The position numbers and the translations under genes were made by a program. A DNA stretch of 36,912 bases from Acidobacteriota bacterium (GTDB taxonomy: Bacteria > Acidobacteriota > Terriglobia > Terriglobales > Acidobacteriaceae): the NCBI GenBank assembly GCA_003225075.1, contig QIAP01000037.1, forward strand, positions 1-36,912, read 5' to 3'. The notes below the pieces were generated by a model that was not told the DNA's origin, did no database searches, and was given only the letters and a program-made list of their open reading frames with translations. Positions 1 to 36,912 of this stretch are shown piece by piece (position 1 is the stretch's first letter; each line of letters begins with the position of its first letter).

Positions 1-2
1 CA

Positions 3-584
3 GATGGGATGGTTGCACTCGACTCTGTTCATCATGGAGAAGACGAGGCCAACATGCAGCGCTTCGTCGAAGTCTGGTCAGCCGAAGGAGTTCTTCTCTA
101 TCGTAGTCCCACGCTGGAAGGAGGGACGCTAGGCGGACCACCTCGATCCAGCGCGGAAGGTAATTCTCAACGCTCCCCTTCTACAGTGCGACTCGCGAAT
201 GGCACGCGGGTTCGCATGGCAACCAGCATCCACACCGTCGACGGTCGTCGCGTGCTTCTGCGTGTGGCTCACAGCGAACAAGGGCTTTGGCAGGAACTTG
301 AAGAATTTGGTTCCGTCTTATTGGTTGCTTTGCCGCTGGCCCTCGTATTGGCAGGCCTCGGCGGTTTCGCACTAGCCCGTAAGGCTCTTGCTCCGATTGA
401 TGCCATGGCCCATCAGGCGGAGAGAATTTCAGCCGAGCGACTGAACGAGCGCCTGCCCATCGAGAATCCGGAAGACGAATTGGGACACCTGGCGCGAGCC
501 TTCAACGCCACACTTGCCCGTCTTGAATCAATCAAACCGCGGGCGTGGATGGCAGATTTGTTCTATTCAAGAATCTCGTTCTGA
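3..584 (+). pseudogene. Truncated sensor histidine kinase (periplasmic sensor, TM and HAMP only)
   Basis: The fragment is open at the left edge, so its N-terminus lies outside the window. It shows a periplasmic sensor segment, a membrane helix (about residues 102-124 counted from the ATG at 9), and then a HAMP domain ending in AFNATLARLE. This arrangement is typical of CusS-like heavy-metal sensor kinases. In that family a dimerisation helix with the phospho-accepting histidine (DASHELRTP-like) and an ATPase domain should follow. Both are absent. Recognisable kinase sequence stops near base 527, and the remaining 18 codons to the stop at 584 are out-of-frame reading of the next gene. As it stands the product could sense but not phosphorylate. 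The loss looks like a deletion joining two unrelated genes. Sensor identity is confident; the metal is not determinable. Confidence 0.8.
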
Positions 585-1465
585 ACGGTTACGCTGCTCA
601 GACACGCACACCCGGTTATCAAAGTGGGCAAACCAACCTGAGTGCGGGATTGACCTTCCGCTCCAACTGGCTCGACTTTGAAGCAGAACACAGGAAGATC
701 GGTCCCAACTTCAACCCACAAGTCGGTTTTCTTGAGCGCACCGACTGTGTCTGCGATTTTGCCGACGCCACTTTCAAGGCTCGGCCCGAATTCGCAGGCG
801 TCCGGGAAATGCAGTTCGAGGGTTTCATCTTCCATGCTCCGGATACGCACGGCGTCGTCCAGACACAAGAATGGCAGACCACCTTTCGGGCTGATTTTCA
901 CAACGGGTCTTACACGGACGACGACATCGTTGACGTGTTTGCTCAGCGCCTCACGTTGCCCTTTAACATCTACAAGAACGTCAACATTCCAGTCGGTGTT
1001 TACAACTGGACCAGGCACCAGCTTACCTATGGCACTCCCCAAGACCGTCGACTGAATGTACGGTTTTTCGAGCGTTTCGGGAGTTACTACAATGGAAGGC
1101 TGAACGAGTTCCGCGTACGCGCTAGCTATCGCGCCAGCGAACATCTCTCTTTCAGTGTTGGGCCGCAATGGAACCGTTTTCGGCTTCCGATTGCCGACGG
1201 TACTTTCTCAGTTGTGTTCGGCGCCCTGGAGACCGACTACGCGTTTTCCAGGTTCCTCTCCCTTTCGACGATTCTTCAGGTTGACACCGCCAACGCACAA
1301 GCTGCGAGCGCCAACATCCGGCTGCGCTGGAACTACCGCCCCGATAGCGATCTTTATGTGATCTACACTGCGGGACAGAAGTTCGCCAGCCTGGCAGCTG
1401 TCAGCCCCGCTCAGTTTTACGAAAACCGTTTCGCCATCAAGTTCACATACTCTTGGCGACCGTGA
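527..1465 (+). pseudogene. C-terminal fragment of a DUF5916 outer-membrane protein
   Basis: This reading frame opens just after a TGA at 524-526. From its first codons (INQTAGVDGRF) it resembles the membrane-embedded C-terminal part of DUF5916 proteins, which usually carry an N-terminal family-9-type carbohydrate-binding domain. Supporting features are the NPQVGFLERTD segment, alternating aromatic beta-strand pattern, a YRPDSDLYVIY segment near the end and a terminal aromatic strand (FAIKFTYSW), as in outer-membrane barrels. The full family is roughly 700-900 residues, so more than half is missing. There is no signal peptide and no credible start; the first in-frame GTG (545) has no ribosome-binding site. 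It is best read as the 3' remnant of a gene fused by deletion to the kinase fragment upstream. It ends one base before the ribosome-binding region of the chromate-resistance gene. Confidence 0.75.
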
Positions 1466-1472
1466 GGTGACT

Positions 1473-1910
1473 ATGAAGTGGATTACCCGGAAAGACATCA
1501 AAATTGACCGTGTCGCTTGTCCGTGGCTGATCAAGCGATTCATCGATCCGCAGGCGGCCTTCTTGTTCGTCGAGGAAAAGGATCTACTGGAGAAATCGAA
1601 ACAAGAAGGGGCGATTCCTTTCGATGCGCCGAAGATAGAAGCCATAAAACTCAATCATCGCGGTCCCCGCTGTACCTTCGAGGCAATTATCGAAGACTAC
1701 ACAATCTCCGATCCCGTTCTGCTGCGATTAGCACTGATCGTCCGCGCTGCCGACATCAAGGGGCAGGAGAATGTGGCAGCCGAGGGCATCGGTTTGCGCT
1801 CCATCGCCCAAGGGTTTGCCGCAATGGGTCTGTCGGATGAGGATCGACTCGCGAGGCAGTTCCCTGTCTATGATGCTTTATACGCATACGTTCAAAGACA
1901 GGAAAAGTGA
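1473..1910 (+). CDS. ChrB C-terminal-domain chromate-resistance protein
   Basis: A 145-residue protein matching the Chrome_Resist domain found at the C-terminus of ChrB. Diagnostic segments are KIDRVACPWLIKRFIDP near the N-terminus, IPFDAP in the middle and LNHRGPRCTFEAII, followed by LLRLALIVRAAD. In chromate operons ChrB acts as a chromate-sensing regulator or accessory factor. Stand-alone copies of this domain commonly lie beside transporters. The ATG at 1473 is chosen over the GTG at 1467 because GAGGTGA (1464-1470) sits just upstream as a ribosome-binding site. The stop overlaps the next gene's GTG by four bases (GTGA), so the transporter is probably translationally coupled. The domain assignment is confident; a role specifically in chromate tolerance is inferred from the family. 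Confidence 0.85.
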   Translation: MKWITRKDIKIDRVACPWLIKRFIDPQAAFLFVEEKDLLEKSKQEGAIPFDAPKIEAIKLNHRGPRCTFEAIIEDYTISDPVLLRLALIVRAADIKGQENVAAEGIGLRSIAQGFAAMGLSDEDRLARQFPVYDALYAYVQRQEK

Positions 1911-3148
1911 AGGCGCATCCCCATCGAGATCTCGCCCTGATCAACCTGGCGGGCTTTCTGCGTTCCCTCGGTGTGGGGCTCATGGGCGTAGTGCTGGGGA
2001 TCTACCTCTTTCGTGCCGGGCGATCCTCATTCACGATCGGTCTCGTCATCGCGACCGGCTTGGCCGGCTCAGCCCTGGCAACGGTCATCGTCAGCTTTGC
2101 CGCCGACCGCCTGGGGCGTAAGCAGTCACTCATATTTCTTTCGCTTCTAAGTGGTATCGGCGGTATGGCTTTGGCGCTGTCCCCGGCGCTTGGTGTGCTG
2201 TTGGCGATGGTATTCATCGGCATGCTGAATGGCACGGGGACGGATCGCTCCGCGTCTTTTGCCCTCGACCAGGCGATTGTTCCGGGACTCGCTCCGGACT
2301 CCAAGAGAACGTGGAACCTGGCCTGGTATAACGTCCTGCTCGATGGCGGAGGGTCTGTGGGAGCGTTAGCTGCCGGCCTCCCGCTCTTTCTGCAGCACCG
2401 CCTCTCATTCTCCGCGATCAGTTCCTACAAAGTCGTCTTCTTTGGCTACTCTGGTCTTTGCCTGCTGGTCGCCACCCTGTATGCATTCGTTTCCCCAGCC
2501 ATCGAAGTTAACTACACACCGGCCCCTGCGAAGATGGGCGCCGGAATCACACTAGAAAACAGGAGAATCCTTGCCAAGCTGACGGCTCTATTTTCGCTGG
2601 ATGCTTTTGGCGGAGGCTTCTTGACCGATGCCCTAGTCGCCTATTGGTTCTTCCGTCGCTTTGGAGTTGCCGAACACGACCTTGGCCTTGTTTTCTTTGC
2701 GGTGCACATATTGAATGCCTGTTCGCACCTCGGAGCGGTGTGGCTGGCTCGTCGTATCGGTCTTGTGAACACGATGGTGTTCACTCATCTTCCGTCGAGT
2801 CTGTTTCTCATGGCCGTACCCTTTGCTCCTTCCTTCAAGTGGGCAGTTCTGCTCTTCCTTTGTCGGGAAGCCTTAGTTGAGATGGACGTACCCACGCGCC
2901 AGTCTTACGTCGCGGCGCTCGTAAGTCCGAGTGAGCGCACATATGCCAGTGGAATCACAAATCTCGCACGCAACGTATTCTGGGCTGTCGGGTCAGCGGC
3001 CGCGGGGTTCTTGATGCAGGCCCTTACTTTCTCCGCTCCGTTGTTGATTGGAGGTGGAGCAAAAGTGACTTACGACATCCTTCTGTACAGGTCGTTTCGT
3101 GGGCTAAGACCTCCAGAAGAGATGAAATCCGTACAAACCGTGCGCTGA
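1907..3148 (+). CDS. MFS transporter coupled to the ChrB-like gene
   Basis: A 413-residue polytopic membrane protein with about 12 hydrophobic helices in two halves. The MFS loop 2-3 signature is visible as ADRLGRKQS. The GTG start overlaps the preceding stop by four bases. A transporter next to a ChrB-domain protein suggests export of chromate or another oxyanion, but the substrate cannot be read from sequence. The C-terminal half is clearly paralogous to the minus-strand MFS gene at 32119-33384. Shared stretches include FxLDxFxGGF, GLVNTMVxTHLPS, MDVPTRQSY and ILLYRxFxxxRPPEE. Both belong to one MFS subfamily, so one family may have been duplicated within this genome neighbourhood. Confidence 0.85.
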   Translation: MKAHPHRDLALINLAGFLRSLGVGLMGVVLGIYLFRAGRSSFTIGLVIATGLAGSALATVIVSFAADRLGRKQSLIFLSLLSGIGGMALALSPALGVLLAMVFIGMLNGTGTDRSASFALDQAIVPGLAPDSKRTWNLAWYNVLLDGGGSVGALAAGLPLFLQHRLSFSAISSYKVVFFGYSGLCLLVATLYAFVSPAIEVNYTPAPAKMGAGITLENRRILAKLTALFSLDAFGGGFLTDALVAYWFFRRFGVAEHDLGLVFFAVHILNACSHLGAVWLARRIGLVNTMVFTHLPSSLFLMAVPFAPSFKWAVLLFLCREALVEMDVPTRQSYVAALVSPSERTYASGITNLARNVFWAVGSAAAGFLMQALTFSAPLLIGGGAKVTYDILLYRSFRGLRPPEEMKSVQTVR

Positions 3149-3476
3149 GCGGCCTCGACCACAATCCGAATAGACCAATTTGTCCAAGACCAATTTGTCG
3201 GTTGGCAGAAGTCCTCGGCGGTGCTAGAGTGGCGCTATTCAGCAATGGTGGCAGGACGCGCTATTTACGGCAGCGCGATAATGCTTAGTACTAAATCGGT
3301 AGCCTCCTAACCGTCTAGGAGCAGTCCCTCGGTCGATCTCCGGTGCGATGAACCTTCGCGCTTCCCCGCTGAAATTGTTCATCGTGATGTAAAAACCACG
3401 AAAGCAAGCGCGGGAGCGCACCCATTCCGCTTTCCCGCAGCTGCCTCCGTACAACATCGTGGAAGGAGAAAACAAT
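3149..3476. other. Intergenic region with a 13-bp tandem direct repeat
   Basis: No gene is supported here. Two exact copies of AGACCAATTTGTC lie at 3172-3184 and 3187-3199, a period of 15 bases, shortly after the MFS stop. They could be paired operator half-sites or a chance duplication. The rest is the presumed promoter and leader region of the GMC oxidoreductase gene and ends in a strong GGAAGGAG ribosome-binding site at 3461-3468. Confidence 0.5.
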
Positions 3477-6143
3477 ATGTCCACTCCCCAAAAGGCAGAG
3501 CTCGGCACTTTTACTAAAGACGTTCTTGGACGTTACATCTGCAACGGTCTTGACGAAGCCATCGCCAGCACAAATTCTGCGAACAGCCCGGATGCCCGAC
3601 CCTTCGATGTGATCGTCGTCGGGGGAGGCTCATTCGGCGCAGTTTTCGCCCAGCACTTCTTTTCCCAGGACACAACCCACAGCCATCGCATCCTTGTTCT
3701 TGAGGGAGGTCCGCTCACCATCCCGGAGCACGTGCAGAATCTGCCCGTTTTGGCGGGACTTGGTGTGCCGGGCGCTACCAGCATCCAGGATCTTAGAAAT
3801 CAAGGCCAATTCGGTTTGGATAAACCTAGAGAGGAAGTATGGGGACTTCCGTGGCACTCATCCACCAAATTCCCTGGGCTTGCATATTGTATCGGCGGCA
3901 GGTCTTTGTACTTCGGCGGCTGGTGTCCTCAGCTTCTCGACGAAGAGATGCCGGCAGACCGCTGGCCTCAGGCCGTGATCGATGACCTGGACAACACCTA
4001 CTTCCGCCAAGCCAGCGAGCAAATTGGCACTAACGAGACCAACGACTTCATTTCCGGTCCCCTACATACCACTCTCCGCCAGATGCTCTTTGATGGCATC
4101 CAAGCCGGTATGGTGGCCGACGCCATTCCTCTCAACCAACTTCCGGTGCATCCTCCGGTACAAGCCGACATCGACCAGCTGGAAGCGCCCCTGGCAGTCC
4201 AAAGCCAGACCCGGCCTGGATTCTTCCCTTTCAACAAGTTCAGCTCGGTGCCAGTCCTCATCAAGGCAACCCGAGCGGCTTTTTCGGAAAGTAATGGGAG
4301 TGACTTCAAAAAGCGGCTCATGGTCGTCGCACGCTGCCACGTAATTCAGCTGCTCACCGAGAACGTGATGGTGAACGGGCAGCTCCTGAAACGAGTGCAC
4401 ACCGTGCAGACAGATCAAGGCCCCATCACTGTACCGCAGGGTGCAGTTGTCGTGGTTGCGCTGGGCACCATCGAGAGCACGCGGCTCTCACTGCTCTCCT
4501 TCGGAGATATTCCCAACGCCAATCTCCTGGGCCGCAATCTCATGGCACACCTACGGTCGAATGTCACGATCAGGATTCCGCGCAGTTCGTTGCCTGGACA
4601 GCTTCCGCAGGAACTCATGGCGTCCGCCCTGTTCGTTAAGGGAAGGCACCGGCATCCGGATAACAGCGTCGGGCACTTTCACCTGCAGATCACAGCCGCG
4701 GGACTGGGCAACCTGGGAACCGACTCCGAAGCCGAGCTATTTAAGAAAATTCCGGATATCGACACGTTTGACGCTTTCGGAAATGCCAACGACCAGTCGG
4801 TAGTGATAACCATTCGCGGCATTGGGGAAATGCAGCCCGACAATCCGGCAAACCAGATCCGCTTGGATCCCGAGACAGATGAGTTTGGCCTGCCCCGCAG
4901 CTTCGTTTCCTTGCCCGATCCAACCCAGTCCGCGACACCCCAAAGCCAAAAGGATGTGGCTCTGTGGGAGGCGATGGACAGGGCTTCAGACGAGGTAGCA
5001 AAAGTCTTTGCCAATGGTTCTGATTTCGAGATTTTTGCCGGCAACGGTCCGGTGAAAGTCCCGACCAATAGCGATCTCCGCGCTGTATTTCCTTACACTC
5101 CAGGACGAAGAGACGGAATAGGAACGACTCATCACGAAACCGGCACGTTGCGGATGGGTGTAGATGCGAACAATTCGGTCACCAATTCCGACGCCCGCCT
5201 CCACGGAGTTGCGAACACCTATATTGCCGGTCCCGCGTTATTTCCGATCATGGGATCACCGAATCCAATGCTGACCGGCGTAGCTCTGGCACGCCGTTTG
5301 GTTGACAGACTGGCCCTCGGCGGTCTCATGCCGTCAGCCCAGCCAAGCGTTCCAGATCCTGGATTTGCACCGCTGTTTGCCGGAACAGCCAGTACCTTCA
5401 ATGCTTGGCAGGTTGCAGGACAGGGAAACTTCTCGCTGATCAGCGGTGAAATCGTGGCTGAGCCGGGGAGCGACCTCGGCCTGTTCTACCTGGCGACACG
5501 GTCTTTTGGCGACTTTACCCTGAAACTGGAATTCAAGCTGGGCCGCATCGACGACAACTCAGGCATCTTGATTCGATTTCGCAATCCAAGACTCCCGGTA
5601 CCCGACCGTAATCTTCCTGGGGTCTCCCATCCCTACAACAATCAGGCATTCGTAGCAGTGGATACCGGCTTTGAAGTACAGATTGACGAATTCGCCAGGG
5701 GAAATCCTGACGGACTCGACGAGCACCGCACGGGTGCAATCTATGGAATTCCAATCGGCAGGAATCCCGGTCAACAGGACTATCAGCGTGGCCCTGCCCT
5801 AGTCCCTGGACAATGGAATACTTACGAGATTGAAGTCGGAGACAACACGTACACGGTTCGGCTCAATGGTCAGCAAACAACGAAGTTCACCAATGTTGAT
5901 CTGTTTCGGGGCAAGTCACCTGCCACCGATCCTGACTCCGGTTATATCGGTGTGCAGTCACACACCGGACTTGTAACCTTCCGGAATATCCAAATCATGG
6001 CTCAGGCGCCCGCACGCGCGATGCGCCCAGCAGAAATCAGCCGCGTTGAGGCAATTCACGGCGTCGAAATGCCCGTCGAAGCGGCAGAGGAAGAACCAAT
6101 CGTTGCAGACGATAAAAAGAAGCCTGTAAAGAAGAGTGCGTGA
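3477..6143 (+). CDS. GMC-type FAD oxidoreductase fused to a C-terminal DUF1080 domain
   Basis: An 888-residue two-domain protein. Residues about 45-54 carry the Rossmann FAD-binding glycine motif (VIVVGGGSFG). The GMC C-terminal substrate domain shows THHETGTLRMG with the catalytic His pair at about 552/553, and GSPNPMLTG with the partner Asn near 596. These are the two active-site positions of glucose-methanol-choline oxidoreductases. From about residue 640 to 840 a DUF1080 beta-sandwich follows (NAWQVAGQGNFSL, LKLEFKLG, DDNSGILIRF, YEIEVGDNTYTVRLNG). This is the fold of 3-keto-glycoside hydrolases/lyases. No signal peptide is evident, so cytoplasmic action is likely. The start is the ATG at 3477, placed eight bases after GGAAGGAG. 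A Lys/Glu-rich tail ends the protein. Coupled 3-oxidation of a glycoside and cleavage of the 3-keto product in one chain is an attractive inference but unproven. Confidence 0.88.
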   Translation: MSTPQKAELGTFTKDVLGRYICNGLDEAIASTNSANSPDARPFDVIVVGGGSFGAVFAQHFFSQDTTHSHRILVLEGGPLTIPEHVQNLPVLAGLGVPGATSIQDLRNQGQFGLDKPREEVWGLPWHSSTKFPGLAYCIGGRSLYFGGWCPQLLDEEMPADRWPQAVIDDLDNTYFRQASEQIGTNETNDFISGPLHTTLRQMLFDGIQAGMVADAIPLNQLPVHPPVQADIDQLEAPLAVQSQTRPGFFPFNKFSSVPVLIKATRAAFSESNGSDFKKRLMVVARCHVIQLLTENVMVNGQLLKRVHTVQTDQGPITVPQGAVVVVALGTIESTRLSLLSFGDIPNANLLGRNLMAHLRSNVTIRIPRSSLPGQLPQELMASALFVKGRHRHPDNSVGHFHLQITAAGLGNLGTDSEAELFKKIPDIDTFDAFGNANDQSVVITIRGIGEMQPDNPANQIRLDPETDEFGLPRSFVSLPDPTQSATPQSQKDVALWEAMDRASDEVAKVFANGSDFEIFAGNGPVKVPTNSDLRAVFPYTPGRRDGIGTTHHETGTLRMGVDANNSVTNSDARLHGVANTYIAGPALFPIMGSPNPMLTGVALARRLVDRLALGGLMPSAQPSVPDPGFAPLFAGTASTFNAWQVAGQGNFSLISGEIVAEPGSDLGLFYLATRSFGDFTLKLEFKLGRIDDNSGILIRFRNPRLPVPDRNLPGVSHPYNNQAFVAVDTGFEVQIDEFARGNPDGLDEHRTGAIYGIPIGRNPGQQDYQRGPALVPGQWNTYEIEVGDNTYTVRLNGQQTTKFTNVDLFRGKSPATDPDSGYIGVQSHTGLVTFRNIQIMAQAPARAMRPAEISRVEAIHGVEMPVEAAEEEPIVADDKKKPVKKSA

Positions 6144-6391
6144 GATCGATGCACTGTCAGAATGAAGTGGCGATGAACTGAACAGTAAAAGTCTTTCAGG
6201 AAGACATCTCTTTCCACAAATCCGAGTTGGAGAAGCGAGAGGCGAGGTTCCGGGCGAATCGTCGGCCGACAGGAAGTAATCGATCAAGCCGCGACCCCGA
6301 GGGGTTGCAGGCCAGCTACGAGATCCAACAAAAGGGGTCTGTGAGAAGTCTGAGGGCGGCTTTCAGGGAAAAGAAGTTTCTTTAAACAGGC

Positions 6392-6421
6392 GAACGCCAC
6401 TGCATTTCGGCAGTGGCGTTC
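6392..6421 (-). terminator. Hairpin terminator after tRNA-fMet
   Basis: A perfect 12-bp stem (6392-6403 with 6410-6421) closes a six-base loop directly after the encoded CCA of the tRNA. On the minus strand it is followed by a short, impure T-rich stretch, so it is a plausible but not classical intrinsic terminator. It could also serve as the RNA 3' end for processing. Confidence 0.65.
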
Positions 6422-6422
6422 A

Positions 6423-6750
6423 TGGTTGCGGGGGGCGGATTTGAACCGCCGACCTTTGGGTTATGCGATCTGACTCACCTTTCGATGAGAGTCGGACTGT
6501 ACCTTCATCCCCGAGGGATGCTCGCCATCCAGTCTCTACGCCTTCCCCCACCATTCCGGGGGCTTGGTTCGGTATTGCCCTATCGCTCGCGCGACGTAGG
6601 TTCCACCGACTTTGACGAGTAATCTTCCGGCACATTGCTGCACCGGACGCCCAGTTTGCAACGCTCAATTGGAATCCCAAGGAACTCTTAGGAATCCTAA
6701 GGAGCGACAGGTTATGAGCCCAACGAGCTACCAGACTGCTCCACCCCGCC
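6423..6750 (-). tRNA. Initiator tRNA-fMet (CAU), interrupted by a group I intron
   Basis: Reading the minus strand, 6750-6717 gives the 5' half (acceptor, D arm, anticodon 5' stem) and 6465-6423 gives the 3' half beginning with the CAT anticodon. Joined, they form a 77-nt tRNA nearly identical to bacterial initiator tRNAs. It has three consecutive G:C pairs in the anticodon stem (GGG/CCC), an A:U pair in the D stem (GAGC/GCTC), a T loop of TTCAAAT, an encoded CCA, and no Watson-Crick pair at position 1:72 (G opposite A). The last feature marks initiators, although C opposite A is usual. The halves are separated by 251 bases with group I intron core motifs, so splicing is required for function. 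Placement between U33 and C34 satisfies the U-before and G-after splice rules. The shared CATAACC sequence makes the exact site formally ambiguous. Confidence 0.95.
6466..6716 (-). ncRNA. Group I intron (251 nt) in the tRNA-fMet anticodon loop
   Basis: Core elements on the minus strand appear in the expected order. There is a Q-like segment GCAATACCGAACC (6578-6566) and a P6-like hairpin CCCCC/GGGGG (6562-6545). An R-like segment GTAGAGACT (6539-6531) supplies the P7 5' strand. A P8 hairpin CATCC-CTCGG-GGATG (6520-6506) precedes an S-like segment AAGGTACAGTCC (6505-6494), whose AGTC pairs with the GACT of R to complete P7. A six-pair hairpin CTTAGG-ATT-CCTAAG lies near the 5' end (6701-6687). 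The intron ends in G, as group I introns do. I could not draw a convincing P1 with the 5' exon, so the guide sequence remains unassigned. There is no homing-endonuclease gene; the open frames across it have no recognisable protein. It resembles the small self-splicing introns of cyanobacterial and proteobacterial tRNA genes. Confidence 0.9.
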
Positions 6751-6755
6751 TATGC

Positions 6756-6784
6756 ATCATAACAACCGTTATCAGCACCGTCAA
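6756..6784 (-). promoter_or_regulatory. Sigma-70-type promoter for tRNA-fMet
   Basis: On the minus strand, TTGACG (6784-6779) is followed after exactly 17 bases by TATGAT (6761-6756). Only five bases separate the -10 box from the first tRNA base (G at 6750). Transcription should therefore begin at or within one base of the mature 5' end. Confidence 0.75.
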
Positions 6785-6939
6785 ACCACCGGCTTCCTCG
6801 ATTTCGAGCGGTACAGTCTCCCATCATTGTGGCGGCATTGCGTTCGCGGATCACCACTTTGCGACAGAGGTATTGAATAATTCAAATTTCCGCGCCGCTC
6901 GATTCTCAGACCAATAAATCAGAGTTGTCAGCCGGCATC

Positions 6940-7518
6940 TTAGTTCTTTAACTTGTGTCTCTCACAAGCCGCGACGATCTTTGTCGGATCAATGGCCTCA
7001 TCGTCTATCTGTTCTTCCAAAATCTTTCCATCTTTTCCAATCAGAAAATTCACTCGCCGCGCAGCCTTATATTTATTCGTGTAGATGCCGTATTGGTGCG
7101 TAGCCTCGCCGCCCCAATCACTGAGCAGCGGGAAAGTAACGCCGATTTGATCTGCGAATGCTTTGTTCGCGAAGGGACTGTCCATGCTCACACCCAGGAC
7201 CTGGGTGTCGGCGGCTTCCAGCTTCTTCAAGTTCTGCTGGAAGTTCTTCATCTGCTCCGTTCAACCCCCGGTGAAGGCAAAGATATAGAACGCCAGCGCG
7301 ACATTCTTCTTGCCTCGATACTGGTCGAGGCTTACGTCTTTCAAATCTTTTCCATCGAAGTATTGCAGCTTGAAATCGGGCGCAACGTCTCCGACTTTGA
7401 GCTTGGGCGGCGGAGCCGCTGGCTTCTTGTCCTCACCGAACGACTGCTGCAAAAGTGCCGCACTCCCCAAAATCAACAAAAACCACATTGCCATCTTACT
7501 CGTTAATCCTCTGCGCAT
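6940..7518 (-). CDS. Exported peroxiredoxin with in-frame TGA (selenocysteine) at the catalytic position
   Basis: A 192-residue AhpC/TSA-type thioredoxin-fold peroxidase, expected to reduce peroxides outside the cytoplasm. A signal peptide covers about residues 1-28 (hydrophobic MWFLLILGSAALLQQ). The domain opens with KVGDVAPDFKL and continues FYIFAFTGG-TGA-TEQMKNF. The TGA (7263-7261, codon 86) falls exactly where the peroxidatic Cys of the TxxC motif belongs. Conserved family sequence continues in the same frame (VLGVSMDSPFANKAFAD, FPLLSDWGG, RRVNFLIGKDGKI) to a TAA at 6940. A perfect 8-bp hairpin begins 17 bases after the TGA, as bacterial SECIS elements do. The only alternative reading is a nonsense mutation hitting precisely the catalytic codon, which is unlikely. 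Start: ATG at 7518, preceded by GGAG. Confidence 0.9.
7215..7243 (-). promoter_or_regulatory. Bacterial SECIS-like hairpin
   Basis: On the minus strand, CTTCCAGC (7243-7236) pairs perfectly with GCTGGAAG (7222-7215) around a 13-base loop, AGAACTTGAAGAA. The stem begins 17 bases and the loop 25 bases after the TGA. One of the first two loop bases is G. These values fit the general bacterial SECIS pattern recognised by SelB. Confidence 0.75.
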
Positions 7519-7546
7519 ACGGTTCTCCAGTTTGACAAAGCATCAC

Positions 7547-7576
7547 AGCGTACTCTTGGCCGGTAATCGAGGTCAA
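7547..7576 (-). promoter_or_regulatory. Possible promoter of the selenoprotein peroxiredoxin
   Basis: On the minus strand TTGACC (7576-7571) is followed after 18 bases by TACGCT (7552-7547), about 30 bases upstream of the ATG. The -35 box is good and the -10 box is weak. Confidence 0.35.
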
Positions 7577-7733
7577 CGGAAAACCGGCAATTCTGATTGC
7601 TTAAATTAGCCCATAACATTACATTTCTTGCAGCAACAGAACCAGTAAACCGCCAACCTCGTATCAGGATGACCTGCCGGACGCGCAAGTCGGGTACCTC
7701 AAAAACATTCATTCTCGAAGATTGGGTCCTGGG

Positions 7734-9524
7734 ATGAGTCTCAATACTCTCAACGATATTTTCTTTGCCGTGGTCGAACGTCAGCAAGACTCCGTGATGA
7801 TGTATCGCCAAGACGGTCAATGGGTCTCCATCAGTTCGCAGGAGTTCTTTCGTCGTGTCATCGGGCTCGCACGCGCGTTGGAAAGCTGGGGCATCTCCAA
7901 AGGCCACCGGATCGCCATTCTCAGCGAAAACCGTCCGGAATGGGCGCTCACCGATTTCGCCTGCCTGCTGCTCGGGGCCGTGACTGTACCAATCTATTCC
8001 ACTCTGACTGGTGAACAGTCCGCCGAAATTCTTCGAGACTCAGGCGCTCGGATCATCGCCGTCTCCACCGAGCAACAACTGCAAAAGCTTCTCTCGATTC
8101 GCGATCGCACAGCAGTCGAGAAGATATTAGTCATGGATGATCTCAATACCGAGGGCGCCATCCCGATCCATAAATTGATGAAGGCAGGCCCGGTGGAACG
8201 CGATCCGAAGTTCGAGACCCGTGCCCGGTCGGTCAAGCCAGAAGATTTGGCCACCATCATCTACACCTCAGGCACCACCGGAACGCCTAAGGGCGTCATG
8301 CTTACTCATGGAAACATTGCCTCAAATATCTCGTACTCTTTGCAGGGTTTTGACCTTCGCCCCGGGGAAATCAGTATTTCATTTCTTCCTTTGTCGCATG
8401 TAACCGCCCGACACGCGGATTTGGCCCTTCTCTACCATGGTGTGATACTTGCTTACTGCCCCTTTATCGAACAACTCTCTCAAGCCCTGCTCGAAGTAAA
8501 GCCCACGGTCTTCCTCGGCGTCCCACGAGTTTACGAAAAAATCTATGCCCAGGTTGAACATAAGGCTAAACGATTTCCCACGCGCGCGCTCTATCGCTGG
8601 GCCCTCCACGTCGGACGCGCCCACAAATCCGAAACTGTCGCTGGCAAGACTCCCCATTCCCTCAGTTGGAAACTGGCCGCCCGGCTCGTTTTTTCACAAG
8701 TGCGCGCCGGTCTTGGTGGGCGTGTAAGGATATTTATTTCCGGGGGAGCTCCGCTGGGCCGGGAACTCGCCGAGTGGTTTGCGACCATCGGCATTCGCAT
8801 TCATGAAGGATATGGTCTCACCGAAACCTCACCCGTAATCGCGGTCAACACTCCTCTCGCCCACAAGCTTGGTACGGTGGGAGAGATTCTGCCCAATATC
8901 GAAGTCCGCATTGCCGATGATGGAGAAATCCTCGTCCGTGGTCCCTCGGTTTTCCAGGGCTATTGGAACCGCCCGGAAGAGACTACGGGCGCATTTGTAG
9001 ACGGCTGGTTTAAAACGGGTGATATCGGAACGATTGACCGCGACGGATTCCTCTCCATCACCGATCGAAAGAAAGACTTGATCAAGACCTCGGGGGGGAA
9101 GTTCATCGCTCCGCAACCCATCGAGAATTCGCTGAAACACAACCCGCTGGTGGGCACTCCTGTCATAATTGGTGACAAACGCAAATTCCCCGCCTTGATT
9201 ATTTCGCCTTCTTTCCCTGCTCTGGAGCAATGGGCGCGTGCCCACGGTATCGCTTTCTCTTCCAGCCAAGACCTCATCCGCAACAAGAAAGTGCAGGAGC
9301 TTTATGACGGCATTGTGGCAGAGGTCAATCAAAACTTGGCCCGCTTTGAAAAATTGAAGAAAGTTCTACTAGTACCAGATGAATTCTCTGCAGAAAGTGG
9401 GGACTTGACTCCTACCATGAAGCTTCGCCGCCGCATGGTGGAGGAGCGCTACCACGATCTCATAGAAGAAATGTACAAAGAGGCGGAAAACACCCCGTCG
9501 CCTGAAGCTGTCGACCGAAGTTGA
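7734..9524 (+). CDS. Long-chain fatty-acid--CoA ligase (AMP-forming)
   Basis: A 596-residue member of the ANL adenylating superfamily that activates fatty acids to acyl-AMP and then acyl-CoA in the cytoplasm. The P-loop-like A3 motif [18 protein letters not shown] lies near residues 176-193. The A5 motif GYGLTETSP is near 363, and the hinge and A8 region GWFKTGDIG then [13 protein letters not shown] follow at about 424-460. That DRKKDLIK form is characteristic of FadD15-like long-chain ligases rather than acetyl-CoA synthetases. The ATG at 7734 is preferred to the upstream TTG at 7722 because family homology begins with SLNTLNDIF. It is transcribed divergently from the peroxiredoxin and lies 40 bases upstream of thiG, possibly sharing its transcript. 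Confidence 0.92.
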
Positions 9525-9564
9525 CGGATTTTCCACGGACGCCACTATTTACTACAATAAGGAT

Positions 9565-10338
9565 ATGACCGACGCATTGATAATCGCCGGCCGCGAATTT
9601 CGTTCTCGCCTGATCATCGGTACCGGCAAGTACAAGTCCTTCCAGGAAACCGCCCGCGCCTTGGAAGCCAGCGGCGCCGAGATGGTCACGGTTGCAGTAC
9701 GCCGCGTGAATCTGGACCGCAGCAAAGAATCGCTGCTCGACCTCATCGATCCAGACGAATATTTTCTGCTCCCCAATACCGCCGGCTGCTATGCCGCCGA
9801 AGAAGCTATCCGAACTGCTCGCCTGGCACGCGAGGTCGGCCTATCCAGTTGGATCAAGCTGGAAGTAATTGGTGATCAGCAAACGCTCTATCCCGACGTG
9901 CAGGCGACCCTCGAAGCCACCCGCGTCTTGGTGAAGGAAGGCTTCACGGTTCTCCCCTATACGTCTGATGATGTCGTTTTTGCCAAGCGCCTGCTCGATG
10001 CGGGTGCTTCCGCTGTCATGCCGCTGGGCGCTCCCATCGGCAGTGGTCTTGGAATCCAGAATGCCGCTAATATCCGCATCCTGCGGGAAATTATTACTGG
10101 GGTGCCGCTGATCGTCGATGCTGGAGTAGGGACGGCTTCCGACGCAGCCATCGCCATGGAGCTGGGAGCCGATGCGGTATTGATGAACACCGGGATTGCC
10201 GGCGCCCAGGATCCCGTGCTGATGGCTGAAGCCATGAAGCACGCCGTGATCGCCGGACGCCAGGCATACCTCGCGGGGCGAATGGCCCGCAAACTCTATG
10301 CCACTGCCAGTTCCCCAATGGAAGGAATTCTGCGTTAG
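9565..10338 (+). CDS. thiG: Thiazole synthase ThiG
   Basis: A 257-residue full-length ThiG, the TIM-barrel enzyme that builds the thiazole phosphate of thiamine from 1-deoxy-xylulose-5-phosphate, dehydroglycine and ThiS-thiocarboxylate. The Schiff-base lysine is K98 in WIKLEVIGD. Further signatures are [46 protein letters not shown] and the phosphate-binding [14 protein letters not shown]. The ATG follows AAGGAT directly upstream. Neither thiS nor other thiamine genes are adjacent, so the sulfur carrier must be encoded elsewhere. Only 40 bases precede it, with no room for a TPP riboswitch. Confidence 0.96.
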
Positions 10339-10426
10339 TTCCCGAGTCGTCGTTGAAAGCGGCTGTATAACCCGCTTAGCTACGATCATCAGCCTCGATC
10401 GGCAGCCTGCTGCGAATTCAATAAAA

Positions 10427-10454
10427 GAAGGCGGCTCTGAGCCGCCTTCATTTC
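10427..10454. terminator. Bidirectional terminator between thiG and the small secreted protein gene
   Basis: GAAGGCGGC (10427-10435) pairs perfectly with GCCGCCTTC (10441-10449) around TCTGA. Read from the minus strand it is followed by CTTTTATT, a good U-tract. On the plus strand it is followed by ATTTCC, which is weaker. It lies between convergent genes. Confidence 0.8.
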
Positions 10455-10469
10455 CAGACCTGTTAAACC

Positions 10470-10802
10470 TCAGAGCATCTTCACACTTTCCACGTGGATG
10501 GAATCGTTAGCCACGTGACCCGTGACGGCCACGTGATGTCCTTCGTGCCCTTTGAGCGCATCCGGGTTGTCCACGCTCAGGACCTTCTGGCCCTTGTCAG
10601 TGACCACCACCATGCTCGCCCCGGCATCGAGGCACTTCTTGGTGCATGCTTCCTGGCCCGCGACAGCGCCCTTCGCTCCACACTTCGAATCGCTGACCCA
10701 GCCCTTTACAGTTTCCGCTTTGTTCTTATCTTTGGCGGAAACCGCCACCACCATCAAGAACACCATGCATAGAGCGAAACAAATCAGCAGTACCTTCTTC
10801 AT
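10470..10802 (-). CDS. Small secreted protein (DUF5818-like)
   Basis: A 110-residue protein with a clear signal peptide (MKKVLLICFALCMVFLMVVA, cleavage after about AVSA). The mature part is a small beta-rich domain. It begins with VKGWVSDSKCGAKGA and then CTKKCLDAGASMVVVTD, three cysteines in all, and ends with a HHVAVTGHVANDSIHVESV strand pair. Small proteins with the VSDSKC...C..KC pattern are abundant in Acidobacteriota and have no established function. The three Cys and four His could bind a metal or form disulfides in the periplasm, which is speculation. AGGAG lies upstream of the ATG. It is a single-gene unit bounded by a terminator. Confidence 0.8.
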   Translation of the reverse strand: MKKVLLICFALCMVFLMVVAVSAKDKNKAETVKGWVSDSKCGAKGAVAGQEACTKKCLDAGASMVVVTDKGQKVLSVDNPDALKGHEGHHVAVTGHVANDSIHVESVKML

Positions 10803-11032
10803 AGATTGAGTCTCCTAACGTTTGACGGCGTGCAGCCGCGAATTGTGATTCCAGGAATTCATTTTCCTGGCGTCAATTGCTCGAATACTTGTGAGCAAGT
10901 CCTCATTGATTAATTGAGCCTGCAACGACAAAAAAGTTACACCACCCTTAGGGCGCCGAAGTTTCAGGGAATATATCACAACCAAGGTTAAGCGGTAAGG
11001 TTCAGCGGTACGCACGGCGCAACGCTCATCCC

Positions 11033-11506
11033 TTACTTTCGCATCTCGTTAGTGGCTGGTATGGGCGGATTCATTGGCGCAGGAGTGACATACACTACCT
11101 CCCCGGGACGCGCATAGTGAAGTTGTTCCCGGGCTTCCTTTTCAATGCTCCTGGAATCTGTCTGAAGCGCTTTGATCTGCTGGCCGTAACGGCCATTTTC
11201 CTGTTGCAAACCATCGATTTCAATCCGCAGAGCGTTGTACTCTGCCTGCTTTTGGCGGTACACAACCATGCCGTTCGCGCCAAACATGACGTGCAGGAAT
11301 AACCACACGGTCAGCAGTACAACCGCACCCGTGGCTACACGTCGCCGCGCACTGTATAACGTCATCCAAACCGGGCGCCAGCGTACGATGATCTTTGCAG
11401 CAAACGCCTCGGCTTGTGGGACGCGCTCCGCCACCGATCGCAAACTCGTTTCCGGTCGCGGTAATGTAGTCCGAATTTTGAACGACCGGTTTATTCGAAA
11501 ATCCAT
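11033..11506 (-). CDS. ftsB: FtsB/DivIC-like septum formation initiator
   Basis: A 157-residue single-pass membrane protein. An N-terminal cytoplasmic stretch of about 60 residues precedes one membrane helix (VVLLTVWLFLHVMFG). A coiled coil follows (RQKQAEYNALRIEIDGLQQENG onward), then the FtsB-type end KEAREQLHYARPGEVVYV. In division, FtsB joins FtsL and FtsQ to activate septal peptidoglycan synthesis. The ATG at 11506 overlaps the end of the phosphohexomutase gene by 16 bases, so the two are co-transcribed. No strong ribosome-binding site is visible, and translation may depend on coupling. A later ATG (MTLYSARRR) just before the membrane helix is an alternative start. The N-terminal extension is longer than in E. 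coli FtsB (about 100 residues). Confidence 0.8.
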   Translation of the reverse strand: MDFRINRSFKIRTTLPRPETSLRSVAERVPQAEAFAAKIIVRWRPVWMTLYSARRRVATGAVVLLTVWLFLHVMFGANGMVVYRQKQAEYNALRIEIDGLQQENGRYGQQIKALQTDSRSIEKEAREQLHYARPGEVVYVTPAPMNPPIPATNEMRK

Positions 11507-12939
11507 TGCTTGGCCACGGTGCTCAGCTTCTTCAGACCATCTTCGCTGCGAGCCTCGGAGTACACCCTTACCACCGGTTCCGTCCCGGACAGCCGGTAAC
11601 ACACCCACGATCCATCTTCGAACACAAGCTTCAGGCCATCTTTGCGCACCACTTCGCTGACCTTGTGGCCGAAGAATTCTCGCGGATCTGACCGTAGCTT
11701 TTCAGTGAACTTCTCTTTCACCTCCGGCGTCAAGCGGAAGTTTTCACGTTGTGGGTAAAAGGAACCAACATCGGCAAATAATTCTTTGAGCTGCCGTCCC
11801 AGGGACTTGCCCCGACGCGCCACCATCTCACAGCATAAGAGGCCCGCCAGAATGCCATCCTTTTCCGGTACGTGCCGCCGGATCGAAAGACCCGCGCTCT
11901 CTTCGCCACCGATAGCGATTTTGTCCTGCTTGATAAGCTCACCAATGTATTTGAAGCCTACCGGAGTTTCGTGCAGTTCAGCCCCATGCTTTTTCGCCAG
12001 AGCGTTGATCAGGTTCGTCGTGGCTACCGACTTGGCCACTCCGTTCTTCCATCCACGACTCTCCACCAAATAATCGAACAGCAGGGCAATGATGTAGTTG
12101 GGTTGGACAAAACTTCCATCCTGATCCACGATTCCAAATCGGTCTGCGTCACCATCGGTGGCGATTCCCAGTTGTGCTTTCGTCTGCCGCATCGCTTCTC
12201 GCATCTCATTCAAGAGGTGATCGTCGGGCTCGGGCGCGTGCCCGCCGAACAGAACGTCGCGATAGTCATGGACCGTCGTCACCTCGATGCCCGCCTCGCG
12301 TAGCAATGCATCTGAATATCCTCGCGCCGCTCCCCACAGTGGATCAAACACAATGCGCAGCCGAGCTTTCTTGATTTCAGTTAGGTCAACGATCTCACGC
12401 AATCGCCCAAGATACATGCGGCGAGGGTCAAGATTTTCTGACGGTGTATTTTCGAGAGGCCGCTTCCCTGCCCCCCGGCTCGCTGCCCATGCATCATAAG
12501 CAGCAATTTCCTTCTCGATCGCCTTCGTGACTTCGGGTAATGCCGGCGCTCCATCTGGCGTGGAAAATTTGATGCCGTTATATTCGGGAGGATTATGCGA
12601 AGCCGTGAAATTGACCGCGCCATCGGCCTGCGCCTGAGTCACCGCATAAGAAATCGCCGGGGTCGGTGCCGCATCTGCAATTATTAGCGGCGCAATTCCA
12701 GACGAGGAAAAGATCTCGGCCGCGATTGAGCAAAAAGTCTCGCCCAAAAAACGTGGGTCGCGCCCAACGATTACCCTGGCTCCGGCGGGCTTCTGCGAGA
12801 TCACATAGCGAGCAATGCCATGCAGAGCGCGGCGAACGTTGGCAAAAGTAAATTCTTCCGCCATGATGGCTCGCCAGCCTGACGTTCCGAATTTGATTTG
12901 CGTGGACAAATTGAAGAATTTTGCGAGACCGCGTTTCAT
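11491..12939 (-). CDS. Phosphoglucomutase/phosphomannomutase family protein
   Basis: A 482-residue alpha-D-phosphohexomutase that interconverts hexose 1- and 6-phosphates in the cytoplasm. All four active-site loops are present. The phosphoserine loop is FTASHNPPEYNGIKF with the catalytic Ser near 114, the metal-binding loop is DGDADRFG, the sugar-specificity loop is GGEESAG, and the phosphate-binding loop is YRLSGTEPVVRVY. The N-terminal KFGTSGWRAIM is typical of archaeal/bacterial PGM/PMM enzymes. Whether glucose, mannose or glucosamine phosphate is preferred cannot be told from the GEESAG loop alone. It overlaps ftsB downstream by 16 bases. Confidence 0.92.
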   Translation of the reverse strand: MKRGLAKFFNLSTQIKFGTSGWRAIMAEEFTFANVRRALHGIARYVISQKPAGARVIVGRDPRFLGETFCSIAAEIFSSSGIAPLIIADAAPTPAISYAVTQAQADGAVNFTASHNPPEYNGIKFSTPDGAPALPEVTKAIEKEIAAYDAWAASRGAGKRPLENTPSENLDPRRMYLGRLREIVDLTEIKKARLRIVFDPLWGAARGYSDALLREAGIEVTTVHDYRDVLFGGHAPEPDDHLLNEMREAMRQTKAQLGIATDGDADRFGIVDQDGSFVQPNYIIALLFDYLVESRGWKNGVAKSVATTNLINALAKKHGAELHETPVGFKYIGELIKQDKIAIGGEESAGLSIRRHVPEKDGILAGLLCCEMVARRGKSLGRQLKELFADVGSFYPQRENFRLTPEVKEKFTEKLRSDPREFFGHKVSEVVRKDGLKLVFEDGSWVCYRLSGTEPVVRVYSEARSEDGLKKLSTVAKQWIFE

Positions 12940-12960
12940 AAACAGTGTCTCACGGTATCG

Positions 12961-13663
12961 TCACGGCAAGAATTCGATGTTGATGGTGTGGAGCTGTGTT
13001 TTCCGATGTTTTTGAGGTGATGAGTGTGGGGAATCTTCGAGGCGTTATCAAAACTTACCGCGCCCGCCCTGAAGGCAGTCTCCCGCCCCCAGTTTTCCCC
13101 TTGCTCTTGTGCTGTCGCCACGGCATCTGCCAGTATCACGTACAAGACATCAAGCGAATGGTGTGGAACAATGAGCTCTCCCCCGGTTCGAGCGTTACCT
13201 CTAGTACCCGCACGAATTGGTTTTCGTATCTGAGGTGATGGTGAGGCTCCAGGCTTGTGGGCATGGGTTCCCTGAGTGTTGTTGAATGGGAGGGCGCAGG
13301 TGAGACAGCAACCGCCGGAGCTTTTGCCCGCTTAAGCTCGACTTCGATGTCTTCCATGGGTCCATTCGATAGATTCTGGACGGCGTATCGCTCGGGTTCT
13401 GTCCATGTCACCGTTCCCGGCTCGGGGCGCGACTCCCGGGAAGTTCCGTCCGGCAAAGTCATGCGAATATAGCTTCCGGTGAGAGCAACAATGATCTTCG
13501 CTGGATGTCCTTCCATGTCCCTTTTTTCGTGAGGTCCATAGTGGACGCGGAGAACGCGAATGCGATCGTTCTCGAATTCTACTTTCACGACCTTCGAATT
13601 TACCGCGACCGGCTCCTGGGCAAGCAGGGGAGCAGCAAAGGCCAGTGCAAGAAGAACTCGCAT
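12961..13663 (-). pseudogene. Exported double-cupin protein, disrupted by two single-base deletions
   Basis: The start is the ATG at 13663, preceded by GGAGGTGG, and a signal peptide follows (MRVLLALAFAAPLLAQ). A first cupin-like domain (VEFENDRIRVLRVHYGPHEK) is followed by a second (LRYENQFVRVLEVTLEPGESSLFHT). The frame breaks inside the metal-binding HTH motif. The read frame gives FHTIRLMSCT and a stop at 13136, whereas one extra base near 13160 gives FHTHSLDVLYVILADAV. That second frame runs to HTHHLKNIGK. One further base in the T-run 12999-13002 then gives LHTINIEFLP and a TGA at 12961. With both bases restored the length is exactly 234 codons. Both sites are homopolymers (GG for GGG, four T for five), so assembly error is a serious alternative to a true pseudogene. 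Function is unknown. Confidence 0.75.
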
Positions 13664-13878
13664 GTGCCACCTCCACCAATGTACGAGTTTAAGCCGATCT
13701 TCCTGACGAGATATTACTAGAGGCTGATTCCCAAACAGTGAGGCCAAAACCTATTTATGAAATCCGCTCTAGGATCAAGATGACCGAGGCCGCGCGATTG
13801 GTCCTGCACTTGTCACCGGGATGTCGCTTGCAACCTTGCCGCGTAGTCCATAGATTTAAGCCGATCGACTGATTCTAT

Positions 13879-14196
13879 ATGACTGACAAGAAAATCGTTC
13901 TCACCACTGCCGGATCGCAACAGGAAGCACAGCGAATCGCTCACACGCTGGTCGACCGCCGCCTCGCGGCCTGCGTCAATATCGTTCCGCAGCTCCGGTC
14001 AATCTATCGCTGGCAGAATAAGGTCGAGGATGCACAGGAATGGTTGCTGCTTATCAAGACGACAAACCAGGCTTTCGGACGCGTCCGGGATACCATCCGC
14101 GAACTGCATTCATATGAGCTGCCCGAGTGCGTATCCGTCTCCGTTGAAGATGGCAGCGGGGCTTACTTGGACTGGATCAGTGAATCTGTGGATTGA
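13879..14196 (+). CDS. cutA: Divalent-cation tolerance protein CutA
   Basis: A 105-residue full-length CutA1, a small trimeric ferredoxin-like protein linked to copper and other divalent-cation tolerance, though its precise function is debated. Signatures are LVDRRLAACVNIVPQLRSIYRW near residues 24-45, EWLLLIKTT, and the C-terminal SYELPECVSVSVEDGSGAYLDWI. It is a single gene ending in a strong bidirectional terminator. The ATG at 13879 gives the usual family length. Confidence 0.94.
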   Translation: MTDKKIVLTTAGSQQEAQRIAHTLVDRRLAACVNIVPQLRSIYRWQNKVEDAQEWLLLIKTTNQAFGRVRDTIRELHSYELPECVSVSVEDGSGAYLDWISESVD

Positions 14197-14209
14197 ACGA
14201 CAAAATAAA

Positions 14210-14240
14210 AAGCGGCGAGGAGTTCTCGCCGCTTCTTTGC
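14210..14240. terminator. Bidirectional intrinsic terminator between cutA and the Arg/Asp repeat gene
   Basis: AAGCGGCGAG (14210-14219) pairs perfectly with CTCGCCGCTT (14225-14234) around GAGTT. The plus side continues CTTTG. The minus side continues TTTTATTTTG, a strong U-tract. It serves two convergent genes. Confidence 0.88.
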
Positions 14241-14253
14241 CGCTGAATGTAGC

Positions 14254-14829
14254 TTAGTGCTCGCGACGGTCTTCGCGTTTGTCGTTACGGTCGTGACGGA
14301 GGTCGCGCTGGTCATGTCGCACATCGCGATGGTCGCCCCGCAGATCGCGCCGATCGTGGTTAATGTCACGCTGGTCGCGGTTGCGATCCGCGCGATCACC
14401 ACGCAGGTCGCGCCGGTCACGTATAGCATCGCGCCGGTCGCCATTCAAATCCCGGCGGTCCTTCTGAAGGTCAGCGCGGTCTTTCGCGACGTCTGCAGTG
14501 TCGTGATCGCGCTCATCCCGTCGCAGTTCGGCACGGTCGCGGTTCAGGTCGCGTCGGTCACCGTTAATATCCCGACGATCCTGATTGAGATCGCGGCGAT
14601 CATGGTTGATGTCGCGCTGATCGCGGTTACGGTCGGCACGATCGCCGTTCAGATCACGCCGGTCCTTACGTACGTCGCGGCGGTCTCCGCGGAGATCTCG
14701 CTTGTCTTTGCGAAGGTCTCTTTGATCCTGATTCTGATCGGATGGGCCCGGAACAGGCTGGCTGCTCTGGCCAAAAGCAACTAGTGAAGTCAGCAACAAT
14801 AATGTTAGACCGATTAGGCTTCGTCGCAT
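14254..14829 (-). CDS. Exported Arg/Asp-rich heptad-repeat protein
   Basis: A 191-residue protein with a signal peptide (MRRSLIGLTLLLLTSLVAFG, cleavage about residue 20). From about residue 35 to the end it consists almost entirely of a seven-residue repeat of the form D-R-R-D-L-N-x, for example DRRDINGDRRDLNRD. Two longer blocks are near copies (about 56-82 and 138-164), and the heptad phase slips by two residues between about 105 and 117. A strict heptad with alternating acidic and basic residues but few hydrophobics suggests a long charged single helix rather than a classical coiled coil. The gene shows a 21-base periodicity. AGGAGAG lies just upstream of the ATG. I know of no function; an envelope or periplasmic spacer or polyanion/cation buffer role would be a guess. 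Confidence 0.85.
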   Translation of the reverse strand: MRRSLIGLTLLLLTSLVAFGQSSQPVPGPSDQNQDQRDLRKDKRDLRGDRRDVRKDRRDLNGDRADRNRDQRDINHDRRDLNQDRRDINGDRRDLNRDRAELRRDERDHDTADVAKDRADLQKDRRDLNGDRRDAIRDRRDLRGDRADRNRDQRDINHDRRDLRGDHRDVRHDQRDLRHDRNDKREDRREH

Positions 14830-15112
14830 TTTCTCTCTCCTAAGAATCCTGCGCTACACATCATTTCAACCCGGGCAGCATAGGAAAGTTGCGTCCCAAG
14901 TTTGCGCGCTAATTAGTTGGATTAAACGCCTTTGTTGTGACGACGCGAGTACTTTAGTAACTTTAGCTGGGAGTCTACGGGGAATTAGTGGTGAATATCC
15001 GCGGCGCATCCAAACTGTGCACAGCATCGGGCGCTTCGGCGGGCGGGCGGTATCACTGTGATCGGCGCTGTTCCCCGCGCTCGATCACGCGCCGAGCACG
15101 GCCCATAAATGT

Positions 15113-16270
15113 CTAGATCGCGTTCAACGCCTGATCCAAATCAGCAACGATATCTTCGACGTTTTCGATCCCCACCGAAATTCGCACCATCCCATCGGTA
15201 ATACCGATCTGCTTCCTTCCCTTTTCGCCCAGGGCCGCGTGCGTCATGGTCGCAGGATGCGAGATCAGCGTCTCGACGCCACCCAGTGACTCGCCCAGCG
15301 AACACACCCGTACCTTCTTCAGCATCTTGCCGGCATTCGAAAGCGAACCGGTTTCAAAAGTGATCATGGAACCAAAGCCAGTCATCTGCCGCCTGGCCAA
15401 CGCGCGCTGCGGATGGCTGGCCAATCCAGGATAGAAAACTTTCTTCACCTTCTTGTGCTGATCCAGAAATTCCGCAATCACTCTGCCGTTGGCGTCATGC
15501 TCCTTCATTCGTGCAGCCAAGGACTTCACGCCGCGCAACACCAGCCAACACTCAAACGGGGACAATATGGCGCCCACGGCCTTCTGCACAAACGCCAGCT
15601 TTTCCGCCTGCTCTGTTTTCGTGCAGACCACAACCCCGCCTAGCCCATCGCTGTGCCCGTTGAGAAACTTGGTCGTGGAATGCACCACCATGTCGGCGCC
15701 CAGCGCGATGGGTTGCTGAAAATATGGCGACATGAAAGTGTTGTCCACCACCAACTCAACTTTCTTGCGGTGGCAAATCTCGCTGATCGCGCGAATATCG
15801 CTCAACGTCATCAGCGGATTGGTCGGTGTCTCCACGTACACCATGCGAGTGTTCTTCCGGATCGCTCGCTGCACGTTCGCCGCATCGGACGTGTCCACAT
15901 AAGTGAACTCCATGCCAAAGTCCGCCAGCACCTGGTTGAATAATCGCGGCACACCGCCATACAAATCATGCCCGCAAACCACGTGATCTCCAGCCTTCAT
16001 CGTGGTGCAGATGGCATTGATGGCCGCCATCCCGCTGGCGAATACTCGTGACGCGCTTCCGCGTTCGAGGGCAGCCAGATTTTGTTCCAGCCGGTCACGC
16101 GTGGGATTCGACACTCGCGAGTATTCGTACCCTTTATGTTTCCCCAGTTCCTGCTGGACGTACGTCGATGTCGGATAGATCGGGACCGTCACGGCCCCGG
16201 TAAGTGGATCGGGCTCCTGGCCAACGTGAATGGCGCGAGTGGCAAAGCCTGGCAGTTTATTCTTGGCCAT
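15113..16270 (-). CDS. Cystathionine gamma-lyase/gamma-synthase family PLP enzyme
   Basis: A 385-residue Cys/Met-metabolism PLP-dependent enzyme. The PLP lysine is K201 in HSTTKFLNGHSD. Other signatures are the N-terminal ATRAIHVGQEPDPLTGAV, the active-site YEYSRVSNPTRDRLE, ASGMAAI, and the C-terminal SLGGVETLISHPATMTHA. Gamma-lyases and gamma-synthases share all of these. The upstream CBS-like gene on the same strand, 64 bases away, makes cystathionine gamma-lyase in reverse transsulfuration (cystathionine to cysteine) the likelier role, as in mccAB-type operons. The ATG at 16270 is preferred to the TTG at 16285 because family homology starts at AKNKLPGFATRAIH. Confidence 0.9.
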   Translation of the reverse strand: MAKNKLPGFATRAIHVGQEPDPLTGAVTVPIYPTSTYVQQELGKHKGYEYSRVSNPTRDRLEQNLAALERGSASRVFASGMAAINAICTTMKAGDHVVCGHDLYGGVPRLFNQVLADFGMEFTYVDTSDAANVQRAIRKNTRMVYVETPTNPLMTLSDIRAISEICHRKKVELVVDNTFMSPYFQQPIALGADMVVHSTTKFLNGHSDGLGGVVVCTKTEQAEKLAFVQKAVGAILSPFECWLVLRGVKSLAARMKEHDANGRVIAEFLDQHKKVKKVFYPGLASHPQRALARRQMTGFGSMITFETGSLSNAGKMLKKVRVCSLGESLGGVETLISHPATMTHAALGEKGRKQIGITDGMVRISVGIENVEDIVADLDQALNAI

Positions 16271-16334
16271 GAATTTTCCGCACAAAAAACTGTGATCGAG
16301 ACGTTACTTGCAACGTCTCCTAAATTCTCACTAT

Positions 16335-17282
16335 CTAAATCCCGCCCTCAAAAATCTTCTTCGACAAATACCGTTCCGCCGAGTCCGGAATCATGGTGAC
16401 CACACGCTTGCCAGTGCCCAAGCGGTGCGAGACTTCAAGTGCCGCATGAACGTTGGCCCCGCCACTCGATCCTGCCAGCACTCCTTCCCTTGCGGCCAAC
16501 TTCTTCACCATGCCGAACGCGTTCTCATCATTGACCATCAGGACTTCGTCGCACACCGCAGGATCGAAATTCTTGGGAATAAAACTTGAGCCAATGCCTT
16601 CCACCTTGTGCTTACCCGGCGGGCCACCTCCCAGCACCGATCCCTGCGTCTCTACCGCAATGGCCAGCACCTCAGGCAGTCGCTGTTTCAGGTATCGAGC
16701 GACGCCGGTAAAAGTCCCCGCTGTTCCAACGCCGATCACCATTGCGTCAATGCGACCTTCCATCTGTTCGAAGATTTCCTGTGCGGTGGTTTCGAAGTGA
16801 TACTCAGGATTGGAAGGATTTTCAAACTGCGATGCCATGAATGCTTTGGGATCACTGGCGGCCATCTTCTTTGCCTGCTCAATTGCTCCCATCATCCCCT
16901 CAGCGTCCGGGGTGCGAGTCACCTCGGCGCCGAGGGCTCGCATGATCATGACTTTTTCTTCGGAGAAACGTTCCGGCACGAACAGCGCAACCCTGTAGCC
17001 GCGATTCACTCCTATGAGCGCCAGCCCGATTCCGGTGTTGCCCGCGGTCGCCTCAACAATAGTGCCTCCGGGTCGCAGTTTTCCCTCTTCTTCGGCGCGG
17101 CGAATAATTCCAATGGCCGCGCGATCTTTCACGCTGCCTCCGGGATTCAGGTATTCCAGCTTGGCGTAGACATCTGCTGCGCCGCGAGGAACAAGTCTCT
17201 TGAAATGCAGGATGGGGGTTTCTCCCACCAGTTGAGTGATGTCATCGGCGACTCGCAGGCGGGAACTTTCCACAGTTTTCAT
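16335..17282 (-). CDS. Cystathionine beta-synthase/cysteine synthase family PLP enzyme
   Basis: A 315-residue fold-type II PLP enzyme. The PLP lysine is K52 in LNPGGSVKDRAA. The phosphate- and substrate-binding loops are EATAGNTGIGLA, GVGTAGTFTGVARYL and GSSGGANVHAAL. It condenses serine (or O-acetylserine) with homocysteine or sulfide. Pairing with a cystathionine gamma-lyase-type gene immediately downstream suggests the cystathionine beta-synthase (MccA-like) reaction. EGIGSSFIPKNFDP also fits that branch. There is no regulatory CBS-pair or haem domain, as is usual in bacteria. A cysteine-synthase activity remains possible. Confidence 0.88.
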   Translation of the reverse strand: MKTVESSRLRVADDITQLVGETPILHFKRLVPRGAADVYAKLEYLNPGGSVKDRAAIGIIRRAEEEGKLRPGGTIVEATAGNTGIGLALIGVNRGYRVALFVPERFSEEKVMIMRALGAEVTRTPDAEGMMGAIEQAKKMAASDPKAFMASQFENPSNPEYHFETTAQEIFEQMEGRIDAMVIGVGTAGTFTGVARYLKQRLPEVLAIAVETQGSVLGGGPPGKHKVEGIGSSFIPKNFDPAVCDEVLMVNDENAFGMVKKLAAREGVLAGSSGGANVHAALEVSHRLGTGKRVVTMIPDSAERYLSKKIFEGGI

Positions 17283-17372
17283 TCGCAGCTTACAGGGTAC
17301 GGAAGCCGAGGCGCAAGCGTCAATCGCACCTCGCTGCCTGACAATCAGATTGTGGAGGATTGTTTGCTCGGC

Positions 17373-18554
17373 TTATTGCGTGCCGTTCGAGGCCCGCTGC
17401 TGGCCGGCGTAGTACCCGCTCTTGGTGCGGACAACGAGCTTGTTATAGCCGTGCGCTCGGGCGTCCACGTGGACCGTCCGATAGCCACCCGTGCTCCGCG
17501 GGTTTGTAGGCTTGTAACCGATCGTATATTGATTGCGAATGTCATGAGCTACGGTGCGGCTGATCGCGTCTACTTCATCCAGCGTTCTGGGGAAAAACGA
17601 GATTCCTCCCGTCCGCTCCGCCATCGTGTCCAAAGCCCTGCGGGCACGTCGCGCCTTCTCTTCGCCCAGAATTCCGATGGCATACACCGTAGGCCCATTT
17701 TCTTGCTGCAACCGCCGCACAGCTTGTTCCAGAGATTCGCGGCTGGCATTATCTTCGCCATCGGTCACCACAAATAGAACCTTGCGCTCCAGCTTGGTGT
17801 TCCTCTTCAAATGGTCTGCCGACGCGACTACCGCATCGTACAACGCAGTTCCGCCACGAGCTTCGATTTTCTCCAAGGCTTCCTTGAGCCTATTGATGTC
17901 GGCAGTAAAATCCTGATCAAGATAGTACTCATCATTAAAATTGACGATGAATACTTGATCCTGTGGATTACTGGATCGCACCAGATTCAGCGCCGCCTGG
18001 TTTACCTTCTGCCGCTTTTCCCGCATGGAGCCCGAGTTATCGATGACGACCGCCATCGCCACCGGAATATCTTCGTGACGAAAAGACGTGATGGCTTGCG
18101 GTTTGCCATCTTCAAGGACCGTAAACGCGCCCTTCTCCAGATTCGTGATCATGTGCTGCTTGTCGTCCAGCACGGTGGCGTGCAGCACGACTTCTTCGAC
18201 TTCTTTCTTAAAAACAAAGACGCTGTTGTCGTTGCCTTCAGGCTGTTGCCCCGCTTCAGCACCTGGCTGTCCTTGTTGCGGGGCTCCTTGGGGCGCAGCC
18301 TGTTGCTGTGGCCCGGCCCCTGGCTGAGCCGGTGCCGGAGCTTCGGCTGGCTGCTGTCCCGCAGGCGGTTGTTGCTGACTTGTCCCGGCGCTGTTTGGAG
18401 TTGGATTGGCCGCTTGGCCGGCAGCCGCCCCCTGAGAAGGGCTGCCAGGAGGCGGCGCTGCCGCCGGCTGAGTTGGTGTTTGGGCCGAAACGCAGAATAC
18501 GAGGGAAAACAGGCCAATTACGAGTAGGAGTGCATGATTATTCCGTAGGTGCAT
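17373..18554 (-). CDS. Exported VWA protein, acidobacterial VWFA-related type (second of a pair)
   Basis: A 393-residue secreted protein. The signal peptide (MHLRNNHALLLVIGLFSL to about VSAQ) is followed by a Pro/Gln/Ala-rich low-complexity linker (about residues 26-108). Next comes the short beta domain common to this family (LHATVLDDKQHMITNLEKGAF) and a von Willebrand A domain. The MIDAS residues are visible in VIDNSGSM (D172, S174, S176), with GGTALYDAV and VTDGEDN further on. The C-terminus has the family end, NQYTIGYKPTNP to KSGYYAG. Such proteins are numerous in Acidobacteriota and presumably mediate metal-dependent adhesion outside the cytoplasm. The ATG at 18554 lies inside the last codons of the upstream VWA gene (17-base overlap), implying co-transcription and coupling. 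Confidence 0.88.
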   Translation of the reverse strand: MHLRNNHALLLVIGLFSLVFCVSAQTPTQPAAAPPPGSPSQGAAAGQAANPTPNSAGTSQQQPPAGQQPAEAPAPAQPGAGPQQQAAPQGAPQQGQPGAEAGQQPEGNDNSVFVFKKEVEEVVLHATVLDDKQHMITNLEKGAFTVLEDGKPQAITSFRHEDIPVAMAVVIDNSGSMREKRQKVNQAALNLVRSSNPQDQVFIVNFNDEYYLDQDFTADINRLKEALEKIEARGGTALYDAVVASADHLKRNTKLERKVLFVVTDGEDNASRESLEQAVRRLQQENGPTVYAIGILGEEKARRARRALDTMAERTGGISFFPRTLDEVDAISRTVAHDIRNQYTIGYKPTNPRSTGGYRTVHVDARAHGYNKLVVRTKSGYYAGQQRASNGTQ

Positions 18555-19650
18555 AGTAGCCGGTTTTGGCATAGACGCGCAGCGGCGGCAATCCCTTTGG
18601 TGGCATTAACTTTACTTTTATTTTACGCCACTTGCCGTCGTGTGTTCCATTCTTTGGACGGTAACCGAGCATGTATTGGTTGCGTAGCTCGATACCAATC
18701 TTTGTCGCCACATCGGCTAAGTCGTTCGGGTTATCAATGGTAAATGTCCGTCCCCCAGTAAGTTCCGATACATCGCTCAGCAATGCCGGGCCCAGGCGCT
18801 CCTCTTCTGTTGGAAAATAGTGGTCGTAAATGCCGATGGCATAAACAAGTACATCAGCTTCCTTTACTAATGACTTGATCTCGCCTTCCGTATACCGGCT
18901 GTGGTTGTCACCGCCATCCGAGATGATCAAGAGCGCCTTCTTGGAATATTTTGCCTGCCGCATTTTGCTGACGCCCAGATAGATAGCATCCAGCAGGGCT
19001 GTCCGGCCCTTGGGCACGGTGTACACCAGTTTTCCCTGAATATCTTCAATGGATTGCGTAAAGTCCGAGATTTCCTCCGGCTTGTCGGCAAAAGTAACCA
19101 TGAAAAACTCGTCTTGCGGGTTGGCAGTTTTGAAGAACTCTACCACTGCCTCCCGTGCCCGCTCGATCTTGCTGCTCATGCTGCCGCTCATGTCGAAAAT
19201 TACGCCCAGAGAAACCGGCGCGTCCTCGCTGGAGAACGACTTGATCTCCTGCGCCTCTTTCCCCTCGAAAACGGAGAAATTATCCCGATCCAGCCCGGTA
19301 ACCAGGCGATTCATGGGGTCGGTAATAGTTACCGGCACAAGCACTAAATCCACATTCGACTTAAAGGGTTTGGTGTGAGTCTTCAGCGAAGGATCGAGAA
19401 ACTCTTTGTCTTTAGGTGCCACCGCCAATGGGTCCACGCGCGGATGCACATGTACATCGTTGGTCTCGCTCTGGGCGAGGGCAGAAGAAACAAGGAACGT
19501 CGTTAAGAAGGCAAAGGTCAGTAACCCGGCGAGATAAAAGAAACCGTTCAGGCGCAGCCTGGATCTCGCAGGGGTCCTGGAAGGGGGCGATGGGATGTCC
19601 CGGTCTCGAATCTCAGGGCGAGAGGACCCGCGCCTATATTGGCGGGCCAT
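18538..19650 (-). CDS. Exported VWA protein, acidobacterial VWFA-related type (first of a pair)
   Basis: A 370-residue paralogue of the downstream VWA protein. A basic N-terminal stretch of about 34 residues precedes a membrane or signal segment (FFYLAGLLTFAFLTTFLVSS) ending near ALAQ. VPVTITDPMNRLVTGLDRDNF is the family's pre-VWA beta domain. The VWA MIDAS is IFDMSGSM (D153, S155, S157), followed by GRTALLDAIYLG and ISDGGDNHS. The end, NQYMLGYRPKNG to AKTGYYAP, parallels the partner gene. The two proteins may form a pair, for example differing ligands on one surface complex; that is inference from context. The ATG at 19650 follows GAGGTG. The unusually long cytoplasmic N-terminus could mean membrane anchoring rather than secretion. 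Confidence 0.88.
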   Translation of the reverse strand: MARQYRRGSSRPEIRDRDIPSPPSRTPARSRLRLNGFFYLAGLLTFAFLTTFLVSSALAQSETNDVHVHPRVDPLAVAPKDKEFLDPSLKTHTKPFKSNVDLVLVPVTITDPMNRLVTGLDRDNFSVFEGKEAQEIKSFSSEDAPVSLGVIFDMSGSMSSKIERAREAVVEFFKTANPQDEFFMVTFADKPEEISDFTQSIEDIQGKLVYTVPKGRTALLDAIYLGVSKMRQAKYSKKALLIISDGGDNHSRYTEGEIKSLVKEADVLVYAIGIYDHYFPTEEERLGPALLSDVSELTGGRTFTIDNPNDLADVATKIGIELRNQYMLGYRPKNGTHDGKWRKIKVKLMPPKGLPPLRVYAKTGYYAPTE

Positions 19651-19820
19651 AAAACACCTCATTGCCGCTGATACTACCACAGGAATTCACGAGTGGTTTC
19701 AGCTTTATTGTCATCTTTTCGATGCCAGAGATACGCACAAGTTTGCTCACTAGAGTTCCCGTTTTGGTTACAAAAGAACGCCCGCGCCATGGCTCTTGCT
19801 ACAATTCAACGTTTCCTCCC

Positions 19821-21176
19821 ATGGCGAACATTGCACCCTTTCGTGCCCTGCGCTACGACCCGCAGCGTGTCTCCCTATCCCAGGTTGTTACCCAGCCTTA
19901 CGACAAGATCTCGCCCGACATGCAGAGAAAATATTATGCTGCAAGTCCTTACAATCTGGTGCGGGTGATCCTCGGCCAAACGCATCCCGGTGACAACTCC
20001 CAACAAAATGTCTACGCTCGCGCCGCTGCTTCGTTTCACGATTGGCGCCGCCAAGGCATTTTTTTGCAAGACGCAGAGCCATCGCTCTATGTCTACTCAC
20101 AACGTTTCAGCATGCCAAATGCCAAAGTCGAAGCGGAACGGCGGGCGTTTATCGCGCTGGGACGGGTCGAGGATTACCCCGCCGGCGTAGTGTTTCGTCA
20201 CGAGCAGACACTGGCCAAACCTAAGGCAGATCGCCTTGACCTGCTGCGGGCCACCCGGGCCCATTTCGGCCAGATCTTCATGCTCTACAGCGATAACGGA
20301 GAGATAGAAGCGCTCCTTTCACCCGACGGTTTACCCATTATTGAAGTAACCGACGAATACGGCGTGCTTCACCGGGCATGGAAGGTCTCTGATTCGGGCG
20401 TGATCAATCTCATTACTGGCAATATGCGTGACAAGAAGCTGATCATCGCCGACGGTCACCACCGTTACGAGACAGCTCTCAACTATCGTAACGAGAGACG
20501 GTCCACGGCGGCGGCTGCCGCAACCGGGGCTCCCCGTGAATCTTCCGCCGAGACCAGTCTCCTGCGCCCCAATCATGGCGAAGATGCACCTTACGAGATG
20601 GCCATGATGACATTCGTAAATATGAACAGTCGGGGACTGGTCATTCTTCCGACCCATCGTGTCGTACATGGCCTGGCAGCCTTTTCCGCGGAATCGCTGG
20701 CGGCCGGAGCCCGTGCTTATTTCACTGTTGACGAGATCGATGCCTCCATTGACGCACCCCGGGCCATCACCACTTTGCGTGAAGCGGGTGCTTCAGGAAC
20801 AGCGCTGTTGGCGGTAACTGCATCGCGCGTTTACTTGATGCACTCCCCAAAAGCGCTGGGCTCGCAGGCTTTTGCCGGTCTATCTTCACGTCAGCAAGCG
20901 CTTGATGTGGTCCAGTTGCACAAGTGCCTGCTGCAAACTGTGCTTAAGCTTTCGGAAGAATCCATTCGCGATCAGAAAAACATCACCTACGTTCGCGAGG
21001 CCGCTGAAGCCATGGCTCAGGTGCGTGGCGGCAATGCCAACGTTGCATTCCTTATGAACCCGGCAGGGGTGGAGCAAGTTCGTGAGATTGCCTTAAGCGG
21101 AGAAGTCATGCCTCAGAAATCGACTGATTTCTATCCTAAGCTGCTCAGTGGGCTCACAATTTATGCATTGGAATAG
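19821..21176 (+). CDS. DUF1015 (COG4198) family protein
   Basis: A 451-residue protein of a widespread uncharacterised cytoplasmic family. It begins with the family N-terminus IAPFRALRYDPQRV and VTQPYDKISPDM. It carries a central IIADGHHRYETALNYRNE motif and, later, NRG-like segments (MMTFVNMNSRGLVILPTHR). The DGHHR motif recalls the ParB/serine-kinase (SerK)-like fold, so a nucleotide-dependent kinase role in serine metabolism is conceivable, but I cannot show it. The ATG at 19821 is chosen because homology begins there; the open frame extends upstream to 19662 without homology. Its stop lies 14 bases inside the next gene, so it is co-transcribed with the amidase and GerMN genes. Confidence 0.82.
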   Translation: MANIAPFRALRYDPQRVSLSQVVTQPYDKISPDMQRKYYAASPYNLVRVILGQTHPGDNSQQNVYARAAASFHDWRRQGIFLQDAEPSLYVYSQRFSMPNAKVEAERRAFIALGRVEDYPAGVVFRHEQTLAKPKADRLDLLRATRAHFGQIFMLYSDNGEIEALLSPDGLPIIEVTDEYGVLHRAWKVSDSGVINLITGNMRDKKLIIADGHHRYETALNYRNERRSTAAAAATGAPRESSAETSLLRPNHGEDAPYEMAMMTFVNMNSRGLVILPTHRVVHGLAAFSAESLAAGARAYFTVDEIDASIDAPRAITTLREAGASGTALLAVTASRVYLMHSPKALGSQAFAGLSSRQQALDVVQLHKCLLQTVLKLSEESIRDQKNITYVREAAEAMAQVRGGNANVAFLMNPAGVEQVREIALSGEVMPQKSTDFYPKLLSGLTIYALE

Positions 21177-22620
21177 GCGTCTGCTGGCACTTGTCCTCGT
21201 GCTGCTCGTGACCAATGCCCCATCGGCAGACGAAAAGCGGATTTCGATTTATTCGACAGCCGCGAACTATTCCCTTCCCCTGATCGAACGCAACGGCGGG
21301 GATTACGTCGGCCTGCTCGAAATCCTCGATCCCCTCGGTTCCGTAAGCGCCCGGACTAACGGCCTCCGCTGGAAGATTCGCTACAACAATGTTGAGGGCG
21401 AATTCACCTCCGGCAAGTCACGTGCTCAGATACGCGGCAAAGAGTTTGATCTGCCGGCTAATTTCCTGCTGGAACATGGCAGAGGGCTGGTGCCTGTCTC
21501 TTTCTTAGGTACCTTGCTCCCCCGCTTTCTTGGTGGTCCTGTCACTTTTCACGAAAGCGCGCGGCGGCTGTTCGTCGGCAAGGTCGCCACCCAATTCACC
21601 GCTGAACTCAGCCGGACCACTCCTCCGCGGCTCATCATGAATTTCACTTCGCCAGTGAATCCCACCATCGCTACCGAGCCCGGCCGGCTACGTATGGTTT
21701 TCCTCCGCGAACCGCTGCTCCCTCCCGGAGCGCAGACTCTGAACTTCGCAGACCAGACCATCTCCTCAGCTACATTCGCAGAAAACAACGGGACCGCCGA
21801 GGTCACGGTAGTGGGCGATGCATCACTAATGGCAACCTTCAGTAACGATGGCCGAACGATCACCATTGCGCCGGCGCCGCAGAGGCCCGCGCCACCCGTC
21901 GCTCCAACCCCGAACACTGCGGTGCAGTCTGCGGTGCAGTCCGCGCCGCCGTCGATACCGCCGTCGCCTTCACCACCGCCCGCCTCTACCACTGTTCCCG
22001 CCACCAGCGCTAATCATCAGGCCGCCTATGTGGTGGTGGTGGATGCCAGCCATGGCGGCGACGAGCGTGGCGCCGCTTTGACTGACAAGCTCGCGGAGAA
22101 AGATGTGACCTTGGCAATCGCCCGACGTTTGCGGCAGGAACTTGAGAATCGTGGAATATCGGTCGTGATGCTGCGCGATTCCGACGCCACCGTCAACCTT
22201 GATCAGCGCGCGGCCTTAGCTAACAATGCCCGCCCCGCAATCTTCGTGACCGTGCATGCCTCCAGTCAGGGAAACGGGGTTCGACTCTACACCGCGCTCA
22301 TCCCTGCCGGTGGAGAAAACCGTGGCAACTTTCTCGATTGGGATACCGCGCAATCTTCCTTTGTCCCGGCTAGCCAAAACGCTCTCGCGCTTGTCGTGAA
22401 CGAACTGCAAAAGAAACAAATCACGGTCAGAACCATGTCCGCGCCTCTGCGCCCGCTGAACAACATTTCAGCTCCCGCGTTGGCGTTAGAAGTTGCCCCC
22501 TCAGACAAGGACATCGCGCAATTGCTTTTGCCCGATTATCAGCAAACCATCGCCGGCGCCGTCGCCAGTGGAGTGGCGGCACTACGCGACAAGACCACAC
22601 AAACAGGTGCGCAACCATGA
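21163..22620 (+). CDS. N-acetylmuramoyl-L-alanine amidase (Amidase_3)
   Basis: A 485-residue exported cell-wall hydrolase. A signal peptide (RRLLALVLVLLVTNAPSA) is followed by an N-terminal beta-rich domain resembling copper-amine-oxidase-N/AMIN modules (to about residue 230). A Pro/Ala/Ser linker comes next, then a C-terminal zinc amidase that cleaves the lactyl-amide bond between MurNAc and the stem peptide. Zinc ligands appear as VVVDASHGGDERGA (His), AEKDVTLAIA (Glu) and FVTVHASS (His). The catalytic Glu is in ALALEVAP. The usual DxGHGG reads DASHGG here. The ATG at 21163 overlaps the DUF1015 stop by 14 bases, and the gene's stop overlaps the next ATG (ATGA). Confidence 0.87.
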   Translation: MHWNRRLLALVLVLLVTNAPSADEKRISIYSTAANYSLPLIERNGGDYVGLLEILDPLGSVSARTNGLRWKIRYNNVEGEFTSGKSRAQIRGKEFDLPANFLLEHGRGLVPVSFLGTLLPRFLGGPVTFHESARRLFVGKVATQFTAELSRTTPPRLIMNFTSPVNPTIATEPGRLRMVFLREPLLPPGAQTLNFADQTISSATFAENNGTAEVTVVGDASLMATFSNDGRTITIAPAPQRPAPPVAPTPNTAVQSAVQSAPPSIPPSPSPPPASTTVPATSANHQAAYVVVVDASHGGDERGAALTDKLAEKDVTLAIARRLRQELENRGISVVMLRDSDATVNLDQRAALANNARPAIFVTVHASSQGNGVRLYTALIPAGGENRGNFLDWDTAQSSFVPASQNALALVVNELQKKQITVRTMSAPLRPLNNISAPALALEVAPSDKDIAQLLLPDYQQTIAGAVASGVAALRDKTTQTGAQP

Positions 22621-23234
22621 TCCGTCCCGGCATGATTCCACGCCATCTCGTCATCGGAGTCGGTGCGATGGTGCTGGTGGTGCTGCTCATGGGCATTTAC
22701 GTTTGGCATATGCGAGGCCGGGCCTCTGAACTTCCGGCGGCGCAGACCGATACGCGGCCGGTTACCGCCCCAGTTGCTGGTCCGACTGAGCAAATCACGC
22801 TGTATGTCGCCCATGACAATCCTGGAATCCTGCGGCCGCAATCAGCCCGTATTCCGCTGCCTTCGGGACGTCAACAGCGCGCCGAAGAACTGCTTCGCGC
22901 CTTGGTTAACGTCTACCTCGACAGTGCCTCGCCTCATCCGCTGCCGCGCGGCGCCGAGGTCCGCAACGTTTATCTGGTACCGCCGGATTTGGCTGTCATC
23001 GACACCAATTCCGCCCTTGCCGATGGCCATCGCTCCGGCATTCTGGAAGAAGAACTCACGGTCGCGTCTCTGGTCGAGACCCTGGCGGCCAACACTCCGG
23101 GCATCACGCGCATAAGAATTTTGGTGGATGGCAAAGAACGCGACAGCTTGGCAGGTCACGCCGATTTGTCCGGCTTCTACGATGTCGCGGCAGTCACAAA
23201 ATTAATCGAGCAGATGCAATCAGGACAACAATAA
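22617..23234 (+). CDS. GerMN-domain membrane-anchored protein
   Basis: A 205-residue protein with one N-terminal membrane helix (HLVIGVGAMVLVVLLMGIYVW) and an extracytoplasmic GerMN domain (about residues 60-195). The domain shows ITLYVAHDNPGILRPQSARIPLP, the ELLRALVN helix, LVPPDLAVIDTNSAL and ITRIRILVDGKERDSLAGH. GerM was first known from sporulating Firmicutes. In non-sporulators the domain usually accompanies N-acetylmuramoyl-L-alanine amidases, exactly as here. The start codon overlaps the amidase stop (ATGA), indicating translational coupling. It probably assists or tethers the amidase at the envelope, which is inference from context. Confidence 0.87.
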   Translation: MIRPGMIPRHLVIGVGAMVLVVLLMGIYVWHMRGRASELPAAQTDTRPVTAPVAGPTEQITLYVAHDNPGILRPQSARIPLPSGRQQRAEELLRALVNVYLDSASPHPLPRGAEVRNVYLVPPDLAVIDTNSALADGHRSGILEEELTVASLVETLAANTPGITRIRILVDGKERDSLAGHADLSGFYDVAAVTKLIEQMQSGQQ

Positions 23235-23327
23235 CCTTTTTGAAGTCCGAGCTGCAATCAGAAATCTGAACCCCGAAATCACGGCACAGACTGTTTCGCC
23301 TCTCGATTTCATTTACAATCCCCGCTT

Positions 23328-24065
23328 ATGGTTTATCGCAGTGACAAGCGCGCCTTCGATCAGCTTCGCCCGGTCAACATCATTCCCGAGTTCATTTCCA
23401 CGGCGGAAGGGTCTGCGCTGATCGAAGTCGGCAACACCCGCGTCATCTGCACTGCCTCGGTGGAAGAAACTGTGCCGCCATTCATGCGTAATCGCGGCAA
23501 GGGATGGGTCAGCAGCGAATACGGCATGCTGCCGCGCTCTACTCTCACCCGCACCCCGCGCGATGTTACCAAGGGACGGCCCAGCGGACGCACTCATGAA
23601 ATCCAACGCCTCATCGGACGATCTCTCCGTGCCGTAACTGATCTCGAACGGCTCGGCGAACGCACTATCTGGATTGATTGCGACGTTATCCAAGCCGACG
23701 GCGGCACGCGCACTGCGTCCATCACCGGCGCGCTTGTCGCTTTGGGCCTGGCATTGGAGAAGCTGGTCGAAGCGGGTACGCTGACATCGGTCCCGCTGCG
23801 CGATTTTTTGGCTGCGGTGAGTGTGGGGGTCATAGACGGCGAGGTCCTGCTCGACTTGAATTACGAAGAAGATTCTCGCGCTGACGTGGACATGAATTTC
23901 GTCATGACCGCCGGCTACAAACTGGTCGAGGTGCAGGCGTCCGCCGAGCGCCAGGTTTTTGACGACCAGCAGCTGGGAAAGATGATGTCTCTGGCGCGCC
24001 AGGGCGTGCAATCGCTGATCGCCAAGCAGCAAGCGATTCTCAGCATGTTGACCTTAAGACAGTAG
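23328..24065 (+). CDS. rph: Ribonuclease PH
   Basis: A 245-residue phosphorolytic 3'-5' exoribonuclease that trims tRNA precursor 3' ends and forms a hexameric ring. Family signatures are [56 protein letters not shown], the phosphate- and RNA-binding [20 protein letters not shown], and [19 protein letters not shown]. It lies 93 bases after the GerMN gene, a common placement near envelope genes. All core residues I can recognise are intact. Confidence 0.96.
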
Positions 24066-24091
24066 AGAGTGTCATTTTCTAGAAGCTTCTC

Positions 24092-24600
24092 ATGCCCGAT
24101 TACGAACGGCTGACGGATGACGAAGTTCTCGCCCTCGCCAACGAACGGCAGGACTTGACGGTGGACGCTCAGGCAGCCCTCGATGTGGAATTGCGTCGCA
24201 GGAGCATCAGCCCGAATGATATTCAAGACTATCAAGCAGAGACTGTGCAACTCAATGAAACCGAAGTGCGCAACATCGGTGTTCCAACGACGTTCAAAGG
24301 CACTGGTCGTAAATTCCTGGGGAAAACCAACTATCAATACGATGCCCTCTCAGACTCGGAAGAATTCGATACCAGCTCTGGTTTGTATTGTTACTGTTTC
24401 CGTTGTTTCCCCTCGGAGCCTATCGCCTGCATCGCCAGCGCCGTGAAAACTGGTGGCAACGAATTATGGCCGCGCCTGATTTTGTAGTAGTCGACAAACT
24501 GTCGAGAAACTGGGAGCAGATACTTGGTACCTGGATAAAAGCTACTGCAGTGCTCTTTTTGCTGAGACTCATTATGGTCTGGCTTGTGTATAGGACCTAG
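24092..24600 (+). pseudogene. Two-helix membrane protein of unknown function, broken by one single-base deletion
   Basis: The N-terminal part (MPDYERLTDDEVLALANERQ to SEEFDT) is a soluble, acidic helical region. Near 24374 the frame shifts. Continuing directly gives a Cys-rich tail of about 37 residues (stop 24487). Adding one base after ACCA gives LWFVLLLFPLFPLGAYRLHRQ and then VVVDKLSRNWEQILGTWIKATAVLFLLRL to a TAG at 24600. The second reading contains two credible membrane segments with a basic loop and a normal-looking end. With the base restored the gene is exactly 169 codons plus stop. It is a conserved-looking small membrane protein without a known role. Real decay and assembly error are both possible. 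Confidence 0.65.
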
Positions 24601-24744
24601 CTGGACGGTGCGTGCTCTGGCTTCCTCAGCCCTCGGCAGTTTTGGTCTACAGATGTCCACCCGTATTACAATCAACTTGCGCCTCCCGATCACGGGGCAA
24701 ACGCGGTCGTTCGTACTCCTACGCATTCATCGGAGGAATTAATT

Positions 24745-25752
24745 ATGAAGCTCACACCCGGAAAGCTGGCTGGCCTCAAAAAAGTTTCCAACGAACGCGG
24801 CGTGGTCGCGGCCGCTGCCATGGACCAGCGCGGCTCCCTGCAAAAAGCGCTGGCCAAAGAAAAGGGTGGCGATGTCACCGACGCCATGATGCAGGAATTC
24901 AAATCGTTGGTCACTGAAGTTCTCACTCCTCATGCCACCGCCATCCTGCTCGATCCCGAGTGGGGTCTGCCTGCTTCCAAGCGCCGGGCAAAAAACGCCG
25001 GACTGCTGCTGGCCTACGAAAAAACCGGGTATGACAAGACCGGCCCCGGCCGGCTGCCTGACTTGCTCGATCACTGGTCGGCGCGCCGATTGAAGGAAGC
25101 GGGGGCCAACTGCGTGAAGATTCTGCTCTACTACACACCGCTCGACAGCAAGGAAATCAACGACAAAAAACATGCCTGGGTCGAGCGTCTTGGCGATGAA
25201 TGTCGTGCTAACGATATTCCGTTCTTCCTCGAGTTCGTCGGCTACGAAGAAGGCGCCGACGAAAAAGGTTTGGAGTATGCCAAAAAGAAACCGCAGATCG
25301 TCACCGAAAGCATGAAGGAATTCAGCAAAGATCGTTACGGCGTCGACGTTCTCAAAGTGGAAGTTCCGGTGAACATGAAATTCGTCGAAGGCGCCAAAGC
25401 TTACGGCGGGCAGAAAGCTTACTCCAAAAAAGAAGCCGCAGATCTTTTCCTGAAAGCCGCCAGCGTCGCTACCAAACCGTTCATTTATCTTTCGGCCGGG
25501 GTAAGCAACGCCGAGTTCACAGAAGCACTGGACCTGGCCGGCGAGTCCGGGGTGAAGTTCAACGGCGTGCTCTGCGGCCGCGCCACCTGGAAAGAGGGCA
25601 TCCCGGTGTACGCCAAGCAGGGCGCGGACGCCTTTCGCAAATGGCTGCAAAGCGAAGGCGTCAAAAACATCAACAACGTAAACCAGCGCTTGAAGGCTGC
25701 CACGTCATGGTACTCAATTTACGAAGTCGAGCCAGCCATGGCCGGCGCCTGA
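24745..25752 (+). CDS. lacD: Class I tagatose-1,6-bisphosphate aldolase (LacD family)
   Basis: A 335-residue LacD-type aldolase that cleaves tagatose 1,6-bisphosphate (and often fructose 1,6-bisphosphate) to DHAP and glyceraldehyde 3-phosphate. The Schiff-base lysine is K204 in VDVLKVEVPVNM, and K125 in ANCVKILLYY also matches the family. MDQRGSL and LLDPEWGLPASKR are conserved N-terminal segments. GVSNAEFTEAL and FNGVLCGRATWKEG form the phosphate-binding end. A strong GGAGG precedes the ATG, and a classical terminator follows. No other lactose or tagatose genes are nearby, so here it may serve as a general glycolytic aldolase, as proposed for LacD-like proteins outside Gram-positive bacteria. 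Confidence 0.92.
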   Translation: MKLTPGKLAGLKKVSNERGVVAAAAMDQRGSLQKALAKEKGGDVTDAMMQEFKSLVTEVLTPHATAILLDPEWGLPASKRRAKNAGLLLAYEKTGYDKTGPGRLPDLLDHWSARRLKEAGANCVKILLYYTPLDSKEINDKKHAWVERLGDECRANDIPFFLEFVGYEEGADEKGLEYAKKKPQIVTESMKEFSKDRYGVDVLKVEVPVNMKFVEGAKAYGGQKAYSKKEAADLFLKAASVATKPFIYLSAGVSNAEFTEALDLAGESGVKFNGVLCGRATWKEGIPVYAKQGADAFRKWLQSEGVKNINNVNQRLKAATSWYSIYEVEPAMAGA

Positions 25753-25773
25753 TCTTCAGGGTGTCGCAGCTTT

Positions 25774-25804
25774 GGCGTGCCGTATCCGGCACGCCTTTTT
25801 TATT
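25774..25804 (+). terminator. Intrinsic terminator after lacD
   Basis: GGCGTGCCG (25774-25782) pairs perfectly with CGGCACGCC (25787-25795) around a four-base loop and is followed directly by seven T residues. This is the most classical terminator in the window. Confidence 0.95.
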
Positions 25805-25863
25805 TACAATTGTCAGTCCTCTCATGTCAGCCCTGCTCATGTCAGCGCTTCTCAGGAAACAAT

Positions 25864-26655
25864 ATGAATGACCGCACGCAAACTGCACTCGTTACCGGCG
25901 CCTCGGCCGGCATCGGATACGAACTGGCGAAACTGTTTGCCAAGAACCGTTACAACCTGGTGCTGGTGGCGCGCAACGGACCGAAGCTCTCACGGTTTGC
26001 GGACGAGCTGCAGCGCCACTACGGCATCTCGGCTAAATCGATGGCCGTGGATTTGTCGTGGCCGCAAGGTCCCTACTCGTTGTTCGATGACGTGCAGCAC
26101 AGCGGGACGCAGATTGATGTCCTGGTCAACAACGCCGGCTACGGAAAGTTCGGCGAGTTTGCGAAGATGCCGCTGGAAGATGACATCGGCATGATCCAGC
26201 TCAACATGGTGACGCTCACCGTGCTCAGCAAACTTTTTCTGGGCCCCATGCTCGAGCGGCGGTACGGAAAGATCATGAACGTGGCGTCCACAGCGGGATT
26301 TCAGCCGGGTCCGATGATGGCGGTTTACTATGCGACCAAGGCGTACGTGATCTCGCTCTCTGAAGCGATCGCTAACGAACTCAAGGGAAGCGGGGTGAGC
26401 GTCACCTGTCTCTGTCCCGGAGCTACCGACACCGAATTCCAGAAGCGTGCCGGCACCGAAAACACAGTGCTCTTCAAAAAGTTTCCACCCATGGATGCGG
26501 AAACCGTGGCACGCGCCGGATACGAAGGATTAATGTCAGAAAAGACTCTGGTCATTCCCGGCCTGCGAAACCGGTTGCTGGCCGAGTCGGTAAGGTTCGG
26601 TCCGCGCAAGCTGGTGACGGCGATCTCGCGAAAGATACTTGAGAAGGCGGAGTAA
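25864..26655 (+). CDS. Short-chain dehydrogenase/reductase
   Basis: A 263-residue classical SDR that reduces or oxidises a carbonyl/hydroxyl with NAD(P). The cofactor loop is GASAGIGYELA (about residues 11-21) with an Arg-Asn downstream (VARNG), which suggests NADP. NNAGYG is present, and the catalytic Ser and YxxxK are in MNVASTAGFQ and VYYATKAYV. CPGATDTEF follows. It resembles the DltE/YqjQ-like branch of SDRs with a C-terminal extension. The substrate is unknown. The ATG at 25864 is chosen for its AGGAAAC ribosome-binding site and because homology begins there. It is a single-gene unit after the lacD terminator. Confidence 0.9.
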   Translation: MNDRTQTALVTGASAGIGYELAKLFAKNRYNLVLVARNGPKLSRFADELQRHYGISAKSMAVDLSWPQGPYSLFDDVQHSGTQIDVLVNNAGYGKFGEFAKMPLEDDIGMIQLNMVTLTVLSKLFLGPMLERRYGKIMNVASTAGFQPGPMMAVYYATKAYVISLSEAIANELKGSGVSVTCLCPGATDTEFQKRAGTENTVLFKKFPPMDAETVARAGYEGLMSEKTLVIPGLRNRLLAESVRFGPRKLVTAISRKILEKAE

Positions 26656-27221
26656 CAACTCCCTCTCAGGAAGGGCTTTTGTAAGGACCCCATTTTTTTC
26701 TCGATCTATTGGAATCATGGAGTTGTGCCACGCTTTTTGTCGATCTCTTGGAATCAGCGGGTTACGGCGAAAACTTCAAGTTAATAGAATCAAGATTTTA
26801 GCCTTTTTCCTCGCAAAATCTTGTTGTCAAAGAACTTAAAAATCAAAATCTTGAAAACAAAGCAGTTAGCTTGCAGCTAACTTCTCGGTTGTTCGTAATT
26901 CTTTAGGATGGCTGGTTTGCGGAGTCGAAGTCAAGCGGAATCTTAGCAAATATATTTAACTGACTGGTGGATGGAGATGTTCACGTTTGAAATTTACTGG
27001 GATAACAGCGGCACTGACGAACAGTCACCAATCGCGGTGGCCGCTTCCTATGTGGCCTGAAACCCCAGGTTAGCGTCCCAAAAGCGGACGCGAACCTGGG
27101 GCACCGGGCTAGTGTGGCGGCGGAAAAAAAACAGATTCCTCACCCAAAGAACGGGTTCGGAATGAGAAGGGGTTGGGGGGTTCGGAATGACAAGGGGGAG
27201 GGTAAGAGCCGGCAGTGCCCT
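26656..27221. other. 566-base intergenic region with AT-rich segment and short repeats
   Basis: No convincing gene is present. A low-GC stretch (about 26760-26900) contains CAAAATCTTG twice (26814-26823, 26844-26853) and its inverted partner CAAGATTTT (26791-26799). TCGATCT-TTGGAATCA occurs twice with one difference (26701-26717, 26740-26756). A 29-codon open frame from an ATG at 26971 to a TGA at 27058-27060 (MEMFTFEIYWD...) has no ribosome-binding site and no recognised homologue. Near 27064-27100 a hairpin with arms CCCCAGGTT and AACCTGGGG is of the REP-like type frequent between acidobacterial genes. Confidence 0.5.
27064..27102. repeat. REP-like inverted repeat
   Basis: CCCCAGGTT-A-GCGTCC pairs with GGACGC-G-AACCTGGGG, interrupted by one mismatch, around CAAAAGC. 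It is followed by GCACC. The CCTGGGGCACC end resembles the GGGGCACCC hairpin elements at 30170-30270. Confidence 0.6.
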
Positions 27222-29163
27222 TCACGCGGTTTGCGGGATTCCGATGCGCTGGCTGAACTGTTCGAATTGCGGCTCGGTGCGAATGGGGTCCAACGCCGGA
27301 TCGACACCTAGACGCACCACCCAACCCACGTGCTGGTCCACGGCTTTCTCCAAATAAGTGAGGGCATTTTTTTTGTCACCCAAGGCCACGTAGATGAGCG
27401 CGAGGTCCCAGGGAGAAACGAAACCACTCTGGGAAGGATTTTGGAGTCTGTGCAGGATCTTCAGCGCTTCGCCTCTATCTCCGGAATAGGCGCGCGCCTG
27501 GGCCAAATAAGCCAGCACAATACCTTCATCGCCGGCCACGCACGGGCTCGTTCGAACTGCGCAGTTGCCTTCTGATACTCGCCGGTTTTCAGAAAAATCA
27601 TGCCGAGATTCAACCGCGCCGGGGCGTAACTGGGATCCATCTCCACAGCCTTTTCGCATTGCTGGATGGCGAGATCGTAATGCCGCGCCTCGTAGGAGAT
27701 CCACCCTACAACCGAATTGATAATCATGGACAAGGGGTCGAGTTCCTGGGCGCGCTTGATCTCCGCCAGCGCTTCCGAATGGCGGGCCGAGGCCATGAGA
27801 TAGATGCTATAGAAGTGATGAGCTGTGGCGTAGTTCGGATTGAGCTCGATGGCGCGGCGGAATTTCTTTTCGGCGCCATTCCAGTCCCAGTCGTAAAGGA
27901 AGGTCGCATACGCTAGAGAGGTCTGCGCTTCAGCGAGCCGATCGTCGATTTCGAGTGCTTTACGCGCAGCCGCCTCAGCCTTGGGATAAGCTTCACTTCC
28001 AGGCATGAAGCTCCAGTTGGCCAGCATGATGTAACAATCGGCGAGACCCGCGTAGGGCTGAGCGTAACTCGGCTCCAGCTCAATAGCCTTCTGGAAATGG
28101 CCGATGCCGGCGCGCAATCCGGCTTCGGTGCGCTGGTTCCAGCGATAACATCCCTTCAGATAATTCTCGTGGGCCTCGGTTGAAATCGGGCGCTGGGCGG
28201 TAAGTTGCGTGTGCGCATCAGAAGTGCGATAGCCGATCTGCCGAGCGATGTCGCGCGCCACGTCGCTTTCCACCCGAAGGATGTCGCTGAGATTGCGATC
28301 ATAGCTCTCGGCCCACAGATGCTCGTCGGTGGCAGCCTGGATGAGCTGCGTCCGGATTCTCACCCGGTCGCCAACCCGTTCGACCGTACCTTCGACAACG
28401 GCATCCACGTGAAGTTCGCGGCCGATCTCAGGCACTCGCTTGTGTGAAGTCTTGTAAACAGCGACGGAAGTATGCGAAATCACGCGCAGGGTTCCGATTC
28501 TCGCCAGCTCAGTGATCAGTTCGTCGGTCAGGCCGTCAGTGAAGTACTCCTGGGCTGGGTCAGACGAGAGATTCGCCAGGGGCAGGACTGCAATGGATTG
28601 AATGGGACCAACGGTAAGTTTCTTTTCCGATTCTTTACCGACATAATGGCTGACCGTCACGGCGATCAAAAGAATGCTGACAGCGGCGAAAAGTATCGAA
28701 GCTGTGTGCAAGAGTCGCGTTTTTTTGCGGGGGCGTTATCTTTTTCAAGCACTTGATTTTGTTCACGCCCATGATCAGCCTCAGGCTTCGTGAGCCCAGA
28801 CTCTGCTATTCCATCCTCCTCCCCAGAGGCTCTTTGGACTGGCGCGATGAAGCGATAGCCTCTCTTAGGTAGGGTCTCCAGAAAACGCGGTTGCTCGGCA
28901 TCGTCGTCCAAGACCGTGCGAATTTGCCGGATGGCGAAGTTCAAGCCTTGCTCAAAGTCTACGAACGTCTCCGCCCCCCACACCTGTCGTGCCAGGTCCT
29001 GGCGCGTAACTATTTCCCCGGCGCGGCTGATCAGGAGCACCATCACCTTTGCGGGCTGAGGCTGGAGCTTTAGTGAGGTCCCATCACGGCGCAGGTCGCC
29101 GGTGCGGAGATCAAGTTCGAAGTTAGCAAAGCGCACAAGGGTGGGAGAAGCTGAGTGGGTCAC
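27222..29163 (-). pseudogene. Winged-helix/TPR transcriptional regulator, interrupted by two single-base deletions
   Basis: Three overlapping frames make one protein of 647 residues. From the GTG at 29163 there is an OmpR/CadC-type winged helix (VRFANFELDLRTGDLRRDG, KPKRGYRF-like LETLPKRGYRFIAPV), about residues 8-108, then a charged linker. A run of seven A (minus strand, 28726-28720) shifts the frame. With eight A it continues RLLHTASILFAAVSILLIAV, a membrane helix. A TolB-like domain (IAVLPLANLSSDPAQEYFTDG) and TPR repeats (AIELEPSYAQPYAGLA, AIELNPNYATAHHFYS, AVEMDPSYAPARLNLG) follow. A second break near 27538 changes RARALAGDEGIV to RARAWPAMKV. The last part (LALIYVALGDKKNALTYLEKAV) runs to a TGA at 27222. 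Adding two bases makes the length divisible by three. Such regulators are abundant in Acidobacteriota. Sequencing error or slippage at the A-run is as likely as decay. Confidence 0.78.
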
Positions 29164-29514
29164 GACGGCGGCACCCCAAGAAACGCGCGAAAAGCGTTCC
29201 GCCGATTATACCCGAGTCGCCAAGCCCCTTCAGTTCTTCAATTTGGCGGCCTCATAGGAAACTCAGCAGAAACTCATATCTCCCAAATTGACTTGTTTCC
29301 CAGGAAATTAGATAAGGCCCACCAGCACTTTCCGTCTGAACCCCCGCGGGGGACCAAAGATGGGCTCGGAGAGAAAAACCAAGTGGCGATCCCTAAAGGG
29401 AACCTCGAAATAGACGGACCGAGAAATGAATAGAAGCGGACCCAGGTTCGGCAACCGCCTCAGGGTCTGCGCAGGTTGTTGTTGTTAGACCAATACAAAT
29501 TTAAGGAGGAAGCC
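29164..29514. other. 351-base intergenic region between divergent genes
   Basis: This is the space between the regulator (minus) and a small secreted protein (plus). It contains a CCCCCGCGGGGG palindrome (about 29341-29352). The leader ends in TAAGGAGG, a very strong ribosome-binding site for the gene at 29515. I looked for a c-di-GMP (GEMM) riboswitch pattern and did not find one. Confidence 0.4.
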
Positions 29515-29964
29515 ATGAACTATTTTCGTCAACCGGCACGACTGGTGCTTCTGGCCGTGCTCTCGCTCGTAACCATCGTTACGCTAGTAAAGCTAAGCCG
29601 AGCCAGCGTCGGTACGATAAGCAAGTCCGACCTGTCAGGATCGTGGCAAGTAAGCCTGATTAGCTCCTCGGGCAGTTGTGGGGTGGGAACTGCATTGGTC
29701 ACGTTCACCCTCAATAGCGCCGGGGTCGCCACGAATGCGACTGAAGTCTCGCATTCATCGGGATGCGGCGACACCACCTCGACGGGCAACACCTTCACGG
29801 TGAGCAGCCTGGCTGCAAATGGAAGCGGTACCGCAGGTTTGAGTTGCGGGGCCAGTTGCGGATTCATCTTCAAAATTCAGGTGGCGCCAGACCGGTCGGT
29901 ATTCAATTTGGTGGACGTCACGGATTCAGGCAACTTCTTGGAGGGCGTCGCCATACATCAGTAG
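29515..29964 (+). CDS. Secreted protein of unknown function, Ser/Thr/Gly-rich with paired cysteines
   Basis: A 149-residue protein. Its signal peptide or anchor (ARLVLLAVLSLVTIVTLVKL) ends about residue 30. The mature part begins DLSGSWQVSLISSSGSCGVG and looks like a beta-sandwich. Four cysteines (GSCGV, SGCGD, LSCGASCGF) could form two disulfides. Repeated beta-strand-like patterns (VTFTLNSAGVAT, NTFTVSSLAANGSGTAGLSC, FKIQVAPDRSVFNLVDV) resemble small acidobacterial exported proteins. I do not recognise a named family. The ATG at 29515 follows AAGGAGGAAGCC and is certain as a start. A good terminator follows 40 bases after the stop. Confidence 0.8.
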   Translation: MNYFRQPARLVLLAVLSLVTIVTLVKLSRASVGTISKSDLSGSWQVSLISSSGSCGVGTALVTFTLNSAGVATNATEVSHSSGCGDTTSTGNTFTVSSLAANGSGTAGLSCGASCGFIFKIQVAPDRSVFNLVDVTDSGNFLEGVAIHQ

Positions 29965-30003
29965 CTCACTGGGAAGGACCTGTCTCCATCTTGGGGTAAC
30001 TGC

Positions 30004-30029
30004 GGGAGCCGCAAGGCTCCCCGTTTTTA
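30004..30029 (+). terminator. Intrinsic terminator after the 29515 gene
   Basis: GGGAGCC (30004-30010) pairs with GGCTCCC (30015-30021) around a stable GCAA tetraloop, and CGTTTTTAT follows. This is a standard Rho-independent signal. Confidence 0.88.
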
Positions 30030-30167
30030 TAAGTGAGGAGAAGGTGGGGTAACAGCAGGTCCCTCGACTTCGCGAAATGGTCCGCTTTGCGGATCGTTTT
30101 GCTGCGCTCGGGATGACAACGTGAGGAACAAGCCTGGAGGGGGAATCGGGCGCGGGAGTCAGAGGCC

Positions 30168-30272
30168 CCACCCTCTTCGCAGAGTACGCGAAGGAGGATG
30201 GGGCACCCCGCGCCAAGGAGAACCGGCACGCGACGCCTGGCATCCGGCGTGAAGGAGGATGGGGCACCCGCG
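30168..30272. repeat. REP-like repeat cluster (GAAGGAGGATGGGGCACCC)
   Basis: The 19-base unit GAAGGAGGATGGGGCACCC occurs twice, starting near 30190 and 30251. The first copy is the right arm of an imperfect hairpin whose left arm is CCCCACCCTCTTCGC (about 30168-30182). The second follows a partly matching left flank. Similar G-rich GGGGCACC-terminated hairpins are scattered between genes in acidobacterial chromosomes; one relative is at 27064-27102. Confidence 0.7.
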
Positions 30273-30412
30273 CTGGCATCCCGCATCGGTTAAACGCCGC
30301 ATCGGACGGCCCTTTTCCAGCGCCCGTTGGAACAACCGTTCTGGCGAGCCTCTCATCAAAAGATCACTTCGAGCACACACCGCCTAGGGCTTGGAGTTGA
30401 TGTGAGGATTCC

Positions 30413-31669
30413 ATGGCCCACCTGCATTTCTCCAAGATTGTCGGCATACTTCCAGTATTCACGGTTGCAGTGTACCTGGTGAGTTGCGGTGGAAGCTTGA
30501 GTGATCCATCGTCATCCAGCCCAAAATCCGGAAACCCCGGAAATTCGGGTTCAGGTGGCTCGGGCGGTTCGGGTGGAACTGGTGCGACCAGAGGCTTCGC
30601 AGCAGGTATTGGCGCATCTGGCCAAAACAGCGCCGCTCAATTTTTGTACTCGGCGCCACTGCCGGGTGGCGGACCGTTTGCCGCGCAGATCAACCAGCAG
30701 AACGGCACACTGACGGCGAGCCCAAATCAAACCGGCGCGAGGAATGTTGATCCGGTAAATATGGCGATTGATCCGTCGGGCTCATTTTTGTATGAAGCAA
30801 CCAGCTTCTCGCCGGGCGGTCTCTGGGGATTTGCTATCGACCGCCAGAACGGATCGCTGACGCCTATGGCGAACTCACCGTTTGCTGCCAACCAGAATTT
30901 CTATTCGGTTGCGATCGATCCACTGGGAAAATTTCTGTACGCGGAGGGCAGCACACAGATTTTCGCCTACGCTATCCAGTCTGGAACCGGGGAACTAACG
31001 CCGGTTCCGGGTTCTCCGTTTGCCGCGGCTGCTCCCAGCAATCCGTTCAACCTTCCAGTGCCGCTGCCCGCGAACCGAGTGACGGCAGATCAGACGGGCA
31101 AATTCCTGTATGTATCTACCAGCGGCGGCATTTTTGCGTTCACGATTGACGCAACCAGCGGAGCTTTGACGGCGGTGGCCGGATCGCCCTTCGGAGCCGC
31201 ATCGAGCTTGCCGTTCGCGATTGTTGTTATCCCTTCCAATCAATATCTTTATGAAAGCAGTGGCGACGGGTCGAACAGTGTTCACGGCTTCAGCATCAAC
31301 CAAAGCACGGGAGCATTGACCGAGGTTTCAGGCTCGCCATTCGCGGGCTGCGGACTTTCCGACAACATGACCATCGCAGCCCAGGGGAAATTCATTTACA
31401 CCAACTGTGGGGACTTTTCGGTGAACTCGAGCACTGGCGCACTCAGCCTGGCGTCGAGTTTTTCGCCGGGCGACTGGCCGGTCATTAATCCGACGGGCAA
31501 TTTCCTGTGGGCGATTACCACGGCGGACAATTGTTTCCATTGTAATGTCGGAGTCTCGGCTTACACGGTCGACGCCAACACCGGAAATTTGACCCTGGTC
31601 CCGAACTCGTTTTTGATTCTGACCAATGACGAAGTCGGAAGCGAGGCATCACTGGCGATCACAAAATAG
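30413..31669 (+). CDS. Beta-propeller lipoprotein, lactonase-like
   Basis: A 418-residue exported lipoprotein. The lipobox is LVSC (Cys at about residue 25), followed by a Gly/Ser-rich flexible linker (SGSGGSGGSGGTG) and about seven propeller blades. Each blade has the pattern FAxxIDxxSGxLTxVxGSPFAA ... DPxGKFLYxxS, as in the 6-phosphogluconolactonase-like (lactonase) family. Examples are VAIDPLGKFLYAEG, TADQTGKFLYVST and FSINQSTGALTEVSGSPFA. The many such proteins in Acidobacteriota are surface-anchored and of unknown role; a lactonase activity is not implied. The ATG at 30413 follows TGAGGA. Confidence 0.85.
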   Translation: MAHLHFSKIVGILPVFTVAVYLVSCGGSLSDPSSSSPKSGNPGNSGSGGSGGSGGTGATRGFAAGIGASGQNSAAQFLYSAPLPGGGPFAAQINQQNGTLTASPNQTGARNVDPVNMAIDPSGSFLYEATSFSPGGLWGFAIDRQNGSLTPMANSPFAANQNFYSVAIDPLGKFLYAEGSTQIFAYAIQSGTGELTPVPGSPFAAAAPSNPFNLPVPLPANRVTADQTGKFLYVSTSGGIFAFTIDATSGALTAVAGSPFGAASSLPFAIVVIPSNQYLYESSGDGSNSVHGFSINQSTGALTEVSGSPFAGCGLSDNMTIAAQGKFIYTNCGDFSVNSSTGALSLASSFSPGDWPVINPTGNFLWAITTADNCFHCNVGVSAYTVDANTGNLTLVPNSFLILTNDEVGSEASLAITK

Positions 31670-31781
31670 TCTGCTAATCTGACGCTTCCGTCTTTGGCCG
31701 CCCGGCCGGCGCACGCCTCGGTTGGGCGGACGGACGATTCGTCAAGCACCCTCTACAGCTCAACGTGGGGAGAAACACACA

Positions 31782-32048
31782 ATGGCAGAATTGATTCACG
31801 AACATTCGACACGGGTGAAGGGCGCGGACGGCACGACGTACAGGGTGCGCATCTACGGGCAGGAGAGAACTGACGGCACCTGGGAGGGCTGGCTCGAGTT
31901 TCATCCGAGCGACGAGCGCAAAGCGGTGTTGCGCACGGAACAAGAGACATCACAGCCTAATCGCACCGCTGTCGAGTACTGGACGTCGGGTTTAGATTCG
32001 GTTTATATCGAGGGAGCCTTCGCACGAGCGCAAGGACGACTGCTGTAG
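31782..32048 (+). CDS. Small conserved hypothetical protein (88 residues)
   Basis: A small soluble protein without signal peptide or membrane segments. It is rich in charged residues and has a compact beta pattern (TTYRVRIYGQERTDGTWEGWLEFHP). The C-terminal half is SQPNRTAVEYWTSGLDSVYIEGAFARA. I recognise it as a type of short conserved protein seen repeatedly in acidobacterial genomes, but no function is known. The ATG at 31782 is preferred to the upstream in-frame ATG because GGGGAGA lies directly before it. It is convergent with the MFS gene at 32119. Confidence 0.75.
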   Translation: MAELIHEHSTRVKGADGTTYRVRIYGQERTDGTWEGWLEFHPSDERKAVLRTEQETSQPNRTAVEYWTSGLDSVYIEGAFARAQGRLL

Positions 32049-32118
32049 TTTTCATCACCCGCCTCCGGATTTCTCGCGGACTCCTAAAGTCACCTGGTCG
32101 TTGGGATCACTGGCCAGC

Positions 32119-33384
32119 CTACCTTTCCTCTGGTGGTCGAATAGTTACGAATCCTTTGTAGAGCAACAGATCGTAGATAATCTTCAGCGTTCCGGCAATG
32201 AAGAACGGAAGGTTTATCAGGGAATGCCGAGCAAACATAAATCCGACAAACAATGGACTGATAGCGGCACCGGTGGTTCGCGCCACGCCCGTGATTCCGG
32301 CTGCAGCGGATCGTTCTTCGGCGCTAACCACAGCCATGGTGTATGACTGCCGGGTCGGGACATCCATTTGACTGATGCTGAAACGCACCAGCAGAACGAT
32401 TACAGCCAGCGAAAGGTTCGGCATCAGCGGGACAAGAATGAGCAGGATGTTCGAAGGCAGGTGGGTGAGAACCATGGTGTTGACAAGGCCGAAGCGAGAA
32501 GCAAACCGTGACGCCAGCAGCGCCGAAATTCCGGCAAAGATATTCGCCCAAAAGAAAATGACGCCGAGCGTCCCAGGGTTTACGCCGAAGCGTAGATAGA
32601 ACCAATAAGCAGCGAAGCTCTGTATCACGAAGCCCCCAGCAAAGGAGTCCAGAGCGAACAGGCTCGAGAGCTTAATTACCACATGGCGGGAGCGGCCGAT
32701 TCCGAAGAAATCTTTTAAAGTCGCCGGAAAGGCAGGGTCGTCTCCCGGCACACTCACCTCCGCCGCGGATGAAAGGCGGGTAAAAACGACGGCCAACATA
32801 ACGCCCAGTGCGGCATAAAGAATAACCACGACACGGTAGCTGACCACCGGCGTCATTACGTTTTTCTGCAGCGCGTGGGTGAGAGTTCCTCCGCATAGGG
32901 CACCGGTCGCGGTCGCCAACGAGCCAGTGAGAGTGTACCAGGCAAACACTTCTGTCCTGGTTCGAGCGGGAACAACGTGGGAAAGTGCGGCCTGCTCGAT
33001 CGGGAGAAACGGCCCAACTTCATTGCCGCTTGGGCTTATGACGCCAATGGTGCCGGCAAGAATCAGGAGCAAGAAATTGTGTGTGCAGGCGAAGGCTACT
33101 CCGGCAGCAGCCATCAGAATGGCACCAACAATAAGCATGCGCCGCCGCCCGATGCGATCGGCGCGAGTAGTGAGGTAAAGGGAGACGACAGTATCGCCGA
33201 CAAGCGTCAGGGTAAGGAGCAGGCCGGTTTGGGCCTCGCTCAGTCCCAGGCCAATCAGATAGAAGACCAACACTACCGACAGTGAGCCGTAAGCGAAGAG
33301 GCGTATGAATCGGGTGAGAAATAGCAGCCACCCATCACGGGTAAGAATTCTAAGTGCGGCAGGTATGAAGGCGATAGTCAGCAT
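32119..33384 (-). CDS. MFS transporter (paralogue of the 1907 gene)
   Basis: A 421-residue transporter with about 12 hydrophobic helices and the MFS loop 2-3 signature TRADRIGRRRM. The segment from about residue 235 onward closely matches the MFS protein at 1907-3148: FALDSFAGGFV, YWFYLRFGV, GLVNTMVLTHLPS, QMDVPTRQSYT, AGITGVAR and IIYDLLLYKGFVTIRPPEE. This copy has no ChrB-like partner and is divergent from the metallo-beta-lactamase-fold gene. The substrate is unknown; an export role is inferred from the paralogue. Confidence 0.87.
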   Translation of the reverse strand: MLTIAFIPAALRILTRDGWLLFLTRFIRLFAYGSLSVVLVFYLIGLGLSEAQTGLLLTLTLVGDTVVSLYLTTRADRIGRRRMLIVGAILMAAAGVAFACTHNFLLLILAGTIGVISPSGNEVGPFLPIEQAALSHVVPARTRTEVFAWYTLTGSLATATGALCGGTLTHALQKNVMTPVVSYRVVVILYAALGVMLAVVFTRLSSAAEVSVPGDDPAFPATLKDFFGIGRSRHVVIKLSSLFALDSFAGGFVIQSFAAYWFYLRFGVNPGTLGVIFFWANIFAGISALLASRFASRFGLVNTMVLTHLPSNILLILVPLMPNLSLAVIVLLVRFSISQMDVPTRQSYTMAVVSAEERSAAAGITGVARTTGAAISPLFVGFMFARHSLINLPFFIAGTLKIIYDLLLYKGFVTIRPPEER

Positions 33385-33570
33385 CGTTGTCGTGTATGTG
33401 CCGTCGTGAGATATCCATCCGCCTTGCAGCTTTTCGCAGATTGCATCATCCGATTTTACGGATTGGTTACAGCGTCATACACGATCGTCTTGGCCCACGG
33501 GGCGGGATGCAGCCTCTTCCTCTGCGATACCCCTTCCCATACAATAGCAGCGTTTTTTTCGGAGGTTGCT

Positions 33571-34551
33571 ATGAGAAATGTTTCGCGCGTTGCCGTCCTG
33601 CTGCTCATCTGGTATCCGCTGCTCGCGCCGGCGCAGAGTCCGGCCACCCAATCGGCCGCAGCACCTGCCTCCGATCAAAACTCTATTTTGAATCTCTACG
33701 ACGCCTTCGGCTACCAGAAGCGTGGCACCATTCTTGACTGGGGCTTTTCGGCGCTTGTCCACTACAACGGCAAAACCATTCTCTTTGACACCGGCAATAG
33801 CGCCGATGGGTTTGAGCACAACGTCAAGGCGCTGGGTGTGGACCTCAACCAGGTTGACATCGCCGTACTCTCGCACCGTCACGCCGACCACATCTCGGGC
33901 TTCGACTACATGTTAAAAGTCAAGCCCGCGGTGAAAGCTTATCTCCCCGCCGATCCCGTGTTGGGCGCGCCGATGCACTACACATTCTCCCATGACACGA
34001 AGGAATCCCTGGCCGGCCTGCCACGCGAACAGTTGTATTTCGGCGGCGGTGTCAATTCCATAGACTACAAGCCCGGCGACCGCTTTCATGGGGCCAACCA
34101 AGAGTATGTGGAGGCGAGTAGGGAGGTTGCTGCCGGCGTCTACCTGATCGTCACCCGCTCGGTCATGATGGGCGACTTCAACGCCTATCCGCCCAGCGAA
34201 CCCGGACATCCCGACCTCGCCGGCTTTCCGGAACTTTCGCTGGCGCTGAAGACTGAAAAAGGGGTGGTTCTGATCACGGGCTGCTCGCACAGCAAAGTCG
34301 AAGTGATTATCCGTGCGGCGAAACAGTATCTTGGTAGCAATATCGAGCTGGTCGAAGGCGGATTCCACCTCTTTCCCTACGACGCTGGGTACATCTCGAA
34401 CCTCGCCAAGCAGATGAAAGACGAGCTTGGGGTGCGGCGGGTGGCACCGGCGCATTGCACCGGCAATCTGGCCTTCAAGATTTTCCGCGATCTGTATGGA
34501 GCGAACTACAACTACGCCGGCGTGGAATCTGAGGTCACGTTCTCGCACTGA
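33571..34551 (+). CDS. Exported metallo-beta-lactamase-fold protein (COG1237-like)
   Basis: A 326-residue MBL-fold hydrolase. A signal peptide (RVAVLLLIWYPLLAPAQ) precedes the mature domain. The metal site is SHRHADHISGF (HxHxDH), with GCSHSKVE and PAHCTGNL supplying later ligands. ILFDTGNSADGFEHN and the overall layout match the COG1237 branch related to 7,8-dihydropterin-6-yl-methyl-4-(beta-D-ribofuranosyl)aminobenzene-phosphate synthase. An exported member of that branch probably acts on another substrate. The ATG at 33571 is preceded by GGAGG, so the open frame's earlier start (33406) is rejected. The gene lies divergent to the MFS gene. Confidence 0.87.
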   Translation: MRNVSRVAVLLLIWYPLLAPAQSPATQSAAAPASDQNSILNLYDAFGYQKRGTILDWGFSALVHYNGKTILFDTGNSADGFEHNVKALGVDLNQVDIAVLSHRHADHISGFDYMLKVKPAVKAYLPADPVLGAPMHYTFSHDTKESLAGLPREQLYFGGGVNSIDYKPGDRFHGANQEYVEASREVAAGVYLIVTRSVMMGDFNAYPPSEPGHPDLAGFPELSLALKTEKGVVLITGCSHSKVEVIIRAAKQYLGSNIELVEGGFHLFPYDAGYISNLAKQMKDELGVRRVAPAHCTGNLAFKIFRDLYGANYNYAGVESEVTFSH

Positions 34552-34764
34552 GAATCGCGGGCTGGGCTAGCGCCCCAAGGTGGACGTTCAAGGTGCTATT
34601 TGTCTTTGGCCCGCCGAACCAGGCTTTGGGCGCTCAATTCCAGCCAATCCCCTATAAACCCTAGCCCGGTTTTTTGCAACAAATCACAATAGAAACAGCC
34701 GGAACCAAGGGCCTTGAGCCTCTCCGCCGAAGCCTTCAGGTACTGGGTTTTGAGGAGAGTGAAC

Positions 34765-35958
34765 ATGAGAACCATCGCAAGTCGTGGCGTCGTCGCGGCC
34801 GCGATCTTAGCCGCAAATTTGACTATCATTTCGGTGGCCAGCTTTCAGGCGCAGGCACAAACTTTCGCGGTACTGTACGCGTTCAAAGCATCGCCGGATG
34901 GTGCGAACCCCTTCAATGGCGTGGCGAAGGACAGCGCGGGCAACCTCTACGGCACCACCGAATCGGGCGGGAAGTTCAACAACTGGGGCACGATCTTCAC
35001 GGTCGATACGTCCAACAACGAGACTATCCTCTACAACTTCACCGGCGGCAACGATGGCGGGCATCCTGGAGCAGGCCTGGTCCGGGACAGCGCGGGCAAC
35101 CTGTATGGCACCACGCTAGTGGGCGGCGCCTCCGGCAAAGGTGTTGTGTTTAAGCTCGACACTGCCGGCAAGTTGACGGTGCTACACACCTTTACCGGGA
35201 CCGGAGGCGACGGATCTTTTCCGAGCGGAGGTTTGATCCGCGACTCCGCGGGAAACCTCTACGGCACCACGTCATCAGGCGGCAGAGCTGGATTGGGAAT
35301 CGTATTCAAGCTCAACACAGCGAACAAGGAAATTGTGCTTCGCAGTTTCATGGGAGGGAGCGACGGTGGCCGTCCCGGAGGCGGTTTGATTCGGGACGCG
35401 TCCGGCAATCTCTATGGCACCACCGCCATCGGCGGCAATACTGCCTGCAACAAACCCTATGGCTGCGGAACAGTATTCAAGTTAGACAGCACTGCGAGAG
35501 AAACCATTCTGCACAGATTCTCTGAAAGCAGCGGCGACGGGCAATTTCCGGAGGGTGGTTTGGTGCGGGACTCTACGGGCAACCTATACGGTACTACTTC
35601 GGTAGGCGGCGCTTCCTTCGTAGGAACGGTGTTCAGGCTGAACGCGAGTGGCAAGGAGACCATCCTATACGCCTTCAAGGCGAGCGGCGGGGACGGTCAA
35701 ACTCCTGTCGCGAGTCTGGTTCGGGATAGCGCGGGCAATCTCTACGGCATTGCCGAGTACGGGGGCACCACCGGGTACGGCGCCGTGTTCAAAGTAGACA
35801 GTTCCGGCAAGGAGACTGTGCTGCACCGCTTTAATTACCCAACGGACGGCGGCTATCCCATGGGCTCCTTAATCCGAAACAGTGCCGGCAGCCTCTATGG
35901 CATGACGTCGAACGGCGGCGCGCACAACGCGGGAACGGTCTTCAAAGTCGTGCCTTGA
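34765..35958 (+). CDS. Exported GloVer-type tandem-repeat protein
   Basis: A 397-residue secreted protein. A signal peptide (VVAAAILAANLTIISVASFQAQA) is followed by seven copies of a repeat of about 50 residues. The consensus is LxRDSAGNLYGTTxxGGxxGxGTVFKLDxxGKETVLHxF. The NLYGTT core is exact in five copies and becomes NLYGIA and SLYGMT in the last two. This is the GloVer repeat, probably a beta-propeller of seven blades. Such proteins are common in Acidobacteriota and related soil bacteria and carry various C-terminal anchors. Here the gene ends directly after the repeats, with no anchor domain. The ATG at 34765 follows GAGGAGAG. Function unknown. Confidence 0.9.
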   Translation: MRTIASRGVVAAAILAANLTIISVASFQAQAQTFAVLYAFKASPDGANPFNGVAKDSAGNLYGTTESGGKFNNWGTIFTVDTSNNETILYNFTGGNDGGHPGAGLVRDSAGNLYGTTLVGGASGKGVVFKLDTAGKLTVLHTFTGTGGDGSFPSGGLIRDSAGNLYGTTSSGGRAGLGIVFKLNTANKEIVLRSFMGGSDGGRPGGGLIRDASGNLYGTTAIGGNTACNKPYGCGTVFKLDSTARETILHRFSESSGDGQFPEGGLVRDSTGNLYGTTSVGGASFVGTVFRLNASGKETILYAFKASGGDGQTPVASLVRDSAGNLYGIAEYGGTTGYGAVFKVDSSGKETVLHRFNYPTDGGYPMGSLIRNSAGSLYGMTSNGGAHNAGTVFKVVP

Positions 35959-35984
35959 ACTAATTGCGCAAGCAGCGGATGGAT

Positions 35985-36005
35985 GGACGGGCGTCTTGCC
36001 CGTCC
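35985..36005. terminator. Hairpin between convergent genes, possible terminator
   Basis: GGACGGGC (35985-35992) pairs perfectly with GCCCGTCC (35998-36005) around GTCTT. It lies 27 bases after the GloVer stop and between convergent genes. No T-tract follows on either side, so termination is uncertain. Confidence 0.45.
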
Positions 36006-36057
36006 GCGCCCTGAACTGTTTGTCAGACCACCACCCGCCTCGCCACGATCACCGGAT

Positions 36058-36912
36058 TTACACCTTGATAAAGATTTGCTTCTTCCATAACAGCCAGAGC
36101 AGAAGCCAGCAAAACGACACAGCGCATGCGGAGTACAGCAGCGAAGCGATCGCCGGGCTGGCGCCTAGCGATAGGAACCAGGAATTGGCGGCGTCGTACC
36201 ACATGACCCGGGTGCCGTTGGGGCCTGCGATTGTGAAGGTGTATCCAGGGCCGTAGACGAAGGAGTCAGCTACGAAGCCTGCAATCGAATTCATCCCAAA
36301 CACCAGGAGGGGGAAGGTCCAGGCGCCACGCCACTGCTTGATTTCGAGCACCCAATAAAGCAATGCGAGGAAGACCAAAGCAAAGCCGGCGGTGAACAGC
36401 ACAAACGAACTGGTCCAGAGATTCTTGTTGATGGGGAACCAGATGTGCCAGATCCTGCCGGCAACCAAGCCAAGAATTCCAAACAACAACAGGCGGATGG
36501 CTTTCGTGGCGGGACTTTTTTCCGAGCGGAGCCAATAGCCGGTGACCACGCCGATCAAGATTGTCCCGATGGCGGGAATAGTACTGATGATTCCTTCCGG
36601 ATCGCGCGTCACGTTATAAAGACGGCCCATGAACAACTTGCGGTCGAGCCAGGCGACGATGTTGCGGTCGGGATCCATGAAAGGGATGTCGCGGCCGGGA
36701 ACGCCAAAACCCGGCACTGGCAGGAAACGCATGATGGCCCAATAGCCCACGAGGCAGGCGGCGATGGCGATGAGTTGTCCGCGGCGGTTCGACCAGAGCA
36801 CGAGAATCGCGGCCACAAAGTAGCACAGCGCAATGCGCTGGGTAACTCCTTCAAAACGCCAACTGTGAAGAGGCACCCCCACAATGGGAGAGGCGTTCAC
36901 CAGGATGCCGAT
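36058..36912 (-). CDS. DUF5009/COG4299 membrane acyltransferase-like protein (5' end outside window)
   Basis: The frame is open to the right edge of the window, so the N-terminus is missing; 285 codons are visible. The protein is polytopic, with about seven helices seen. Segments typical of the heparan-alpha-glucosaminide N-acetyltransferase-like/NagX family are RFEGVTQRIALCYFVAA, PGFGVPGRDIPFMDPDRNI, DPEGIISTIPAIGTILIGV and VFGMNSIAGFVADS. The family transfers acyl groups across a membrane to amino sugars or related molecules. The catalytic His region should lie in the missing N-terminal part. Nothing in the context here identifies the substrate. Confidence 0.85.
   Translation of the reverse strand: MGILVNASPIVGVPLHSWRFEGVTQRIALCYFVAAILVLWSNRRGQLIAIAACLVGYWAIMRFLPVPGFGVPGRDIPFMDPDRNIVAWLDRKLFMGRLYNVTRDPEGIISTIPAIGTILIGVVTGYWLRSEKSPATKAIRLLLFGILGLVAGRIWHIWFPINKNLWTSSFVLFTAGFALVFLALLYWVLEIKQWRGAWTFPLLVFGMNSIAGFVADSFVYGPGYTFTIAGPNGTRVMWYDAANSWFLSLGASPAIASLLYSACAVSFCWLLLWLLWKKQIFIKV

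Follow-up and report, generated by a model that had tools for sequence, protein, structure and literature searches.

A group I intron that opens with an integrase core sequence splits an acidobacterial initiator tRNA gene and may be exchanged by integrative elements

The analyzed stretch of DNA, referred to as the window, comprises 36,912 nt of a draft genome from the family Acidobacteriaceae. At positions 6423–6750 on its reverse strand it contains an initiator tRNA-fMet(CAU) gene that is split by a group I intron between U33 and C34. The 34-nt 5′ exon (6717–6750, reverse strand; tRNA nucleotides 1–33) ends with GUUGGGCU, the 251-nt intron (6466–6716, reverse strand) starts with CATAACC and ends with GATCG, and the 43-nt 3′ exon (6423–6465, reverse strand; nucleotides 34–77) has an encoded CCA. 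Run without its intron option, ARAGORN found no tRNA in the unjoined window, and from the joined exons it predicted a 77-nt tRNA-Met(cat). Initiator tRNAs are marked by a 1:72 mismatch, a GGG/CCC anticodon stem and A11-U24, and all of these were read off the ARAGORN drawing of the joined molecule. The 77-nt cloverleaf with CAU anticodon, GGG/CCC stem and 1:72 mismatch is that of a bacterial initiator tRNA. The initial annotation, which had proposed two halves joining to a 77-nt initiator tRNA, was thus correct, with coordinates exact to the base.

The motif CATAACC occurs twice, as the opening 7 nt of the intron (6710–6716, reverse strand) and as the opening 7 nt of the 3′ exon from the anticodon CAU onward (6459–6465, reverse strand). 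Because of this repeat at both intron ends, several cut points are compatible with the sequence, and when introns are permitted ARAGORN reports i(38,251), which would place the cut within or after the anticodon. Group I splicing requires a 5′ exon that ends in U and an intron that ends in G. Since U33^C34 is the sole repeat-compatible cut that provides both, it is preferred and the ARAGORN position was excluded; the placement of the intron directly 5′ of the anticodon, as initially annotated, stands accordingly. The relatives described below are no independent test of the cut, because the search pattern used to find them presupposed it.

The Rfam covariance search bore out the further proposal that the interruption is a compact group I ribozyme. 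RF00028, the sole Rfam match at the gathering score within the window, was found at 6682–6473 on the reverse strand with 52.5 bits (gathering score 50, E-value 1e-10) and spans model positions 1–253, which represent the whole core. P7 is formed by GACU (6534–6531) and AGUC (6498–6495) on the reverse strand and encloses P8, formed by CAUCC (6520–6516) and GGAUG (6510–6506). Across 14 aligned relatives, one P8 pair reads CG in 7/14 and UA in 6/14 rows. Overall, 3 of the 68 predicted pairs are changed on both sides, with P8 as the clearest case, and most pairs are invariant. In one alignment the window row covers 6465–6715 and is one base off, which affects the end columns only. A proposed internal guide sequence, GGC (6649–6651, reverse strand), was deduced from the window and from the conserved GGCGTCC of the alignment, and would pair with exon nucleotides G31-C32-U33 with a U.G at the splice site. 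The precursor folds more stably than 100 shuffled sequences (z = −2.9), which lends weak support to a structured precursor, as this unconstrained fold is not group I throughout. The longest sense open frame of the intron has 83 codons and none of the 15 clade introns contains a sense frame above 84 codons, so that none is of endonuclease size; nor does the 251-nt intron contain a transposase of the kind found in IStrons. The intron should splice itself out of the tRNA-fMet precursor.

The window genome (4.79 Mb, 259 contigs, 97.6% complete) contains a single tRNA-fMet 5′ half, which is the one in the window. A search of the genome for tRNAs gave 43 matches, with 150 of 167 candidates scored, and the further tRNAs with a CAU anticodon comprise one elongator tRNA-Met and one read as tRNA-Ile2. 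The supposition that this is the organism's only tRNA-fMet gene therefore holds for the draft genome with its single 5′ half, and is qualified by the chance of a second gene in an assembly gap. The extreme form of this caveat, a dead gene in the window and an intact tRNA-fMet gene in a gap, appears very unlikely: the fragmentation and completeness of the assembly and the share of tRNA candidates scored leave some room for it, but the joined exons fold as a complete tRNA, the intron exceeds the Rfam cut-off, no other 5′ half exists in the genome and the locus is like the native loci of relatives.

RF00028 has three matches in the window genome. Those on contigs C219 and C214 are introns followed by the whole 3′ half and then by a hairpin, and their 5′ side is reduced to TTGGGCTCATAACC; about 100 bp before TTGGGCTCATAACC are common to both. 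Contig C231 holds a fourth fragment, a 3′ half without intron that is preceded by another kind of flank. The three introns of the window genome are 87–92% identical to each other (differences of 8–13%). The C219 intron shares 98% identity with an intron of another genus (G207:C396) and only 90% and 87% with the other two of its own genome. The corresponding hairpin in the window, GAACGCCACTGC..GCAGTGGCGTTC (6392–6421, reverse strand), is terminator-like and marks the intron-bearing module. The flank beyond it is also common to another intron-bearing copy, to about the segment 6341–6391 (reverse strand).

An AMP-binding enzyme gene (7722–9524, forward strand) lies approximately 1–2.8 kb upstream of the tRNA. 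It occurs on the same side of tRNA-fMet in four other genomes (G059, G111, G169 and G273) and marks the native locus, as native loci of intron-bearing and intronless genomes alike have this upstream gene in common. On the other side, a convergent gene with GMC oxidoreductase C-terminal and 3-keto-disaccharide hydrolase domains (3459–6143, forward strand) may be either cargo of an element or host flank. Genes for a ChrB C-terminal domain protein and an MFS transporter (1467–3148, forward strand) follow about 3–5 kb beyond the tRNA 3′ end. They may be island cargo or host flank; host flank is suggested for the chromate/MFS block (0.7–3.8 kb in the window) by its recurrence near a contig start in G014 and, next to tRNA-fMet, at the end of a G059 contig. 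The downstream part of the window showed no far end of an element, which counts against the exchange model proposed below. In G273, an Acido-Lenti-1 RNA (RF01687; L305, 2038–2083, reverse strand) was detected within a few kb of the native tRNA-fMet gene.

A pattern of the intron-terminal G and the 3′ exon retrieved at least 114 stretches from the named genome collection. Outside the Acidobacteria, at least 97 introns at the same site had a 5′ half and a length of 150–1000 nt; 12 further stretches without a good 5′ half, among the matches listed, were left out of this number. Among the matches listed, five were acidobacterial, one with and four without a 5′ half. The 77 non-acidobacterial introns of up to 400 nt among the matches listed were assigned by the tree tool to Cyanobacteriota (34), Nitrospirota (10), Omnitrophota (10), Rhodothermota (7) and Chloroflexota (6), the rest belonging to smaller groups or none. 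In addition, 20 of the 97 exceed 400 nt, and by eye 18 of these 20 contain a frame that looks like I-Ssp6803I, again among the matches listed; the one such frame that was searched matched PDB 2ost (4.3e-61). A novelty of tRNA-fMet introns outside cyanobacteria is thus excluded, and the novelty for the lineage that had been suggested for the window is weakened by these at least 97 introns and by 36 genomes for which passages of PMC8450103 state that the tRNA-fMet or tRNA-Ile2 gene was missed owing to group I introns. Cyanobacterial tRNA-fMet introns have long been published (Biniszkiewicz 1994, Paquin 1997, as cited in the same passages of PMC8450103), and cyanobacterial tRNAs are treated in sections of PMC5733544. 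The acidobacterial introns resemble the cyanobacterial ones in host gene, anticodon-loop location and the G end before the same 3′ exon, the latter being required by the pattern. They differ in starting with CATAACC, in having no frame of endonuclease size and in occurring also as displaced copies beside integrase-type arms.

In a phylogeny of the intron core, the acidobacterial introns form one clade, whose closest relatives among the matches listed are introns from Omnitrophota (support 95/94). This affinity is tentative because of the long branch of 1.23 and a long-branch warning. Within the clade, the window and C219 introns pair (90/89) and G207:C396 comes next, which conflicts with the full-length identities. 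A clade-specific pattern matched 12 of 398 genomes of the window's family, with 20 copies in 4 of 79 genera, and an intronless tRNA-fMet gene was matched in 155 of 200 family genomes. RF00028 was found overall in 16 of 150 family genomes. At 11 of these family loci (L060, L061, L063, L064, L065, L067, L068 and L070–L073) the intron-containing gene was read as being of the tRNA-Leu(UAA) type, and additional RF00028 matches lie in G025 (L059, 649-bp span), G141 (L066) and G086 (L069).

Together with C32-T33 of the 5′ exon (6718–6717), the CATAACC at the intron start rebuilds CTCATAACC. As CATAACC also opens the 3′ exon, the border between 5′ exon and intron reads CTCATAACC just like the intact gene, and CTCATAACC is the anticodon-loop core where integrative elements enter tRNA-fMet in this lineage. 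Many tyrosine recombinases are known to use the 7-bp anticodon loop as their overlap region (PMC8371274). The 19 intron-bearing copies start with CATAACC (13), CATAAACC (1) or CTGCACC (1), and the remaining four are 5′-truncated and lack the intron start. CATAACC thus opens 13 of the 15 complete copies of the clade and three of the four native ones. The native genes were found without using this motif, whereas displaced intron-bearing left ends were located by CATAACC or CATAAACC, so that its presence there is by construction. Among the matches listed, none of the 97 non-acidobacterial introns starts with CATAACC. The exceptional native start, CTGCACC in G273, counts against a model built on the core repeat.

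These observations have to be weighed against a simpler history, in which an ordinary tRNA-fMet group I intron spreads by homing or reverse splicing and re-invades the gene after displacement by an integrase, instead of being carried by elements. CATAACC would then have arisen by duplication of the target site, represent the direct repeat that is usual at intron borders, or have a role in splicing. Direct repeats at the borders of each of 213 examined introns are described in passages of PMC11782384, so that a 7-bp repeat alone is unremarkable. Homing is also suggested by the I-Ssp6803I-like frames in same-site introns of other phyla and by the pairing of the window and C219 introns in the core tree. 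Furthermore, the intron-bearing native genes of G111, G150 and G273 reside in genomes without arm A, the commonest flank of displaced copies (see below), and G111 and G150 have the core and no intron-bearing fragment. On the other hand, the absence of frames above 84 codons from the 15 introns of the clade, the absence of the repeat from the 97 other introns among the matches listed, and the divergence of 8–13% between introns of one genome, one of which is 98% identical to that of another genus, speak against homing. Overall, we consider re-invasion unlikely, though well above the other alternatives discussed here.

Copies of the 3′ half were tabulated in 15 genomes, selected for containing introns of the clade or for their closeness to genomes that do; G169, G207, G342 and G251 were taken to be identical to G151–G154, as contig numbers and positions agree. 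The table contains 58 copies, which are not phylogenetically independent: 13 are native, two of them with masked bases, and 45 have no 5′ half, 41 of these with a readable left junction. The CT before the core is kept in all 41, and the search patterns included CATAACC and not CT. The successive bases beyond CT agree with the tRNA in 25, 22, 32, 31, 23 and 11 of 41 copies. Displacement of 3′ halves at a single core in a tRNA anticodon loop is what characterizes the attachment site of a tyrosine integrase, with the reservation that CATAACC was part of the patterns. Eleven of the 41 displaced halves bear the intron and are joined at the intron's own copy of the core; judged from their sequence, these junctions probably record a crossover at the intron's CATAACC. 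RF00028 reached the gathering score in 11 of 12 clade loci tested, namely in all four native genes (51.8–57.3 bits) and in 7 of 8 displaced copies (50.3–54.6 bits), the exception being L223, which is below the cut-off; most displaced copies are therefore undecayed. Five genomes (G197, G207, G292, G318 and G342) combine an intronless native gene with intron-bearing fragments.

The left flanks of the displaced halves fall into seven arm types and nine single arms. Arm A is the most frequent, with 16 copies. It spans about 98 bp, is sharply delimited on the left and contains CTGTCC twice as well as the inverted CTTACAAG/CTTGTAAG, a composition suggestive of integrase arm sites. It precedes intron-bearing and intronless halves eight times each. 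Arm B was found before one intron-bearing (L302) and three intronless halves (L235, L333 and L318), and arm G before two intron-bearing halves with identical introns and no intronless ones. A BLAST search that used no core pattern revealed seven more arm-A copies; six of these have CTCATAACC, three of the six run into the intron, and the seventh (G318:C153) has CTCATACCC. Copies whose 3′ half fails the pattern are absent from the table (two on G330:C146, G292:C449, G207:C136, G197:C28:18577, G318:C26:12594, G318:C153, G292:C326, G330:C95 and G251:C138). Retrotransposition as an origin of five 5′-truncated copies (L252, L257, L258, L262 and L263) was dropped, because a search pattern placed at the intron 3′ end favours such copies; a wider DNA search showed that 3′-truncated copies exist too (G207:C136 and G197:C28). 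In G207, two native tRNA-fMet genes (L243 on C150, L244 on C225) have like 5′ flanks and different downstream DNA, and perhaps represent two populations in one assembly.

The displaced copies could in principle be segmental duplications or assembly chimeras with no tie to integrases, given that nearly all genomes are many-contig drafts, several of them MAGs, and that about ten further copies are cut elsewhere, five each on the 5′ and 3′ sides. Such events would hardly produce the same left junction in 41 of 41 copies behind seven arm types and nine single arms in several assemblies, nor place integrase genes next to 14 of 30 intronless displaced halves, and we regard this origin as exceedingly improbable.

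Integrase genes were identified by means of a profile derived from five integrases encoded at these loci, two of which are confirmed by Pfam. Besides the 14 of 30 intronless displaced halves, 8 of 9 native genes without intron had a match on their downstream side. In a family-wide sample of native genes, 17 of 30 had a match, and tRNA-fMet is therefore an integration hot spot in the family. Beside the 19 intron-bearing copies, including the four native ones, no integrase was found within 4.5 kb, the available downstream DNA being 0.3–18 kb. An element carrying the intron would consequently need an integrase from elsewhere, and the lack of matches adjoining intron-bearing modules speaks for homing.

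The terminator and the cargo point the other way. Hairpin ACGCCACTGC follows 16 of the 19 intron-bearing copies and 1 of the 39 intronless ones in the 58-row table, an association that counts against homing; G150 has a variant of it, and two arm-G copies are without hairpin. It is absent from all 28 other native genes with a readable flank (30 sampled, two at a contig edge; G197:C53 counts in both this sample and the table), so that an ancestral host sequence is not favoured as its source. On four contigs (G330:C146, G169:C21, G197:C72 and G197:C28), an arm-A right end is located 3.7 to 11.2 kb from an intron-bearing left end, with cargo between the two, again at odds with homing; three of these left ends are 5′-truncated, that of G169 has no hairpin, and no integrase lies between the ends on any of the four. 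Among the cargo genes are those for a cation-efflux protein, a rhodanese-domain disulfide oxidoreductase, an RND pump, a P-type ATPase and FeoB. In G330 and G169, which belong to two genera, a near-identical disulfide-oxidoreductase/rhodanese gene directly adjoins arm A on its left (L298, 5405–7177, forward strand; L301, 10271–12043, reverse strand). A fifth contig, G251:C244, combines an arm-A right end with an intronless left end that has an integrase match in two frames. The module was found neither in phage or plasmid records nor, by the exact pattern, in viral contigs, a point against the exchange model.

The split gene, the intron with its core repeat, the copies displaced at this core and the common terminator module are present in the DNA. 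It is probable, in our assessment, that integrases exchange intron-bearing and intronless 3′ modules of this gene at a core that includes the intron's repeat. Tyrosine integrases of many integrative elements would recombine with tRNA-fMet at CTCATAACC, and, as we infer, also at the intron's copy of it. An element that enters at the border of 5′ exon and intron would replace everything from the anticodon onward. If its own 3′ half is intronless, the intron, the old 3′ half and the terminator would be pushed to the element's far end. Arrival of an intron-bearing module would install the intron. The window would then represent a native gene in the intron-bearing state, and the displaced introns would be a fossil record of ejection. 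That the intron travels in attP, on elements seemingly without an adjacent integrase, rather than re-invading, is about evenly balanced. The full scenario of an endonuclease-free intron that moves within attachment sites, uses the integrase core as its own 5′ end, and is ferried, installed and ejected by elements falls just short of an even chance.

Parts of this scheme have parallels. For an archaeal tRNA-Thr, passages of Sugahara 2012 (PMC3293823) propose that a mobile element brought about an exchange between an attP with an intron and an attB without one. That intron lies at 24/25 and was seen in one population, whereas here a bacterial ribozyme intron holds the crossover core and many displaced copies occur in several genera. 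Islander tRNA islands with a crossover in the anticodon loop, as described in portions of PMC4383910 and, for the 7-bp overlap region, of PMC8371274, likewise have a displaced 3′ fragment, tandem arrays and an integrase next to the restored tRNA, a feature seen here at 8 of 9 intronless and 0 of 4 intron-bearing native genes; here, in contrast, the fragments may hold a group I intron, and the intron-bearing modules are without a neighbouring integrase. IStrons also tie a group I ribozyme to DNA mobility machinery (parts of PMC4227781), but 251 nt are too small for a transposase, and mobility would here proceed via site-specific recombination at a host core. Among the matches listed in a search of titles and the beginnings of abstracts of mostly open literature, no paper linked bacterial tRNA group I introns to integrase sites, and neither "integrase" nor "Acidobacteri-" appears in the main text of the bacterial group I intron review PMC3984707. 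The new aspects are the CATAACC at the intron start as an integrase core, the displaced fragments of intron plus 3′ half and the link to integrative elements.

Integrases most likely exchange intron-bearing and intronless 3′ modules in this family, and mobile elements may thereby swap an interruption in and out of an essential tRNA gene. Passages of PMC3293823 suggest that a tRNA gene may be protected from integration by an intron within its attachment site; here the intron appears to do the opposite, as it rebuilds the attachment site. If this holds true, bacteria could gain and lose introns through site-specific integrases, a process whose traces can be counted, a single integration would switch the dependence of an essential gene on a ribozyme, and a group I intron would gain a means to persist and spread without an endonuclease.
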